Assembly (NCBI RefSeq): GCF_000372825.1
Contig: NZ_KB910516.1
Span: 3,205,825 to 3,269,824, forward strand
DNA from: Methylobacterium sp. 77
Lineage (GTDB): Bacteria > Pseudomonadota > Alphaproteobacteria > Rhizobiales > Beijerinckiaceae
Reading direction: 5' to 3'
DNA: 64,000 nucleotides
In this document: one piece after another, positions 1 through 64,000 of the stretch
How the letters are laid out: each line of letters opens with the position of its first letter
How positions within the stretch are numbered: the stretch's first letter is position 1
The notes under the pieces: model-generated
Databases searched by the model: none
Told to the model about the DNA's origin: nothing
What the model saw: the letters and a program-made list of their open reading frames with translations, nothing else
Program-made: the position numbers and the translations under genes

Positions 1-43
1 TCGAGCCGTTCGGCCACGGCTTTTCCGGGATGCGCGAATGCGT

Positions 44-1030
44 TCACGAGGGAGTCCCTTTCTTCGCGGCGAGGCCAGCCTTGGCGCGGGCAAAGCCGGC
101 GATGTGGCGCCACATTTCCTTCAACGGCAGGACGTAGAGCCCGAACAACGACTGGTAGTCCCTGACGTTTCGGTCCATCAGCCCGAACGTGAAGTCCTCG
201 TTCGGCTCTGGCACGCACAACGTCCCGAACAGACGATCCCAGAACGAGAACATCAGCCCGAAATTCTTGTCGTAATGCTTCGGGTTCGTGCTGTGATGCA
301 ATTGATGCCAGTGCGGGCACAGGATGATGGTATTCAATCGACCGAACGAAATCTTGAAATGCGTGTGCCGCACGAAATCCATCATCAGGATATTGCGCAT
401 GATGTAGACGTTGATGCCGAAGATCGTCACCTCGACCGGATCGAGCGCCACCAGCGTCCAGAGGCCGAAGCAGAGGCCCGGAATCACGCCGTCCCAGATC
501 CGGTTCATCAGCTCGTCGAGGGGGTGGACCCGGTCCTTGGTGATCCCGACCATGACCTCGGCGGAATGGTGGACCTTGTGCAGTTCCCACAGCAACGGGA
601 AGGCGTGCTGGGCCTTGTGATAGACGTAATACGAGATGTCGTAGGCCAGCAGCATCGTCAGCGTGAAGAGGCAGACGGTGATCGGGCCGGGCGGCCCATC
701 GAGCAGAGGCGCATGGATGCCGAGCGCCCGCCCGACGACGACATGGGTGGCATAGCCGACCGCGACGACGAAGGTGATTCCGGCCGGGATCAGAAGGAAG
801 GGCATGATCGCCCGGCGCGTGATCCAGAACAGAAGGTCGGCCCTGGCGGAGGGGTGTGTCGCCACCTCGTGGGGCAGCACGAATTCGAAAAACTCCCGGA
901 CCGATTTCTGCTCGACCGTGCGCCAATAGGCGATCAGCGCGCAGCAGAAAGCCGTCAGCAACAGCAGGACGGCAGCAATCATGCCCGACGACGAGATCCT
1001 TTGCTGAACGATCTCGATCATCGTCTCCAT
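44..1030 (-). CDS. Sterol desaturase / fatty acid hydroxylase family membrane protein
   Basis: A 328-residue integral membrane di-iron oxygenase-type protein. Hydrophobic segments lie at about residues 17-35, 75-98, 115-135 and 183-215. The histidine clusters that bind the two irons are present: H138xxxH142, H151xxH154-H155, H222xH224, and H242xxH245-H246. Family members hydroxylate or desaturate lipids such as sterols, hopanoids, fatty acids or carotenoids; the substrate cannot be read from the sequence. It is a single gene followed by the window edge, with bciA about 400 bp upstream on the same strand. The AT-rich stretch just upstream is the likely promoter. Family assignment is firm, substrate unknown. 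Confidence 0.88.
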   Translation of the reverse strand: METMIEIVQQRISSSGMIAAVLLLLTAFCCALIAYWRTVEQKSVREFFEFVLPHEVATHPSARADLLFWITRRAIMPFLLIPAGITFVVAVGYATHVVVGRALGIHAPLLDGPPGPITVCLFTLTMLLAYDISYYVYHKAQHAFPLLWELHKVHHSAEVMVGITKDRVHPLDELMNRIWDGVIPGLCFGLWTLVALDPVEVTIFGINVYIMRNILMMDFVRHTHFKISFGRLNTIILCPHWHQLHHSTNPKHYDKNFGLMFSFWDRLFGTLCVPEPNEDFTFGLMDRNVRDYQSLFGLYVLPLKEMWRHIAGFARAKAGLAAKKGTPS

Positions 1031-1431
1031 CGGCGGCTCTCTCGTATAATGGCTTCTCCCTACAAACGGCCGGACCCCGCGAAAAGTCCCGGCTTTATCG
1101 AGATAATACGAAGTTATGTTTGATTTACCCTAATCTTACTTCCTAATTCCATTCCATAGATGACCATCGTTCGGAATTATTCAAACATAAGATCGATGAT
1201 CATGCTATGAATATATATTTATAGTGCTACTTCCATGATCCAATCGGCGCCCTGCCCCGGCTTTGCGGCGCAATCGCTCCCTCGTCCCCGGCTCGCATGA
1301 GCGGGGACCGGAAGGCCGATGCCGGGCAGGGTTGGTCCTAAGGGTCGACATCCGGACGCTTGGTGCCGTCCGCTCGCGACCCCGATCCGCAATTCGGGAG
1401 GTCCGTTCGCGGGCGTCCGATCGCAGCGCCG
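1031..1431. other. Intergenic region, AT-rich part with nested inverted repeats
   Basis: About 400 bp between two minus-strand genes. The part at 1100-1230 is much richer in A and T than the surroundings and probably holds the promoter of the desaturase-like gene. It contains a 10-bp inverted repeat (TTATGTTTGA at 1114-1123, TCAAACATAA at 1181-1190) enclosing a second pair (TAATTCC at 1144-1150, GGAATTA at 1173-1179). No convincing gene is seen; open frames running in from 1432 onward are shadows of bciA. Confidence 0.5.
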
Positions 1432-2475
1432 TCAGAACACGGCGTGGTCTCCGCGCTCGGCAACCGTCTCGCCTCGGACCAGGCGCGCGTAATAGTCGAA
1501 CAGTGTTTCCGAACCCGTAGACGGGGTCGCACTCGCATCGTATCGCCCCGTCGCCGGGTCCAGGACGAGCATGGACTCGGTGGCGTAGTAGCGCCCGATC
1601 CGCGCGAGCTCGGCCTTGGCTGCCAGTGCCGGCACCAACCGTCCGAGCGTTGCCAGGACGGCGATGATCACGTCCAGCATCAGCACCGGCACATGGGTGA
1701 ATCGCGGTTCTCGCCCGAGCAGGGCGAAGAGCCGCTCGCCCTGCGCCTTCGGCGTGACCGCTTCGCCCGGTCCGCCGATCGGGAGCACGCGGTTGCGTCG
1801 ATCTGCGTTGTCGATGCATTCGGCAAGGTAGGTGCCCAGGTCGTCGTCGCCGATCGGCTTGCAGGCGGTCAGCATGCCGTTGCCGAAAACCAGGAATGGC
1901 TTGCCGCGTTTTACGCGGTCGATTTGCCCCGAAAGCGATTTGAAGAAGGCAGTCGGCCGGACGATCGTGTAGTCGAGCCCCGATGTGGTCAGCACCTCCT
2001 CGTAGGCGAGCTTGGCATGCTGGAAGGCGAGGATCGGCTTCTGGACGCAGATCGCCGAGAGATGGATGACATGCGTCACGCCGGCAGCCTTGCTCGCGTG
2101 CAACGCATTCACATGCGCCTGATGGTCGATCGCCCAGGCGTCAGCGGGCAATCCGGTGCGCGAGGCGAGGCAGGAGACCAGGACGTCGAACGGCTCGCCG
2201 CGGAAGCCGTCGCGCGCCAGCGACGAGGGATCGGTCACATCCGAGAACCGTGCGGTCGCACCCGAGGGCAGGCGGCCACGATCCGCCGGCCCTGAAGGAT
2301 CGCGACTTTCGGCACTGCGCCTGACGAGGCAGACGACCTCATGACCGCGTGACACCAGGGCCCGCACCGTCGCACGACCGATGGTGCCGGTCCCACCGAG
2401 CACGAGAACGCGTCGCGGTCGCACACCGCTCGGTCGATCCGCACTCAGGGTCGCTTCATCGGGACGCTCAGACAT
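1432..2475 (-). CDS. bciA: Divinyl chlorophyllide a 8-vinyl-reductase (BciA-type)
   Basis: A 347-residue NAD(P)H-dependent, atypical short-chain reductase. The N-terminal Rossmann motif GGTGTIG lies at residues 27-33, and the interior carries the SCLASRTG, HLSAICVQKP and DYTIVRPTAFFKSLSGQ segments typical of BciA/DVR proteins. The enzyme reduces the C8 vinyl group of divinyl (proto)chlorophyllide to ethyl during bacteriochlorophyll a synthesis, which fits an aerobic anoxygenic phototroph such as Methylobacterium. No other pigment genes are visible in the window, so it sits outside the photosynthesis cluster. The assignment rests on recognition of the family sequence; a generic NmrA-like reductase is the alternative. 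Confidence 0.85.
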   Translation of the reverse strand: MSERPDEATLSADRPSGVRPRRVLVLGGTGTIGRATVRALVSRGHEVVCLVRRSAESRDPSGPADRGRLPSGATARFSDVTDPSSLARDGFRGEPFDVLVSCLASRTGLPADAWAIDHQAHVNALHASKAAGVTHVIHLSAICVQKPILAFQHAKLAYEEVLTTSGLDYTIVRPTAFFKSLSGQIDRVKRGKPFLVFGNGMLTACKPIGDDDLGTYLAECIDNADRRNRVLPIGGPGEAVTPKAQGERLFALLGREPRFTHVPVLMLDVIIAVLATLGRLVPALAAKAELARIGRYYATESMLVLDPATGRYDASATPSTGSETLFDYYARLVRGETVAERGDHAVF

Positions 2476-2582
2476 CCGAGATAGACGGCAGTCGTTTGGA
2501 TTGCCGCGTCAACCCACCCGGAACGGGCGCCAACACCGAAAAATCGGGTTCGACGCGGGTACCAAACGTCGGATTTCGATCA

Positions 2583-3758
2583 TCAGCGCCAGAGCAGCCG
2601 GGCGGTGACGCTGCCGAGGACCAGGATCACCGCGGCGCAGATGGCGAGGGCGGTGAACTGGCCGAGGCCCTGGAGAGCCGCGCCGAGGATCGCGACGCTC
2701 AGCGCCTGGCCGCAGAAGAACGAGAAGGCATGGAGCGAGACGGCCGAGGCGCGCGCGGTCGGCGCCACCTCCGTGACCTGAACCTGGAAGGTGTTGTGGA
2801 GCATGTAGAAGCCGAGGCCGAGCGCCACCAAGGCCGCGCAATCCACCTGCCAGCGTCCCGCGCTGCCGATGACGAGCAGGGCGCAGGCGCAGATCGCCCC
2901 GCCCACGATCAGCATGCGCGGCAGGCCGAGAAGGCGCAGCAGCACGCCGACGAAAGCCGAGTAGAGCAGCCCGCCGGCGGCGAAGCCCGCGAGCGCGAGC
3001 CCGGCCTCGCGCGGGCCGCCCTCCCCGCGCGCCTCGATGAGCGGCGCGAGATGGGGGAAGATGCCGAAGACCGCGATCGCCTCGACGAAGACCGCGGCGA
3101 ACAGCACCCGCGCGCGGGGAATGGCGACGATGGTGCGATAGCGCATCACCGCCTCGTCGAGCGCGAAGCGCCTCGGCGCCGCGCCGGCCCGCCACTCGAA
3201 ACCGAGCACAGTGGCCACGCAACCGAGCGCCGCGATGGCCGCGGTGATGGCGAAGACGCCCTTCCAGCCGACATCGGCCTCGATCAGCCCGGCGAAGGTG
3301 GAGCCCGACAATTGCCCGAGGATGACGGCGACGAGGAAGCGGCCGATGGCGACCTGCCGGCGCTCCAGCGGAATCCTGTCGCCCATGAGCGCGAGCGCGA
3401 GGGGGATGACGCCGCCCGCCGCCGCGCCCGCCAGCACGCGCAATCCGAACAGCACAGTCAGGTCCGCCGAGAGCGCGCATCCGGTGAGAGCCAGGGTGAG
3501 GATGCCGAGGCAGACGGCGATGACCCGCTCCTTGCCGAGCGAATCCCCCACCGGCCCGAGGATCGGCTGGATCAGCGCATAGGGTAGCGCGAAGGCGGTC
3601 GAGAGCAGGGCGACCGTATGCGGATCGCTGCGCAGATCGCGGGCGAGTACGCCGACGAGCGGCTCGACCGCCCGCCCGGCGAAGGTGCTGGCGAAACCGG
3701 CCACCGCCAGGATCACGATCAGGCGCGTGGTCGAGGACACCATCGGCTCGGCAATCAT
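2583..3758 (-). CDS. MFS transporter
   Basis: A polytopic protein of about 391 residues with twelve predicted membrane helices, of the drug/arabinose-exporter (DHA1) type. The loop after TM2 has the family A-like motif around GPVGDSLGKERV. I chose the ATG at 3758, which has an AGGA sequence about 10 bases upstream and places the first helix about ten residues in. The open frame continues to a GTG at 3854, which would add a polar 32-residue leader without a clear ribosome binding site. Substrate unknown. It lies about 190 bp downstream of the glycosyltransferase on the same strand and could be co-transcribed with it, but nothing proves a link. Confidence 0.85.
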   Translation of the reverse strand: MIAEPMVSSTTRLIVILAVAGFASTFAGRAVEPLVGVLARDLRSDPHTVALLSTAFALPYALIQPILGPVGDSLGKERVIAVCLGILTLALTGCALSADLTVLFGLRVLAGAAAGGVIPLALALMGDRIPLERRQVAIGRFLVAVILGQLSGSTFAGLIEADVGWKGVFAITAAIAALGCVATVLGFEWRAGAAPRRFALDEAVMRYRTIVAIPRARVLFAAVFVEAIAVFGIFPHLAPLIEARGEGGPREAGLALAGFAAGGLLYSAFVGVLLRLLGLPRMLIVGGAICACALLVIGSAGRWQVDCAALVALGLGFYMLHNTFQVQVTEVAPTARASAVSLHAFSFFCGQALSVAILGAALQGLGQFTALAICAAVILVLGSVTARLLWR

Positions 3759-3949
3759 GCGCATCCTCGGGGCGGGTGATCCGCTCGACAAGCCGATACC
3801 GGCCCCGACGTCGCCGGGCTTCCGCTCGGACGCGTCTTCAGCGGTGTCTTTCACATGCCGCCGAGACCGGCAACGTCTGGGATGATCTTCGGCAGGTCTC
3901 CGGCGAGCGCGACGATCGGCAGCGGGCGAGGCGGGTTTCGGTCACCCGC

Positions 3950-5023
3950 TTAGTGGCGACGCAGCCACGTTCTCCACGATCCGGTGAGCCGGATTCTCAG
4001 CACGGGCAGCACGAGAGAGCCGGGAAGCACGAGCCCCGCGCTCAGGAAAACGGCCACGAGCAATCGCCGATAGAGAGTGTACCATTCCGGAAAGGACCTC
4101 AGTGCGCTCACGAGGTTCGGAAATCGAATACGTCTGCCCTCCAATATGTCACAGTAATTATCGTACCGCGTATGCAGATACATCTCGTCCGGGCGCTTGA
4201 TTTGCTCAGCAACCCCGCGCTCGATCATGCTTCTCTTGAGATGCTCGACCCTGCGACGAAATCGTTTCTGGTGCTTCCGCAAATGCGGCACGGGCGGCAA
4301 CTGATTGCGATAGGATTTATTCCGAAAATGAACTCTGTAGCGGCCGAGCGGTTCGCCGATACTGACGATGTCGCCGAAGAACGGTGCGGCCAGCAGCATC
4401 ACACCATCGACGGCAGAATCGTAATGCGCCTCATGGAGGAGGTCGCACAGGTCCCTGCGGAAGACGTTCCCGGATGTTGGCGGAGAGATGTAGGCGCCCG
4501 CACGTTCCACCTTCTTTACGAAGGCCTCTCGATGGCGACCTGCCGACAATGCGGGTAGAGCCGGTCCGACGACGGCTCCCGTCGCGTCGATCGTCAGCAA
4601 CGGAAATTGCAGCTTCGCGACGTTCTCGTCCAACAGAGAGATGATCTTCGAAATCGAGTTCGGCAACAACTCGTCATCGGCATCCAGGAACAGGATGAAG
4701 GGTGCGCTGGTCCTTGCGACCCCGTGCAGACAGGCACTGACCTGACCGCCGTTTTCTTTTCGAAACGATCTGACGTGAAGCCGTTCGATCGTTTCCCATG
4801 ACTGGTCGGTCGAGCCGTCATCGACGACGATCAGTTCATAACGTTCGGCTTTCTGAGACGTGACGCTTTCGATGGCGCTCTGGACGTAATCCTCATAGTT
4901 GTAACAGTTGATGATGATCGACAGTATCGGATCGTCGCCCTTCAGCATATCGACGTCCCGCCGAAAGGTGCCAACCGATCCGATCGAGATCCCCGCATGG
5001 GCCAAGTCCAATCGATCTCTCAT
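3950..5023 (-). CDS. Family 2 glycosyltransferase
   Basis: A 357-residue GT-A fold transferase. Residues about 32-150 carry the nucleotide-sugar domain: SIIINCYNYE, VVDDGS at 67-71 and the metal-binding DADD at 114-117. The C-terminus has a hydrophobic stretch (about residues 320-342), suggesting membrane association. ATG codons at 5023 and 4948 are both possible starts. Such enzymes add one sugar to a lipid, polysaccharide or small-molecule acceptor; donor and acceptor are unknown. Base composition is visibly lower in G+C than its neighbours, which suggests horizontal acquisition. It lies 300 bp downstream of the aminoacyl-carrier operon on the same strand; a functional link is possible but unproven. 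Confidence 0.85.
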   Translation of the reverse strand: MRDRLDLAHAGISIGSVGTFRRDVDMLKGDDPILSIIINCYNYEDYVQSAIESVTSQKAERYELIVVDDGSTDQSWETIERLHVRSFRKENGGQVSACLHGVARTSAPFILFLDADDELLPNSISKIISLLDENVAKLQFPLLTIDATGAVVGPALPALSAGRHREAFVKKVERAGAYISPPTSGNVFRRDLCDLLHEAHYDSAVDGVMLLAAPFFGDIVSIGEPLGRYRVHFRNKSYRNQLPPVPHLRKHQKRFRRRVEHLKRSMIERGVAEQIKRPDEMYLHTRYDNYCDILEGRRIRFPNLVSALRSFPEWYTLYRRLLVAVFLSAGLVLPGSLVLPVLRIRLTGSWRTWLRRH

Positions 5024-5322
5024 CCATCAAGACGTGTGATGCTTCGCCGCCTCATGGCGCCGCAGGGCCCGAGATGCGGCCGGCCCTGACGAAGAGAATG
5101 ATCCACCCCGATCCCATCCGAAGCTATATCGAATGTAACGCAAATATTATCGGGATTCCAAATCGCAGGGAGTAAGGTTTAACCTTACACGCGCTTCTCT
5201 AGTCATCGTCTGTAGAGATCTGCATTCCCGGGATAACGTCGCATGTCGACGTCGACACGGCCGGACCGAATAACGCCGATCATGCCTGGTCCTAACATAC
5301 ATGGCGCTCGCGTCCCGGCCCT
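5024..5322. other. Intergenic region upstream of the glycosyltransferase
   Basis: About 300 bp between the end of the hydrolase gene and the glycosyltransferase start, both on the minus strand. The AT-rich part at 5120-5200 likely contains the glycosyltransferase promoter and includes the palindrome listed separately. I see no gene here. Confidence 0.45.
5172..5188. promoter_or_regulatory. 17-bp palindrome, candidate operator
   Basis: GTAAGGTT-T-AACCTTAC is a perfect palindrome with 8-bp arms around one central base. It lies about 150 bp upstream of the glycosyltransferase start in an AT-rich intergenic stretch. Its size suits a dimeric helix-turn-helix regulator. Which regulator binds is unknown. 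Confidence 0.4.
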
Positions 5323-7044
5323 TCAGAGCAGGCGACGCACCACGTCCTTCAGGACCTCCGCCAGCCGCGCCTGAGCCGCGACCGTGCTCAGATCGTGGTC
5401 TGCCCCGTCGATCATCGTCACCGGTCCGCCGAGGCGTCGGGCGATCGCCGCGGGGGAGCGGCCGAGATTCTCGTGCAGGGCGGCGAGGCCGCGGTCGTCG
5501 CGGCTGTAGACGAGATCGAGGTGGGCGCCGCGACGGCGGAGATCCGCGATGCGCTGGGCCACCGTGCCACCGGGAGGGCGTGCCCGGAACAGGGGCGTGA
5601 TCCGCTTGGCGACGCGCGCGAAGCCGGCCTTGGCGAGAGCCCGGGCAATGGCCCCGACCCGGATTTCGCCGCGCACGAGCCTGCCCCAGACGGCGCCCCG
5701 CCGCAGCAGGTCGGCATAGGTCGAGGCGTTTCGGAACACGTTGCGGATGACGCCGTCGACGTCGTCCGCCGGGTTCCAGTCGAAGCAATAGGGATTGATG
5801 AGGAGCGCGCCCTTCAGCCGAGGCTCGCGGCAGACGGCCTGGAAGGCGAGATGGGCGCCGCTGCAGGAGCCGACGATGACGACGGGCCCGATCCGCACCG
5901 TCTCCAGGTGGTCGAGGGCGGCGCGCACGTCGTCGAGCGGATCGAGGCTGTAGAGCGGAGAGGCGCCGTCCGGCCGGTCGGGACTGTCGCCGATGCCGCG
6001 CAGGTCCATGCGCAGGGATAGGAAACCGTCCCGCGCGAGGCCGCGTGCGAGCGAGGTCGTCTGGCGGCCCCAGCCGGAATGCACGTTGGTGCCGGCATTG
6101 ACGAAGAGCACCATCGGCCGCTGCGGTTCGGCCTCGCGTGGCCGGCAGAGGATGCCGAACAGCGACGGCCCGAACCGGAGTGGCTCCTCCCGCCAGCCGG
6201 CGCCTTCAATCGCAGCGCCCACCGGCTGGCGGAACGCGGCGGGCCGCGGCTGCAGGCCGTCGCCGAGCCCTGCCAGCACCGCCGAGAAGGCCTCGTCCGG
6301 CGTCTCGGCATAGAGCGGGTTGGCGACGAGGGCGGCGAGGCCGGGGAAGGGCCGCGTCGTCACCTCGGCGCCGAGCGCGGTGAAGCGTGGACCGAGACCG
6401 CCGGCCTCGCCGCCGATGAGCAGGATCTCGCTTGCCGGCGCCTGCGCGACCGAGGCGAGGTCGATGGTCGAGAGGTCGGCGGCGAGGGACGAGCCGATAT
6501 GGAAGCCGCCGACGGTGAGGCAGCCATCCTGCTGCGGCAGGGGCGATCCGTCGGGCATACGCCCGATGGTGCGCGACTGCATCTTCATCTCGCGCAGATA
6601 GGCGCGCCCGCTCGCGAACGGCGCCAGCAGCACGAGCCGATCGACCCGCTCGCCCTCGGCCGCGAGGGCCGCGAGCGTGCCGCCGAGGCGAAGCCCGACG
6701 AGGACGATCTCCTCCGCCTGCGCCTCCTCCCGGAGGAAGCGGATCGCCCGTCGGATCGACCGGACCCAGCCATCGACGCTGTCGCCGCCCTCGTCGGCGG
6801 AATCGCCGGTGCCGGGATAGTCGAAACTCAGGGTCGCGCAGCCGGTGGCGGCTACCCGCTCGGCCAGAATGCGCCAGGGACGATGCGCCGAGAGTTGCTC
6901 GTAACCGAGGGTGCCGCACAGGACGACGCCACGGCGGCCGATCCCCGGGCTGAACCAGCCGAACAGGCCGTCGAAGGCGACGGGCTGAATCGGCAGGGTG
7001 GAAACGGCGGCGTCCCAGTCGACGCGGGGTGCCTCATACGCCAT
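5323..7044 (-). CDS. Tandem double alpha/beta hydrolase
   Basis: 573 residues made of two alpha/beta-hydrolase domains. The first (about 1-270) has VLCGTLGYEQ, FDYPGTGDS and an elbow GLRLGG in which arginine stands where the nucleophile should be. The second (about 290-573) has VNAGTNVHSG, MDLRGIGDS and an elbow GSCSGA whose central residue is cysteine, plus DGADHDLS with a candidate catalytic histidine. These elbows resemble the two separate hydrolases I recall from exosortase A/EPS loci, here fused in one chain. The ATG at 7044 overlaps the stop of the upstream GH2 gene by one base (TGATG), so translation is coupled. It is the last gene of the aminoacyl-carrier operon and a candidate for product release or transfer from the carrier protein. 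That role is inference. Confidence 0.8.
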   Translation of the reverse strand: MAYEAPRVDWDAAVSTLPIQPVAFDGLFGWFSPGIGRRGVVLCGTLGYEQLSAHRPWRILAERVAATGCATLSFDYPGTGDSADEGGDSVDGWVRSIRRAIRFLREEAQAEEIVLVGLRLGGTLAALAAEGERVDRLVLLAPFASGRAYLREMKMQSRTIGRMPDGSPLPQQDGCLTVGGFHIGSSLAADLSTIDLASVAQAPASEILLIGGEAGGLGPRFTALGAEVTTRPFPGLAALVANPLYAETPDEAFSAVLAGLGDGLQPRPAAFRQPVGAAIEGAGWREEPLRFGPSLFGILCRPREAEPQRPMVLFVNAGTNVHSGWGRQTTSLARGLARDGFLSLRMDLRGIGDSPDRPDGASPLYSLDPLDDVRAALDHLETVRIGPVVIVGSCSGAHLAFQAVCREPRLKGALLINPYCFDWNPADDVDGVIRNVFRNASTYADLLRRGAVWGRLVRGEIRVGAIARALAKAGFARVAKRITPLFRARPPGGTVAQRIADLRRRGAHLDLVYSRDDRGLAALHENLGRSPAAIARRLGGPVTMIDGADHDLSTVAAQARLAEVLKDVVRRLL

Positions 7045-9536
7045 CACAGCCGAACCTCGCACGAACCGAAACCAGCACGACCGAACCTCGCGACGGCGAT
7101 GCCGTTGATGGCGCTGATGCTGCCCTGCGGCTCGCCGGCCGCCTCCGCGACATCGGCGAGAACCACCCGGCGAACCGCACCGGGGCCGAGCGAGAACCAA
7201 TTGTCCGCCGGCCGCCCGAGAGAGGTCTCGATCCGGACCCCGAGCGCGTGCCGCTCGGTGACGATTCTGAGCACCCAGCCCGAATCCTCCCGGAGAAGTT
7301 CGACCGCGAGCCCGATGTCATGCGGCTCCGGGGTCAGTTCTCGCGGGACATGGAACGCCTCGGCGATCTCGGCGCCGGTCTCCGCTTCGGTGAGGCTGGC
7401 ATGGCCGAGCGTATGGGCCGGCGGGCCGAACCGGTAGGCGTCGGTGGCGTCGAAGAACCGCCCCAGCAGTTCCGCCGAGGACCATGATGCGGAGCTGCGC
7501 GGGCCGACCTCGATCTCCCGCTCGGCCTTGGCGACGACGCGGCCGGCCGCATCGGTGAAGGCGAGGCGGAGATTGGCGCGGCGGCCTTCGGCCGTCTCGT
7601 TATGGACATGGACGTGGAGCCCGTTCAGGCCCTCGTCCGAGAGGGTGACCTGGACGGGCCGGAACGCGCGCTTCAGGGCGTACCAGGCGGGCTTGGGGCG
7701 CCCGAGGTAATCGACGATGCCCCAGCCCGCGCCCGGCGCGAGATCGCGGAAGAACCAGACCAGCCCGCCGGCATTGGGCGAGCGCGCCCGGCGCCATTCG
7801 GCGAACACCGCCTCCATGCAGGCGCCGCTCGCCGCGCGGGCGAGGGTCAGGTAGCGCTCGGGATCGTTCCGACGGAGGGATGCGGGATCGACGCCGTAGA
7901 GCGTCGCCACGTAATGGTCGCGCACGTCCTCGAAATCCCACTCCGCGCCCCGGTCGCGGGGGATGCCCGACGCCCATTGCGGCGAGGTCGGATCGGTGAG
8001 GCCGCATGCGGCGAGGGTCGCGGCCTCCGGCACGTTGGCGAAGGCGAGGCATTCGGAGGCGAAGCCCACCTCGGCGCGGCGCGCATCCTCGAACGGCCGG
8101 CGATAGGCACCGACACCGTAGTAATGCGTCACGCCGGCATTGGTGGAGAACGGAAGGTCGCCCCCCGAGGGCGAGTTCGGCACCACGACGAGATCTGGCC
8201 GCGTCTCGGCCACCAGGGCGGGAAGGGACTCGACTACGAAGCGGCCGGCCCAGACTTCGCGCGGGAAGCCGAGCATCGCCGCCTGCTGCCAGACCTCGCT
8301 TCCGCCCGAGATCACGCAGAGCGACGGCGAGGTCTGGGTCCGGTCGAGGAACTGGGTGATCTCCGCGACCAGCGTCTCGCGGAAACCGGGATCCTCCGTC
8401 GGGTAGTCGAAATTGGCGAGCATCAGGTCCTGCCAGACCAGGATGCCGAGCTCGTCGCAGAGATCGTGGAAGGCCGAGGACTCGTACAGCGTGATCCCGG
8501 GCACGCGCAGCATGTTCATGCCGGCCTCGCGCGCCAGCGTCAGGAGGGGCAGGTAGCTGTCGCGGTCGCCTGGCAGGCCGGTGAGGTCGGGCGGGGTCCA
8601 GCAGGCGCCGCGGCAGAAGACCGGAACGCCGTTGATCGCGAGGCTCAGGCCCTCCTCGAACGGGCGCGTCAGGGTGATGCTGCGGAACCCGACCCGGCCG
8701 AGATCGAGGCGCCGGCCCGCGACCATGGCCTCCACGGCATGGAGCCTCGGCTCGCCATGGGTGTGGGGCCACCACGGAGCGACATCGGGCAGCAGGAGTT
8801 CGCCCTCGAACCCGTCGGGAGCGACCTGCCGCAGGGCGACCTCGCATCCGTCGCAGATCAGGAACGCGGGCCCGTCCGCCGTACCGTCGAGGGTGATCCG
8901 CGCGGTGAGACGTCCGGTCCCGCCATCGAGCGCCGCCTGCAGGTCGACGGACGCGATCGCCCCCGCGCCGCCGAGGGGCGACCGCGTCACCGGGCGATAG
9001 GGGCCGACGCTGTCGATGGACGGGCACCAGCCCGGCATGAAGCCGAGCACGCTGGTGCGGATGTGGCGTAGCGAGCCCGGCGTCGCCAGCAACGGCCGCC
9101 AGCGACCGCGCTTGTGCGGGCGCGCCAGTTCGGCCGAGAGCGAGCGGAAACAGAGGGCGATCTCGGTCTCCGCCGAGAGGTCCGCCTCGACCGTCTGCGC
9201 CAGGAACATCGAGCGGCCGGTCGCGGCACAGACGCCGTCGATCCAGATCTCGGCGATGGTCGCGAGGCCCTTGAAACACAGGCGCTCGCGCCCCGCGCCG
9301 GATATCCTGGTCCGGTACCAGATATCGGAATCGTGGAGCGGCGTCGGCGCCGCCTCGGACCATTGCCCGGCATCGCGCAGGGCCGCCGCCGCCGTGCCGG
9401 GGACGCGCGCGGGAATCCAGCCCTCTCCGGGAAGGTCGGCCGGTGTGGCGCAGGCCCCCGGCGGCGTCACCGCCAGGTGCCACGGGCCCTCGACCGCACG
9501 GGCCGGCACGCCGTCCACGGCGAGGATGCGGGCCAT
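7044..9536 (-). CDS. Glycoside hydrolase family 2, beta-mannosidase-like protein
   Basis: 830 residues with the GH2 order: N-terminal jelly-roll sugar-binding domain (about 15-180), Ig-like domain (about 190-290), then a TIM barrel. The barrel has LCDELGILVWQDLM (359-372), typical of beta-mannosidases. The acid/base glutamate appears as E414 in SGGSE, where the family usually has GNNE or GGNE, and the nucleophile as E495 in FASECLAF, so both catalytic glutamates seem kept. No signal peptide is visible, so the protein is probably cytoplasmic. It starts 9 bases after the DUF1839 gene. A glycosidase inside a carrier-protein operon is unexpected. It may cleave or transfer a sugar on the operon's product. 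Confidence 0.82.
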   Translation of the reverse strand: MARILAVDGVPARAVEGPWHLAVTPPGACATPADLPGEGWIPARVPGTAAAALRDAGQWSEAAPTPLHDSDIWYRTRISGAGRERLCFKGLATIAEIWIDGVCAATGRSMFLAQTVEADLSAETEIALCFRSLSAELARPHKRGRWRPLLATPGSLRHIRTSVLGFMPGWCPSIDSVGPYRPVTRSPLGGAGAIASVDLQAALDGGTGRLTARITLDGTADGPAFLICDGCEVALRQVAPDGFEGELLLPDVAPWWPHTHGEPRLHAVEAMVAGRRLDLGRVGFRSITLTRPFEEGLSLAINGVPVFCRGACWTPPDLTGLPGDRDSYLPLLTLAREAGMNMLRVPGITLYESSAFHDLCDELGILVWQDLMLANFDYPTEDPGFRETLVAEITQFLDRTQTSPSLCVISGGSEVWQQAAMLGFPREVWAGRFVVESLPALVAETRPDLVVVPNSPSGGDLPFSTNAGVTHYYGVGAYRRPFEDARRAEVGFASECLAFANVPEAATLAACGLTDPTSPQWASGIPRDRGAEWDFEDVRDHYVATLYGVDPASLRRNDPERYLTLARAASGACMEAVFAEWRRARSPNAGGLVWFFRDLAPGAGWGIVDYLGRPKPAWYALKRAFRPVQVTLSDEGLNGLHVHVHNETAEGRRANLRLAFTDAAGRVVAKAEREIEVGPRSSASWSSAELLGRFFDATDAYRFGPPAHTLGHASLTEAETGAEIAEAFHVPRELTPEPHDIGLAVELLREDSGWVLRIVTERHALGVRIETSLGRPADNWFSLGPGAVRRVVLADVAEAAGEPQGSISAINGIAVARFGRAGFGSCEVRL

Positions 9537-9545
9537 GCGACGACC

Positions 9546-10511
9546 CTAGGCGAGGGAGCGGTCGAGGGCGGCGAAGACCCTGTCGTAGGTCGCGGCCAGG
9601 CCGTCGAGCCGCTGGCACAGGCCCGTGGCGTTGCGCCGGCCGAAGGCGCGGGCCAGCTGGAACTGGAAGGCTTTGGCCTCCACCGCGAGCGTGTGCGCCG
9701 CCTCGGCGGCCGCCGAGAAGTCGCCGCCCCCCTCCCCGTCGAGCCACGCGAGATGGCTGCCGAGAAGCTCGAAATTGGCGCCGAGCTGGCGCGTCGTGTT
9801 GAAGGCGTAGCTGTGGAAGATTCCGAGCGGGTTCTGCACCAGCGTGTCCGCCCTCGCCGCCAGCGCCTCTCGGAACGCGACGATCGGGTTGGCGCGCGGC
9901 GCGAAGCGGCGGTGATGGCGCAGCAGGTCGAGCGCGACACGGGGCAGGTCGGCCCGCGCTAGCGGCGCGCCGATCTCCTTCACGAACTCGGCATAGGGAA
10001 ACAGCGGCGCGGGTCCGAAGATGCCCTCGTAATCGGCACCGCTCAGCCGGAAGCGGCCGGCATTGTGGAGATAGTCGAGCATGCGCGCCTGCGCGTCGAG
10101 GCCGAGGATGCCGATCGTGGTCTTGCCATGCTCGCGGCCATAGGTGGTGCCGGCGGTGTCGGGCAGGTGGATCGCGTCCACCTCCACCAGCACCGGGCAT
10201 CCGCGCGCGGCCTGGATCAGGGCATGCGCTTCGAGGCTCTCGAAGATCGCGAGTTCCTGGATCGACAGGCCGTAGAGCCGCTCGATGTCGGAGGCGAACG
10301 GCTTGAAGAAGGTGAACTGGTCGCCCTCGAAATCCTGGCGCAGGGTGAAGCCGAGCATCGCCTCGGGCACGAGGCCACGGGCATGGAGCAGCTCGATCCA
10401 GAGATCGACGTAGCAATTCGTCTCCGGCCAGATCCGGTCGGAGCCATGCAGGGTGGAAGAGGTCGGCGCCGGGGGCTCCGGCACCTCCTCGCGCACGAAC
10501 GCGGCGAGCAC
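9546..10511 (-). CDS. DUF1839 family protein
   Basis: A 321-residue soluble protein recognised as DUF1839, a family with no established biochemical role. Visible features are the N-terminal segment WPETNCYVDLWIELLHA, a conserved VEVDAIHLPDTAGTTYGREH segment (about residues 111-130) and FHSYAFNTTRQLGANFELLG near 227-246. It begins with GTG six bases after the stop of the ligase gene; AGGGG overlapping that stop serves as ribosome binding site. The Asp/His-containing central segment could be catalytic. From its place beside the aminoacyl-carrier ligase it may act on, or accept, the carrier-bound amino acid. That role is inference. Confidence 0.82.
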   Translation of the reverse strand: MLAAFVREEVPEPPAPTSSTLHGSDRIWPETNCYVDLWIELLHARGLVPEAMLGFTLRQDFEGDQFTFFKPFASDIERLYGLSIQELAIFESLEAHALIQAARGCPVLVEVDAIHLPDTAGTTYGREHGKTTIGILGLDAQARMLDYLHNAGRFRLSGADYEGIFGPAPLFPYAEFVKEIGAPLARADLPRVALDLLRHHRRFAPRANPIVAFREALAARADTLVQNPLGIFHSYAFNTTRQLGANFELLGSHLAWLDGEGGGDFSAAAEAAHTLAVEAKAFQFQLARAFGRRNATGLCQRLDGLAATYDRVFAALDRSLA

Positions 10512-10517
10512 CGGCCC

Positions 10518-11483
10518 CTAGCCCCAGAGCCGTTCGCGAACCGCGGCCGGCCATGCCGCGATGTCGAGGCCGTGGTGGCGGAGCAGCGCCAGGGTGATCC
10601 GCTCGAGCCCGAACCCGACGCAGGCCGTATGCGCGACCTCGCCATCCGCCTGCCGGATGTCCCAGATCGTGCCGAAATGGTCCTGATGGTAGTTGAAGCT
10701 GAGACAGGCGGTGGGCTTGTCCTCGCTGTTGACCGGCACGTTCAGTTCGAATTTCAGCCCCTGCGAGCGCTGGTTGTTGGCCAGCATCCGGCCGGCGCGG
10801 CCGAAGAACGGATCGTTGGCCGGATCGACCGCGATCGGCAGGCCGAGTTCGCGCATCATCGTCGTGCCGCGCTCCAGCCACATCTCGCGGAAGGCGAGAA
10901 CCTGATCGGGGCTGCCCATGCGGACGTATTCGCGCATGCGGAACATCTGCATCCGCGTCGGTTCGAGCGAAGGCTCGTGCCGGAAGCAGTAGGATTGCAG
11001 ATCGAACAACAGGCCCGCCGCCGGCAGCGCGCCGCGCGCGGCCGCCACCGGATAGAGCGGGTAGCAGGCGGCGGGCGTCAGCACGATCTCGCTGGCGGCC
11101 TGATCGCCGGTCCAGTCGGTGCCGGCCTCGATGCAGGCGAGGAGCCGGGCATGATCGGCATCGTTGCCGCAGAAGCAGTGGATGGTGCCGGCGAGGTTCG
11201 GAAACCCCTTGAGGTAGCCGCTGCGTTCGAAGGCGGGGCGGCTCATGCCCGGCGGGAAGCGCAGGGATTCCGCGCCATCCCCGGCACCGAGCCGGGTGGC
11301 GATCCGGTCCACGGCCTCGACCACGCTCTCGAAATCGCCGCTGCGCCCATAGAGTCCGTCGACGCCGGTGCGCACGAGGAGGCCGCGGTCGAAAAGCCGG
11401 TCGAGCAGCGAGCGCGGCTCGGACGACGCCGCCTCGTCGCGTGCATCGGACACGGGATCGAGGGCGAGAAGCTGGTCCATCAT
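10518..11483 (-). CDS. Amino acid:[carrier protein] ligase, truncated class II aminoacyl-tRNA synthetase homologue
   Basis: A 321-residue relative of the catalytic core of atypical (archaeal-type) seryl-tRNA synthetase, lacking a tRNA-binding domain. Known members from Bradyrhizobium and others activate glycine or alanine with ATP and load it on the phosphopantetheine of a discrete carrier protein. Candidate zinc ligands are C140, E185 and C288, with the spacing (45 and 103 residues) I recall for C131/E176/C279 of the Bradyrhizobium enzyme. Motif 2-like FRHEPS is at 167-172, motif 3-like [12 protein letters not shown] at 290-301. Its start overlaps the flavoprotein stop by four bases (ATGA). 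The carrier gene is two genes upstream, as expected for the partner. The amino acid cannot be fixed from sequence; glycine or alanine is most likely. Confidence 0.92.
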
Positions 11484-12658
11484 GCGCTCAGAAGCTGGCC
11501 CCCGCCCTTCTGCACGAGCAGGAGGTTGGCGGTGTTGGCGAGGATACGGTCGTTGCTGATCATCAGCGGCGCCGACAGGACGTCGCGCAGGGGCCGGCCG
11601 AGGCTGAACGGCGTGCCGTTCTTGTAGCCGGACAGACCGACAATCCCGAGGGCGCGCTGCACGATGTCGACGGATTTCGCCGAGATCGTCGTCTTGACGT
11701 TGTTGAGCATGACGGCGAACCCGATCGAGCCGAGTTCGTCCGCGTCGCCCTGCGCGTTCTCGAAGCGCCTGAGACCGGCGATCACCGTCCCCTTCATCGC
11801 CTGAAGCTCGTTGGCGGCCTCGGCGAGGCGCAGGGCGCCGGGAGGAACCTGCCCCGGCCGGCGCCGTGCCTCACCCTGGACATAGGCCCTGGCGCGATCG
11901 AGCGCGGAGCTGGCGATGCCGAACCAGACGCTGCTCCAGAGGAGGTGCGACGAGGCGAGCATCGATTGGGCCGCGATCTCGGCGAAGGGCTTCGGCAGGA
12001 TCTGCGCCACCGGCACGTCGCGCGCCTCGAGCTTGAACCCGTCGCTGCAGGTGCCGCGCATGCCCAGCGTATCCCAGGTGCTCGTGCGCTCGAGCGACAT
12101 CTGACCCTTCATCAGCGCGACGAGGACCTGATCGGACGAAGCCGCGTCGGGGTGGCGCCGGGCGGTGGCGAGGATGACGTCGGCATGGGCGCCGTAGGAG
12201 ATGACGGTGGCGTCCTTGGAGAAATGGAAGACGTCGCCCACCGTCTCGACCGCGCACAGGCTGTTGCGCAGGTCGCCGCCGACGCCGCCCTCGGTGGTGG
12301 CCGAGGCAAAGAGCAGCTGCTCGCGCGCCACATCTTCCATCAGGGTGCAATGCCAATCGCTGTCGAGGCCGTGCGAGACGAGGCTCGCGACCTTGATCTG
12401 GTGCATGGCGAAGACCATCGCCGCGGCGGAACAGGCCTGGGAAAGGGTGAAGCAGACCTCGGCGATCTGCGACATGCCGGCACTCTCGCCGCCGAACTGC
12501 ATCGGGATCTGCATCCCGAGCAGGCGCTCCGCCTTGAGAGAGGCGACCGCCTCGGCGGGGAAACGGGCCTGCCGGTCGACATCGTCGGCATGGAGGGCCG
12601 CGATCGCCGCGACCCGCTTCGCGCGGAGGGCGATGTCGTTCATGCCGGTGTCGGTCAT
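11480..12658 (-). CDS. Acyl-CoA-dehydrogenase-like flavoprotein
   Basis: 392 residues with the acyl-CoA dehydrogenase fold: N-terminal helical domain, middle beta domain ([13 protein letters not shown] near 116-128, [14 protein letters not shown] near 193-206) and C-terminal helical domain ([12 protein letters not shown] near 338-349). In standard dehydrogenases the C-terminal segment RDxxxxxIYEGTxEI holds the catalytic Glu. Here the aligned segment reads [15 protein letters not shown] and has no Glu at that place. That is closer to flavin monooxygenases and amine/nitroalkane oxidases of the same fold. It overlaps both the carrier gene and the ligase gene by four bases. The likely substrate is the aminoacyl-ACP; dehydrogenation at C-alpha/N or N-hydroxylation are both possible. 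The reaction is inference. Confidence 0.85.
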
Positions 12659-12909
12659 GCCGCGGCCGACATCGTCAGCTTGCTCACCGTCTCGACGATG
12701 ATGCGGATGGTGGAGAAGGAGCGCCGGTTGAGGAGGTTGTCCGGAAACTCGATGTTGAAGCGCTCTTCGAGCGCCAGCATCAGCTGGACCGATCCGAACG
12801 AATCCAGACCCTTGTCGAACAGGTTGTCGTCCTCACCGATCGCGTCGACCGTCTCGGACAATGCCGCCACGCCCTTCAGCGTCTCGCGTACATCTTGGGA
12901 ATGGACCAT
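12655..12909 (-). CDS. Discrete acyl carrier protein
   Basis: An 84-residue acidic helical protein of carrier-protein size. The phosphopantetheine attachment site is S37 in KGLDSFGSVQLM, matching the DS-x-x-x-V/L pattern, and LEERFNIEFPDNLL follows as helix 3 of the fold. It is the first gene of the operon. Its stop overlaps the start of the flavoprotein gene (ATGA). AAAAGG about 10 bases before the ATG serves as ribosome binding site. It most likely carries the amino acid loaded by the ligase at 10518-11483 rather than serving bulk fatty acid synthesis. A phosphopantetheinyl transferase is not visible in the window. Confidence 0.9.
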   Translation of the reverse strand: MVHSQDVRETLKGVAALSETVDAIGEDDNLFDKGLDSFGSVQLMLALEERFNIEFPDNLLNRRSFSTIRIIVETVSKLTMSAAA

Positions 12910-13359
12910 ATTGCCGAGCCTTTTAGGTAATATTCAATCGAAATTATCGCGTTGTTCGGCGCGGTCAATATCAAAGCACACCGCTAGTTAATAAGGTGCG
13001 ACGTGCTCATGTCCTGCATTGGTAAACGAAGTCCTATACTTGCCTCTCATGCGAGCAGTCGTTGCATAGGGGCCGTGGAGAGACGCCACGTTGTCGGCGC
13101 CATCGATCGCGCGGACGCGCCCCGGGAGGCCGAAAGGCGGGCGGTGAAAGGGGGGCTGGAAGGCTCATCGACGAGCGTCGATGTCGGTCGGAGAGACCGG
13201 CGCGGCCACATCGGACGGCGGCTGCTCCCATGAAAGGCCGGACGACGCAGACCAAAGCTCAACGCGTCTCACCGGGGCCCGGCGGACGATCGCCGCCGCG
13301 CGGGCAGACCTCGACGAGACACGCTCATCGAGGTCGGGGACGAGGGCCGTGCGAACGCT
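12910..13359. other. Intergenic region with promoter of the aminoacyl-carrier operon
   Basis: About 450 bp. The part at 12910-13020 is AT-rich and must hold the promoter driving the carrier-protein operon leftward. The rest (13020-13359) is ordinary GC-rich sequence after the ABC transporter stop; open frames in it look like noise. No terminator hairpin with a T tract was found. Confidence 0.45.
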
Positions 13360-15327
13360 CTACTCCGCCGGCATCGGCTCGGGCACCGTGGGCCGCTTCA
13401 CTTTCGGGAGGGCGGATTCTTCGGGGAGCGGGGTCTCGTCGTCGGCGCGGTCTTCTTCCGCCCGCTTGAGGATCTCGCGGGCCTCGTCGGCCTCGCGCTG
13501 GCGGCTCCAGAGGGAGGCGTAGACCCCACCGTCATCGAGAAGGCTCTGGTGGTCGCCGCGCTCGACGATCACGCCTCGGTCGAGCACGATGATCTCGTCG
13601 GCATTCACCACCGTCGACAGGCGATGGGCGATGACGAGGGTGGTGCGTCCGCGGCTGACCTTGTCGAGGGCGTCCTGGATCTCGCGCTCGGTGAAGGAAT
13701 CCAGCGCCGAGGTCGCCTCGTCGAGGACCAGGATCGGCGGTCCCTTGAGGATCGTGCGGGCGATGGCGACGCGCTGCTTCTCGCCACCCGAGAGTTTCAG
13801 CCCGCGCTCGCCCACCGGCGTGTCGTAGCCTTCCGGCAGGGCGGAGACGAAGCGGTCGATCTGGGCGAGACGCGCCGCCTCGCGGACCTCCGCGTCGCTC
13901 GCGTCCCATTGGCCGTAGCGGACGTTGTAGCCGATCGTGTCGTTGAACAGCACGGTGTCCTGAGGGACCATGCCGATGGCGGCCCGCAGGCTGCCCTGCT
14001 CGACCTGCGCGATGTCCTGGCCGTCGATGAGGATGCGGCCCGATTGCGGCTCGTAGAACCGGAACAGCAGGCGCGACAGGGTCGACTTGCCGGCGCCGGA
14101 CGGACCGACGATGGCGATGGTGCGCCCGGCCGGCACTTCGAAGCTGACGCCGCGCAGGATCGGCCGGGCCGGATCGTAGGCGAAGCGCACGTCCTCGAAA
14201 CGGACCACGCCCGCCGACACGACGAGGGGCTTGGCACCCGGCCTGTCCGCGATCTCGGGGTTGCGATGCAGGATCTGGAACATGTCGTCGATGTCGATGA
14301 GCGCCTGTTTGATCTCGCGGTAGATCATGCCCATGAAGTTGAGCGGCATCGAGAGCTGCACCAGCATGGTGTTGACGAGGACGAACCCGCCCAGCGTCGT
14401 GCGCCCGGCCATGATGTCGCGCGCGGCAAGCCACATCACGATCGTCATGCCGATGGTGAAGATCAGCGCCTGGCCGGCATTGAGCACGGCGAGCGAGACG
14501 TAGGTCTGGGTCGAGGCTTTCTCGTATTTCGCCATGGAGGCGTCGTAGCGCTCGGCTTCGCGGCGCTCGGCACCGAAATACTTGACCGTCTCGAAGTTGA
14601 GCAGCGAATCCACCGCCTTGGTGTTGGCGTCGGTATCCGAATTGTTCATCCGGCGGCGGATTTCGATCCGCCACTGCGTCGCCTTCCAGGTGAAGCCGAG
14701 ATAGGCCGCGACCATGACGAAGACGACGACCGAGTAGAGCCAGTCGAACTCGTAGGCGAGCACGCCGATGACGAGCAGGAACTCGACGATGGTGGGGACC
14801 AGCGTCAGCACCATCAGGCGCGACAATTCCTCGATGCCACCGCGCCCGCGCTCCAGCACGCGGGTGAGGCCGCCGGTCTTGCGCTCGAGATGGAAGCGCA
14901 GGCTCAGCCGGTGCATGTGCTCGAAGGTCTGCAGCGCGAGGCGCCGCACGGCGTGCATCGCCACCTTCGCGAAGAGGCCGTCGCGCACCTGGGTGAGCAC
15001 GGCCATGATCACGCGGGTCACGCCGTAGAGCCCGATCATCAGCATCGGCGCCGCGAACAGCCCGGTCGGCAGCGCGGCACGGACGCCGTCCTTGTCGCCG
15101 ATCGCGGCGACCAGGGCATCGGTCGCCCATTTGAAGGTGAAGGGCGTCAGCATCGTCACGAATTTCGCGACGAGGAGCAGGCCGAAGGCGAGGAAGACGC
15201 GCCGCTGCAGGTCCGGCCGCGTATGGGGCCAGAGGTAGGGCCAGAGCCGGCGATAGGTGGCGAACAGGCCGGGGCGCTCGGGCGGCGTGGTGCCGCCGCC
15301 CGCCGCTGGGGTGGGATCGATGTTCAT
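13360..15327 (-). CDS. ABC transporter, fused permease/ATPase of the Atm1/ABCB7 type
   Basis: A 655-residue half transporter: six membrane helices (about residues 40-345) followed by an ATPase domain with Walker A GPSGAGKST, signature LSGGEKQRVAIAR and Walker B ILVLDEATSALD. The segment GMVPQDTVLFNDTIGYNVRYG and the overall length match Atm1-like exporters, which move glutathione-linked sulfur or metal compounds out of the cytoplasm and support iron-sulfur and metal homeostasis. The C-terminal tail after residue 600 is charged and proline-rich. It stands alone on the minus strand. Family clear, substrate inferred. Confidence 0.88.
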   Translation of the reverse strand: MNIDPTPAAGGGTTPPERPGLFATYRRLWPYLWPHTRPDLQRRVFLAFGLLLVAKFVTMLTPFTFKWATDALVAAIGDKDGVRAALPTGLFAAPMLMIGLYGVTRVIMAVLTQVRDGLFAKVAMHAVRRLALQTFEHMHRLSLRFHLERKTGGLTRVLERGRGGIEELSRLMVLTLVPTIVEFLLVIGVLAYEFDWLYSVVVFVMVAAYLGFTWKATQWRIEIRRRMNNSDTDANTKAVDSLLNFETVKYFGAERREAERYDASMAKYEKASTQTYVSLAVLNAGQALIFTIGMTIVMWLAARDIMAGRTTLGGFVLVNTMLVQLSMPLNFMGMIYREIKQALIDIDDMFQILHRNPEIADRPGAKPLVVSAGVVRFEDVRFAYDPARPILRGVSFEVPAGRTIAIVGPSGAGKSTLSRLLFRFYEPQSGRILIDGQDIAQVEQGSLRAAIGMVPQDTVLFNDTIGYNVRYGQWDASDAEVREAARLAQIDRFVSALPEGYDTPVGERGLKLSGGEKQRVAIARTILKGPPILVLDEATSALDSFTEREIQDALDKVSRGRTTLVIAHRLSTVVNADEIIVLDRGVIVERGDHQSLLDDGGVYASLWSRQREADEAREILKRAEEDRADDETPLPEESALPKVKRPTVPEPMPAE

Positions 15328-15459
15328 TCAAAACGACTCGGATTGGGCGGGCTCAGGCCCCGATATAGTCCTTCGGAACCGTTCCAGACAGTCGCGCGGC
15401 GGCGCAAGGCCGGGATGCAGGCCGCGCGGCCCGATTGCGTCCCTTCAACTCCCGCGCTT

Positions 15460-17217
15460 TCAGCTCCTGCGCTTCTCCTGCGGCATTGCCGACGCGTTCT
15501 CCGAGGGCAGGACGAAGATCTGACCGGGATAGATCAGATCCGGGTTGCGGATCTGCGGCTGGTTGGCGTCGAAGATCACGGTGTAGCGGGTGCCCTTGCC
15601 GTAGATCCGCCGGCTGATTTCCCACAGGCTGTCGCCGCGTGTGATCCTGGCGGTGCTGATCTCGGGCACGAACACGGTCTGCGGTGCGGCCGGGGGCTGA
15701 AGCGCCAGAGTCGAAGGCGACGCGGAAGGAGAAGCGAGAGGGGACGCGGAAGGGGAGGAGGACGCCGCGGCGGCCTGGTCCGTGGTGGGCCCCGGCTGCG
15801 AACGGCCCGTCGTCATCGTCGATGCCGGCGCGCTCGGCGAGGCGTCCTGCGGAGCCGCCGGGACCGAACGGTCGACGAGCGGCGGCTTGGACCGCTTGTC
15901 CTGCATCTTGTCCAGCACCTTGCCCGCCAGCGCCGCACTCGGCGAAGGCTTGGCCTGAGATCCGGGCGGCGACAGGGCCGCGACCGCATGCGGCGGCGCG
16001 GCGTCCGGCCCCGTGGCCACCACGGGCTTGACCGCGTTCGGCATGGCGAAGGCGACTTCCGACCGGCTCTTCACCTTGCCCGAGACGGGATCGACCTGAT
16101 CGATGCGGATGCGGTAATCGCCGGGCGCGACCCCGCGTCCGATCGTGAACGAAACCCGCCCGTCGGCACCGACACTGCCGGGCGCGATCAGGGTGTCGTT
16201 GATGTAGAGGCGGACGGTGGCCCCGGCCGGCGCCTGTCCGGTCACGAAGAGACGCCCCCCCTCCTCGGCATCGACGCTGACGACCTTGACCGGCACGGCG
16301 TCCGGCTTCTGGGGATCGGGCCTGCCGGTTTCAGTCTTGCTCGCTTCGGACTTGCCGGCTTCGGCCTTTTCCGATGTCGCGGCTTCGGCTTTGGCGGAAT
16401 CGGCGCCGCCCGGCTTCGCGAGCCCGGCTGAAGCCGGGTCGTCCGTGCCGGGCTTGTTGGGCTTTGCGCCCTTCGCCGCCTCGGGGCCGGCCTTCTTGCC
16501 GGACGCTTGACCGGCCGCGTTGCCATTCCCTTGGCCAGCCGCCGCATCCGCCACCGGGCGATCGGGCTGCGACAGGACGACGGTGGGTTTGTCGGGCGAG
16601 GTCAGCGCGATGAGGGGCTTGGTGGTGCGGTCGGCCGACACCACCACCACCACGGTCTCTTTCGCCTGACGGCCCTGGCCGTCGGCGCCGATGGCACGCA
16701 GCGTGATCTCGCTGTTACCGGCGGGGAGCGCAGGCGGGACGATGGCAAACTGGCCGGACGGGTCGATGAGCGCACGGGCAATCGGATGATTGTCGCGCAG
16801 CATCTCGACGGTGGTGTTGGGCGCTCCGCGACCGGCGATCACGGTCTCGCCCGTCGGCTCGACGCGGATGATGTCGAAGGTCGGGGCCTGCCCCTGGTCC
16901 TGGGCGGCGGAGGGATTGCCCGTCTGCCCGCTGGCGCGCCCGCCCGCCAGCGACTTTCCCGGCGTCGTCGAAGCCCCCTCCTCGCGGCGGGCCGGCGGGG
17001 TCACGGGCGATCCCGCGGCGGCGGGCGATTCCGCTGAGCGCGATTCCGGGGTGCTGGTGTCCTTCGCCTGGGGCTCGGCCGTTCCGGCCAAGGGCACCTT
17101 GTCGCCCTGCACGCGCTTGAACAACTCGCCCGTGCCGAACAGCACGACCACGAGGGCAAAGCCGCATAACAGGCCACCGCAGGCGAGGATCAGGCTTCGC
17201 CGCAACTCCGCCGTCAT
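15460..17217 (-). CDS. LysM domain protein with N-terminal membrane anchor
   Basis: 585 residues. A short cytoplasmic start (MTAELRRSLILACG) runs into one membrane helix (about 9-28). A long Pro/Ala/Lys-rich low-complexity region is interrupted by two Ig-like repeats (about 125-195 and 305-390), each with the pattern 'R-V-x-P-x-G-x-x-V-I-x-G-x-x-x-P'. A LysM domain closes the protein (about 525-575: RITRGDSLWEISRRIYGKG to LIYPGQIFVLP). It should be tethered to the inner membrane and bind peptidoglycan in the periplasm. Similar proteins are common in rhizobiales as hypothetical LysM proteins. No enzyme domain is seen. Confidence 0.85.
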   Translation of the reverse strand: MTAELRRSLILACGGLLCGFALVVVLFGTGELFKRVQGDKVPLAGTAEPQAKDTSTPESRSAESPAAAGSPVTPPARREEGASTTPGKSLAGGRASGQTGNPSAAQDQGQAPTFDIIRVEPTGETVIAGRGAPNTTVEMLRDNHPIARALIDPSGQFAIVPPALPAGNSEITLRAIGADGQGRQAKETVVVVVSADRTTKPLIALTSPDKPTVVLSQPDRPVADAAAGQGNGNAAGQASGKKAGPEAAKGAKPNKPGTDDPASAGLAKPGGADSAKAEAATSEKAEAGKSEASKTETGRPDPQKPDAVPVKVVSVDAEEGGRLFVTGQAPAGATVRLYINDTLIAPGSVGADGRVSFTIGRGVAPGDYRIRIDQVDPVSGKVKSRSEVAFAMPNAVKPVVATGPDAAPPHAVAALSPPGSQAKPSPSAALAGKVLDKMQDKRSKPPLVDRSVPAAPQDASPSAPASTMTTGRSQPGPTTDQAAAASSSPSASPLASPSASPSTLALQPPAAPQTVFVPEISTARITRGDSLWEISRRIYGKGTRYTVIFDANQPQIRNPDLIYPGQIFVLPSENASAMPQEKRRS

Positions 17218-17431
17218 GGTCCCTCACTCCTCACGCCCATCGACTTTGCGGCAGATAACATCGTCGAGCTTCGGCTCTGGCTGTCGACAAAGTGTCGATT
17301 GATGGCGACATACTAGCCGACATGACCGCAAGACCAAATCACGCTTCCCCCCAAAAGGCGGGATCATTCACGAAATCAGCAGTTTGGCCCCTGGATGGCG
17401 CCGTTCTGCCTCTCAGCGTCGGAGGCCGGCC

Positions 17432-18028
17432 ATGGCCCCGGTGAAGACCGTCTGCGTCTATTGCGGCTCCGGCTTCGGCGGTGATCCGGCCTTCGCCGAG
17501 GCTGCGGCGACGCTTGGCCGCGCCCTGGCGGAAGCCGGGATCGGCCTCGTCTATGGCGGCGGCAATGTCGGGCTGATGGGCACCGTGGCGCAGGCGGTGC
17601 TCGATGCCGGCGGCCACGTCACCGGCATCATCCCCGACTTCCTGAAATCGCGCGAGCGCATGCTCGACGAGATCCAGGAGACGATCGTCGTCGGCGACAT
17701 GCATACCCGCAAGCGGCTGATGTTCGAGCGGTCCGACGCGTTCGTGGCGCTGCCCGGCGGCATCGGCACCCTGGAGGAGTTGGTGGAGCAGCTGACCTGG
17801 GCACAGCTCGGCCAGCACAAGAAGCCGATCCTGCTGCTCTCGGTGTCCGATTTCTGGACGCCGCTGCTGACGCTTCTCGACCACATGCGCGACCTCGGCT
17901 TCATCCGCGAGGGGCTCGACCTGAACTACCTCGTGGCGAAGGATGCGGGCGAGGTCATCGGCCTGCTGCAGCACGAATCGAGCGAGACCTCCCCGGCGGC
18001 CGAGGCCTTCGTGGCCGAGCGGCTGTAA
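17432..18028 (+). CDS. LOG family protein (TIGR00730), cytokinin riboside 5'-monophosphate phosphoribohydrolase-like
   Basis: 198 residues with a Rossmann-like fold. The hallmark PGGIGTLEE (about 108-116) and the upstream catalytic arginine in MHTRKRLMFER (about 90-100) are both present, as is the GGGNVGLMG nucleotide motif near 44-52. Such proteins cleave ribose 5-phosphate from cytokinin nucleotides or other nucleoside monophosphates. In plant-associated Methylobacterium this could release active cytokinin, but in many bacteria the role is nucleotide salvage. I place the start at the ATG at 17432, preceded by GGAGG; an in-frame ATG at 17384 would add an Arg-rich leader. Confidence 0.88.
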   Translation: MAPVKTVCVYCGSGFGGDPAFAEAAATLGRALAEAGIGLVYGGGNVGLMGTVAQAVLDAGGHVTGIIPDFLKSRERMLDEIQETIVVGDMHTRKRLMFERSDAFVALPGGIGTLEELVEQLTWAQLGQHKKPILLLSVSDFWTPLLTLLDHMRDLGFIREGLDLNYLVAKDAGEVIGLLQHESSETSPAAEAFVAERL

Positions 18029-18045
18029 CCGCTCGGCGGCGCGGC

Positions 18046-18378
18046 CTAAGTCCGCGGCGGTTTTGCCTTGGCGGTCTCGCTCAACATCGCCTGCCGCAGG
18101 ATCGCATTGAGCTTGGTCTGATAGCCGCGTCCCCCGGCCTTCAGCCAAGCCAGGACATCGGCATCGATCCGAGTCGTCAGCTGAGCCTTGACCGGCCGGT
18201 AGAACGGGTTGCGAACGGCGTTCGCGAAGAACGCCTCGGTGAGAGGGGGGATGTCCGACCGATCGATATCCCGGTCGGGCAAGGCGGCCAGCGCCACGAG
18301 TTCGGACCGTTCCGACGCGGTGAGCGCAGGCGGATGCTCCGGGTCCAGTTCAAATCTGACGTGATCGTTCTTGCTCAT
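18046..18378 (-). CDS. brnA: BrnA-type antitoxin
   Basis: 110 residues. The C-terminal half (VKAQLTTRIDADVLAWLKAGGRGYQTKLNAILRQAM) is a ribbon-helix-helix-like DNA-binding domain as in BrnA. The acidic N-terminal half should bind and neutralise the toxin. The ATG at 18378 lies inside the 3' end of the toxin gene (29-base overlap), the usual toxin-first order of brnTA. BrnA normally represses its own operon, alone and with BrnT. An in-frame GTG at 18441 would add 21 residues and is less likely. Confidence 0.85.
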   Translation of the reverse strand: MSKNDHVRFELDPEHPPALTASERSELVALAALPDRDIDRSDIPPLTEAFFANAVRNPFYRPVKAQLTTRIDADVLAWLKAGGRGYQTKLNAILRQAMLSETAKAKPPRT

Positions 18379-18655
18379 AGCGCTTCCGTTCTCGTCGATC
18401 GGCGGGTCGGGCCGCGATGATCCGGATCGTCTCCGAACCATCCTGCGCGTCCGTGACGGTGTGGGCGACCGCCAGAACCAGTAGGTTGTCGACCAGACCG
18501 AGTGTCAGCCAGCGCCGTTCTCCGCCTTCGATCCGATCCTGGTCCATGAGGGCGTAAGGGTCGGCGAAGACACGCGTCGCAAGCGCGAATGTGACGCGAT
18601 GCTTGCGCAGATTGCTCTCAGCCTTTGCTTGGTCCCAGCAAAAATACAGCATCAC
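18350..18655 (-). CDS. brnT: BrnT-type ribonuclease toxin
   Basis: A 101-residue RelE-fold toxin. The family pattern is clear: FCWDQAKAESNLRKHRVTF at residues 5-23, VFADP near 30, GGERRWLTLG near 44-53 and the C-terminal RIIAARPADRRERKRYE. BrnT cleaves RNA and slows growth under stress until bound by BrnA. The gene overlaps brnA by 29 bases. The local sequence is somewhat lower in GC than its surroundings, consistent with a mobile toxin-antitoxin module. Confidence 0.88.
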   Translation of the reverse strand: MMLYFCWDQAKAESNLRKHRVTFALATRVFADPYALMDQDRIEGGERRWLTLGLVDNLLVLAVAHTVTDAQDGSETIRIIAARPADRRERKRYEQERSRQI

Positions 18656-18730
18656 GCCTCGGTAGCAATGACATTTTTGTAGTTACACGAGGCTTCCTGC
18701 GCGGTCGATCCAGCAACGGGCGCACGACGG

Positions 18731-18761
18731 AAAACGGCCCGGACCAGTGAGGTCCGGGCCG
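18731..18761 (-). terminator. Rho-independent terminator of the TRAP operon
   Basis: A perfect 11-bp stem (18735-18745 with 18751-18761, loop 18746-18750) is followed on the minus strand by TTTT (18734-18731). It lies directly downstream of the dctM-type gene. Confidence 0.75.
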
Positions 18762-18785
18762 CTCGTCATTGCACCGGTGCGATCC

Positions 18786-20138
18786 TCACCGCGTCGACGG
18801 CAGCAGCCAGTTCGGCAGCCACATGGCGATGCCGGGGACGAGGCAGAGGATCAGGATCGCCACGGCCATCAGGATCACGAAGGGCAGCGTGCCCCAGATG
18901 ATGTCCTTCAGCGGGATGTCGGGGGCGATGTTCTTGATGACGAAGATGTTGAGGCCCACGGGCGGGTGGATCAGCCCCATCTCCATGGTGATGGTCATCA
19001 CCACGCCGAACCAGACGAGGTCGAACCCGGCGGCCTTCAGCGGCGGCAGGATGATCGGCGCCGTCATCAGGATGATCGAGACCGGCGGCAGGAAGAAGCC
19101 GAGCAGGATCACGAGGCCGAGGATCGTCACCAGCAGCACCCACTTCGACAGCTGCATCGCCACGATCGCGGCGGCCGCCGATTGCGAGATGTGGAGGTAG
19201 CTCATCACGTAGGCGTAGAGGAGCGACATGCCGATGATCAGCATCAGCATGGTGGATTCCCGCAGGGTCGCCGCGAGGATCGGGTTCACGTCCTTCGGGC
19301 GCCAGACCCCGTAGATGATCGCGATGAGGCCGAGCGCCAGCAGTCCGCCGAGGCCGGCGGTCTCGGACGGGGTGGAATAGCCGCCATAGAGCGCCACCAT
19401 CACGCCGGTGAGCAGGATCACGAAGGGCAGCACCCGCGGCAGCGTCGAGAAGCGCTGGCGCATGCTGTAGGTATCCTCGTTGAGGATGGCCGAGGCGGTG
19501 CCGTGACGTTCGTAGGCCTGCTTGGCGGCGGCGTATTCCGAGCGGAAGCGGTAGATCGACCACGCCGCGAACAGCCCCACCAGCAGCAGCCCCGGCCCGA
19601 TTCCGGCGAGGAACAGGCGCCCGAGCGACTGCTCGGCGGCCACCGCATAGAGGATCATGGTGATCGAGGGCGGCAGCAGGATGCCGAGCGTGCCGCCCGC
19701 CGCGATGATGCCGGCGGCAAATCCCGGCGAGTAGCCGCGCTTGCGCATCTCCGGGATGCCGGCCGAGCCGATGGCCGAGCAGGTCGCCGGGCTCGACCCC
19801 GCCATGGCGGCGAACAGCGCGCAGGCGAAGACGTTGGCGATGCCGAGGCCGCCCGGGATCTTGTGCATCCAGGCATGCATCGCCGAATAGAGATCCTGCC
19901 CCGCCTTGGACCGGCCGATGGCCGCCCCCTTCAGGATGAAGAGCGGGATCGACAGCAGGGTGATCGAGGCCATCTCCTCGTAGACGTTCTGCGCCACCGT
20001 ATCGAGGGAGGCGGCGGGCATGAAGAAGTACATGAAGGCCAGGGCGACGAAGCCCAGGGCGAAGGCGATGGGGATGCCGGCGAGCATCGCGCTGAGCGTC
20101 GCGCCCGCATAGAGGAAGCCGATGGCCGCGACGCTCAT
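18786..20138 (-). CDS. dctM: TRAP transporter large permease (DctM family)
   Basis: 450 residues, almost entirely hydrophobic, with about twelve membrane helices. Family segments include FALGFVALAFMYFFMP near the start, GSSPATCSAIGSAGIPEM and LGILLPPSITMILYAV in the middle. It forms the sodium-driven membrane channel of a TRAP importer with the small permease and the periplasmic protein encoded just upstream. The ATG at 20138 overlaps the small-permease stop by four bases. The transported acid is unknown. Confidence 0.92.
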   Translation of the reverse strand: MSVAAIGFLYAGATLSAMLAGIPIAFALGFVALAFMYFFMPAASLDTVAQNVYEEMASITLLSIPLFILKGAAIGRSKAGQDLYSAMHAWMHKIPGGLGIANVFACALFAAMAGSSPATCSAIGSAGIPEMRKRGYSPGFAAGIIAAGGTLGILLPPSITMILYAVAAEQSLGRLFLAGIGPGLLLVGLFAAWSIYRFRSEYAAAKQAYERHGTASAILNEDTYSMRQRFSTLPRVLPFVILLTGVMVALYGGYSTPSETAGLGGLLALGLIAIIYGVWRPKDVNPILAATLRESTMLMLIIGMSLLYAYVMSYLHISQSAAAAIVAMQLSKWVLLVTILGLVILLGFFLPPVSIILMTAPIILPPLKAAGFDLVWFGVVMTITMEMGLIHPPVGLNIFVIKNIAPDIPLKDIIWGTLPFVILMAVAILILCLVPGIAMWLPNWLLPSTR

Positions 20139-20794
20139 GGGTGTGTGCCCGTCTTGAGAATGGTCTGGTTCGGGTTGGGCGTGTTGAGGTCGGCGCCGAG
20201 GCCGACCTTCGGGTTGGCCCAGCCGGCCGCGCGCGGGCCGTAGGTCAGCGCCTCGACGATCTGCAACAGGAATTGCAGGCCGAGGAAGCTCATGCCGACC
20301 GCCATGAGCGCATAGGGAATCCACAGGGGCGGCCCCCAGGACGATTGCGAGACCTGGCCGTCGACCCAGGCCTCATGCAGCAGGCTCCAGCTCTTCCAGG
20401 CGAAGAAGGTGACGAACACGATGCTGATGATGTCGGCCATCAGCAGGCGGACGCGGTTCACGCGGGGCGAGAGCAGGCCGCTCAGGGCCTCGATCGCCAC
20501 GTGGCCGCGCTTGGCCTGCACGGCGGCGGCGGAGAAGAAGGTGGCCCCCACGATGAGGAACACCGCCATCTCGTCCTGCCAGTCGGTGGGCTCATGCAGG
20601 GCGTAGCGCACGAGCACGCTGTAGCTCAGCACGAGGCAGGCGCAGACCAGGGCGATGCCGCCGAGCACCATGATCACCCGGTTGATGGCCTTCATGCCCC
20701 GGTCGAGATGCCCGAGAATCCCGGGGATCCGGGGTTCGGGCGTGGCCGTCCCGGTCTCTGAAGCGGCCGAGGCCGCGTCGAAGGCGTGGCTCAC
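20135..20794 (-). CDS. dctQ: TRAP transporter small permease (DctQ family)
   Basis: 219 residues with four membrane helices after a polar leader of about 35 residues. The segment DWQDEMAVFLIVGATFFSAAAVQAKRGHVAIEAL is typical of DctQ proteins. I chose the GTG at 20794, which overlaps the stop of the binding-protein gene as GTGA and fits translational coupling. A downstream ATG (MKAINRV) would give a shorter version. It bridges the periplasmic binding protein and the large permease. Confidence 0.88.
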   Translation of the reverse strand: MSHAFDAASAASETGTATPEPRIPGILGHLDRGMKAINRVIMVLGGIALVCACLVLSYSVLVRYALHEPTDWQDEMAVFLIVGATFFSAAAVQAKRGHVAIEALSGLLSPRVNRVRLLMADIISIVFVTFFAWKSWSLLHEAWVDGQVSQSSWGPPLWIPYALMAVGMSFLGLQFLLQIVEALTYGPRAAGWANPKVGLGADLNTPNPNQTILKTGTHP

Positions 20795-21810
20795 GAGACC
20801 TGCTCCGCCAGCTTGAGGAGTTCGGCGCAGCTCGCCGACTTGCCGGCGAAGTCCTTCCAGGCGGTCTCGCGGGCGATGTCGCGCCACTGGCCCAGGGTCT
20901 TCTCGTCGAGGTTCTGGACCTTGGCGCCGGCCTTGCCGAAGATCTCCTCGACCTTGGTATCGTCCGCCTTGGCGCCGGCCTGCCCGAACGGCTCGAGTTC
21001 GGCGCCGATCGCCATGATCAGGTCCTGCTGGTCCTTGGGCAGACGCTCGAAGGCGATCTTCGACATCATGATCGGCTCGAGCATGAACCAGTAGGAGCGC
21101 TCGCGGCCCGAGGTCAGGGATTTGGCCAGTTCCTCCAGGCGGAACGAGATCAGGCTGGTGGACGAGGTGATGACCGCGTCGCAGGCGCCCGTCTGCATGG
21201 CGGCGTAGGATTCGCTCGAGGGAATCGACAGGGTGGCCGCTCCCGCCTGCTTCATCATCAGGTCCATCTCGCGCGATCCGCCGCGAACCTTAAGGCCCTT
21301 GGCGTCCTCTGGGGCAAAGAGGGGGCGCTCGCGGCTGGCGATGCCGCCCGATTGCCAGACCCAGGAAACGAGGATGATGCCCTTCGAATCGAGGATTTCG
21401 GTGATCTTCCGGCCGACCGGCGCCTTCTTCCAGGCGATGGCCTGCTCGTAGGAGCTCACCAGCGCCGGCATCAGGCCGATATTCATCTCCGCCACCTCGC
21501 CGCCGGCATAGGGGCTCGGGTACAGGCTCATGTCGAGGGCGCCCTTCCGCATGGCGCCGAACTGGGCGTTCGTCTTCATCAGCGACGAGCCCGGATAGAC
21601 CTGCATCTCCAGGGCGCCCTTGGAGCGCTCGGCCACCAGGGCCGCGAATTTGCGGCACATGCGATCGCGGAAATCGCCCTCGTCGATCGTGCCGCCGGGG
21701 AACTGGTGCGAGATCTTCAGCGTGGTCGCCGCCTTCGCCCTCAGCCCCATGGACAGGATGGCGGGGGCGGCGAGGCCGGATGCGACGAGGGCGCGGCGTG
21801 TCAACGTCAT
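20791..21810 (-). CDS. dctP: TRAP transporter periplasmic solute-binding protein (DctP family)
   Basis: 339 residues. The N-terminus MTLTRRALVASGLAAPAILSM has two arginines, a hydrophobic core and an AKA cleavage site, so it is probably exported, possibly by Tat. The mature part has the DctP pattern LKISHQFPGGT, the arginine-containing LKVRGGSREMDLM (carboxylate contact) and PSSESYAAMQTGACDAV. It captures a carboxylate-type substrate in the periplasm. It is the first gene of the TRAP operon and diverges from a GntR regulator, with an inverted repeat between them. Confidence 0.92.
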   Translation of the reverse strand: MTLTRRALVASGLAAPAILSMGLRAKAATTLKISHQFPGGTIDEGDFRDRMCRKFAALVAERSKGALEMQVYPGSSLMKTNAQFGAMRKGALDMSLYPSPYAGGEVAEMNIGLMPALVSSYEQAIAWKKAPVGRKITEILDSKGIILVSWVWQSGGIASRERPLFAPEDAKGLKVRGGSREMDLMMKQAGAATLSIPSSESYAAMQTGACDAVITSSTSLISFRLEELAKSLTSGRERSYWFMLEPIMMSKIAFERLPKDQQDLIMAIGAELEPFGQAGAKADDTKVEEIFGKAGAKVQNLDEKTLGQWRDIARETAWKDFAGKSASCAELLKLAEQVS

Positions 21811-21885
21811 GGCGTCTCTCCCGAGGCGGACCTTTGAGGTCTCGCTGTTTTGCACCGCAGCATTTATACTGCGGCGCCAATTCTT

Positions 21886-21910
21886 TATACAAAACACTAT
21901 GCCTTGTATA
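21886..21910. promoter_or_regulatory. Inverted repeat between dctP and gntR, candidate operator
   Basis: TATACAA (21886-21892) and TTGTATA (21904-21910) are exact inverted copies separated by 11 bases, in the AT-rich divergent promoter region. The half-sites resemble the TTGTATACAA-like targets of FCD-type GntR regulators. The adjacent regulator is the obvious candidate to bind here and control both directions. Confidence 0.55.
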
Positions 21911-21974
21911 TTTTGTCAACTGCATTGAATAATGGGCAGTGACGAATTTCAAGCTGCGTAGGGATGGGACCGAC

Positions 21975-22631
21975 ATGAGCCGATCGCTCAGCCTCAGGCA
22001 GACGATCGAGACGGAGATCGTGGATGGTCGGCTGGCCATCGGCTCCCGCCTCGACGAAACCGACCTCGCCGAGCGCTTCGGCGTCTCGCGCACGCCGATC
22101 CGCGAGGCGCTGCTGCAGCTCGCCATGACGGGGCTCGTGGACATCAAGCCGCGTCGGGGCGCCATCGTCAGTGCGCCCGACCCGGAACTGCTCATCGCGA
22201 TGTTCGAGACGATGGCCGAGATCGAGGCGTCCTGCGGCCGGCTCGCGGCCCGCCGGCTGATCGCGGCCGACGAGGCGGCCCTGAAGGCGGCCCTCTCCGC
22301 CTGCGCCGCGGCGGCGGCGGACGAGGATCCCGAAACCTACTACCAGGAGAACTACGTCTTCCACACGGTGATCTACCGCGCCTGCCGCAACGACTTCCTG
22401 TGCGAACAGGCGCGGCTGCTCCATCGGCGCCTGACACCGTTCCGGCGGATGCAATTGAGGGCGCGCCACCGGCTCGGACAATCGCTGGCGGAGCACGAAG
22501 CCATCGTCGCCGCCATCGTCGCGGGCGACGAGATCGCGGCATCGGAGAGGCTGCGCGCCCACGTCATCGTTCAGGGCGATCGCTTCTCCGACCTCGTCGC
22601 CAACCTGCGCTCGCTCAACGACGCCGCGTGA
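21975..22631 (+). CDS. GntR family regulator with FCD domain
   Basis: 218 residues. The N-terminal winged helix-turn-helix has RLDETDLAERFGVSRTPIREALLQLAMTGLVDIKPRRGAIV (residues 20-60). The C-terminal alpha-helical FCD domain has ENYVFHTVIYRACRN and SLAEHEAIVAAIVAGD, with the usual metal-binding histidines. It probably senses the substrate imported by the divergent TRAP system and represses that operon. An upstream in-frame GTG at 21939 is possible; I prefer the ATG at 21975. Confidence 0.88.
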   Translation: MSRSLSLRQTIETEIVDGRLAIGSRLDETDLAERFGVSRTPIREALLQLAMTGLVDIKPRRGAIVSAPDPELLIAMFETMAEIEASCGRLAARRLIAADEAALKAALSACAAAAADEDPETYYQENYVFHTVIYRACRNDFLCEQARLLHRRLTPFRRMQLRARHRLGQSLAEHEAIVAAIVAGDEIAASERLRAHVIVQGDRFSDLVANLRSLNDAA

Positions 22632-22759
22632 GAACTGGTGAATGACGAGGATGGGGCATCCTCATCAAGTCATTGGGCTGAAGCCAAGCAATCTTTAGGG
22701 ATTGGCCACCATGGTTACGGCGACGTTGCACAAACTCGCTCGTTTTCCTGGACCGTTTC

Positions 22760-24436
22760 ATGCGCCCCTCCATCAAGACAACGCTCATCGGCCTCTTCAC
22801 GGCACTGGCCCTCATTACGGCAGTGCAAGGACTGGTTGCATTGCGAAAACTCGACGCCATCGGCGGCCGGATCGAGTTGCTGGCCACAAATGTCCTGCCC
22901 TCGGTGGATGCGGCCCACACCCTGAGTACGCTGGTGATGCGCACCCGCCTCTGGCAGTTCCGCTATCTCATGGCGGAGGACGAGGCCGAGCGTGCCCTGG
23001 GCGTCAAGAATGCCGGAGAGATGATCCAGAGCGCCGAGAAGGGCAGAGCCGCCTACCCGTCGCTCATCGCGTCACCGGCGGAACAGGCGCTGTTCGATGA
23101 TTTCGCCGCCAAGTGGCAAGTCATGATGACGGGCTGGACCGCTCTGCGCGAGATGGATCCCGGCCAGCGCGCGTTGCTCTCCGAGCGTTTCCGCGGCCCG
23201 ATGAATGCCGAATACCTCGCCGCGACCGCCGCCGCGCGCAAGCTCGTGCAGTTGAACGTCGAGGCCGGGACCGCCGCCGGCGTGGCGGCGCGCGAGGAAC
23301 AGGCCCAGGCCGTTGTCACCACGCAGGCGATGCTGGCGATCTCCGTCGCCATGGCCCTGGCCGCCATGGCCTTCGCCTTCCTCGGCGTGTCGCGCCCGAT
23401 CGAGCGGGTGACGGCGGCGATGCGCCGGCTGGCCTCCGGCGACACGGAGGTGGCGATCCCCGGCATCGGACGGACCGACGAGATCGGCGCCATGGCCGCC
23501 ACCCTCGACACCTTCCGCGATAATCTGGTGCGGACCCGTGCCCTGGAAGCCGAGACCGCGCAGGCCCGCGCCGGAGCGGAAGCCCAGCGCAAGGCGGCCG
23601 CGCTCGCCCTGGCCGAGGGTTTCGAGAATGCGGTCGGCGGGATCCTGACCCGCGTTTCGGCGGCGGCGACCCAGCTGCGCGCGACCTCGCAGAGCATGTC
23701 GGGCACGGCCACCGAGACCGCGCAGCAATCGGTCGCCGTCGCGGCGGCGGCGGAGGAGGCGGGCACCAACGTCACCATGGTGGCGGCGGCGGCCGAGGAA
23801 CTCGGCTCATCGGTGATGGAGATCGGGCGGCAGGTCCACGGTTCCACCAGCCTCGCGCACCGGGCCGTCGAGGAAGCGGCGCGGACGGGCGCGCAGATGA
23901 AGGACCTGAGCGATGCCGCGGCGAAGATCGGCGACGTGGTCGCGATGATCGCCACCATCGCCGGCCAGACCAACCTGCTGGCCCTCAACGCCACCATCGA
24001 GGCGGCCCGCGCGGGCGATGCGGGTCGCGGCTTCGCGGTGGTCGCGGCGGAAGTGAAGGAACTCGCCAACCAGACCGCGCGGGCCACCGACGAGATCGGC
24101 AGCCAGATCAGCCGGATCCAGGGCTCCACCGGTCAGGCCGTCACGGCGATCGAGACCATCACGGCCCGCATCCGCGAGATCAGCTCCGTCGCCACCTCGA
24201 TCGCCGCAGCGGTGGAGCAGCAGGGCGCCGCGACGCAGGAGATCGTGCGCAACATCAACCAGGCCGCCGAGGGCACCGGCGAAGTCACGGCCACCATCGC
24301 GGGCGTGGCGGGCGCCGCCGAGGAGACGGGCGCCGCCGCCTCGCAGGTTCTGGCCTCCGCTTCCGAACTCTCTCGGGAATCGGAGCATCTCACCGCGGAA
24401 GTGGGGCAGTTCCTCGCGACCATCCGCGCGGCCTGA
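22760..24436 (+). CDS. Methyl-accepting chemotaxis protein
   Basis: 558 residues. TM1 lies at about 5-28, followed by a periplasmic four-helix-bundle sensor (about 29-185) and TM2 (about 190-212). A HAMP domain follows (about 213-265), then the cytoplasmic signalling bundle with the highly conserved hairpin tip around TNLLALNATIEAARAGDAGRG and VKELANQTARATDEI. It feeds into CheA/CheW. The ligand is unknown. It stands alone on the plus strand. Confidence 0.92.
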   Translation: MRPSIKTTLIGLFTALALITAVQGLVALRKLDAIGGRIELLATNVLPSVDAAHTLSTLVMRTRLWQFRYLMAEDEAERALGVKNAGEMIQSAEKGRAAYPSLIASPAEQALFDDFAAKWQVMMTGWTALREMDPGQRALLSERFRGPMNAEYLAATAAARKLVQLNVEAGTAAGVAAREEQAQAVVTTQAMLAISVAMALAAMAFAFLGVSRPIERVTAAMRRLASGDTEVAIPGIGRTDEIGAMAATLDTFRDNLVRTRALEAETAQARAGAEAQRKAAALALAEGFENAVGGILTRVSAAATQLRATSQSMSGTATETAQQSVAVAAAAEEAGTNVTMVAAAAEELGSSVMEIGRQVHGSTSLAHRAVEEAARTGAQMKDLSDAAAKIGDVVAMIATIAGQTNLLALNATIEAARAGDAGRGFAVVAAEVKELANQTARATDEIGSQISRIQGSTGQAVTAIETITARIREISSVATSIAAAVEQQGAATQEIVRNINQAAEGTGEVTATIAGVAGAAEETGAAASQVLASASELSRESEHLTAEVGQFLATIRAA

Positions 24437-24573
24437 AGACGGGCGCCCGAGCGGATCGAGCCATCGACACGACGATCCCGGAGCTCCGACGCGGAGCCCC
24501 GGGATTCGTCGCTAAACCAAGCGGGCGTTGCCCGCGCGAACGACCGGCGGACCGTCGCCCTCCGGCCGGTCCC

Positions 24574-25248
24574 TCAATTGCCCACGCCGAAATTCTCGGC
24601 GATGACCGGGGTCTTCGATCGGATATGGGCGCGCATGAGCGCTGCCAGCGCCTCGCCGTCGCGGGCGTGGAGGAGCGCGATCATCCGCTCGTGCTCGGAC
24701 ACGGCCCGGCTCCATTGTTCCGCCGTCTGGTGGACGGCGTAGCGCGAGCGCTGGATGCGGCCGGACAGGCTCGCGTAGATGGCGCCCAACGCGGAGTTGC
24801 GGCTGGCGGCCATGATGGCCTCGTGGATCGCGCGGTTGAGCCGGAAATACGTGGCTTCCTCGCCGTTCTTCCAGGCCGTCACCATCACCTGATGATCCCG
24901 CTCGATGACCGCGACCTCCTCGTCGGTGATCGTGCGGCAGGCGAGATCGGCGGCCGTCGCCTCGAGACCGGCGATGACCTCGATCATCTCCTCGATCTCG
25001 GCCTGGGACAGGCTCGCCACCCGCGCCCCACGGTTGGGCAGCAATTCCAGCAGCCCTTCCGTGGCAAGAATCTTGATCGCCTCGCGCAGGGGCGTGCGCG
25101 AAATGCCGAACCGCTCGGTGAGCTCGCTCTCGTTCACCCTGGCCCGCGGTTCGAGTTCACCGGACTGGATGAGATCGCGCATCCGATCCACGACTTCGTC
25201 ATGGAGGTAGCGACGATTGATCCCGATCGTCGATTCCAGCTTTTCCAT
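24574..25248 (-). CDS. GntR family regulator with FCD domain
   Basis: 224 residues. The winged helix-turn-helix (about 10-75) contains ESELTERFGISRTPLREAIKILATEGLLELLPNRGARV, and the FCD effector domain contains YFRLNRAIHEAIMAASRN and SEHERMIALLHARDG, with candidate metal-binding histidines. A TTGGAG/CTCCAA inverted repeat lies just upstream of its start, which suggests autoregulation. The neighbouring zwf gene is on the same strand about 190 bp upstream, so the target cannot be inferred with confidence. Confidence 0.88.
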   Translation of the reverse strand: MEKLESTIGINRRYLHDEVVDRMRDLIQSGELEPRARVNESELTERFGISRTPLREAIKILATEGLLELLPNRGARVASLSQAEIEEMIEVIAGLEATAADLACRTITDEEVAVIERDHQVMVTAWKNGEEATYFRLNRAIHEAIMAASRNSALGAIYASLSGRIQRSRYAVHQTAEQWSRAVSEHERMIALLHARDGEALAALMRAHIRSKTPVIAENFGVGN

Positions 25249-25267
25249 GGGTGCGCGGGTCTTGATG

Positions 25268-25290
25268 TTGGAGGGTTAGATACTCTCCAA
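25268..25290. promoter_or_regulatory. Inverted repeat upstream of the second gntR gene
   Basis: TTGGAG (25268-25273) and CTCCAA (25285-25290) are exact inverted repeats with an 11-base spacer, 20 bases before the regulator's start codon. The position suits an autoregulatory operator; an RNA hairpin in the leader is the alternative. Confidence 0.45.
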
Positions 25291-25437
25291 ACGTGTATGC
25301 GTCGGACATCGGCCTGTCGAGGGAGCGCCCGAACAGTTGATCGCAGTCACCGGGGCATAACTATTCTTCGCATGTGCGAAGAGACGGGCGCGAACAGACC
25401 CGTCCGGCGGGACCGGCGCGGGACTCGGCGCCCCGGC

Positions 25438-26916
25438 TCAGTGCATTTCCTCGTGCCAGGTCCGTCCGTCGCGCTCGATCAGGGCGATGGCGGCGGTCGG
25501 GCCCCAGCTTCCGGCCGGATAGGCACGCGGCGGCTCGGGCCGGTCGGCCCAGGCCTTCAGCAGCGAGTCGGCCCAGGCCCAGGCGACCTCGACCTCGTCG
25601 CGGCGCATGAACAGGGTGGCGTTGCCGCGCACCACATCCATCAGCAGGCGCTCGTAGGCGTCGGGATAGCGCTGCTTGAACGTCTCCTCGAAGGAGATGT
25701 CGAGATTGGTCGGCCGCAGGCGCATGCCGCCCGGACCGGGATCCTTGGTCATCACTTCGAGCTTGATCCCCTCCTCCGGCTGGAGCCGGATGACGAGGCG
25801 GTTGGGCTCGCGCCCGAAGGATTCGGCCGGGAAGATCGAGAACGGCGAGGCGCGGAACTGCACCACGATCTCGGACAGCTTCTGGGGCAGGCGCTTGCCG
25901 GTGCGGAGGTAGAACGGCACGCCGGCCCAGCGCCAGGATTGCACTTCGAGCTTGAGGGCGACGAAGGTCTCGGTCCGGCTCGCGGTCTCGCCGCCGAGAT
26001 CGGTTCGGTAGCTCTCCACCGGCTTGCCGTCGACGGCGCCGGCCGAGTACTGGCCGCGCACCGTGACGGCCTGGACGTCGCGCGGCGTGATCGGCTTCAG
26101 GGCGCGCAGCACCTTCAGCTTCTCGTCGCGCACCGAATTGGCGTCGAGGGTGAGCGGGCTCTCCATCGCCATCAGGCAGAGGAGCTGGAGCAGGTGGTTC
26201 TGCACCATGTCGCGCAGGGCGCCGGACGTGTCGTAATAGCCGGCGCGGCCCTCGACCCCCACCGTCTCGCCCACCGTGATCTGGACGTGGTCGATGACGT
26301 CCGCCGTCCAGAGCCGCTCGAAGATGGTGTTGGCAAAGCGCAGAGCCAGCAGGTTCTGCACCGTCTCCTTGCCGAGATAATGGTCGATGCGGAAGATCTG
26401 CTCCTCGGGGAAGACCTCGCCGACGGCGTCGTTGATGGCGCGGGCCGATTTCAGGTCCTTGCCGATGGGCTTCTCCAGCACCACCCGCGACTTCTCGCCG
26501 ATGAGCCCGTGGGCCGAGAGATTGCGGCAGATCGAGCCGTAGAGATCCGGCGAGGTGGCGAGGTAGTAGGGCCGCACCTGGTCCGGCCGCTCGGCGAGCT
26601 TGGCGGCGAGATCGTCCCAGCCGTCGTCGCCGGCCCCGTCAACCGCCACATAATCGAGATGATCGAGGAAGGCGGCGAGCTTGTCCTCGTCGAGGTCGCG
26701 CGCCGGAATGAAGCGCTTGAGCGCATCGCGCGCCCGCTCGCGGAACGCCTCGGCGCTCATCTCGGAGCGGGAGGCGCCGATGATGCGGCTGGTCCCGGGG
26801 ATCTGGCCGTCCTTGTAGCGGTAATACAGCGCCGGCAGCAGCTTGCGCGTCGTCAGATCGCCGGTGGCGCCGAAGACGACGCAATCGAAGGAAGCGACGG
26901 GGATGATGGTGGCCAA
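25438..26916 (-). CDS. zwf: Glucose-6-phosphate 1-dehydrogenase
   Basis: 492 residues. The NADP-binding segment CVVFGATGDLTTRKLLPALY opens the protein, and the active-site signature RIDHYLGKE lies near residue 175. The enzyme oxidises glucose 6-phosphate to 6-phosphogluconolactone and supplies NADPH (pentose phosphate / Entner-Doudoroff entry). I chose a TTG start at 26916: it gives the usual family length, and GGGAG stands about 8 bases upstream. The open frame extends 60 codons further, but that part lacks family similarity. Gene neighbours for the following steps are not present. Confidence 0.93.
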   Translation of the reverse strand: MATIIPVASFDCVVFGATGDLTTRKLLPALYYRYKDGQIPGTSRIIGASRSEMSAEAFRERARDALKRFIPARDLDEDKLAAFLDHLDYVAVDGAGDDGWDDLAAKLAERPDQVRPYYLATSPDLYGSICRNLSAHGLIGEKSRVVLEKPIGKDLKSARAINDAVGEVFPEEQIFRIDHYLGKETVQNLLALRFANTIFERLWTADVIDHVQITVGETVGVEGRAGYYDTSGALRDMVQNHLLQLLCLMAMESPLTLDANSVRDEKLKVLRALKPITPRDVQAVTVRGQYSAGAVDGKPVESYRTDLGGETASRTETFVALKLEVQSWRWAGVPFYLRTGKRLPQKLSEIVVQFRASPFSIFPAESFGREPNRLVIRLQPEEGIKLEVMTKDPGPGGMRLRPTNLDISFEETFKQRYPDAYERLLMDVVRGNATLFMRRDEVEVAWAWADSLLKAWADRPEPPRAYPAGSWGPTAAIALIERDGRTWHEEMH

Positions 26917-27726
26917 GAAGCGGCTCCCGGGTTCGTTGCGCCGGTCGAAATCTGCCAGCCTAGGGGGGCAGCGGCACTCGCCGCCCATGCCCCACGATCG
27001 TGGGGGTGACTTACCCTGCAAGCAAGAGCTTCGCCAGCGGGGCAGGCACGCGAATGCATCGATCGCCTCGTACCCGCATCGGATGCGGCATCCCATGCGG
27101 GACGATTCTCACGCGGAGCCGATGCGATCGGGCCGACATCGCAATGGGTTGTGAGCCACAGCCTGACCCCGCCCCTGCGGGCGGCACCCCGAAGACTCGC
27201 GGATATTCGCGAATACATCAGATTTCGACGAAAATCGTCGATGAATACAAATTATCATCGTTCGTATCGCATTTCGCGAAAGCGATTTACAATTGACAAC
27301 CATGGATTTCGACTCGATGGTCTTGGTGGCACCGCATCTTCGATTCGATCCTCCTGCCCCAGCCGTCGAACCGGTCACAAGACCGCAATACTTCCGCATA
27401 AACATTGATCGTTATCAATTTACACTAACATAGTTGAATACGTTTCGATATTTTTCTCGGTCAATAGCCTCTCATTTCCAAAGAGCCATGCCGCCAAAAC
27501 GGCAGGCGACCTGAGATTGTGGCCGGTCTCTCCGTCGGCCGCACAGGTTGAGACGTGCCCACGGGCCTCATGACGCGGCGGAACGACCGCGTTCACGGGA
27601 GGTCCGGAATCCAGAACGATGCGGATCCGGCGCATCCGGTCGTCTGAAAATATCATGTCATCGCAATGATCTAGCCCATCGCGCCCGGATGCCGGGTCGG
27701 TGCGAGCAACCTGAAAGGAATGCCAC
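26917..27726. other. Long intergenic region before the DyP peroxidase
   Basis: About 810 bp without a recognisable gene. The part at 27200-27480 is strikingly AT-rich compared with its surroundings and carries the palindrome at 27404-27419. A 43-codon frame (27302-27433) is present but lacks a convincing ribosome binding site. The AGGA at about 27716 just before 27727 is the ribosome binding site of the peroxidase gene. Confidence 0.45.
27404..27419. promoter_or_regulatory. ATTGAT-N4-ATCAAT palindrome
   Basis: A 6-bp perfect inverted repeat with a 4-base spacer in the AT-rich region about 310 bp upstream of the DyP-type peroxidase. It looks like part of a Fur/Irr-class iron box but is shorter than the classical 19-bp site. 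Function unproven. Confidence 0.3.
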
Positions 27727-29268
27727 ATGGCCCGTGATCTCGAGGCAGAGCCGCTCTTTCCGCTCGACGTGATCCAGGGTGACATCCTGGCCGGCCTGCC
27801 CAAGCGCCATGAACATCTGATGTTCTTCACCATCACCGATCCGGTGTCGTTCAAGTCATTCCTCAAGACCTTGCACGTGACCAGCATGGAGGATTGTCTC
27901 GACGATCGGGACAACATCGCCGCACAGAAGCTCATCAACTCACAACTCGTGCCGACACCCGGACTGAACGTGGCGTTCACCTTCGCGGGCCTGACGAGGT
28001 TGAATGTCGACGGGGCCGCCCAGATGAGCGGGGCCGACGCCTACAGGAACGGGATGGCGAGCCGCGAGGCGATCCTGCTGGATCCGCCCTCGTCGAGCTG
28101 GAAGACGCTCAGGCCCGATCCCAACCTCCACGGCGTCTTCATCGTCACCGGCGCCTCGCATGCGGAAGTCGTCGACGTCATGTCGCTGCGCCTGGTTCCG
28201 CCCGGTGCGAACGGATGGGCCCTGCTGTTCGAGGAGGTCGGCACGGTGCGACCCGAGCCGGTGGTGGGACACGAGCATTTCGGCTACGCGGACGGCGTCT
28301 CCCAGCCCGGCGTGCGCGGCCGAACAGGGCGCGGCACCCCCTTTCATCCCACCGTCGATGGCGGTCAGGACAATCAGGCGGCCCTGGGCCAGGATCTTCT
28401 GTGGCCGGGCGAGTTCGTGTTCGGCTTCCCGGGGCAGAATGCGGGCGCTCCGAATTTCGAGGTCCAGGGCCCGGTCAAGGAACCGCCGATCCCGTTCATG
28501 AACCACGGGGCCTATCTCGTGATCCGGCGCCTCGCCCAGTTCGTTCCGGAGTTCAACGCCTCGGTGAAGACCGCGTCCGCGGCGATTCCCGCCGGGGCGG
28601 ACCGGGCCGATCCCGATCTCCTCGGCGCCCAGATGGTCGGGCGCTGGAAGAGCGGCGCGGCGCTCATCAACGCACCCAGGGCGAACGACCGCACGGTGGG
28701 CGACAACACGCCGAGAGCCAACGCGTTCGAGTTCGGAGGCGACCGCGAGGGCGTCGTCTGCCCCTGGGCGGCCCATATCCGCAAGGCCTACCCGCGCGAC
28801 GATGTCCGGCACGACCTCGACCCCGGCGATGGCGCTGTCGCCGCAGCCGAGGCGTTCACCCAGACCCACCGCATGATGCGCCGGGGGATTTCGTTCGGCC
28901 CCGAAGTCACGGAGGCGGAGGCCCTGTCCGGCATTTCCGGAGCGAAGGACGCGTCCGGCGCCACCGATGCGAACAGTGAGGCTAGGCTGTCCCGTGGCTT
29001 GCTGTTCAAATGCTACGTGACCTCGATCGACGACCAGTTCGAATTCGTCCAGCAGCAATGGTGCAACGCCGTCGATTTCTCGCAGCCGGATAGCGGCATC
29101 GATCCGATCATCGGACAATCGGCCGCGGCCATCCGTCCGTTCAAGGGTGCGGCACCGTTATCCCAGGTGGCGGCGAACAAACCGGACCTCGACCTGCGGA
29201 ACTTCGTCGAGATGCAGGGCGGCGAATACTTCTTCGCCCCTTCCATTCCGGCGATGAAGGGACTGTGA
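27727..29268 (+). CDS. Dye-decolourising (DyP-type) heme peroxidase
   Basis: 513 residues. The distal GxxDG motif is GYADG at 186-190, with D189 as the expected proton relay. The C-terminal half has CPWAAHIRKAYPRDD, where H352 is the likely heme ligand, followed by THRMMRRGISFG with the distal arginine. The length fits the larger C/D-type (P-class) DyPs. No signal peptide or Tat motif is seen and no encapsulin gene is nearby, so it probably acts in the cytoplasm. Such enzymes use hydrogen peroxide to oxidise dyes, lignin-like phenols or small molecules. It stands alone. Confidence 0.9.
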   Translation: MARDLEAEPLFPLDVIQGDILAGLPKRHEHLMFFTITDPVSFKSFLKTLHVTSMEDCLDDRDNIAAQKLINSQLVPTPGLNVAFTFAGLTRLNVDGAAQMSGADAYRNGMASREAILLDPPSSSWKTLRPDPNLHGVFIVTGASHAEVVDVMSLRLVPPGANGWALLFEEVGTVRPEPVVGHEHFGYADGVSQPGVRGRTGRGTPFHPTVDGGQDNQAALGQDLLWPGEFVFGFPGQNAGAPNFEVQGPVKEPPIPFMNHGAYLVIRRLAQFVPEFNASVKTASAAIPAGADRADPDLLGAQMVGRWKSGAALINAPRANDRTVGDNTPRANAFEFGGDREGVVCPWAAHIRKAYPRDDVRHDLDPGDGAVAAAEAFTQTHRMMRRGISFGPEVTEAEALSGISGAKDASGATDANSEARLSRGLLFKCYVTSIDDQFEFVQQQWCNAVDFSQPDSGIDPIIGQSAAAIRPFKGAAPLSQVAANKPDLDLRNFVEMQGGEYFFAPSIPAMKGL

Positions 29269-29313
29269 CGACGGGGCCGGCGCATCCTGACACGGCACCC
29301 GGGGCGGCATCAC

Positions 29314-30186
29314 TCACGGCGTCTTCAGGACATCCGCGAACCGCTCGGCATAGTCCGGGTGCCAGCGCGAGAGTGCCGGCCGGTTCTCGATGACGTCGCC
29401 CGCCGCCCAGGCGATGCGTTTCTCGTCCTGCCCGCGGGTGGTCTCGTTGTCGGGGCAGAGGATGTAGAAATCGCCCCGTCCCATGGCCTCGACCATGAAC
29501 TCCACCGTCTCCTCCGGTGTCCAGGCGCCCTCGGGCTTCTCGGCGACGCCACGTGCCCGGGTGAGCCCGGTATAGACGAAACCGGGGATGAGGAGATGGG
29601 CGCTCACCTTGCCCTCCTCGCTGCCGCGACGATCTTCCCGCGTACGAAGATCTTCCCGCGTACGGAGATCATGGGCCAGAGCCTCGGCGAGCACTTTCAC
29701 CCCCGCCTTCGAGACGTTGTAGGGCGTGTTGCCCGGCGGCGTGGTGATGCCCTGTTTCGAGCCGGTGACGACGATCGCGCCGGGCCGGTCCGCCTCGATC
29801 ATCGCGGGCGCGAAGGCCTGGATGCCGTTGACGACGCCCCAGAGGTTGGTGTCGAGGATGCGCCGCCACGTGGCCTCGTCCGAGAACAGCGTGCCGCCCG
29901 CCTCGATGCCGGCATTGAGCATGACCAGCGCGGGCGCTTCTCCCGCCGCCTCACGCAGGGCCTCCATGTCCTCGCGCCGTCCGACATCGGTCGGACAGGC
30001 CAGAACCTCCGCACCCGCCGCCGCGATCTCGGCTCGGGCCGCCTCCAGCGCCTCGCCGGGCAGGTCGGCGAGAACGACGCGCATGCCGGCCGTGGCGAAG
30101 TGTTTGGCGGCGGCGAGCCCGATGCCGCTCGCCCCACCGGTCACGACGGCCGTACCGCCGGTTCGGATCGCGGGATGATGAATCAT
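29314..30186 (-). CDS. Short-chain dehydrogenase/reductase
   Basis: 290 residues of classical SDR type. The cofactor motif TGGASGIG is at 16-23, NAGI at 91-94, and the catalytic residues are S143, Y156 and K160 (YNVSK). An acidic/basic insertion at 173-192 contains the hexapeptide DLRTRE twice in tandem, from an 18-bp duplication in the DNA; related proteins usually have a single short loop there. The substrate is unknown. I used the ATG at 30186; the open frame runs far upstream but that part is low-complexity and unlike SDR sequence. Confidence 0.85.
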   Translation of the reverse strand: MIHHPAIRTGGTAVVTGGASGIGLAAAKHFATAGMRVVLADLPGEALEAARAEIAAAGAEVLACPTDVGRREDMEALREAAGEAPALVMLNAGIEAGGTLFSDEATWRRILDTNLWGVVNGIQAFAPAMIEADRPGAIVVTGSKQGITTPPGNTPYNVSKAGVKVLAEALAHDLRTREDLRTREDRRGSEEGKVSAHLLIPGFVYTGLTRARGVAEKPEGAWTPEETVEFMVEAMGRGDFYILCPDNETTRGQDEKRIAWAAGDVIENRPALSRWHPDYAERFADVLKTP

Positions 30187-30328
30187 GGTCGGGGCTCCTG
30201 CCGATGTCGCGTCCGGCGGAAAGTAGGGCGCTGCCGCCGGCTCCGTCAGGGCCTCGGGTCGGAGACGGGAGGGACTTGGTAACCATCCACCCGCATGATC
30301 CGGCTTCATCTGCTCAAGAGGACTGCCT

Positions 30329-31840
30329 GTGTCGTCGCGTCGCGTCGCGTTCCCCTCGATCCTGCGTGGCGGCCTGTCGCCGCTCGCGCTGATGCTGTGC
30401 TTCACCGGAGCACGGGCCGAACCGGCACCGCTTCCGACTCCCCCGGACCCATTGCCGGCCGCCAAGCCCGCGCCCCGGCCGGAGGCGCCCCCGAGGCAGG
30501 ACGCTCTCCCCAACGCGGGCGCGATGCCGGTCCCCCTGGCTCAGGGCGCCGAGCCGGCACCGAGGAAATCGCGGGAACTGCCTCCGCTCGTGGTGGCGCG
30601 CGTCTCGGACGATCCCGTTCCGACCCTAGCGCCCTCGACCTTCCTCGACACGTTCCGCATGGCCGAGCGCTACCAGGGCATCGTCGATGCCGGCGGCTGG
30701 GGCACGCTGCCCGCCGACCTGTCGATCAAGCCGGGCGCGCGCGACCCCAACATCCCGGCCCTGCGCCAGCACCTCGTGCTCACCGGCGACCTGCCGGCGG
30801 GCGTGCCGAGTTCGGACCAGCTCGACCCCGTCCTGGTCTCGGCGGTGAAGGCGTTCCAGGCCCGCCACGGGCTGCCCGAGACCGGCTTCGTCGGCCGTCA
30901 GACGGTGACCGCGCTCAACGTGCCGGCAGCCACGCGCCAGCGCCAGCTCTCGGCCTCGGCCACCCGGCAGATCGGCTCGAACTTCCCCTATGGCGACCGC
31001 TACGTGGTGGTGAACATCCCCTCCGCCACGGTGGAGGCGGTGGAGCACGGCATCGTCGTGCGCCGCTACGTGGCCGTGGTCGGCAAGCCCGACAAGGCGA
31101 CGCCGCGGATCGAGGCGCGCATCACCGATGTGAACCTCAACCCGACCTGGACCCTGCCGGTCTCGATCATCAAGAAGGAGATCATTCCGAAGATGCGCAA
31201 GGATCCGGGCTACCTCGCCCGCGAGCGCATCCGCATTCTCGGCCCCGGCGGTGTCGAGGTCGATCCGACCACGATCGACTGGGCCGGCGAGAAGGCGGCG
31301 AATTACACGCTGCGCCAGGATTCCGGCCTCGACAACTCGCTCGGTCAGGTCCGCATCGACATGCCGAACAAGCAGGCGGTCTACATGCACGACACGCCGT
31401 CGAAATCGCTGTTCGCGCGCGAGGTCCGGTTCCACTCGCATGGCTGCGTGCGGGTGGCGCAGGTGAAGGAACTGGCGGGCTGGCTCCTCGACGGCACGCC
31501 CGGCCCGAATGGAGCCGGCTCGACCTGGGGTCCGATCGAGATCGAGACCAGCATCGCCACCAACGAGCGCCTCGACATCAAGCTGCCGAAGCAGATCCCG
31601 GTGACGTTCGTCTACCTGACCGGCTACGCCACGCCGGACGGCCGCGCCCATTTTCGCGATGACATCTACGGTATCGACAGCCCGGCGGTGCCGATGCCGG
31701 ACGTCGTCACGACGGGGTCGATCGAGCCGAAGAGGCCGGTTCTCATCGCTCCCGCGAAGCCGGCCGGCGGCAGCCTGCTTCCTCCCGGCCTCCTCCCGCC
31801 CGGCCAGATCCCGGACAAGGCGGCACGGCCGGCGAACTGA
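30329..31840 (+). CDS. L,D-transpeptidase (YcbB/LdtD-like) with peptidoglycan-binding domain
   Basis: 503 residues. A signal peptide (about 1-30, ending TGARA-EP) leads into a Pro-rich linker. A helical peptidoglycan-binding domain follows (about 145-210, VKAFQARHGLPETG), then the YkuD catalytic domain with the Cys nucleophile in SHGCVRVAQ (about residues 371-379). The protein makes 3-3 cross-links in periplasmic peptidoglycan or attaches proteins to it. It begins at a GTG. The C-terminus is Pro-rich. A second, unrelated transpeptidase family member is encoded at 41524-43104. Confidence 0.9.
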   Translation: MSSRRVAFPSILRGGLSPLALMLCFTGARAEPAPLPTPPDPLPAAKPAPRPEAPPRQDALPNAGAMPVPLAQGAEPAPRKSRELPPLVVARVSDDPVPTLAPSTFLDTFRMAERYQGIVDAGGWGTLPADLSIKPGARDPNIPALRQHLVLTGDLPAGVPSSDQLDPVLVSAVKAFQARHGLPETGFVGRQTVTALNVPAATRQRQLSASATRQIGSNFPYGDRYVVVNIPSATVEAVEHGIVVRRYVAVVGKPDKATPRIEARITDVNLNPTWTLPVSIIKKEIIPKMRKDPGYLARERIRILGPGGVEVDPTTIDWAGEKAANYTLRQDSGLDNSLGQVRIDMPNKQAVYMHDTPSKSLFAREVRFHSHGCVRVAQVKELAGWLLDGTPGPNGAGSTWGPIEIETSIATNERLDIKLPKQIPVTFVYLTGYATPDGRAHFRDDIYGIDSPAVPMPDVVTTGSIEPKRPVLIAPAKPAGGSLLPPGLLPPGQIPDKAARPAN

Positions 31841-31853
31841 CGTTTCCGCCGGG

Positions 31854-32228
31854 TCAGCCGCGCTGCAGGATCTCGATGCGGACCCCGTCCGGTCCATCGA
31901 GGAAGGCGGTGCGTAGCCCCGGCTTCACATCGGTGACGTCGAACACGAAGCCGATTCCGCGCTGCTTCAGATCGGCGACCGTCGTCGCGATGTCGTCGAC
32001 GGCGAGGCCGATATGCTCGATGCCCCGGTTCGGCGGCTTAGCCGGCGGGCCGGCCTCGGGCGCCTGCTCGATGAAGAGGGTGAGCCCGCCGAGATCGAGG
32101 ACGATGCGCGTCACGGCGGAAGCGCCTTCGCGGCTGAGTTCGCGAGCCCCGAAGAACGCGACATAGAAGCCGGCGGCCTTCACGCAATCCGCGCTGCGGA
32201 GGTGGAGGTGTTCGAAGCGGAAAGTCAT
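31854..32228 (-). CDS. VOC superfamily (glyoxalase-like) protein
   Basis: 124 residues with the paired beta-alpha-beta-beta-beta pattern. FRFEHLHLRSAD with H7 and H9 at the start, FIEQ near 52-55, IEHIGLAVDDI near 70-80 and the terminal VRIEILQRG supply metal-binding His/Glu positions. This fits a lyase or dioxygenase-like enzyme of the glyoxalase family. The substrate is unknown. It lies convergent to the L,D-transpeptidase gene, only 13 bp away. Confidence 0.85.
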   Translation of the reverse strand: MTFRFEHLHLRSADCVKAAGFYVAFFGARELSREGASAVTRIVLDLGGLTLFIEQAPEAGPPAKPPNRGIEHIGLAVDDIATTVADLKQRGIGFVFDVTDVKPGLRTAFLDGPDGVRIEILQRG

Positions 32229-32317
32229 GACGATCCTCGCTCATGCCGGCTTTAGCGCCTGCCGGTTTTAGTATCTGCCGGCCTCGGCGTCCGCCGGCCC
32301 CGCCCGTCGCAGGCAGG

Positions 32318-32347
32318 AAGGCCCCGCCCGTTTCCGGGCGAGGCCTT
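32318..32347 (-). terminator. Hairpin downstream of the acidic hypothetical gene
   Basis: A 13-bp stem (32318-32330 with 32335-32347, one mismatch) with loop TTTC lies downstream of the minus-strand gene ending at 32420. No strong T tract follows, so it may be a weak terminator or 3' stabiliser. Confidence 0.45.
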
Positions 32348-32419
32348 GGTAGAATCCCAGGCAGAACAGGTCCCGTGGGGAACCGGGCCGCTCAGATGTC
32401 GGGGTTCGGGACCCGGGCC

Positions 32420-32782
32420 TCAGGAATCGAGGCCGGCCTCCTCGTCGATATCGACCAGGAACACGATGTCCGCATCGTCCTCGCCATCTTCGTCCTCGTC
32501 CTCATCGGGCTCTTCGGCGCTCTTGGCGTGGCGCATGTCGGGCTCGAACGGGGCGTCCTCCTCCGAATCGTCCTCGGCCAGCGCATCCTCAAAGATCTCG
32601 ATCTCGTCCTCGGTGGCGGGGCGGATCTTGAGCTCGGACGTGCCGTTCCACAAAGCCTTTCCTTCGGACTTCATGGCCTGGATGTCCTCCTTGAAGCCAT
32701 CGCAGGTGAAGAGGTCACGGGCGACCTCCTCGGAGCCGTTGATGACCGCGATGGCCACGCCATCGATATCCAGTGTGAACAT
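32420..32782 (-). CDS. Small acidic hypothetical protein
   Basis: 120 residues, not assigned to a named family by me. The N-terminal half (MFTLDIDGVAIAVINGSEE onward) looks like a compact alpha/beta domain. The C-terminal third is a run of Asp/Glu (EEPDEDEDEDGEDDAD) ending in a hydrophobic strand VFLVDID. There is no signal peptide, so it is cytoplasmic. Possible roles include protein or cation binding, which cannot be decided here. The ATG at 32782 gives the most natural start. Confidence 0.65.
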   Translation of the reverse strand: MFTLDIDGVAIAVINGSEEVARDLFTCDGFKEDIQAMKSEGKALWNGTSELKIRPATEDEIEIFEDALAEDDSEEDAPFEPDMRHAKSAEEPDEDEDEDGEDDADIVFLVDIDEEAGLDS

Positions 32783-32937
32783 CGCACAATCCTCATTCTG
32801 GGCGCGCCGGAAAGGCGGCCGCGTCGGCGAGGGAATCGTCAGCCCGACCGCCGCCCGTTTAGGGGCGAACGGACGCGAGGCCAAGGGCCGTCGCCGCGCA
32901 TCATCGCCTTATCCGACGCTCAGACTCGATCCGACGC

Positions 32938-33990
32938 TCAGACTCCGCCGGCCGCGCGCCCGATCGCGCGCTTGACCACACCCTGCACGTCCGGATTCGA
33001 CAGAAACAGGTCGTGGTTGATCAGGCCGCCGCCGTAATCGGAGGCGTCGGCGACCCGCACGCCCAGAGCCTCGAGCCGCTCGCGGTCGGCCGCACCCGCG
33101 CGGACGATGCCGCCCGCGATGGCGCCGGAGAGCTCCAGCGCCCTGTCGTTGGTGGAGGAGATCACCGTGATCTTCGACACGTCCGGCCCCATCCGTTCCA
33201 CCGCCCCGGTGAACAGGTCGATGTCGATGTCGGGGGCGGCGAGCACGATAGCGCCGATCCGCGCCATCGCCGCCTCGCCGGCCTCGGCGCGCAGCATGCG
33301 GATGGTCTCGAGGGTCAGCAGCGTCCCCATGGAATGGGCGACGATGTTGATCCGCCCGCCGCTCGGCGACGCCGCCAGCGCCTTGAGGAGATCCTCGAAC
33401 GCGTCGCGGGACCACAGGGCGCTCTCGCGGTCGTACCCGTAATCGAAGGTCGCGGCGGCCGAGGGCCAGGTGAACAGGCCCGACGCGCCGCGGAACCGAA
33501 TACCGTCGGAGAGCTTGGCGGCGCTGACGGCGGCGGAGGCGAAGCTCTCGCGGTAGCCGTGGACGTAGATCAGCACGTCGCGCCCGAAGGCGGCCTGGGT
33601 GAAGGCGGCCGCCGCGCCGGCTCCCGTCTCGACCTGCGGCACCGACGTCACCGCCCAGTCGCCGCTGACCACGGAGGAGACCTTGCCGATGAGCGAACGG
33701 TCGGGCGCCGACAGGCGCACTTCGGCGAAGCTCAGGCCGCGACCGCGCTCGGAGCTGAAATACGGGCTCTTCGGCGGATTGCCCACGGGCTTGCGCGTCG
33801 TCGCCACCAGCAGGATCGGGCTGACGTCGAGATTCGACTGGCGCTCCGGGGCGGTGCCCCCGGTGACGAGGCCGTCGGTGACGCAGCCGGCGAGTCCGGG
33901 CGTCACGCTGGCGACGCCCATGAGGGCGGCGGCGCGGATCAGCGAGCGGCGGGTCGGCAATGGCGCCCCAATCAGGTGGTTTCGGATCAT
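32938..33990 (-). CDS. Exported alpha/beta hydrolase, DUF900 type
   Basis: 350 residues. The leader MIRNHLIGAPLPTRRSLIRAAALMG has twin arginines and ends in LAGC, so it is probably a lipoprotein or Tat substrate. The hydrolase domain has YVHGYRESF (about 141-149), the nucleophile elbow AHSMGT (Ser about 221), and NHDLF near the C-terminus as the candidate His. DUF900 proteins are predicted serine esterases; no substrate is known. It diverges from meaB. Confidence 0.83.
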   Translation of the reverse strand: MIRNHLIGAPLPTRRSLIRAAALMGVASVTPGLAGCVTDGLVTGGTAPERQSNLDVSPILLVATTRKPVGNPPKSPYFSSERGRGLSFAEVRLSAPDRSLIGKVSSVVSGDWAVTSVPQVETGAGAAAAFTQAAFGRDVLIYVHGYRESFASAAVSAAKLSDGIRFRGASGLFTWPSAAATFDYGYDRESALWSRDAFEDLLKALAASPSGGRINIVAHSMGTLLTLETIRMLRAEAGEAAMARIGAIVLAAPDIDIDLFTGAVERMGPDVSKITVISSTNDRALELSGAIAGGIVRAGAADRERLEALGVRVADASDYGGGLINHDLFLSNPDVQGVVKRAIGRAAGGV

Positions 33991-34208
33991 GGCGTGCTGG
34001 CGGCCTCGTGATGGCCCGGCGCTTGAGTCCCGGCCCTCTCGTCCTACCCTGTCGGCGACGATCGTGACCATGGCAGGGCACGAGCGTGGCGGGAGACGAT
34101 GTGAATAGCGGGCAGAGGCCGGCCTGTGGCCTGGGGGGAACAGGCCTCCCCAGCCCAAAACCACGCGCCCCCTCGACGAAACCGGACCGGCCCGGCATGA
34201 AGGGGCTC

Positions 34209-35201
34209 ATGGCTCTTCCTTCCTCTCTCGACCTCGATTCCCTGCGCGAACGGCTGCTCGCGGGCGACCGTGCGGCTCTGGCGCGCGCGATCACGCTCGC
34301 GGAATCGAAACGGGCCGATCACCGCGCGGTGGCGCGCGACCTGATCGACGCGGTGCTGCCGCAGACCGGCACGGCGATCCGCGTCGGCATCACCGGCGTG
34401 CCGGGGGTCGGCAAGTCCACCACGATCGACAATCTCGGCGCCAACCTCACGGCGGCCGGCCACAAGGTGGCGGTGCTGGCGGTGGACCCGTCCTCCAGCC
34501 GCACCGGCGGCTCGATCCTCGGCGACAAGACAAGGATGGCGCAGCTGGCGCTCGATCCCAACGCGTTCATCCGTCCGTCCCCGTCCTCTGGTACCCTCGG
34601 CGGAGTGGCGGCCAAGACCCGAGAGACCATGCTGCTCTGCGAGGCGGCGGGGTTCGACGTGATCCTGGTGGAGACGGTGGGCGTCGGCCAGTCGGAGACG
34701 GCGGTGGCCGACCTCACCGACTTCTTCCTGGTTCTGATGCTGCCGGGCGCCGGCGACGAGTTGCAGGGCATCAAGAAGGGCATCCTCGAACTCGCCGACA
34801 TGATCGCGGTCAACAAGGCCGACGAGGGCGAGGGCGAGCGCCGGGCCAATGTCGCGGCCGGCGAATACCGGGCGGCGCTCCACATCCTCAGCGCCCCGAG
34901 TTCGAGCTGGACGCCTCCCGTCGTCACGATCTCCGGGCTCAACAACAAGCGCCTCGACGCGCTCTGGGACAAGGTGGTCGACCACCGCAACAAGCTCACC
35001 GCCACGGGCGAGATCGCCAAGAAGCGCCGCGCGCAGGACGTGAAGTGGATGTGGGCCCTCGTCCACGAGCGCCTGCACCAGCGCCTCGTCAGCTCGCCGG
35101 AGGTGCGAAAGCAGACCGCCGAGGCGGAAGCCGGCGTGGCGCGGGGCGAATCCTCGCCGGCCGCCGGCGCGGAGGCCATCGCGACGCTCATCGGGTTGTG
35201 A
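34209..35201 (+). CDS. meaB: Methylmalonyl-CoA mutase-associated GTPase MeaB
   Basis: 330 residues, close to the M. extorquens AM1 MeaB I remember. Walker A GVPGVGKST is at 63-71, the switch region VLAVDPSSSRTGGSILGDKTRM follows, and NKAD gives guanine specificity. MeaB protects and reloads cobalamin-dependent methylmalonyl-CoA mutase, which works in the ethylmalonyl-CoA pathway for glyoxylate regeneration during C1 growth. The ATG at 34209 has AAGGGG just upstream. The mutase genes are not in the window. The last bases overlap the next gene by four bases (GTGA). Confidence 0.95.
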   Translation: MALPSSLDLDSLRERLLAGDRAALARAITLAESKRADHRAVARDLIDAVLPQTGTAIRVGITGVPGVGKSTTIDNLGANLTAAGHKVAVLAVDPSSSRTGGSILGDKTRMAQLALDPNAFIRPSPSSGTLGGVAAKTRETMLLCEAAGFDVILVETVGVGQSETAVADLTDFFLVLMLPGAGDELQGIKKGILELADMIAVNKADEGEGERRANVAAGEYRAALHILSAPSSSWTPPVVTISGLNNKRLDALWDKVVDHRNKLTATGEIAKKRRAQDVKWMWALVHERLHQRLVSSPEVRKQTAEAEAGVARGESSPAAGAEAIATLIGL

Positions 35202-35830
35202 CGCGCGAGCACCTGCTCGTCACCGGCTTCGGCCCGTTCCCGGGCATGCCGCGCAACCCGAGCGAGAGCCTGGCCCGGCAGGTGGGGAGGCTCGGCCGGC
35301 ATGGGATCGCCGGCTTTCCGGTGCGCACGCTCGTCCTGCGGACCTCCTACGCGGCGCTTCCCGAGATGCTGGAGCCGGCCCTCGCCGAGAACCCGGCGGC
35401 CGTGCTGATGATCGGCGTCGCCGGCCGCGCGAAAAGGGTCCGGGTCGAGGCGCGAGCGCTCAACCGGGTGAGCCGGCTGTTTCCCGACGCGTCGGGACGG
35501 ATGCCGGCCGGGCTCCGGCTCGACCGGCAGGGACCGGACCAGCGCGTCGCCCCGCTCGCGGCCCGCGCCCTCGTCGGCTTGCGGCGCCATGGGGTCGCGG
35601 CGATCTCCTCTGTGAATGCCGGGCGCTACCTCTGCAACGCCAATTATTTTCGCGCGCTGGCCGAGCCCTGTCCGGTCCTGTTCCTCCACATTCCTCCGGC
35701 GCGGCCGGCCTGGCGGCGGCTCTCGTCTCCCGCGCGCAAGCGGCGCGATCCCCTAGCCGTTCTCCCGAGGGCAGTGGCCGAGATGGGACGCCTTCTGCTC
35801 GTCGCCGCCCGAGGCCGACACCGCGCGTAA
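35198..35830 (+). CDS. Pyroglutamyl-peptidase I-like protein (peptidase C15 fold)
   Basis: 210 residues starting at GTG within the meaB stop. The opening LLVTGFGPFPGMPRNPSE matches the C15 family (TGFxPFxxxxxNPS). A plausible catalytic triad is present: E84 in VRVEARALN, C146 in NAGRYLCNANYF and H164 in LFLHIP. The enzyme would remove N-terminal pyroglutamate from peptides. Compared with the classical enzyme the middle is Arg-rich and the end extended, so specificity could differ. Translational coupling to meaB is visible, but a functional link is not known. Confidence 0.82.
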   Translation: MTREHLLVTGFGPFPGMPRNPSESLARQVGRLGRHGIAGFPVRTLVLRTSYAALPEMLEPALAENPAAVLMIGVAGRAKRVRVEARALNRVSRLFPDASGRMPAGLRLDRQGPDQRVAPLAARALVGLRRHGVAAISSVNAGRYLCNANYFRALAEPCPVLFLHIPPARPAWRRLSSPARKRRDPLAVLPRAVAEMGRLLLVAARGRHRA

Positions 35831-35957
35831 ACCGGTCCCTCAAGAAAATCGCCTCGCGATGGTGCGCTTGGCCGGCTCGCACGTTCTGTGACCATCGGAT
35901 GCGGGCGCCGCCTTGGAAGTGCCGCCGACGCGTCCTCGATTCTGAAGGAGCAGATCA

Positions 35958-36302
35958 ATGGTTGATACGGATCGCATCGTCGGAGCGGCCAAGGACCTCG
36001 GCGGCCAGGCGCAGAGCGCCATTGGCGATGCCGTAGGATCGTCGCGGGCGTCGGCGGAAGGCCGTTACCGCGAGGCCGAAGGGCGCGCCCAGGAGGTCTA
36101 CGGGCAGGCCAAGGATACCCTGCGCGGCGTCGCCGACAACGTCTCGGATTATGCCGGTGATGCCTACGACCGTGGCGGCACCTATGTCCGCGATGGCGCC
36201 CGCGCCGTGGAGAGCCGCGTCGAGGAGAACCCGCTCATCGCCCTCGTGATCGCCGGCGCCGTCGGCTACGGCCTCGCCCTGCTCCTGCACGGCCGCCGCT
36301 GA
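35958..36302 (+). CDS. CsbD-like stress protein with C-terminal membrane helix
   Basis: 114 residues. Two amphipathic repeats (RIVGAAKDLGGQAQSAIGDAVG; AQEVYGQAKDTLRGVADN) resemble CsbD-family helices. The C-terminal stretch PLIALVIAGAVGYGLALLL is one membrane helix with an Arg end, as in DUF883-like proteins. Such proteins are typically induced by general stress in alphaproteobacteria. AAGGAG before the ATG is a strong ribosome binding site. A terminator follows directly, so it is monocistronic. Confidence 0.82.
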   Translation: MVDTDRIVGAAKDLGGQAQSAIGDAVGSSRASAEGRYREAEGRAQEVYGQAKDTLRGVADNVSDYAGDAYDRGGTYVRDGARAVESRVEENPLIALVIAGAVGYGLALLLHGRR

Positions 36303-36326
36303 GCCTTCACTTTATCCTTGAACGAG

Positions 36327-36358
36327 CCCGCCCCGTCATGCCGACGGGGCGGGTTTTT
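36327..36358 (+). terminator. Rho-independent terminator
   Basis: A perfect 11-bp GC-rich stem (36327-36337 with 36343-36353, loop ATGCC) is followed by TTTTT. It ends the CsbD-like gene. Confidence 0.92.
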
Positions 36359-36375
36359 GTTGCGATCCGGGCGCC

Positions 36376-36786
36376 TCACTCGGAAAACGACCCGTAGATA
36401 TCCAGCCCCAACCGCAGTCCACGTTCGCACAGCAGACTCAAGACCTCGGGGAAGAGTTCGGTCCCCTCGTTACTCTCAGACAGGAACAGGCCACAGAAGA
36501 CGTCGCACCGGTAGCGGCGAGACAACGCTGTCCAGACCGTGAGATCGCCTGTGAGGTCATCGAAGAGCGTCATGATTTTCGCATTGAGATCGCCCGGAAC
36601 GTCGTCGCCGACGGAGAGGTGCCACGACCCCGAACGCGCAACGATACTGCGCGACCGAGCCGGACGCACATCACCCTTACGGGTGCAAAAAGTCGGGGGA
36701 CGTCCGAGCAAGGCGGTGATCTCGGCCGGGTCCAGATCATCTCCCACGACGCGAAGGCTCACGGCCGTTCGATCCAATTCAGCCAA
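36376..36786 (-). CDS. DUF4279 domain protein
   Basis: 136 residues recognised as DUF4279: the opening TAVSLRVVGDDLDPAEITALLGRPPTFCTRKGD and SGSWHLSVG are typical. The function of this small soluble family is unknown; some members occur near toxin-immunity loci. It lies 50 bp from another small gene on the same strand (36836-37105). It converges with the CsbD-like gene across the terminator. Confidence 0.8.
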   Translation of the reverse strand: MAELDRTAVSLRVVGDDLDPAEITALLGRPPTFCTRKGDVRPARSRSIVARSGSWHLSVGDDVPGDLNAKIMTLFDDLTGDLTVWTALSRRYRCDVFCGLFLSESNEGTELFPEVLSLLCERGLRLGLDIYGSFSE

Positions 36787-36835
36787 ACGCTCGGCGTCTC
36801 CCCTACCTGCCTACTTCTGCCAATCGAGACGTCCA

Positions 36836-37105
36836 TTACATCGGAACAGCCTGGTCCTGCTCCTCGCCGAGCTGGCGAATGACGGTGGCCAGCTCGGCCT
36901 CGTCCGAGTCCACATCCTCGTTGCCCTTGAAGCGCGAGAATTCGACGTGTCCGTCCTCGAACACATCGATCTCCACGCGCTCCCCGACCACCGTGACGCT
37001 GATCATCACGCTGTCGTCCCGGTGCCGGTCCACGCGGAACCAGAGCCGCTGGGCCTCGAGAAGACGTAGGATCCGATAGAGCGGATGGCTCAGGGGCCCT
37101 CCCAT
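36836..37105 (-). CDS. Small hypothetical protein
   Basis: 89 residues, alpha/beta. HPLYRILRLLEAQRLWFRVDRHRDDSVMISVTVVGERVEIDVFEDGHVEFSRFKGNEDV looks like a helix followed by four strands, a shape seen in small immunity-like proteins, but I cannot name a family. It is cytoplasmic and likely transcribed with the DUF4279 gene. Both genes are short and slightly AT-richer than the neighbours. Confidence 0.6.
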   Translation of the reverse strand: MGGPLSHPLYRILRLLEAQRLWFRVDRHRDDSVMISVTVVGERVEIDVFEDGHVEFSRFKGNEDVDSDEAELATVIRQLGEEQDQAVPM

Positions 37106-37138
37106 CCTTCGGATCCCTCCGTCGCTCGAATGTCCCGC

Positions 37139-37924
37139 TTACTGCGCCGTCCAGCCGCCATCCATCGGGATGTTGGCGCCGGTGATCTGGCTGGCGCCGT
37201 CAGAGCACAGGAACACCGCCAAAGCCGCCACCTGCTCCACCGTCACAAATTCCTTGGTCGGCTGGGCCGCCAGCAGCACGTCGTTCATGACCTGCTCCTT
37301 GGTCAGGCCCCGCGCCTTCATCGTGTCGGGAATCTGCGCCTCGACCAGCGGCGTCCAGACGTAGCCCGGCGAGATGCAGTTGACGGTGATGCCGTGGGTG
37401 GCGAGTTCGAGGGCCGCGGTCTTGGTGAGGCCGGCGATGCCGTGCTTGGCCGAGACGTAGGCGGACTTGAACGGCGAGGCGACCAGCGAATGCGCCGAGG
37501 CCGTGTTGATGATCCGGCCCCATTTGCGGCTCTTCATGCCGGGGATGGCATAGCGCATCGTGTAGAAGGCCGAGGAGAGGTTGAGCGCGATGATCTGCTC
37601 CCACTTCTCCGGCGGGAAATCCTCGATCGGCGAGACGAACTGCACGCCGGCATTGTTCACGAGCACGTCGACCGAGCCGAAGGTCTCCTCGCCGAGGCGG
37701 ATCAGCCCCTCGATCTCGCCGGGCTTGGTCAGGTCGGCCGGCGAATAGGCCGCCTTCACGCCGAAATCGGCCTCGATCCCGGCGCGCTCCTTCTCGATGT
37801 CCTCGGGCTTGCCGAAGCCGTTGATGACAACGTTGGCGCCCTCCTTGGCGAAGGCGCGGGCATAGGCGAGGCCGATGCCGCTGGTGGACCCCGTGACGAT
37901 GGCGGTCTTGGATGTCAGGATCAT
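37139..37924 (-). CDS. bdhA: 3-Hydroxybutyrate dehydrogenase (SDR family)
   Basis: 261 residues. Cofactor motif TGSTSGIG at 11-18, NNAG at 90-93, catalytic S143, Y156 and K160. The segments SAHSLVASPFKSAYVSAKHG and CISPGYVWTPLVEAQIPD match D-beta-hydroxybutyrate dehydrogenases, which interconvert 3-hydroxybutyrate and acetoacetate with NAD. It follows the acetoacetate decarboxylase gene by about 25 bp, so the pair handles acetoacetate from polyhydroxybutyrate breakdown. Confidence 0.92.
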   Translation of the reverse strand: MILTSKTAIVTGSTSGIGLAYARAFAKEGANVVINGFGKPEDIEKERAGIEADFGVKAAYSPADLTKPGEIEGLIRLGEETFGSVDVLVNNAGVQFVSPIEDFPPEKWEQIIALNLSSAFYTMRYAIPGMKSRKWGRIINTASAHSLVASPFKSAYVSAKHGIAGLTKTAALELATHGITVNCISPGYVWTPLVEAQIPDTMKARGLTKEQVMNDVLLAAQPTKEFVTVEQVAALAVFLCSDGASQITGANIPMDGGWTAQ

Positions 37925-37950
37925 GGAGGCCTCTTCGGTCATCTGGGCGG

Positions 37951-38694
37951 TCAGGCGAGATAGTCGTGCAGCACCTGCCCGTAGGGCAATGTGAAGTCGA
38001 CGACCATGTGCCGGCCGCCGACGATGCGGCGCACCGGCAGGTCGGCGACCCGGCAATTCACGTGTGGGATGAGGTCGAGGCGGGCCTCGCCGTCCCAGGC
38101 GCCGTGGACGGTGATGTCCTCCAGGCGATAGCCGACGAGCTGGGCCACCTTCGGGCCGCCGGTCACGTCGGGCAGGAGCTTGAGGTTCACGTTGAGCCGG
38201 CCGAGACCCGCCTTCACGGTGTCGAGCTCGTTTTCCAGGCTCTTGTGCTTGTAGGTCATGGTGCCCATCGCCACCCGCTCGTCGTCGTAATGCAGCGTGC
38301 CGGTGAGCGTGTCCTTCGTGACCTTGAGGCGGGGCACGCCCCATTTCTTCGGAAATCCCCAGATCTCGCGGCCCGCCGTGATCGGCGGCTCGTCGTCGAG
38401 ATACATCTGGATCGAGAAGTTGCAGACCTCGCCGTTATAGGTGGCGATGGCGCCCGATCCGCTCTCCTCGTAATCGCCGAAACCGGAGGAATCCGGCATC
38501 TTCATCCACTCGTAATAGACGAGGTTCTCGGGATGCGGCTCCAGCGGCTCGGGCAGCGCCCGGCGCAGGGCCTCGGCATCGGTCTCGTAGGTGATGATGA
38601 GGTATTCGCGCCTGAGGAAGCGATACGGCCCGCGCGGATAGCTCGGGCTGAAGGCGGGCATCGAGGGGACGTGCAGGATCTCGTCGCGGGTCAT
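37951..38694 (-). CDS. adc: Acetoacetate decarboxylase
   Basis: 247 residues. The Schiff-base lysine motif is EIWGFPKKWGVP with K116/K117, matching K115/K116 of the clostridial enzyme. E62 and E76-E77 (YEWMKMPDSSGFGDYEES) are in the expected active-site places. It converts acetoacetate to acetone and carbon dioxide. It lies between a patatin-like gene and bdhA on the same strand. Homologues in rhizobiales may act on other beta-keto acids. Confidence 0.93.
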   Translation of the reverse strand: MTRDEILHVPSMPAFSPSYPRGPYRFLRREYLIITYETDAEALRRALPEPLEPHPENLVYYEWMKMPDSSGFGDYEESGSGAIATYNGEVCNFSIQMYLDDEPPITAGREIWGFPKKWGVPRLKVTKDTLTGTLHYDDERVAMGTMTYKHKSLENELDTVKAGLGRLNVNLKLLPDVTGGPKVAQLVGYRLEDITVHGAWDGEARLDLIPHVNCRVADLPVRRIVGGRHMVVDFTLPYGQVLHDYLA

Positions 38695-38731
38695 GGCGTG
38701 GGGGGCTCCCGGATGGAGGGTCAGGACGGTC

Positions 38732-39946
38732 TCAGTCGCGGGCGTCCCGCGTCAGGTCGAACACCGCGACGCCGGTCTCGTCCTGCACCCGGTCGCGCCA
38801 AGCCGGCGCGCGCAGGGATCGGCGCATGTCGCCGACGCCCGCCGCCCAATGTTCGAGCATGGTGGCGCGGGAGAACTCGTAATCCTTCGAATTCCCCTCA
38901 TAGGCTTTCCGGCGATAGATCAGCTGCATCACGGTGGTGAAGTTGGCGTGGGTGACCTGGCGCAGGTAGGTCACGTCCTCGTCGCTCATCAGCTCCGGCG
39001 GCAGCTTCTCGGCGAGGCGCCGGAACGCGGCCTTGGCCTGGCGTGCTTCGAGGTTCATGTCGGTGTTGAGCCGCGTTCGGCTCGAGAAGCGGATGTCCTT
39101 CTCGCGCTCGGCCGATTCGATCAGGTTGCGCGGCATCGGCCCGCGCGCCGCGAAGAGATCGACCTGATAGATCACGAGATCGCGGCTGCGCTCCTCGTCG
39201 AGAATGTATTGCAGCGGCGTGTTCGAGACGATGCCGCCGTCCCAATATTGCTCGCCGTCGATCGTCACCGGCGGGAAGCCCGGCGGCAACGCCCCCGAAG
39301 CCATCACGTGCTCGGGCGTGATCCGGTCGCAGCGATTGTCGAAATAGACGAAATTGCCGGTGCGCACGTTGACCGCGCCGATGCTGAGCCGGGTACGGCC
39401 CTCGTTGATGAGGTCGAAATCGACGAGCCGCTCCAGCGTCGCCTTGAGCGGAGCGGTGTCGTAATAGCTCAGCGCCTCGGGGGCACCGGGCGGATAGAAC
39501 GTCGCCGGGGGGAAGCGCGGCGCGAAGAAGCCGGGCACGCCGAAGGTGGCGATCCAGTTGGCGCTGGCCTCGTTGAAGGCCGCCCGCGCCTGCTCGCCGG
39601 GGAACCAGGGCGAGCCCATCACGCCGGAGGAGACCTGCTCCCAGAACGCCCTCATCCGCTCGACGCGGCGCTCGGGCGGGTTTCCGGTGATCAGGGCCGC
39701 GTTGATCGCGCCGATGGAGATGCCCGCCACCCAGTCGGGCGCGATGTCCTCGGCCGCCAGCGTCTCGTAGATGCCGGCCTGATAGGAGCCGAGCGCACCG
39801 CCGCCCTGAAGCACGAGGACGTGGGATTCCCCGCTGGGAAACTGGGATTCGCCACTGGGAAACGCTGTCACGGGCGCGGACCTCTCCAGAGCGTCTCCCG
39901 ACGCCGTGCACGGGCGTTGAGAATGGACGTCGAACGATGACGCCAC
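38732..39946 (-). CDS. Patatin-like phospholipase
   Basis: 404 residues. The oxyanion loop QGGGALGSYQAG is at 47-58, the nucleophile S77 lies in GISIG, and the Asp partner is D236 in WDGG, giving the patatin Ser-Asp dyad. No signal peptide is visible, so it is cytoplasmic or peripheral. A heptapeptide FPSGESQ is repeated in tandem at 29-35 and 36-42 (FPSGESH), a 21-bp duplication just before the catalytic domain. It starts the patatin-adc-bdhA operon. In such operons the enzyme may act on lipid or on the surface of PHB granules; that role is inference. Confidence 0.88.
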   Translation of the reverse strand: MASSFDVHSQRPCTASGDALERSAPVTAFPSGESQFPSGESHVLVLQGGGALGSYQAGIYETLAAEDIAPDWVAGISIGAINAALITGNPPERRVERMRAFWEQVSSGVMGSPWFPGEQARAAFNEASANWIATFGVPGFFAPRFPPATFYPPGAPEALSYYDTAPLKATLERLVDFDLINEGRTRLSIGAVNVRTGNFVYFDNRCDRITPEHVMASGALPPGFPPVTIDGEQYWDGGIVSNTPLQYILDEERSRDLVIYQVDLFAARGPMPRNLIESAEREKDIRFSSRTRLNTDMNLEARQAKAAFRRLAEKLPPELMSDEDVTYLRQVTHANFTTVMQLIYRRKAYEGNSKDYEFSRATMLEHWAAGVGDMRRSLRAPAWRDRVQDETGVAVFDLTRDARD

Positions 39947-40183
39947 AATGACCCAGGCCCCGGCTGATGGCTATGGTCTTGCAGCGCACCATCGTCAGGA
40001 GTCACGGCCTTCAAGCAAGGCGAAGGCCGGCTCGGAAAGCCGGGATGGTTGACAGGCGGTGCCGCTTCGCCAACACCCCGGCCCATCGCGGCTTTTCCCG
40101 CCCGCCCCGGCCGCCTCCCGTCGCCGTCGTCCCCGAGACGGCCTCCCGGCGCGCCCATGGCGACGAACAAGGATCTCTGACCG

Positions 40184-41146
40184 ATGTCGGTGACGCGCTC
40201 CTATCTCGATTTCGAGAAGCCGGTGGCCGAGCTCGAATCCAAGCTGGAGGAGCTGAGGACCATGGCCGCCCGCGACGGCGCGGTCTCCATCAGCGATGAG
40301 GTCGGCCGGCTCGAGGGCAAGGCCGCGGCCGCCCTCTCGGACATCTACGCCACGCTGACGCCCTGGCAGAAGACGCAGGTGGCGCGCCATCCCCAGCGTC
40401 CGCACTTCATCGATTACTGCGCCGGGCTGATCACCGAGTTCACCCCGTTGGCGGGCGACCGCAATTACGGCGAGGACCAGGCCATCGTGGCCGGGTTCGG
40501 CCGCTTCGAGGGCCGCCCCGTCTGCGTGCTCGGCCAGGAGAAGGGCTCCACCACCGAGAGCCGCCTGCGCCACAATTTCGGGATGGCCAAGCCGGAGGGC
40601 TACCGCAAGGCGGTGCGGCTGATGGAGATGGCCAACCGCTTCGGCCTGCCCGTCCTCGCCTTCGTCGACACGGCCGGCGCCTTCCCCGGGATCGAGGCCG
40701 AGGAGCGCGGCCAGGCCGAGGCCATCGCCCGTTCCACCGAGGCCTGCCTGGCGCTCGGCGTGCCCAACGTCGCCGTCGTCATCGGCGAGGGCGGTTCGGG
40801 CGGCGCCATCGCGCTCGCCACGGCCAACCGCGTGCTGATGCTCGAACACGCGATCTACGGGGTGATCTCGCCCGAGGGCGCCGCCTCGATCCTGTGGCGC
40901 GACCAGGGACGGGCGGCGGATGCGGCCACCGCCATGAAGATCACGGCGCAGGACCTCCTCCGCCTCGGCATCATCGACGGCATCATCCCGGAAGCCACCG
41001 GCGGTGCGCATCGCGGTCGCGAAGCGGCGATCGCCAACACGGGCAAGGCCATCGCCAAGGCCCTGGCCGAGTTCGCCGGCCTGAGCCCCGACGAGATCCG
41101 CGATCGGCGTGCATCGAAGTTCCTCGATATCGGGCGGAAACTATAA
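40184..41146 (+). CDS. accA: Acetyl-CoA carboxylase carboxyltransferase subunit alpha
   Basis: 320 residues of standard AccA length. The N-terminal helical part begins YLDFEKPVAELESKLEEL. The crotonase-like core has GRFEGRPVCVLGQEKG, FVDTAGAFPGIEAEERGQ and GEGGSGGAIALA, and ends with the biotin-contact region YGVISPEGAASILW. With AccD it transfers carboxyl from biotin to acetyl-CoA for malonyl-CoA synthesis. accD is not nearby. A strong hairpin follows the stop. Confidence 0.97.
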   Translation: MSVTRSYLDFEKPVAELESKLEELRTMAARDGAVSISDEVGRLEGKAAAALSDIYATLTPWQKTQVARHPQRPHFIDYCAGLITEFTPLAGDRNYGEDQAIVAGFGRFEGRPVCVLGQEKGSTTESRLRHNFGMAKPEGYRKAVRLMEMANRFGLPVLAFVDTAGAFPGIEAEERGQAEAIARSTEACLALGVPNVAVVIGEGGSGGAIALATANRVLMLEHAIYGVISPEGAASILWRDQGRAADAATAMKITAQDLLRLGIIDGIIPEATGGAHRGREAAIANTGKAIAKALAEFAGLSPDEIRDRRASKFLDIGRKL

Positions 41147-41523
41147 TCCTACGTTCCGTGCGTCGTTTTGGCGCATGAATCAGATGGAACCGATGAGGGT
41201 TTTGTTAAAACCCTCATCGCACCACGGCTCCGTGGCTTGAATCGCGGCGGCGAGCCTCTCCAGACATGGCTGCGGCACCGGAAATACCAGCGGAATCAAG
41301 CCGATTCCCCTCAGGGCGGGCTCTTTTCCCCGGCGGACCGAAAGACACTTTGCGGCAACTTGGTGCCCGTGGTGTGAGAGCCACCGAAATCCACACCCCG
41401 CCTCGCCGGCCATTTGCGTCTTCTTGCGGTAACAACCGGGTAAGTTTAACGACGCTATTGGGTTGGGGAGTGGCGTTCGACGGGCGAGATCCCGCGAGCG
41501 CATGAATGAGGACGGGGTTCCCC
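41147..41523. other. Intergenic region between accA and the YafK-type gene
   Basis: About 380 bp. It holds the hairpin at 41191-41219 and presumably the promoter of the next gene. GAGGAC lies 14 bases before the ATG at 41524. No gene is seen. Confidence 0.4.
41191..41219. terminator. Hairpin downstream of accA
   Basis: A perfect 13-bp stem (41191-41203 with 41207-41219, loop GTT). The AT-rich top and GC-rich base, without a T tract after it, make it an atypical terminator or an mRNA stabiliser. Confidence 0.5.
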
Positions 41524-43104
41524 ATGGCTTTGCGCCCGCTGGCTCTACGCTTGGCTACGGCTGCCGGTTTCGCTGCGCTCGCTCTCTCCGTCACCGCTTG
41601 CCAGGATGGCTCGATGAGCGGCGGCGTGCCGCTGCGGGCCCTGACACCCGTTCCCGCCAAGACCCTCGCGCTGATGGCGCAGAAGGGCATGGCGACCAAC
41701 GATCCCATCCTGATCCGCGCCTATAAGAAGGAAGCGGAGATGGAAGTGTGGAAGCGCGGCGCGGGCGGCCAGTACGCGCTCCTTAAGACCTTTCCAATCT
41801 GCCGCTGGTCGGGCCAGCTCGGCCCCAAGACCAAGCAGGGCGACCGGCAGGCGCCGGAAGGCTTCTACACGGTGACGCCGGGGCAGATGAACCCGAACTC
41901 GTCGTATTATCTCTCGTTCGACACCGGCTACCCGAACACCTACGACCGGGCCAACGGCCGCACCGGCAACTACATCATGGTGCACGGCACCTGCTCGTCG
42001 TCGGGCTGTTTCGCCATGACCGACGAGTCGATGGGCGAGCTCTACGCCCTGGCGCGGGATTCCTTCGCCGGCGGGCAGCGCGCCTTCCAGTTCCAGTCCT
42101 ACCCGTTCCGGATGACGGCGACGAACTTCGCCAAGTACCGCAACGACCCGAATGCGACGTTCTGGAAGAATCTGAAAGAGGGCTCGGATTATTTCGAGGC
42201 CCTGCGCGACGAGCCGCGGGTGAACGTGTGCGGGACGCGCTACGTCTTCGGCGGACAGGACGTGGCCGCCGGATCGTGCTCGCCCAAGGTCGACACTCTG
42301 GTCGCCGAGAAGCGGTCGCGCGACAACCACGACATCGCCGAACTCGTCGCCAAGGGGACGCCCGCGACCCGCGTCGTGTACGACGATGGCGGCCAGAACC
42401 CGGTCTTCCGGCCTCAGCCCCCCGCCTCGACCCTGGCCTTCGCCAACCTGACGAAGAAGGACGAGCCGGACGCGCCCTACGACCCGAAGGAATACGCGCG
42501 CCACCATCTCGGCGAGGTGAGCCGGCCCGAGAGCCTGGCTGCCGGCGAGCGCGAGGTCGAGATCGACGCCAAGGGGCGGCCGGTCATGCTGGCCGCCGCC
42601 GAGGCGCCGATCCCGACAAAGGCCGCAGCGGCCGCTCTCAAGGCGGGTTCCGACAAAACCAAACCCGGCAGCGTCGTCGCCAAGAAGGAGGCGGCTCCCG
42701 AGCCGCAGAAGCCGGCTCGCGTCATGGTCGCGGATGCCGACGTCGATTCACCCTCCTATACGAAGGTGCTGGGCAGCCTCTTCACCGGCAAGGCCGCGCC
42801 GGTTCCGGCGACGCCCTCGGCCGATGCCGCCACGATCCCCGCCGTCGCCGCCGCGGAGACGGTCCAGCCGCCGACGAAACCGGGCAAGCCGGTCCATACG
42901 GCCCATGCCGTGACGGCGCCGGTGGTCACGGGCGCGGTCGGGTCGAAGGCGAAGACGGTCGCCGAGCCCGCGAAGGCCGGCAAGGCCTCGGGCGGCCACT
43001 CCTCGCCTGCAGCCAAGGCGGGATCCTCCAAGGAAGCGTCGGCCAAGGACTCATCGGTGAAGGATGTTTCAGCGAAGGCCACGGCGGCGACGCCGAAGCT
43101 CTGA
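41524..43104 (+). CDS. YafK-type L,D-transpeptidase family protein, lipoprotein-like
   Basis: 526 residues. The signal peptide ends at LSVTAC, so C is a likely lipidation site. The YkuD/YafK domain spans about 40-230, with GDRQAPEGFYTV and the catalytic HGTCSSSGCFAM (H and C). The remaining C-terminal half, up to residue 526, is Ala/Lys/Pro-rich and probably disordered. Such enzymes remodel peptidoglycan or sever its links to proteins. The ATG at 41524 has GAGGAC upstream; 41506 is an alternative. Confidence 0.86.
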   Translation: MALRPLALRLATAAGFAALALSVTACQDGSMSGGVPLRALTPVPAKTLALMAQKGMATNDPILIRAYKKEAEMEVWKRGAGGQYALLKTFPICRWSGQLGPKTKQGDRQAPEGFYTVTPGQMNPNSSYYLSFDTGYPNTYDRANGRTGNYIMVHGTCSSSGCFAMTDESMGELYALARDSFAGGQRAFQFQSYPFRMTATNFAKYRNDPNATFWKNLKEGSDYFEALRDEPRVNVCGTRYVFGGQDVAAGSCSPKVDTLVAEKRSRDNHDIAELVAKGTPATRVVYDDGGQNPVFRPQPPASTLAFANLTKKDEPDAPYDPKEYARHHLGEVSRPESLAAGEREVEIDAKGRPVMLAAAEAPIPTKAAAAALKAGSDKTKPGSVVAKKEAAPEPQKPARVMVADADVDSPSYTKVLGSLFTGKAAPVPATPSADAATIPAVAAAETVQPPTKPGKPVHTAHAVTAPVVTGAVGSKAKTVAEPAKAGKASGGHSSPAAKAGSSKEASAKDSSVKDVSAKATAATPKL

Positions 43105-43135
43105 GCCCGGCAGTCCTCCACTCGTCGGCGACATA

Positions 43136-43165
43136 AAAAAAGGGCCCCGATCGGGGCCCTTTCCT
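43136..43165. terminator. Bidirectional terminator
   Basis: A perfect 10-bp stem (43139-43148 with 43153-43162, loop GATC) flanked by an A run on one side and T residues on the other, between two convergent genes. Confidence 0.85.
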
Positions 43166-43185
43166 CATTCGGATCGTCGATGCGA

Positions 43186-43428
43186 TCACATGCGGTTCAT
43201 GCGGCGATGCATCATCCGGTGACGCATGTGATGGCGGTGCATCTTCATGTGGTGACGGTGGTGCATCCGGCGATGCATGCGGCGATCGCCATGGTGCATC
43301 CGAACGGGGGTGACGGTCTCGGAGGAGGTAACGCCCATCGGCGCACCGGGGGCAGCCGAAGCGCTCGTCGCGAGGGCGGCAGCGCCGAGGCTTCCGACCA
43401 TGGCGAGAGCGAAGATCAATTTTTTCAT
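43186..43428 (-). CDS. Exported His/Met/Arg-rich peptide
   Basis: 80 residues. A clear signal peptide (MKKLIFALAMVGSLGAAALATSASA) is followed by a short linker. The last ~35 residues are almost entirely His, Met, Arg and Lys, in HxxM/HRRM patterns, with eleven or more histidines. This looks like a periplasmic metal-binding (copper, nickel or zinc) peptide, or an antimicrobial-like one. The ATG has the usual spacing from a GGAAAC-like site. It is not assigned to a named family. The bidirectional terminator lies just downstream. Confidence 0.78.
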   Translation of the reverse strand: MKKLIFALAMVGSLGAAALATSASAAPGAPMGVTSSETVTPVRMHHGDRRMHRRMHHRHHMKMHRHHMRHRMMHRRMNRM

Positions 43429-43559
43429 CGGGCGTTTCCGTTCTCTTTAAACCGAGCGCGACGCTCGGAATGATCTCCCCCGCTTGGGCTGGAGAGATGA
43501 TTACCGCACGTCGAGACGCGCGGCGGGTCCGGTTCGACCCGCCGCTATCAACACTCAAG

Positions 43560-44276
43560 TCAGAGTTTCGTTTCCTCGAAAGCCCGAACCCATTCTGCGC
43601 AGATGCCCGAGCGAACGATGTCGTCGAGCGTGAATTCGACGATCGGGATCGGCATCATCCGGCTCTTGATGAGGTGGATGACGGTTCTGAGGCCCGACGT
43701 CTCGCGTAGATCGGTCTGAGACACGTCGCCGTTGATGATGACCTGGCAATCGTCGCCGATGCGGGTCAGGAACATCTTGATCTCGGCCGTGGTGGTGTTC
43801 TGCGCCTCGTCGAGGATCACGAGGCAGTTCTTGAAGGTGCGCCCGCGCATGACTTCGAACGGGACCACCTCGATGTCGCCGGTCTTCATGGCGATCTCGT
43901 AGGCGGCGTCGCCCATGCGCTCCTTCATCGTCTCGGTGAGAGGCGTGACCCAGGGTGCGATCTTCTCCTCGAGTGTGCCGGGGAAGAAGCCCAGCGAGCG
44001 GCCCGATGGGACGTTGGGACGGGTGATGATGACCTTGCCGATGCGGCGCTGGCGGAGCTGGTCGGCGGCGCGGGTTCCGGCGATGTAGGTCTTGCCGGTG
44101 CCGGCCGGTCCGAGGACGATGACCTGCTTGTTGACGGCGAGGGCGTCGAGATATTCCGCCTGCCGGTCGGTGAGTGGTTGGATCGGGCTTAAGTTACGCT
44201 CGTCGTCGAACCGGGTGCGGTGCAGCCGCACCGGGCGGTCCTCTACCAGCTCAAGTCGTGTGCGCCGTCTTTTCAT
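43560..44276 (-). CDS. phoH: PhoH family ATPase
   Basis: 238 residues. Walker A GPAGTGKT is near 57-64, Walker B CLVILDEAQN near 150-159, and INGDVSQTDL follows. PhoH proteins are predicted RNA-linked ATPases; in alphaproteobacteria one copy sits near ybeY, but that gene is not seen here. The short N-terminal MKRRRTRLELVE is basic. It is single and followed by a GC-poor gap. Confidence 0.9.
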   Translation of the reverse strand: MKRRRTRLELVEDRPVRLHRTRFDDERNLSPIQPLTDRQAEYLDALAVNKQVIVLGPAGTGKTYIAGTRAADQLRQRRIGKVIITRPNVPSGRSLGFFPGTLEEKIAPWVTPLTETMKERMGDAAYEIAMKTGDIEVVPFEVMRGRTFKNCLVILDEAQNTTTAEIKMFLTRIGDDCQVIINGDVSQTDLRETSGLRTVIHLIKSRMMPIPIVEFTLDDIVRSGICAEWVRAFEETKL

Positions 44277-44724
44277 CGATCAACACTCCAACTGGACTTG
44301 CCAACTAGGGTTCAACTGATCTTCGACCTGCTTACGCGTCCTGCCCTCGATAAGATTTGCTAAATGATGCCCCGTAATCCTTAACAAGACAATTCGATGG
44401 CAGGTCGGTCAGTTCCACAAGTCGCCACAACACCTGTGGACGACTTGGCCTAGGGACGATGCGGCACCCGAAGCCGTCGGCCGCGAATCAGCCACGCACA
44501 CACCATGCCGCGCCGGCGGCGACAGGGGTATGACGGCACGAAATCTTATGAGTGTGGCTGAATTCCACGTCGAGAGCGCGGGCACGACGGAAGAGACAAG
44601 CTTTGGACAATGGAGAGGGTGGGATGACGAAGCATCCATCTCGGCCACGGCCCTCTCGCCCTCCTGTCGAGGGACATGACCGACCAAACCGCGAAACCTG
44701 TCGGCATGCGGCCGGCGGGATGCT
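44277..44724. other. Intergenic region between phoH and the helicase gene
   Basis: About 450 bp. It probably contains the phoH promoter close to 44277-44400 (AT-rich). No gene or repeat is seen; frames here are noise. Confidence 0.4.
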
Positions 44725-47130
44725 TCATCCAGGCTGGATGAAGCTGTCGAGGACCATTTTGCGGCCGGCCTTGTCGAAGTCAACGGTCAGCTTGTTACCA
44801 TCGACGGCCGCCACGTTGCCGGGGCCGAACTTGGTGTGGAAGACCCGCATCCCATCCGAAAACGCTGACGGCGCGCCCGTCGACTTCGCCACGAGTTCGC
44901 CCTCGATCTGGCGCGGGCCAGCGTTGCCTCGGCCCGGAGAGGACGAGCGCGCGAAACCTTGTCCGTGACCGGAGCCGAACCCCTGGTTGCCGACAGTGTT
45001 GGCCTGCGCCCGCTGCCAGCCCGGCGTCGCATAGGAGGAGCCGAACGGCGTCGGGTTGCGGTCGAAGCGCGAGGCGCCGGCGGAGAAATGCGCCGGCGCG
45101 TCGATCACGTCGACGGCGTCGGCGGGCAATTCGTCGATGAAGCGGCTCGGCACCGTCGAGGACCATAATCCGTGGATGCGCCGGTTGACCGCGAAGGACA
45201 GCTTGGCGCGCTTGCGGGCCCGGGTCAGGCCGACATGGGCGAGGCGGCGCTCCTCCTCCAGCCCGGCACGGCCGCTCTCGTCCAGCGCTCGCTGGTTCGG
45301 GAACAGGCCGTCCTCCCAGCCGGGCAAGAACACGGTGTCGAATTCGAGCCCCTTGGCCGCATGCAGCGTCATCAGCGACACGCGGTCGACCCCTTCCGCC
45401 TCGCTCGCCTCCATCACCAGGGAGACGTGTTCGAGGAAGGCGGCCATGTCGGGGAATTCCTCCATGGAGCGCACGAACTCCTTGAGGTTCTCCAGGCGCC
45501 CGGCGGCATCGGCGGATTTGTCCTTCTGCCACATCTCGGTGTAGCCGGATTCCTCCAGGATGGTCTGCGCCACCTCCGAATGCGGCTGCGCGCCCACCAG
45601 CCGCGCCCAGCGGCCGAAGCTCTCCACCAGGGCGCGCACGCCGGACCGGGCGCGCGGCTTCAATTCGTCGGTTTCGATCAGGCTGCGCGCGGCCTGGAGC
45701 AGCGGCACGCGCTGCGAGCGCGAATAGCCGTGCAGGATCTGGAGCGTGGCATCGCCCAGGCCCCGCTTCGGGGTGTTGAAGATGCGCTCGAAGGCGAGAT
45801 CGTCGGCCGGGTTCATGGTGACGCGCAGATAGGCCAGCGCATCGCGAATCTCGGCGCGCTCGTAGAAGCGCGGGCCGCCGATGACCCGGTAGGGCAGGCC
45901 GAGCTGGACGAAGCGGTCCTCGATCTCGCGCATCTGGGCCGAGATGCGCACGAGCACCGCGATTTCGGACAGGGGATGCTGCCTGGCCTGCAGGCTCTCG
46001 ATGGATTCGCCGAGCTGGCGCGCCTCCTCCTCGGAATCCCAGGCGCCGGACACCGTCACCTTCTCGCCGGGGACGTCCTCGGTACGCAGGGTCTTGCCGA
46101 GGCGGCCCTCGTTCTTGGCGATGAGCCCCGAGGCGGCGGAAAGGATGTGTCCGGTGGAGCGATAGTTGCGCTCCAGCCTCACCACGGTGGCGCCGGGAAA
46201 GTCGTGCTCGAAGCGCAGGATGTTGTCGACCTCGGCCCCGCGCCAGCCGTAGATCGACTGGTCGTCGTCGCCGACGCAGGCGACGTTGCGGTGCCCCTGC
46301 GCCAGGAGGCGCAGCCAGAGATACTGGGCGACGTTGGTGTCCTGATACTCGTCCACCAGGATGTAGCGGAAGCGCTGCTGGTAATTCGCCAGCACGTCCG
46401 GGTTCTCGCGCCACAGTTTGAGGCAGAGCAGCAGGAGATCGCCGAAATCGGCGGCATTCAGGGTCAGGAGACGGGCCTGATAGGCGGTATAGAGCGCGCC
46501 GCCCTTGCCGAACGCGAAGGCCCCCGCCTCACCGGGAGGCACCTGCTCGGGCAGGAGGCCGCGGTTCTTCCACCCGTCGATGGCCGAGGACAGGGCGCGG
46601 GCCGGCCAGCGCTTCTCGTCGATGTTCTGGTCGACGATGACCTGCTTCATCAGGCGCAGCTGATCGTCCATGCCGAGGATGGTGAAATCGGATTTCAGCC
46701 CCACCATTTCGGCGTGCCGGCGCAAGATCTTGGTGCCGATGGAATGGAAGGTGCCGAGCCACGGCATCCCCTCTCCCGCCGGGCCGATGAGCGCGCCGAT
46801 GCGGTGCTTCATCTCGCGGGCGGCCTTGTTGGTGAAGGTCACCGACAGGATGTCATAGGGCCGCGCCTTGGCCGTCGAGACGAGGTGGGCGATTCGCGTG
46901 GTGAGCACCCGCGTCTTGCCGGTACCCGCGCCCGCGAGGACGAGGACCGGCCCTTCCGTCGTCTCGACGGCGCGGCGCTGCTCGGGGTTCAGCCCTTCGA
47001 GATAGGGCGAGCCCTGCGGCCTGAGGGAGGCCATGGCGCGGGCGGCGATGGAGCTCTGCGCGGCCTCGGCCGCCACGCCGGAGGCCGGCGCCGGCACAGG
47101 AGCCACTGCCGCGTCGGGATGCTGTTTCAT
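44725..47130 (-). CDS. ATP-dependent DNA helicase, UvrD/PcrA/Rep family
   Basis: 801 residues of superfamily 1A. Motif I VLAGAGTGKT, motif II VDEYQD, DDDQSIYGWRGAE, motif V-like VSLMTLHAAKGLEFDTVFLPG and motif VI RLAHVGLTRARKRAKL are all present. The C-terminal part ends with a small domain (FHTKFGPGNVAAVDGNKLTVDFDKAGRK), as in UvrD/PcrA. It unwinds DNA in nucleotide excision repair, mismatch repair or replication restart. I used the ATG at 47130. Confidence 0.94.
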   Translation of the reverse strand: MKQHPDAAVAPVPAPASGVAAEAAQSSIAARAMASLRPQGSPYLEGLNPEQRRAVETTEGPVLVLAGAGTGKTRVLTTRIAHLVSTAKARPYDILSVTFTNKAAREMKHRIGALIGPAGEGMPWLGTFHSIGTKILRRHAEMVGLKSDFTILGMDDQLRLMKQVIVDQNIDEKRWPARALSSAIDGWKNRGLLPEQVPPGEAGAFAFGKGGALYTAYQARLLTLNAADFGDLLLLCLKLWRENPDVLANYQQRFRYILVDEYQDTNVAQYLWLRLLAQGHRNVACVGDDDQSIYGWRGAEVDNILRFEHDFPGATVVRLERNYRSTGHILSAASGLIAKNEGRLGKTLRTEDVPGEKVTVSGAWDSEEEARQLGESIESLQARQHPLSEIAVLVRISAQMREIEDRFVQLGLPYRVIGGPRFYERAEIRDALAYLRVTMNPADDLAFERIFNTPKRGLGDATLQILHGYSRSQRVPLLQAARSLIETDELKPRARSGVRALVESFGRWARLVGAQPHSEVAQTILEESGYTEMWQKDKSADAAGRLENLKEFVRSMEEFPDMAAFLEHVSLVMEASEAEGVDRVSLMTLHAAKGLEFDTVFLPGWEDGLFPNQRALDESGRAGLEEERRLAHVGLTRARKRAKLSFAVNRRIHGLWSSTVPSRFIDELPADAVDVIDAPAHFSAGASRFDRNPTPFGSSYATPGWQRAQANTVGNQGFGSGHGQGFARSSSPGRGNAGPRQIEGELVAKSTGAPSAFSDGMRVFHTKFGPGNVAAVDGNKLTVDFDKAGRKMVLDSFIQPG

Positions 47131-47272
47131 GCTGCTTCCCTGGACCAAAACGCGAACGGCGTCGAGGGTTGGGACAAAAGGCCGGGCTCGAACGGCCACT
47201 CGGCGCGGAACCACGGTTTCCTCTCGGGCGTCGTCTCACCATACCGTGAACACCATCAATCGAGGACGTTCC

Positions 47273-47521
47273 ATGCGTACCGCCCTATCCGCCGTCTCGA
47301 TCCTCACCGTGGCCGCCGGCCTCGGTCTGTCCCCCGCCATGGCCCAGTCCCCCGGCACACGGTCGCTGAACGAGACCAACGACCGCCTGGCGACCCAGAG
47401 CGAGATTCGCGGCGTCCGGCATCAGCAGCAATTCGAGAACAACCAGATCCGGATGCAGATGCAGCGCAACGAGGTCACCCGGCCGGCCCCGATCGGGTCC
47501 GGCATCACGCCGCGACGCTGA
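47273..47521 (+). CDS. Small exported Gln/Arg-rich protein
   Basis: 82 residues. A signal peptide (MRTALSAVSILTVAAGLGLSPAMA) is followed by a hydrophilic part with QSEIRGVRHQQQFENNQIRMQMQRNE, which could form one helix. No family is recognised. GAGGAC before the ATG acts as ribosome binding site. It diverges from the helicase gene. A GC-rich hairpin follows the stop. Confidence 0.7.
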   Translation: MRTALSAVSILTVAAGLGLSPAMAQSPGTRSLNETNDRLATQSEIRGVRHQQQFENNQIRMQMQRNEVTRPAPIGSGITPRR

Positions 47522-47530
47522 CCGGAGAAC

Positions 47531-47551
47531 GCCGGGCGCTCGCCCGGCATT
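47531..47551 (+). terminator. Hairpin after the small exported protein gene
   Basis: GCCGGGCG (47531-47538) pairs with CGCCCGGC (47541-47548) with a tight loop, followed by ATTT. It likely acts as terminator. Confidence 0.6.
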
Positions 47552-47706
47552 TGTTGACCATGACATTCGGCCCTGGCGCGAAGCCGGGGCCGTTGTGCTA
47601 TGCCGCATGGCGTGGGGGCACGACCGGGCACGACGTCCGGTGAGACGACGTGCCCGCCCCATGGCAGGCCCCGAGACCGGGCCGGAGCGAGGCGGAAACC
47701 AAGACG

Positions 47707-50700
47707 GTGCGAGACATCCTGACCGCGCTGGCGGGCGCCGTCATCCTGATCCTCGTCGCGGCCCTCGCGGTCCCGCCCCTCGTGGCCTGGGAGAGTTACC
47801 GCACGCTGGTGGACCGGACGATCGGGACATCCCTCGGTCTCGATGCACGCACCGAAGGCCGGATCGCCGTCAGGCTCCTGCCCTCGCCGCAACTGAGCGT
47901 CGATCGCCTGCGCATCGGCGGACAGGCCGACAAGCCGGCCCTCGACCTCACGCTCGTCAAGGCCGAGATCGGTCTCACGCCGCTGCTGACGGGGGAGATC
48001 CGCTTCACCGAAACCCGGATCGGGCGCGCCGAGATCACGCTGCCGATCAGCGAGGACGACGCGGTGCGCCTGCCCGCCGACCTCTACCAGACCCTCGCCG
48101 CCCAGGATCTCGCGGTCGAGGATCTGAACATCGGACAGGTCATCCTGACCACCGTCGTGCCGCAGAGCGGCCGCACCGATCAGGTCCGGGCCGAGACGGT
48201 GCACCTCTCCGCGCCTCGCCTCCTCGGGCCCTGGCGGATCGAGGGCCTGTCCGGCACGGTGCCCTTCCGCATCGCCACCGGCGAGCCCCTGGAGGACGGC
48301 AGCGTCGCCGTGAAGTTCTCGGGCGGCGGCGATACCCATCCGCGCTTCGAGGCCGATACCCGCATCAGGCTCGAACCGATGGTCGGCGAGCCCTCCACGC
48401 AAGGGAGCGCCCTCCGCGCGATGATCCCGAAGGCGGAAGGGTCGGCGCGAATCGTGGTCGGGCCGCCGGTCCAGGTGGCGGGCGCCTATCTGCCGTTCTC
48501 CATCGGCGGCACCTTCAAGGCGCGCGGCCCCGTGGTGCGGTTCTCCGACGTGAAGGCCGAGATCGATCCCGGCGGCCAGGCCATGCGCCTCGGCGGCACC
48601 GGGCGGATCGACCTGCGCGCCTGGAGAGCGGCGCTGACGCTGGAGGCGCGCCGCCTCGACCTCGACGCCTTCCTGCTCTCCACGGGCGGTCAGGCCCTGC
48701 TCGCGCGCGGGATGCCCCGGGCCGGCTCCGAATTGCCGATGATGGTCGATCTCGACCTCGGCCTCGACAGCATCGCCCTCGGTCTCGACGAATGGACCGG
48801 TCTCCGGCTGTCCGGCACGTTCGACCGGACGGGGGGGCTCGCTCTCCGGCGCTTTGCGGTGACGACCCCGGGCGACGCCGCCCTCACCGCCTCCGGCGAC
48901 ATCGACACGCAGCCGGCCCTGCGGTTCACCGGCACCGTCTCTCTCGACGCCGCGGCCTCGGACGGGTTCGGCCGCTACCTGCGCAAGTTCGGCCTCGGCG
49001 GCCCGGCCATCGCGGTGATGGACGGACGCCCGATCCAGGCGACGGCGGACCTCTCAAGCGCAAGCCCCGCGCTGTCGCTGCGCAATCTCCGTCTCTCCCT
49101 CGGCGAGGCGCGGATCACCGGAAATGCCCGCTACACCCAGGCGGAGCCGGGCGGACGCGGGCGCTTCGACGCCCAGCTCTCGGCGCAGGGCATCGACGTC
49201 GCCACCCTGCCCGCCTTCGGCAGCGTGCTCTCCGGGCTCCACGACCACGATGTCGGCCTGACGATCCAGGCGCGGGACGTGCGCTACGGGCCGGCCGGCG
49301 CGCATTCGGGCAACGGCACCATCTCGGCGAGCATTCAATCGGACGGGGCGAGCCTCAATGTCGGCAGCCTCGATGTCACCGATCTGGCCGGCGCCAACGC
49401 CAAGCTCTCCGGCCGGATCGCCGCCGACGGGTCCGGCCGCATCGCGGGCCGGATGTCGGCGCCGGTGGCCGCCCCCCTGATCGCCCTCCTCGACCGGACC
49501 TGGATCGCCGAGACGCGGATGATCCCGGCCTTCCTCCGCGCCGGCGCCCTCGATCTCGCCGTGACCCTGGAGCGAGAAGCGGGAGCCGCCGACACCCTGC
49601 GCACCAGCGCCAGCGGCACGGCGGCGGGCGGCAGCCTCGACCTCGACCTGCTGGCCCGGGGCGGCCGTATCGACAACCTCTCCCTCGCACTCACGACGCC
49701 GGTCGCCGGACGCTGGTTCGAGCGCGAGGACATGGCCACCCTGCGGAAGCCGGCGGCCCTGCGCATCGTCGGGACACGCGGACAGGCCGCCGCCGACGGG
49801 GCGGTTCCGCCGCTCGGACTCGATGTCTCCGGCACCATCGCCGATCTCACCCTCTCGACGGTGAAGCCGGTCGTGCCCGGACCGGGCCAGACGCCGCCGG
49901 AAGCCGGCGAGATCCGGGCCAGGACCCCCGACCTCGCCCCCTTCCTGATGCTCGCCGGCAGCACCGCCGCCCTGCCCTCGCCGCTTCCGGCGGAGTTGCT
50001 GGTGGGACTGACGCGGGCCGGGCGCGATGCCCATGCGGATGTGTCCGGGCGAATCGCGGGCGCCACGATCATCGCCAATCTCAACCGCTCACCCGAGGGC
50101 GACATCTTCGGCAGTGTGGCCCTGGGCCGGCTGTCGCTGCCCTGGCTCGCCGCATCCCTGGTGATTCCGCCCGAAGGTAAGCGGACGGAGGCCGGGGACG
50201 GCGCGCGTTTCGCCGCCCCGCCGCCGGCCCGGCCGCCCATCGACCTCGACGTCCGGGCGGACACGCTCGATCTCGGCCGCCGCTTCACCGCCGAGGGTGC
50301 GGCCTTCGGCGCCCGTCTCGACAACGGTGTTCTCACGGTCCGCGATTTCAGCGGACGCCTCGCCGGGGGCCGCCTCACCGGCAGCATCACCCTGTCCCGG
50401 CAGGGGGGCGCGGCGGCCATCGCCGGCGAAGCCATCGTGAGCGACGCGTCCATCGCGGAACTCACCGGTCCGGGTCCCATCTCCGGACAGGCGAGCGCGA
50501 CGCTGCGCTTCGGCGCCTCGGGCCAGAGCGTCGCGAGCATGGCGAACAATCTCGGGGGCAGCGGCGAGATCGCCCTGACCGGTCTCGTGCTTCCCGGCGG
50601 CGATCCGGGCGGGATCGAGCGCGCTCTGGGCACGGCTCTCGGCGAGGACGACCCGCTGCGCGACGGGCGGCTTCAGGCACTGGTGGCCGAGGAGCTCGCC

Positions 50701-51318
50701 GCCGCGCCGATGGCGGTGAGGGGGACCGTCAAGGCGCCCGCGACCCTCGTCGGCGGCTCGCTGCGCGCCGCTCCCCTCGCCTTCGATCTCGGCGGACCGC
50801 GTTGGGCCGGCACGCTCTCCCTCGACCTGACGACCGGGCGGATCGACGCGCGCGGCACGCTGACGGCCGGCGGCGTGCCGAAGGGCTGGAGCGCAGGGTT
50901 TCCCTCCGTGCAGCTCGGCTATTCCGGTCCCCTGACCAGACCCGAGCGCAGCATCGATGCCGGCCCGCTGACCAATGGCCTCGCCGCCGTGGTGCTCCAG
51001 CGCGAACTCGAGAAGATCGAGTTGTTCGAGGCCGATCAGATCGAGCGCCAGCGCCGCCGCGCCAGGATCGAGATGGACAAGGCGCGCGCCGTCGCGCTCA
51101 AGGCCGCGGCCGAGAAGGCGGCCCTGGAAAAGGCGGCGATCGAGAAACTCGCCGCGGAAGAGGCGGCGCGTCAGGCCAAGCTGAAGGCCGAGAGGGCGGC
51201 CGCCGCGGAGAAAGCTGCGTCCGATAGAGCGGCAGCCGAAGAGGCGGAGCGGCAGGCCCGCATCCGCGCCGACCAGGAGGCCGCGCGCCAGGGTGCGGCT
51301 CCGGCGCCGCAACCCTGA
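47707..51318 (+). CDS. AsmA family protein
   Basis: About 1203 residues. One membrane helix opens the protein (VRDILTALAGAVILILVAALAVPPLVAW), then a long, repetitive beta-rich region follows, typical of AsmA/YhdP-like periplasmic bridges that carry lipids between the membranes. The C-terminal ~90 residues form an unusual Ala/Lys/Glu-rich coiled coil (from about EKIELFEADQIERQRRR to the end). I prefer the GTG at 47707; a GTG at 47650 would add 19 residues. Confidence 0.85.
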   Translation: MRDILTALAGAVILILVAALAVPPLVAWESYRTLVDRTIGTSLGLDARTEGRIAVRLLPSPQLSVDRLRIGGQADKPALDLTLVKAEIGLTPLLTGEIRFTETRIGRAEITLPISEDDAVRLPADLYQTLAAQDLAVEDLNIGQVILTTVVPQSGRTDQVRAETVHLSAPRLLGPWRIEGLSGTVPFRIATGEPLEDGSVAVKFSGGGDTHPRFEADTRIRLEPMVGEPSTQGSALRAMIPKAEGSARIVVGPPVQVAGAYLPFSIGGTFKARGPVVRFSDVKAEIDPGGQAMRLGGTGRIDLRAWRAALTLEARRLDLDAFLLSTGGQALLARGMPRAGSELPMMVDLDLGLDSIALGLDEWTGLRLSGTFDRTGGLALRRFAVTTPGDAALTASGDIDTQPALRFTGTVSLDAAASDGFGRYLRKFGLGGPAIAVMDGRPIQATADLSSASPALSLRNLRLSLGEARITGNARYTQAEPGGRGRFDAQLSAQGIDVATLPAFGSVLSGLHDHDVGLTIQARDVRYGPAGAHSGNGTISASIQSDGASLNVGSLDVTDLAGANAKLSGRIAADGSGRIAGRMSAPVAAPLIALLDRTWIAETRMIPAFLRAGALDLAVTLEREAGAADTLRTSASGTAAGGSLDLDLLARGGRIDNLSLALTTPVAGRWFEREDMATLRKPAALRIVGTRGQAAADGAVPPLGLDVSGTIADLTLSTVKPVVPGPGQTPPEAGEIRARTPDLAPFLMLAGSTAALPSPLPAELLVGLTRAGRDAHADVSGRIAGATIIANLNRSPEGDIFGSVALGRLSLPWLAASLVIPPEGKRTEAGDGARFAAPPPARPPIDLDVRADTLDLGRRFTAEGAAFGARLDNGVLTVRDFSGRLAGGRLTGSITLSRQGGAAAIAGEAIVSDASIAELTGPGPISGQASATLRFGASGQSVASMANNLGGSGEIALTGLVLPGGDPGGIERALGTALGEDDPLRDGRLQALVAEELAAAPMAVRGTVKAPATLVGGSLRAAPLAFDLGGPRWAGTLSLDLTTGRIDARGTLTAGGVPKGWSAGFPSVQLGYSGPLTRPERSIDAGPLTNGLAAVVLQRELEKIELFEADQIERQRRRARIEMDKARAVALKAAAEKAALEKAAIEKLAAEEAARQAKLKAERAAAAEKAASDRAAAEEAERQARIRADQEAARQGAAPAPQP

Positions 51319-51337
51319 GGCGCTCGACCCTGGCGGA

Positions 51338-53488
51338 TCAGGCCGTTGCCCTGCCCACCGCCCGCAGGGCGAAGGCGTAGATCAGGCCGACCTCCTCCAG
51401 GCGGTCGAAGCGGCCGGCGGCGCCGCCATGTCCGGCTTCCATGTTGACCCGCATCAGGATCGGTCCGCCGCCCGTCATGGTGGCGCGCAGGCGCGCCACC
51501 CATTTCGCCGGCTCCCAATAGGTCACGCGCGGGTCGGTGAGGCCGCCGAGCGCCAGGATCGCCGGGTAATTCTGGGCAGCCACGTTGTCGTAGGGCGAGT
51601 AGGACAGGATCGTCTCGAAAGCCTCGACGCTCTCGCCCGGATTGCCCCATTCGGGCCATTCCGGCGGGGTGAGCGGCAACTCGCCGTCAAGCATGGTGTT
51701 GAGCACGTCGACGAAGGGCACGTCGGCGACGATCCCCGCGAACAGGTCGGGCGCGAGGTTCGCCACCGCTCCCATCAGCATCCCGCCGGCCGATCCGCCA
51801 TGGGCGACGATGCGGCCCGAACTCGTATAGCCGGCCTCCGCCAGGGCGCGGCCGCAGGCGACGAAATCGCTGAAGGTGTTGGGCTTCTTCTCGCGCTTGC
51901 CGTCCATGTACCAGTGCCAGCCCTTCTCCGTGCCGCCACGGATATGGGCGATGGCGTAGACGAAACCGCGATCCACCAGCGACAGCAGGTTCGTGCGGAA
52001 CGAGGCCGGCATCAGCGTTCCGTAGGAACCGTATCCGTAGAGCAGCAGCGGCGCCGAGCCGTCGAGGACGAGGTCGCGGCGGTGGAGCAGCGAGATCGGC
52101 ACCTCCGCGCCGTCCGGCGCCGTGGCGAAGATCCGGCGCGTGACGTAGGCGGCGGGATCGTGCCCGCTCGGGATCGTCTGGCGCTTGCGCAGCTGCCGCG
52201 CGCGCGTCGAGCAATCGTAATCGTAGGTTTCGGCCGGCGTCGTCATCGACGAATAAGTGAACCGGATCACCGCCGTCTCGAATTCATGGCCCGGCTGGAG
52301 GCCGAGGGAATAGGCTTCCTCGGCGAAGGCCACGATGTGCTCGTTGCCCTGCGTATCGCGGACGACGATGCGGGGCCGCGCATTCTCAATCTCGAGGCGC
52401 ACGAGATGCTGGCCAATGACGTGCTGGTGACGGATCATCACGCCGCGCCGGTGCGGGATCAGGTCGTTCCAATGCGCGCGGCCCGACGCCCCGACGCGCG
52501 TGGTGACGATCTTGAAGTCCTCGGCCCCGTCCGCATTGGTCAGGATGAAGAGGTGGGACCCCCAATTCTCCACGGAATAGATCAGCAGGGGCTGGCGGGG
52601 CTGGACGCAGAGCAGAGTTGCGTCAGGGGATTTACGGTCGAGGAGGTGGACCTCGGACGTCTCGTGATCGCTCGCGGTGATCGCTAGGTAATCGCGCGAC
52701 TGCGTCGTCTCGATATGGACGAAGAAGCCCGAATCCGCCTCCTCGTAGAGCATCGTATCGACCGCCTGCTCCGTGCCGACCACGTGGCGCATGACCCGGG
52801 CGGGACGATGGTTCTCGTCGACGGCGACGTAATGGAACGAGGCAGCGTCGGCGGACCAGACCACCTCGCCCGTCGTCGCCTCGATCCGGTCGGGCAGGTC
52901 CTCGCCCGTGTCGAGGTCTCGGATACGGATGGTATGGAGCTCGGAGCCCTTCGAATCCGCGCTCCAGGCAAGACGGGTGTGGTCGTCCGAATGCACCGCC
53001 GCCGCGAGCTCGAAGAAGGACAGGCCTTTGCCCTCCGCGTCGCCGTCGAGGAGGATCGCCTCGCCCGGCTCGGGCCCGCCCTCTGCCGCGGTTTCCGCGC
53101 CCTGGCCGGGGATCACCACCACGGTTCGTGGCCGGCGGCAGACGAGGGGATGCTGCCCCCCCTCACGATGTCGTGTGTAATAGGCGAAGGGGCCGTCCGG
53201 CTCGGGCACGCCGCTATCGTCCTCGCGGATGCGTCCGCGCATCTCCGCAACCAGCGTTTTGCGGAAAGGGGCAAGATCGCCGAGAGCCGCATCCGTATAG
53301 AGGTTCTCCGCGTCGAGATGCGCGCGGATGTCGGCCGGAAGCGCGGCGGGATCTTTGAGAACGTCGCGCCAGTTCTCGGCCTTTAGCCAAGCATAGTTGT
53401 CGGAAATTGACCGGCCGTGCACCGCGAATGTGTGCGATCGCACTTCAGCGACAGGTGACTTGCTTTCCACGTGGAAAAGATCGTCCAT
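51338..53488 (-). CDS. S9 family oligopeptidase (oligopeptidase B type)
   Basis: 716 residues. An N-terminal beta-propeller domain (about 60-430) is followed by the alpha/beta-hydrolase domain. The latter has the Ser elbow HGGSAGGMLMG, the Asp in GGLTDPRVTYWEPAKW and the His in NMEAGHGGAAGRFD. The length and motifs match oligopeptidase B, which cuts small peptides after Arg/Lys in the cytoplasm. No signal peptide. The ATG at 53488 is used; an upstream ATG at 53638 adds unrelated sequence. Confidence 0.92.
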   Translation of the reverse strand: MDDLFHVESKSPVAEVRSHTFAVHGRSISDNYAWLKAENWRDVLKDPAALPADIRAHLDAENLYTDAALGDLAPFRKTLVAEMRGRIREDDSGVPEPDGPFAYYTRHREGGQHPLVCRRPRTVVVIPGQGAETAAEGGPEPGEAILLDGDAEGKGLSFFELAAAVHSDDHTRLAWSADSKGSELHTIRIRDLDTGEDLPDRIEATTGEVVWSADAASFHYVAVDENHRPARVMRHVVGTEQAVDTMLYEEADSGFFVHIETTQSRDYLAITASDHETSEVHLLDRKSPDATLLCVQPRQPLLIYSVENWGSHLFILTNADGAEDFKIVTTRVGASGRAHWNDLIPHRRGVMIRHQHVIGQHLVRLEIENARPRIVVRDTQGNEHIVAFAEEAYSLGLQPGHEFETAVIRFTYSSMTTPAETYDYDCSTRARQLRKRQTIPSGHDPAAYVTRRIFATAPDGAEVPISLLHRRDLVLDGSAPLLLYGYGSYGTLMPASFRTNLLSLVDRGFVYAIAHIRGGTEKGWHWYMDGKREKKPNTFSDFVACGRALAEAGYTSSGRIVAHGGSAGGMLMGAVANLAPDLFAGIVADVPFVDVLNTMLDGELPLTPPEWPEWGNPGESVEAFETILSYSPYDNVAAQNYPAILALGGLTDPRVTYWEPAKWVARLRATMTGGGPILMRVNMEAGHGGAAGRFDRLEEVGLIYAFALRAVGRATA

Positions 53489-54008
53489 GGATAGACCTTT
53501 ACGGTTGCCAACCACAGTCGGCTGAACAGCGTGCGAGCGCCCATCGTCGCCGTGGCCGCCTTCGAAGCCTGCATGTGTCTCAGGTCGGGCTCGCGGGCAA
53601 GGTGGATCGGAATGTCTTTTCCAGTCGGCGCCAGTCAAGCGCTGCCGGATCGGCTTATGCCACTAAGGTCGACCTTGTCAGGTCCGCATCGTCCACTATG
53701 TCCATTTGAGGACACGAGACGGTGCGTCGAAACGACCTCGCGTTAAATTGAAATTCCCTCTGCGGAAGTTGATTCGGCATATCCCCAGGACTGGCGACCG
53801 TCTTGCGAGATCAACTTGAATATCATAGAGGTGGATTAAGGCGATTACGATCGCCCTTCATCGTAGAGCACTCCATCATCGTAGAGCACTCTTGGGCGAC
53901 GACGCGACGCCGCGGATTACAGCCGTGGTTACCAGCACGTAGTTGGCTTCTTGCCCGCGTTCTGAGCATATCGAGACCCATACCGTACTAAAGGGAACCG
54001 TTGGGACA
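53489..54008. other. Intergenic region upstream of mucR
   Basis: About 520 bp between two divergent genes. It is AT-richer near 53700-53900 and contains an 18-bp-period direct repeat, CATCGTAGAGCACTC at 53859-53873 and 53877-53891. Promoters for both genes should lie here. No gene is seen. Confidence 0.45.
53859..53891. repeat. Tandem repeat, 18-bp period, upstream of mucR
   Basis: Two identical 15-base copies (CATCGTAGAGCACTC) begin 18 bases apart, about 120-150 bp before the mucR start. Either a regulator-binding pair or a chance slippage product. Confidence 0.6.
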
Positions 54009-54443
54009 ATGAGCGACATTGAGAATTCGGCAGACTTCGTGGAACTGACGGTCGACATCGTCTCGGCCTATGTGAGCAACAATCCCGTTCCTGTCGGCGA
54101 GCTCGCGCAGCTCATTACCCGGGTCCATTCCTCGCTGACCCAGGTCGCGAATGGAGAGGCCGAGACCAAGGTCGCGTCCGCCCCGCAGCAGCCGGCAGTT
54201 CCCGTGAAGAAGTCGGTGACCGCCGACCACATCATCTGCCTCGAAGACGGGCGCGTGTTCAAATCGCTGAAGCGCCACCTGCGGGCGAAATACGACATGA
54301 GCCCGGAACAGTACCGCGCGAAGTGGGGCCTCCCGTCCGACTACCCGATGGTCGCCCCGAACTACGCCAAGGCACGTTCGGACCTCGCCAAGGCCATCGG
54401 CCTCGGCCAGACCCGCAACGGCACGTACGACGAAGCCGCGTAA
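54009..54443 (+). CDS. mucR: MucR family transcriptional regulator
   Basis: 144 residues. The C-terminal half carries the MucR/Ros zinc-finger region: [42 protein letters not shown]. The N-terminal [27 protein letters not shown] is the oligomerisation part. MucR binds AT-rich DNA and regulates exopolysaccharide, motility and cell-cycle genes in alphaproteobacteria. A 9-bp GC hairpin follows the gene. Confidence 0.93.
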
Positions 54444-54451
54444 GGCTTCCG

Positions 54452-54487
54452 GGCCGGGCGCATGGGTAATTCCGTCGCCCGGCCTTT
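54452..54487 (+). terminator. Terminator after mucR
   Basis: GGCCGGGCG (54452-54460) pairs with CGCCCGGCC (54476-54484), loop 15 bases, followed by TTT. Confidence 0.65.
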
Positions 54488-54617
54488 GCACTTCCTCCGG
54501 TCCGATGAGAGCCGCATCGTCGCGACAGACGGCTAGCGGGGCTTGCGTTAGGATTTATTTCCTTTATTATCCACGGTGCTGCGGCGTTTGCCGCGACGAT
54601 GCATCATGGAACATATC

Positions 54618-55472
54618 ATGAACATAACTCGGATCGCCACCGCTCGCGGCACAAGACGGCAACAGAAGCCGGCGCGTGTTCCGGCGGAACTCGGTCGCGA
54701 TGCCGCCAGGCTTCTCGCGGCCCTCGCCGAGGAGGGCGCCTATGCGCTGCCCGACCCTCTGGCGGAGGACGAGATCATCGTACGGAGCGGCGGCTCCGGC
54801 ATCTCGGTGAGTTGCGGCCGCTACGTCGCGCAAGCCGGGCAGACGCTCATCGCCTGCGATCTCGCCGAACAGGCGGCCGGGCGCCGTGCCCGGCTCACCA
54901 TCAGCGCAGCAGGCCGTGCGCGCCTGCGGCGCGACCGGGCCGGTCGCGACACGCCCTACCTCGCCCAGCATCTCGACCTCGTCGGCGATGGCGAGCCGAC
55001 CCGTCCTGTGCGCGACGCTTCCGAAAGTCCGCTCGCCTGGATGGCGCGCCGCCGCGACCGCGATGGGACGCCCCTGATCGACGCCGCCTGTTTCGAGGCG
55101 GGCGAGCGGCTGCGGCGTGACATGACGATGGGGGCCCTGATGCCGCGGATGGGGTCGGACTGGAGCGGGGTCAAGGTCGATGGCGGCGGCCCGCGCGATC
55201 CGTCGGCCGGGTCCGACGCCATGCTGGCGGCCCGGCAGCGCGTGCGCGCCGCCCTCGGCGCGGTCGGCAGCGACCTGTCCGGCCTGCTGATCGACCTGTG
55301 CGGATTTCTCAAAGGCCTGGAGCGGATCGAGGCGGAGCGTCGCTGGCCGGCGCGCTCGGCCAAAGTCGTCATCCGCATCGCCCTGGCAAGGCTGGCGGAG
55401 CATTACGGCCTGGAGCGCGAAGCCGTCGGACCGAGCCATGCCCGCCTGCGCCAGTGGCGCGAGCGGGCCTGA
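54618..55472 (+). CDS. DUF6456 domain protein
   Basis: 284 residues. The C-terminal half ([64 protein letters not shown]) is the DUF6456 region, likely a helical DNA-binding or DnaA-like domain of unknown role in rhizobiales. The N-terminal part is less conserved. I used the ATG at 54618; an upstream ATG at 54606 is also in frame. Confidence 0.82.
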
Positions 55473-55487
55473 GACCGGCGTTCCGGT

Positions 55488-55910
55488 TCAGGCGGTCAGA
55501 CGGACCGCGTCGCGATGGATGCGCTCGGCCATGGCGCGGACACCGTTCGACCGCTTCGAGGTCAGGTGAGAACCGAGACCGATCTGCTTGAAGACCTGGA
55601 AGACGTCGACATCCGCGATATCCTTCGGCGTCTTCCCGTCGTGCAAGGCCATCACCAGGGCGATCAGCCCCTTGGTTATGAAGGAATCGCTGGTCCCCCG
55701 CAAATGCAGGCGCGGCGGCTCCTGCGAGCTGTCGATGTGGGAATCCACCCAGACCTGACTTTCACAGCCGTGGACCCGGTTCTCCTCGGTCAGCAACTCA
55801 TCGGGAAAAGCCGGCAGGGCGCGGCCGAGCTCGATCAGATACTCGTACCGGTCCGGCCCCTCGTCGAGGATGCCGAAATTGTCGATGATCGTCTCAATGG
55901 GCGGAAGCAT
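55488..55910 (-). CDS. sufE: SufE family cysteine desulfurase activator
   Basis: 140 residues. The acceptor cysteine is C49 in VHGCESQVW, as in SufE. It takes persulfide from SufS and passes it to SufB in iron-sulfur cluster assembly. The suf operon itself is not in the window, so the gene stands apart. It converges with the DUF6456 gene with 15 bp between the stops. Confidence 0.93.
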   Translation of the reverse strand: MLPPIETIIDNFGILDEGPDRYEYLIELGRALPAFPDELLTEENRVHGCESQVWVDSHIDSSQEPPRLHLRGTSDSFITKGLIALVMALHDGKTPKDIADVDVFQVFKQIGLGSHLTSKRSNGVRAMAERIHRDAVRLTA

Positions 55911-56044
55911 GATGGCGGGCTGAACTCATGATGGCAGGCCAAACGCCTGCGAACGTCGATGACGCGCGCGGCGGCGGCACACGTCATCCCGTCGATATAG
56001 GGGGCGCACCACCGACAAGCGACCCCACACCGAGGGCCGCTCTT

Positions 56045-57085
56045 CTATTCCGACGGGTGCACCAGGACTTCTGGAAGCTGCAATTCCATCGGGGAGGAAT
56101 GCGTGCCGGTGCCGCGAACGGCGATCTCGGCCTGTGCGGCATAGGCCGCGACCAGGCGGGGACCGAGATTGGGCACGTCCTGGACGTCGACCCCGGTCTG
56201 GTCGCCGCCCGACACGATGGTGAGGCGAACCGGGGCGCCGGCCTTCGCGTCGATGGTGATCGCGATCGTGCACGACACCGAATCCGCCGTGGCGTCGAGG
56301 CATTCGGCCACGACTTCGGCGACGATCATGCCGAGGGCATTGGCGGTCCGCGGCTCGACGAGGCTGGTGCCGCTGCCGCCGACCACGACGCCGATACGGC
56401 CGACCCGGCGCAGCTGGCCGAGCCCCGATGCCAGCCGGTGGAGATAGTCGCGCAGATCGATGGAGGCGATGTGCGGCGCCTCGTGCAGATGCTGCTGGAC
56501 GAGGGCGATCGCCCGGACCCGCTGGCCGAGCGCCTCGAAACTGCCGCGGCAGGCGGGTGGCGCGGCCCGACCGTAGAGCCCGATCAGGCTGACCATCACC
56601 TGGAGGTTGTTGCGCACGCGGTGGTAGACCTCGGCGAGGAGGGCCTCCTTTTCCACGAGGGCATGCTCGGCATGCTCCTCGGCGCGCTTGCGGTCGGTGA
56701 TGTCGAAGCAGGATCCGAGATAGCCCTGAAACGCGCCGTTCTCCGTCAGGGGACGAGCGTTGTTGAGCAACCAGCGATAGGCGCCGTCGTGGCGGCGCAG
56801 GCGGAACTCGATGGAATAGGGAATACGGGAGGAAAAGGATTCCTCGACTAGGGCCGCATGCCGCTCGAAATCGTCCGGATGGAGCCCCCGCCGCCAGCCG
56901 TGACCGAGTTCGTCCTCGCGGGTCCGGCCGGTAAAGTCGAGCCAGCACTCATTGTGATGAACCGCGCTCCCCTCGGTATCGGAGCGCCACATCATCAGGG
57001 GGACGAAATCCGCGAAGCGACGAAAATCGTCGCAGGGGATCACGGTCTCGCTGCTTGCCTCGGTCGACTGGGTCTCCGCGGCCAT
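56045..57085 (-). CDS. PAS domain sensor kinase of the HWE/HisKA_2 type, with degenerate ATPase
   Basis: 346 residues. A PAS domain (about 21-135, PAC-like GYLGSCFDITDRKRAEEHA) is followed by a HisKA_2 dimerisation helix with H155 in EVYHRVRNNLQVMVSLIGL. The ATPase part is unusual. The N-box asparagine normally found in xVTNAxKH is replaced (VAEVVAECLDAT), and the G-box region reads GGDQTGVDVQ rather than the usual DxGxG. It may be a pseudokinase or a divergent kinase acting in the general stress response. No partner regulator is adjacent. Confidence 0.8.
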   Translation of the reverse strand: MAAETQSTEASSETVIPCDDFRRFADFVPLMMWRSDTEGSAVHHNECWLDFTGRTREDELGHGWRRGLHPDDFERHAALVEESFSSRIPYSIEFRLRRHDGAYRWLLNNARPLTENGAFQGYLGSCFDITDRKRAEEHAEHALVEKEALLAEVYHRVRNNLQVMVSLIGLYGRAAPPACRGSFEALGQRVRAIALVQQHLHEAPHIASIDLRDYLHRLASGLGQLRRVGRIGVVVGGSGTSLVEPRTANALGMIVAEVVAECLDATADSVSCTIAITIDAKAGAPVRLTIVSGGDQTGVDVQDVPNLGPRLVAAYAAQAEIAVRGTGTHSSPMELQLPEVLVHPSE

Positions 57086-57324
57086 GATGCTCCTACTCTA
57101 CCCGCTGCGCGACGCTCGATCGACGAGATATCGGCGCCGGTCAACGTATCGGACATGGCGCCGTTCCTACGGCCTCGGTACGCAAGTGCACAGAGGACGG
57201 GAAAAATCGACGGGAAATATGCAAGAATCCTGCAAGCCACGCGGGAACCCATGCGCGGACGGACCTGCGGACTTGGCCCAGGGTCATGCCCCGGAGCCGA
57301 ACCGACGGCCGAAACGCCGGGATT

Positions 57325-58329
57325 TCAGAGCATGCTAGGCAGGATCCGATCCGGCGGCCGGTGTCCGTCCATGAAGGTCTTGATGTTGATGATGACCTTC
57401 TCGCCCATATCCGTCCGGCTCTCGTGCGTCGCCGATCCCATATGCGGCAGCAGGACGATCTTGCCCGACCGCGCCAGCTTGACGAGACGCGGACTCACGG
57501 CCGGTTCCTGCTCGAACACGTCGAGGCCGGCCGCGGAGATCTCGCCCGCCTCGATCAGGCGCGCGAGAGCCGTCTCGTCGATCACTTCACCGCGAGCGGT
57601 GTTCACGACGATCGCTTCCGGCTTGAGAAGCTTGAGGCGGCGGGCCGAGAGCAGGTGGTAGGTCGCCGGCGTGTGCGGGCAATTGACCGAGACGATATCC
57701 ACCCGCGCCAGCATCTGGTCGAGGGATTCCCAATAGGTCGCGTCGAGCTCGCGCTCGATCTGCGCCGGCACCTTGCGCCGGTTGTGGTAGTGGATCTGCA
57801 GACCGAACGCCTTGGCGCGACGCGCCAGAGCCTGTCCGATCCGGCCCATGCCGACGATGCCGAGGCGCTTGCCGGTGATGCGGCGGCCGAGCATCCAGGT
57901 CGGGGACCAGCCCTCGTCCCAATTGTCGTCCGGAATGATCCGCGCGCCCTCGGCCAGGCGGCGGGCCACGGCGAGGATCAGCGCCATGGTCATGTCGGCC
58001 GTGTCCTCGGTGAGGACGCCGGGGGTGTTGGTGACGGTGATGCCGCGCTCGAGCGCGACCGCCACGTCGATATGGTCGACGCCGTTTCCGAAATTCGCGA
58101 TCAGACGCAGGTTCGGACCCGCCTGGGCGAGGAGCCCGGAATCGATCCTGTCGGTGACGGTGGGAACCAGTACGTCGGCCTCACGCAAGGCGGCGGCCAG
58201 CGCCTCGCTGCTCATCGGCTTGTCGTCGGGGTTGAGGCGGATATCGAACAGCTCGCGCATGCGTGCCTCGACCACCTCGGGCAGGCGACGCGTGACCACA
58301 ACGAGTGGCTTGCGCTTCAACGACGACAT
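57325..58329 (-). CDS. D-2-hydroxyacid dehydrogenase (glyoxylate/hydroxypyruvate reductase-like)
   Basis: 334 residues. The NAD-binding motif GMGRIGQALARRAKAFG is present, with the catalytic Arg in NTARGEVID, the Glu in DVFEQEP and the His in LLPHMGSAT. It reduces glyoxylate or hydroxypyruvate, or oxidises D-glycerate. In methylotrophs hydroxypyruvate reduction is a serine-cycle step, but that role belongs to a separate paralogue (HprA). Here the specificity is open. Confidence 0.9.
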   Translation of the reverse strand: MSSLKRKPLVVVTRRLPEVVEARMRELFDIRLNPDDKPMSSEALAAALREADVLVPTVTDRIDSGLLAQAGPNLRLIANFGNGVDHIDVAVALERGITVTNTPGVLTEDTADMTMALILAVARRLAEGARIIPDDNWDEGWSPTWMLGRRITGKRLGIVGMGRIGQALARRAKAFGLQIHYHNRRKVPAQIERELDATYWESLDQMLARVDIVSVNCPHTPATYHLLSARRLKLLKPEAIVVNTARGEVIDETALARLIEAGEISAAGLDVFEQEPAVSPRLVKLARSGKIVLLPHMGSATHESRTDMGEKVIINIKTFMDGHRPPDRILPSML

Positions 58330-58650
58330 GCACCCTCCCGCGAACGTTTCTGATGCGCCGGTCGCCGCCCGCGCACGGTTCCGATGGTTCGCCCGGCTCG
58401 CGTCGAACGCGGCCGGGAGGCCGGGTTCATGCCGGGGCTTGACCTGGTATTAACCACGCATCGGCCAGACAGGTCCCATAGCTCCGACGCCTTGGCTGCC
58501 GGTTCCCGAGGCCTCTCTACCAGAGAGGGCACGGAACACAACGTGCCCCGCGCGCGATGCGCCTGAAGCATCGTGCGCGAGAGCCGCGAAGACGAGGATG
58601 CACGACGACGATCGTGGGACACCGACGATCGCGAACCTCTGGGAAGACCG
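58330..58650. other. Divergent intergenic region
   Basis: About 320 bp between divergent genes; should contain both promoters. No gene or repeat is seen; open frames here are noise. Confidence 0.4.
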
Positions 58651-59238
58651 ATGACGCGCCTGCCTGCTCTTCCGTTCTTCAAAGGCCTCCCGGCATGCCT
58701 CCTGGCCGCCGCGTCTCTCGCGGCGATCTCGTCGGCTGGTCTCGCGGCGCCGGCACCGAAAGGCGGCCCGGATACGGGCCTCGGCCCGGCGACCGGCCTG
58801 CCGCTGCCGCGCTATGCCAGCCTCAAGACAGACCGGGTCAACCTGCGCGAGGGCCCGTCGAAGGACCACCGGACGCTCTGGGTGTTCCAGCGGGCGGGGC
58901 TGCCCATCGAGATCGTCGCCGAGTTCGAGACATGGCGGCGCATCCGCGATTCCGAGGGGACCGAAGGTTGGGTCCTGCATTCGCTGCTGTCGGGCCGGCG
59001 CACCTCCATCGTCACGGCGTCGAAGAGCGCCGATACCGCGATCCCGCTGCATGCGCGGGCGGATGACGGGTCGGGGGTGGAGGCGAAACTCCAGGCCGGC
59101 GTCATCGGCAGCGTCAAGAGCTGCACCGGAAGCTGGTGCCGGGTCGTCGTCGCGCTGCCGCAGAAGAGCGGCGACGTGGACGGCTATATCCGCCAGGACC
59201 GCCTCTGGGGCGTCTACCCCAACGAGAAGATCGACTGA
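58651..59238 (+). CDS. Exported SH3-domain protein
   Basis: 195 residues. A signal peptide (MTRLPALPFFKGLPACLLAAASLAAISSAGLAA) is followed by two bacterial SH3-like domains: residues about 50-110 (LKTDRVNLREGPSKDHRTLWVFQ to GTEGWVLHSLLSGRR) and about 115-180. Such proteins bind cell-wall peptides in the periplasm and may anchor or regulate peptidoglycan enzymes. It is monocistronic, ended by the long terminator. Confidence 0.88.
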   Translation: MTRLPALPFFKGLPACLLAAASLAAISSAGLAAPAPKGGPDTGLGPATGLPLPRYASLKTDRVNLREGPSKDHRTLWVFQRAGLPIEIVAEFETWRRIRDSEGTEGWVLHSLLSGRRTSIVTASKSADTAIPLHARADDGSGVEAKLQAGVIGSVKSCTGSWCRVVVALPQKSGDVDGYIRQDRLWGVYPNEKID

Positions 59239-59256
59239 GGGGATCGCGGATCCACG

Positions 59257-59297
59257 CATACGAAAAAGGCCCGGTTCGACCGGGCCTTTTTCGTATG
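59257..59297. terminator. Strong bidirectional terminator
   Basis: A perfect 19-bp stem (59257-59275 with 59279-59297, loop TCG) with an A run and a T run in the arms, between convergent genes. It terminates both the SH3 gene and irr. Confidence 0.93.
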
Positions 59298-59324
59298 ATC
59301 TCGATCAGATGGCGGAAGCGCGCC

Positions 59325-59846
59325 TCAGGATGCGCGTGCGCCGTGGCGGCGGCGGAGGCGGACGATGACCTCGACGCCGGCGATTTCCATGCCCTCGGGC
59401 GCATCGGGGAGAGAATCGACGGTGATGCCGCAATCCGGCATGTCCAGAACCTGTCCCTCGTCCTCGAGGAAGAAGTGGTGATGCTCGCTCGGATTGGTGT
59501 CGAAATAGGCTTTCGACCCATCGAGCGCCAGCTGGCGCAGGAGCCCAGCCTCGGTGAACTGGTGCAGGGTATTGTAGACGGTGGCGAGCGAGACCGGCAC
59601 CTTGGCGCGCATGGCCTCGTCGTAGAGCATTTCCGCCGTCAGGTGACGGTCGCCGCGTCCGAACAGCAGCCAGCCGAGCGAGAGCCGCTGACGGGTCGGC
59701 CGCAGACCGGCGCGACGCAGGCGGTCACGCAGGTCGGACAGGGGACACCCCCGGCGCCCCGCGACCGAAGCGGAGTCGAGCGGAGTGCCACGTGCGTTCA
59801 GCATGGCCTGCAGCGGCAGCAAGTTGGACATCGGCGGTACTGACAT
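59325..59846 (-). CDS. irr: Iron response regulator Irr (Fur family)
   Basis: 173 residues. The heme regulatory motif GCP is at the start of the DNA-binding domain (RRGCPLSDLRDRLRRAGLRPTRQR), and the SEHHHFF histidine cluster, the second heme site, is kept. Irr represses or activates iron and heme genes when heme is low and is degraded through heme contact. The start is uncertain: ATG at 59846 or 59831. It diverges from the fabA-fabB-fabI genes, and an ICE-like repeat lies upstream. Confidence 0.9.
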   Translation of the reverse strand: MSVPPMSNLLPLQAMLNARGTPLDSASVAGRRGCPLSDLRDRLRRAGLRPTRQRLSLGWLLFGRGDRHLTAEMLYDEAMRAKVPVSLATVYNTLHQFTEAGLLRQLALDGSKAYFDTNPSEHHHFFLEDEGQVLDMPDCGITVDSLPDAPEGMEIAGVEVIVRLRRRHGARAS

Positions 59847-59950
59847 CTCACGGAGCGAGCAGATTACAGGCATAACTGTATACGAACCTGCCCCCTCGTC
59901 GCAACCCAAGCTCGATGACGGGTGGCCGTGCGTTGTGAACATGAGGCTTG

Positions 59951-59967
59951 TTTAAAATCGTTCTATT
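59951..59967. promoter_or_regulatory. ICE-like inverted repeat upstream of irr
   Basis: TTTAAAA-TCG-TTCTATT resembles the TTTAGAA-N3-TTCTAAA iron control element bound by Irr. The arms are imperfect. It lies between the divergent irr and fabA genes, about 105 bp before the irr start. A candidate autoregulation site. Confidence 0.4.
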
Positions 59968-60136
59968 GAGCTTGCGGGATACAGAGGTGTTTTGAGGCGC
60001 CAAAGCCCTGTGTTAACGAAGCGCCGCTCGCGAGCTCGAACGGATCATGGACCTCGATGGCCACGGTCGCTTCGGTGTCCGGGGGCGATGTCCGGCGTTT
60101 CGAGTGCGCCCTCCACCAAGGACCGACACACCGATC

Positions 60137-60694
60137 ATGTCTTCCGATTCCGAATCGCCCGCCACCGCCGGTTCAGACCAGACTGTTCCCCGCGCCTCCC
60201 ACTATTCCCACGAGGAGTTGCTGGCCTGCGGCCGTGGCGAGCTGTTCGGTGCCGGCAACGCGCAGCTTCCCCTGCCCCCGATGCTGATGTTCGATCGCAT
60301 CACCTCGATCGGGACGGAGGGGGGCGCCTATGGCAAGGGCCATGTCCTGGCGGAATTCGACGTGCGGCCGGACCTCTGGTTCTTCGGCTGCCACTTCAAG
60401 AACGATCCGGTGATGCCCGGCTGTCTCGGCCTTGACGCGCTCTGGCAGCTCGTGGGCTTCCATCTCGGATGGCTCGGAGCCCCGGGCCGCGGCCGGGCGC
60501 TCGGCGTCGGCGAGGTGAAGTTCAGCGATCAGGTGCTGCCGACCGTGCGGAAGGTCGTCTACGGCATCGACATCAAGCGCGTGCGCCAGGGCAAACTCGT
60601 CCTCGGCATCGCCGATGGCTGGCTCGAGGCGGATGGCGCCAGGATCTACGACGCCAAGGATCTGAGGGTCGCCCTGTTCCAGGCACCGGCCTAG
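60137..60694 (+). CDS. fabA: 3-Hydroxydecanoyl-ACP dehydratase/isomerase FabA
   Basis: 185 residues of hot-dog fold. The catalytic His/Asp are in [22 protein letters not shown] (H and D). FabA makes trans-2- and cis-3-decenoyl-ACP, the branch to unsaturated fatty acids. The ATG at 60137 is used. It is followed by fabB about 120 bp on, as in other proteobacteria. Confidence 0.95.
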
Positions 60695-60815
60695 CCCCGC
60701 CGCCTGAGGCATCTTTGTACGCTACCGGCATTCCGGTGGTTGAGATTGCCTCGCCATCGTCTTACCTCACAGGCGTCGGCGCGATCGCGCTTCGGCGAAA
60801 GAGAAGAGCGTTTCC

Positions 60816-62042
60816 ATGCGGCGTGTCGTGATCACCGGGATGGGCATCGTCTCGTCCATCGGCAACAACACCCAGGAAGTCCTCGCCTCCCTGCGCGAGG
60901 CGAAGTCGGGCATCAGCCGTTCGGCCTCCTATGCCGAACTCGGCTTCCGCAGCCAGGTCGAGGGTCGTCCCAGCATCGACCCCGAGGGTGTCGTCGATCG
61001 GCGTGCCATGCGGTTCCACGGCGGCGGCACCGCCTGGAACCACATCGCCATGGATCAGGCCATCAGCGATGCCGGCCTCGAGGCGGGAGACGTCTCGAAC
61101 GACCGCACCGGGATCATCATGGGATCCGGCGGCCCCTCGACGAAGGCGATCGTCGAATCGGCCAACATCGCCAGGGAGAAGGGTCCCAAGCGCGTCGGCC
61201 CCTTCGCCGTGCCCAAGGCGATGTGCTCGACCGCCTCGGCGACGCTCGCGACCTTCTTCAAGATCAAGGGCGTGAACTATTCGATCTCGTCCGCCTGCGC
61301 GACGTCCAATCACTGCATCGGCAATGCCGCTGAAGTGATCCAGGGCGGACGTCAGGACATCATCTTCGCCGGCGGCTGCGAGGATCTCGACTGGACCCTG
61401 TCGGTCCTGTTCGATGCGATGGGCGCCATGTCCTCGCGCTACAACGACACCCCCGCCCGCGCCTCCCGTGCCTACGACGTCAATCGCGACGGGTTCGTGA
61501 TCGCGGGCGGCGCCGGCGTCCTCGTGCTCGAGGAATTGGAGCACGCCAAGGCGCGCGGCGCGCGGATCTACGGTGAACTCGCCGGCTACGGCGCCACCTC
61601 GGACGGCCACGACATGGTGGCGCCGTCGGGCGAGGGCGCGGTGCGCTGCATGCGCCAGGCCATGGAAGGCCTGAAGGGCGCCAGGATCGACTACATCAAC
61701 CCCCATGCCACGGCGACGCCGGTGGGCGATCTCAAGGAGATCGAGGCGATCCGCGAGGTCTTCGGACGTGGCGACGATTGCCCGCCGATCTCGGGCACCA
61801 AGTCGCTGACCGGGCATTCGCTCGGCGCGACCGGGGTGCATGAGGCGATCTATTCCCTGCTGATGATGCAGAACGGCTTCATCTGCGAGAGCGCGCATAT
61901 CGACGAGCTCGATCCGGCCTTCGCCGACATGCCGATCCTTCGCCAGCGCCGCGACAACGTCCAGCTCGGCCATGTCGTGTCGAACTCGTTCGGCTTCGGG
62001 GGCACCAATTCCACGCTCGTGCTGAAGCATATCGACGCCTGA
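60816..62042 (+). CDS. fabB: 3-Oxoacyl-ACP synthase I FabB
   Basis: 408 residues. The Cys nucleophile is in [16 protein letters not shown]; the two His partners are in [12 protein letters not shown] and [12 protein letters not shown]. FabB elongates the cis-3-decenoyl-ACP from FabA for unsaturated fatty acids. The gene has GAGAAGAGCG before its ATG. A small possible membrane-protein gene lies between it and fabI. Confidence 0.96.
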
Positions 62043-62153
62043 ACCGCAGCGCCTGCGGAACTCGACTTCGGCCGTACCGGCATGCCTCCGGCCTCTTCGT
62101 CCGGAACCGCGGATTCAACCTCGCGTTTCATGGATGAGGCGGGCGAGGACGCG

Positions 62154-62276
62154 ATGGTCGTGATGATGATTTCTCTGATCGCCGTCGGCAGCGTCGGCAT
62201 CGCGGCGGTGGCCTGCATCCGCTCCAAGCAGGCGTTGTTCGATACAGCCCTCGACGAGACGCGCGGTTACTTCTGA
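62154..62276 (+). CDS. Possible small membrane protein between fabB and fabI
   Basis: A 40-residue frame with one membrane helix (VVMMISLIAVGSVGIAAVACI) and a polar tail (RSKQALFDTALDETRGYF). GAGG lies 8 bases before the ATG. Small single-helix proteins of this size are often missed. Not assigned to a family; existence uncertain. Confidence 0.35.
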   Translation: MVVMMISLIAVGSVGIAAVACIRSKQALFDTALDETRGYF

Positions 62277-62431
62277 TCACCTGCCTCTCGTGGCGCGTTT
62301 GGGCGACGGCGAGACCTCGGTATCCTCATCATCATCGACACCGGATTGGACAGTCCATCGACGCCCGCGCTAAGCGTCCTCACAACAGCCGGACGTCTCG
62401 GGACTTCGGCGCGATGGACGCGGGGAAACGC

Positions 62432-63259
62432 ATGACGGGTTTGATGGCAGGCAAGCGTGGCCTGATCCTGGGTGTCGCCAACGATCATTCCATCGCCTGG
62501 GGCATTGCCAAGGCCCTTCATGACCATGGGGCGAAACTCGCCTTCACCTATCAGGGCGAAGCCCTGGGCCGTCGCGTCAAGCCGCTGGCAGCCTCCCTCG
62601 GCTCCGACATCGTCATCCCCTGCGATGTGGAAGACATCGCCAGCGTGGATTCCTTGTTCGAGGCTCTCGACGGGCATTTCCCGGACGGGATCGATTTCGT
62701 GGTCCACGCCATCGGCTTCTCGGACAAGGCGCAGCTCAAGGGCCGCTACGTCGATGTGACCAGCCGGGAGAACTTCTCGCGGACCATGGTCATCTCGTGC
62801 TTCTCCTTCACCGAGATCGCGCAGCGCGCGGCCAAGCGCATGCGCAAGGGCGGCTCGATGCTGACGCTGACCTATGGCGGCTCGACCCGGATCATGCCGA
62901 ACTACAACGTCATGGGCGTCGCGAAAGCGGCGCTCGAAGCCTCCGTGCGCTATCTCGCCGGCGATCTCGGCCCGGAGGGAATCCGCGTCAACGCCCTCTC
63001 GGCGGGCCCGATGCGGACCCTGGCCGGCGCGGGCATCGCCGATGCGCGCCTGATGTTCAACCATCAGCGCGCCCACGCCCCCTTGCGTCGCACGGTGACG
63101 CTGGAAGAGGTCGGCGGCTCGGCGGTCTACCTGCTCTCGGACCTGTCCGGCGGCGTCACCGGCGAAGTCCATTTCGTCGATTCCGGCTACAACATCATCT
63201 CGATGCCGCGGCCCGACGTCCTGCAGGCCCAGGACGAGGCCGGCGTCGCCGACACCTGA
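62432..63259 (+). CDS. fabI: Enoyl-ACP reductase FabI
   Basis: 275 residues of SDR type. The opening GLMAGKRGLILGVANDHSIAWGIA is characteristic, and the catalytic Tyr/Lys are in YNVMGVAKAAL. FabI performs the last step of each fatty acid elongation cycle and is the target of triclosan-type inhibitors. The ATG at 62432 has GGGGAAA upstream; 62414 is an alternative. Confidence 0.95.
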   Translation: MTGLMAGKRGLILGVANDHSIAWGIAKALHDHGAKLAFTYQGEALGRRVKPLAASLGSDIVIPCDVEDIASVDSLFEALDGHFPDGIDFVVHAIGFSDKAQLKGRYVDVTSRENFSRTMVISCFSFTEIAQRAAKRMRKGGSMLTLTYGGSTRIMPNYNVMGVAKAALEASVRYLAGDLGPEGIRVNALSAGPMRTLAGAGIADARLMFNHQRAHAPLRRTVTLEEVGGSAVYLLSDLSGGVTGEVHFVDSGYNIISMPRPDVLQAQDEAGVADT

Positions 63260-63287
63260 TCCCCTGCGGGGTCAGGCATCCGGGGGG

Positions 63288-64000
63288 TCAGGCATCCGGA
63301 ACGGCGGCGGTTTCGGGCCGGTTGCTCTCGACCAGCCCGAGGATGTCGTCCCAGCGGGACACGAAGGCGGCGACGCAGGCCGGATCGAAATGGGTGCCCG
63401 CATGCTCTTCGAGATGCCGGCGCGCGGCCTCGGGCGTCCAGGCCTTCTTGTAGACCCGCTCCGAGATCAGGGCATCGAACACGTCGGCGACGGCGACGAT
63501 GCGTCCCGCGAGAGGGATCTGCGTCGTGCCGAGCCCCTGGGGATAGCCGCCGCCGTCCCAGCGCTCATGATGGGTCAGGGCGATGTCGGAGGCGAGCTGC
63601 AGCAGGTGCGACGGGCTGTCGTGGAGCATGCGGTAGCCGCGGATCGCATGCTGCTTCATCTCCTCGCGCTCACTCTCGCTCAGAGGCCCCGGCTTCATCA
63701 GGATGCTGTCGGGAATACTGATCTTGCCGATGTCGTGCATCGTCGAGGCCAGCGCGATATCGTTGGCATCGGCCTCCGACAGGCCGAGCCCCTCGGCGAT
63801 GGCGATGGCGCAGCCGGCGACGCGCGTCAGGTGATCCCCCGCCTGATCGTCCCGGAACTCGGCCGCCAGCATCAGGCGACGGATGATTTCACGCTCCCGC
63901 AGGGCCGCCTCGGTACGGGCGCGATCGATATTGCGGTTCATCGCATCGGATTGCCGGTCGAGGAGCTGGCGCGCCAGGGTGAGTTCGATGAGGCTGCAGA
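63288..64000 (-). CDS. HD-GYP domain response regulator, 5' end outside the window
   Basis: At least 237 codons are visible, and the frame stays open to the window edge. The catalytic HD-GYP domain has HDIGK and THHERWDGGGYPQGL, the residues needed for cyclic-di-GMP hydrolysis. The segment before it (SLIELTLARQLLDRQSDAMNRNID...) is the usual linker after a receiver domain, so the full protein is probably a response regulator with a c-di-GMP phosphodiesterase output. The internal ATG at 63941 should not be taken as the real start. Confidence 0.88.
   Translation of the reverse strand, partial: CSLIELTLARQLLDRQSDAMNRNIDRARTEAALREREIIRRLMLAAEFRDDQAGDHLTRVAGCAIAIAEGLGLSEADANDIALASTMHDIGKISIPDSILMKPGPLSESEREEMKQHAIRGYRMLHDSPSHLLQLASDIALTHHERWDGGGYPQGLGTTQIPLAGRIVAVADVFDALISERVYKKAWTPEAARRHLEEHAGTHFDPACVAAFVSRWDDILGLVESNRPETAAVPDA

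Follow-up and report, generated by a model that had tools for sequence, protein, structure and literature searches.

A conserved operon proposed to act on carrier-protein-bound amino acids, with a predicted DUF1839 condensing enzyme

The DUF1839 protein encoded in the window (the whole stretch of 64,000 nucleotides analysed, from a genome consisting of a single contig of 4.66 Mb) has a predicted fold that it shares with amide-forming enzymes dependent on carrier proteins. It belongs to an operon transcribed from the minus strand in the order acyl carrier protein (ACP), flavoprotein, ligase, DUF1839, GH2 and hydrolase (Table 1). The operon may encode a stand-alone, non-modular carrier-protein amide synthetase that would load an amino acid, oxidise it and condense it with an amine, perhaps an amino sugar, a proposal that is given an even chance. 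The first five genes form a module that occurs in many soil and plant bacteria.

Table 1. Features of the operon and its upstream region in the window
Feature	Length	Position	Strand	Assignment or site
ACP	84 aa	12655..12909	-	PF00550, NF005480; phosphopantetheine site Ser37
Acyl-CoA-dehydrogenase-fold flavoprotein	392 aa	11480..12658	-	Acyl-CoA_dh N and C domains
Amino acid:[carrier protein] ligase, SerRS-derived	321 aa	10518..11483	-	NF005479
DUF1839, predicted papain-fold carrier-protein-dependent condensing enzyme		9546..10511	-	PF08893; C33/T131/H149
GH2, beta-mannosidase-like	830 aa	7044..9536	-	PF22666 (GH2 N domain)
Two-domain alpha/beta hydrolase	573 aa	5323..7044	-	Abhydrolase_1/Hydrolase_4
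Intergenic stretch ahead of ACP, likely promoter site	450 bases	12910..13359	-	
MsbA-like ABC exporter, upstream neighbour		13360..15327	-	PF00664/PF00005

Organization and conservation of the operon

The six gene families named by a sequence-only reading of the window (ACP, ligase, acyl-CoA dehydrogenase, DUF1839, GH2 and hydrolase) were all matched by profiles. The genes were also said to be coupled by 4-base overlaps or gaps under 10 bases. They do lie on one strand, and this description holds for the ACP/flavoprotein (12655-12658) and flavoprotein/ligase (11480-11483) overlaps of 4 bases and for the gaps of 6 bases between ligase and DUF1839 and of 9 bases between DUF1839 and GH2, but not for the last junction, where GH2 and hydrolase overlap by 1 base (TGATG, with the ATG start at 7044). 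No match to a sigma-70 consensus promoter was found in the 450-base stretch upstream of ACP. Because of this gap, the MsbA-like exporter is probably a unit separate from the operon. It also lies directly upstream of ACP in three other loci (L059, L096, L097) and is adjacent in close relatives only. Downstream of the operon, a GT2 glycosyltransferase gene (window, 3950-5023) has no close counterpart in related loci and forms a single-member cluster.

Co-conservation of the genes, on which the sequence-only reading was made to depend, was surveyed in two sets of loci. The first consisted of 40 stretches around DUF1839, none longer than 20 kb, and the second of 80 genome loci (the best 80 of at least 585 candidates) plus 5 plasmid loci. 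The sets overlap partly, with 117 distinct proteins among the 122 aligned DUF1839 sequences. The five genes from ACP to GH2 were found in the same order on one strand in 34/40 stretches of the first set, and in order in 79/85 loci of the second (80 of these being the best of at least 585 candidates). A chance operon was rejected on the basis of this conserved order, and the lack of co-conservation that would have refuted the sequence-only reading did not appear. Four of the six exceptions in the first set end at contig ends and two are real; the module lacks GH2 in L056, and in L090 some 30 kb of one contig separate DUF1839 from the ligase and ACP (L221). The remainder of the second set comprises four loci that end at contig ends, a metagenome-assembled locus with DUF1839-GH2 only (L167), and a solitary DUF1839 (L178, 11950-12936). 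The latter is carried by a conjugative Rhizobium plasmid, adjoins a ParB-domain gene and has its C/T/H residues intact. Median gaps between called genes are -4 bases for ACP-flavoprotein, 3 for flavoprotein-ligase, 4 for ligase-DUF1839 and 11 for DUF1839-GH2.

The module loci belong to alpha- and betaproteobacteria, with hosts that include Methylobacterium, Azospirillum, Rhizobium, Agrobacterium, Shinella, Mesorhizobium, Stappia, Caballeronia and Mycetohabitans. Of 199 genomes of the window's family, 40 gave a match to DUF1839 and 72 a match to the ligase (67 above the curated cut-off), and the 72 include all 40. Among 385 genomes of the class, DUF1839 was found in 5 and the ligase in 19, again with all 5 within the 19. 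DUF1839 thus goes with the ligase, and the reverse is not true.

The hydrolase gene was found near 18/40 loci of the first set and 61/85 of the second (80 of them the best of at least 585 candidates). It was rejected as an invariable core member, as no match was found near the module in 22/40 and 24/85 loci, some of them at contig ends. It is convergent or upstream in some loci; where it is on the same strand as GH2, 45 of 50 gaps are between -40 and 100 bases.

The full six-gene module is present on a plasmid of the endofungal symbiont Mycetohabitans rhizoxinica HKI 454 (L177), where it is immediately preceded by an acyltransferase-3 gene. In Methylobacterium aquaticum and relatives (L102, L104, L105, L111, L112, L113), the module sits by replicon partition genes, ParA-like and mostly also RepB-like, directly upstream. 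EF-P, EpmA-like and EpmB-like genes directly precede ACP in 22 loci (L128, L130, L142 and L154 among these), many of them rhizobial; they were set aside as partners of the module, their presence being judged to reflect a shared rhizobial location.

Proteins of the module

The ACP scored 91 bits on NF005480 (cut-off 72), and Ser37, proposed earlier as the carrier site, is invariant in 87/87 aligned sequences. The ligase scored 513.9 bits on NF005479 (cut-off 357) and aligned over residues 26-318 with the Bradyrhizobium Bll0957 structures 4h2w and 3mey, at 344 and 331 bits respectively. The zinc ligands of Bll0957, which we take to be C131, E176 and C279, were mapped by hand through this alignment, on the assumption that the PDB chain carries a 20-residue tag. 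The corresponding positions C140, E185 and C288 are invariant in 117/117 aligned sequences, which bears out the zinc-ligand spacing noticed earlier. The best ligase per genome scored 463-521 bits on NF005479 where DUF1839 is present (259 for one truncated protein) and 404-468 bits, with a few below 135, where it is absent. For amino acid:[carrier protein] ligases, both structures and activity have been determined. Their substrates are given as Gly, Ala and Ser in a 2022 review, which calls the role of the loaded carrier unknown (PMC9437257).

Both sequence and fold comparison assign the acyl-CoA dehydrogenase fold to the flavoprotein. The position of the canonical catalytic Glu, behind an RD motif, is occupied by Ile367, and Ile is found there in 96% of 109 sequences. 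The same position holds Glu in 3pfd, 8i4p and 7w0j and Thr in 7p98, while the alignment with 9w60 ends earlier. An ordinary role in beta-oxidation was set aside because of this replacement of the canonical Glu. In sequence comparison, the best acyl-CoA dehydrogenase scored 97 bits, the nitrososynthase 3mxl 75, DnmZ 71 and a prolyl-ACP dehydrogenase 57. The fold ranking is headed by dehydrogenases (Z 39.4), with the carrier-tethered oxidases TcsD (38.4) and ColB1 (38.1) and the monooxygenases 5z8t (38.4), MsuC (37.6), TdsC (37.6) and DszC (37.4). All classes fall within about two Z units, and the fold does not separate dehydrogenases from oxygenases.

The window's DUF1839 protein matched PF08893 at 371 bits. 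A DUF1839 profile retrieved nothing significant among the sequences of solved structures, and relatives appeared in the fold comparison only. There, the model matched over nearly its full length CcbD/LmbD, CtaG and the AziU2/U3 complex (matching AziU chain unspecified), with identities of 10-15% and TM scores of 0.52-0.64. Cys33 is invariant in 122/122 aligned sequences and would form a triad with Thr/Ser131 and His149; a triad in the canonical order Cys-His-Glu/Asp was not found, His128 being kept in only 112/122. The Thr/Ser and His residues are described for DUF1839 in PMC10318531. A helix with K280, R288 and R292 is conserved as well. A carrier protein and a loading enzyme are encoded beside DUF1839 in 34/40 and 79/85 loci. 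A shared fold by itself shows no function, and CcbD chemistry is not assured for DUF1839, since the order of its triad differs from the Cys-His-Glu of CcbD.

The best PDB matches of the GH2 protein are beta-mannosidases (160 bits to 5n6u), and no signal peptide was apparent on reading its sequence. Glu414 and Glu495 are invariant in 114/114 sequences. Glu495 aligns with a Glu of 5n6u; the alignment at Glu414, which is presumably the acid/base by motif position, is shifted by a gap.

The hydrolase had been described as double. Two domains are indeed present, but the N domain lacks a nucleophile and is dead by its sequence: it has GLRLGG there, and the position holds Arg in 49 of 76 sequences, Gly in 21 and Leu, Ala or Ile in the other 6. 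The C domain has a Cys nucleophile, Cys394 in a GSCSG motif, in 76/76 sequences, with Asp517 in 67/76 and His550 in 69/76, the remainder being mostly alignment gaps. The protein scored below cut-off on the profiles of exosortase-A-associated hydrolases 1 (TIGR03100, 115.6 bits against 168.45) and 2 (TIGR03101, 80.5 against 202.75), and no exosortase was found by Pfam among the window neighbours scanned.

Six loci with a canonical exosortase-A hydrolase 1 were compared. Four (L216, L217, L219, L220) contain a tandem pair of hydrolase-like genes and, running divergently, relatives of an AMP-binding ligase and of an Orn/DAP/Arg-decarboxylase-like gene, these two families being confirmed by Pfam in L219 only; in L218, the decarboxylase-like gene alone was recognised. 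BLAST also picked out an ACP in L216, and Pfam one in L219. The nucleophile of hydrolase 1 is Cys (GLCDG in L216, GNCDA in L219 and L220), and hydrolase 2 of L216 has Arg at this place (GLRSG). The operon's hydrolase resembles these two hydrolases fused, and this would tie it to another ACP system. Such a system, parallel to the module and with Cys as the nucleophile of its hydrolase 1, is seen at L216 (8494-10465), L219 (9611-15130) and L220 (9498-15034).

Proposed pathway and alternatives

In the proposed pathway, the ligase would activate a small amino acid (by analogy with characterised homologues, Gly or Ala) and load it onto the phosphopantetheine of Ser37, to judge by its strong family membership. 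The flavoprotein would then oxidise the thioester-bound aminoacyl group by imine formation or N-oxygenation, and not by ordinary acyl-CoA dehydrogenation. The acyl group would pass to Cys33 of DUF1839 and on to an amine, the amide being formed by a CcbD-like ping-pong mechanism; here the fold comes from prediction and the residues from conservation, and we infer the activity. A possible acceptor is an amino sugar or a glycan intermediate; GH2 would process the sugar conjugate, and the Cys alpha/beta-hydrolase may serve as an editing thioesterase or a second acyltransferase; these last roles are the weakest part of the scheme. The outline of loading, oxidation while bound and transfer, put forward by the sequence-only reading, agrees with these findings, and its transfer step gains support from the predicted fold of DUF1839.

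Wzz-type chain-length proteins, GT4 glycosyltransferases, Wzx flippase, GumK, GH5 and acyltransferase 3 recur as neighbours of the module across genera. By tblastn, Wzz-like genes were found near the module in 16/40 loci of the first set, 15/80 genome loci of the second (the best 80 of at least 585 candidates) and 1/5 plasmid loci, compared with 4/27 ligase loci without DUF1839 and 0/11 arbitrary stretches. The enrichment has a Fisher p of 0.004 for the first set (16/40 against 4/38) and is weaker over all module loci (32/125), with p 0.07 when set against 4/38 and 0.32 when set against 4/27, and the comparison leans towards the module as the markers were drawn from clusters in module loci. 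No polysaccharide marker was found by tblastn in 82/125 loci, nor in the first 20 kb of the window. The module core contains no sugar-nucleotide or amino-sugar gene, and a literature search gave no paper linking an acyl-carrier-protein ligase with exopolysaccharide. The association with polysaccharide genes is suggestive in some lineages and in general not established, and the glycosylated acceptor envisaged earlier is weakly supported. It is a serious possibility, though less likely than not, that the ligase, the free ACP and the triad-swapped CcbD-like enzyme form a dedicated pathway whose product is an N-(oxidised aminoacyl) amino sugar belonging to, or destined for, a surface glycan. In that case amino acid:[carrier protein] ligases would gain their first assigned role in biology, and a reaction like that of lincosamide synthetase would be widespread in alpha- and betaproteobacteria.

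The ligase was further examined in 27 loci without DUF1839. The class search supplied 5 of them, 2 are second copies from genomes that also have the module, and 20 come from the 32 ligase-only genomes of the family. Five more distant loci (L186-L190) were left out. The flavoprotein is kept in 24/27, and a MetY-like PLP enzyme is present in 15/27, an uncharacterised 291-aa protein in 14/27 and a homoserine-O-succinyltransferase-like (HTS-like) protein in 12/27; neither DUF1839 nor GH2 was found in these loci (tblastn, E 1e-4). A second type of ligase locus (L181, L183, L184, L222, L223, L235-L254) combines flavoprotein and ligase, in most cases with a divergent ACP, and L183 has in addition AMP-ligases, an SDR and a ThDP enzyme; this type looks like a biosynthetic cluster. 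A third type (L182, 5454-10298; L185, 9032-12517) has ligase, ACP and a Cys hydrolase, and lacks flavoprotein, DUF1839 and GH2. From the make-up of these loci, the loading pair is used with varying partners. HTS enzymes use a Cys, and Cys137 is invariant in 11/11 of the HTS-like proteins. It is tempting to regard DUF1839, the HTS-like protein and the hydrolase as alternative Cys-nucleophile off-loading enzymes.

Such settings bear on the possibility that the product is a small diffusible metabolite derived from an amino acid, akin to a non-ribosomal peptide or a signal, with DUF1839 coupling the carrier-bound unit to a small amine independently of any polysaccharide. This reading, a serious candidate with less than an even chance, would suit the biosynthetic look of ligase loci without DUF1839 (the PLP enzymes, and the AMP-ligases and ThDP enzyme of L183), the five-gene island whose flanks differ from genus to genus, the MFS and MsbA-like transporters found by Pfam near the operon, and the fold relative CtaG, described as a peptidyl transferase of antibiotic synthesis. 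Because the polysaccharide enrichment is weaker over all loci and the markers favour the module, its standing was raised and that of the glycan reading lowered. However, a beta-mannosidase-like GH2 is nearly constant in the module, and polysaccharide genes recur nearby in several genera in varied arrangements.

A Dlt-like O-aminoacylation of a surface polymer, resembling D-alanylation, in which the aminoacyl-ACP would provide an ester to an exported glycan, is very improbable. The ACP does resemble DltC, but at 41.8 bits, below the cut-off of 68; neither an MBOAT protein (DltB) nor DltD was found by Pfam among the operon genes and window neighbours, and the DUF1839 model matches amide-forming enzymes. 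Such a system was set aside on the first two grounds. Least probable is a catabolic or redox function in which the flavoprotein oxidises Gly-S-ACP and the hydrolase then frees the product, glyoxylate for instance, while DUF1839 and GH2 act elsewhere: ligase and flavoprotein do occur together without these two in 24/27 such loci, but DUF1839 is found in no ligase-free genome among the 199, lies 6 bases behind the ligase in the window, and has fold relatives, CcbD and CtaG, that are described as using carrier proteins.

Comparison with known systems

The sequence-only reading had no assigned product for the gene set. The set had been noticed in 2010, in a Biology Direct note added in proof, reportedly by Aravind, de Souza and Iyer. 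The passage describes, for a SerRS paralogue, a neighbourhood of ACP, redox enzyme, uncharacterised Atu2574 and glycosidase (PMC2922099). It predicts that Atu2574 is an amide ligase acting on the amine of a cell-surface sugar and that the redox enzyme performs an oxidation, monooxygenation being favoured (PMC2922099). From its place in the gene row, Atu2574 would be DUF1839. The neighbourhood is this one and the prediction nearly the same; the passage contains no fold, residues or counts. The predicted fold, the residue conservation and the counts now support the amide-ligase forecast. The reading of the hydrolase is added, and the surface sugar stays a candidate acceptor. The literature passages on DUF1839 and on amino acid:[carrier protein] ligases mention no assigned product of the module.

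DUF1839, for which a mechanistic relative and exact residues can be named, is the likely transfer enzyme, and under the proposal an enzyme family long without a role would gain a testable one. Should the proposal be true, a new chemical decoration or small molecule would be made in soil- and plant-associated bacteria by a compact five-protein kit.

The ligase shares family and zinc-ligand positions with the Bll0957-type ligases (3MEY, 4H2W); those from the fetched genomes without DUF1839 differ from it in gene setting. Exosortase-A hydrolases 1 and 2 are separate genes, whereas the hydrolase of the operon is one fused chain. BtrH, an ACP:aminoglycoside acyltransferase (PF14399), is described as papain-like, with a carrier-protein donor and an aminoglycoside acceptor. 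BtrH and DUF1839 are separate Pfam families; PF14399 gave weak matches to 6/21 DUF1839 proteins (best E 0.0019) and none to the window protein.

The predicted fold of DUF1839, its conserved Cys and its putative carrier-protein donor partner are shared with CtaG, AziU2/U3 and the lincosamide condensing enzymes CcbD/LmbD. CcbD is described as having a carrier-protein partner, an amino acid as donor and an amino sugar as acceptor, and CtaG as using a carrier protein. The triad is Cys-His-Glu in CcbD and Cys-Thr/Ser-His in DUF1839. The module also differs from the CcbD/LmbD systems in that the donor would be loaded by a SerRS-type ligase and probably oxidised first, and in that the operon adds GH2 and a Cys hydrolase.
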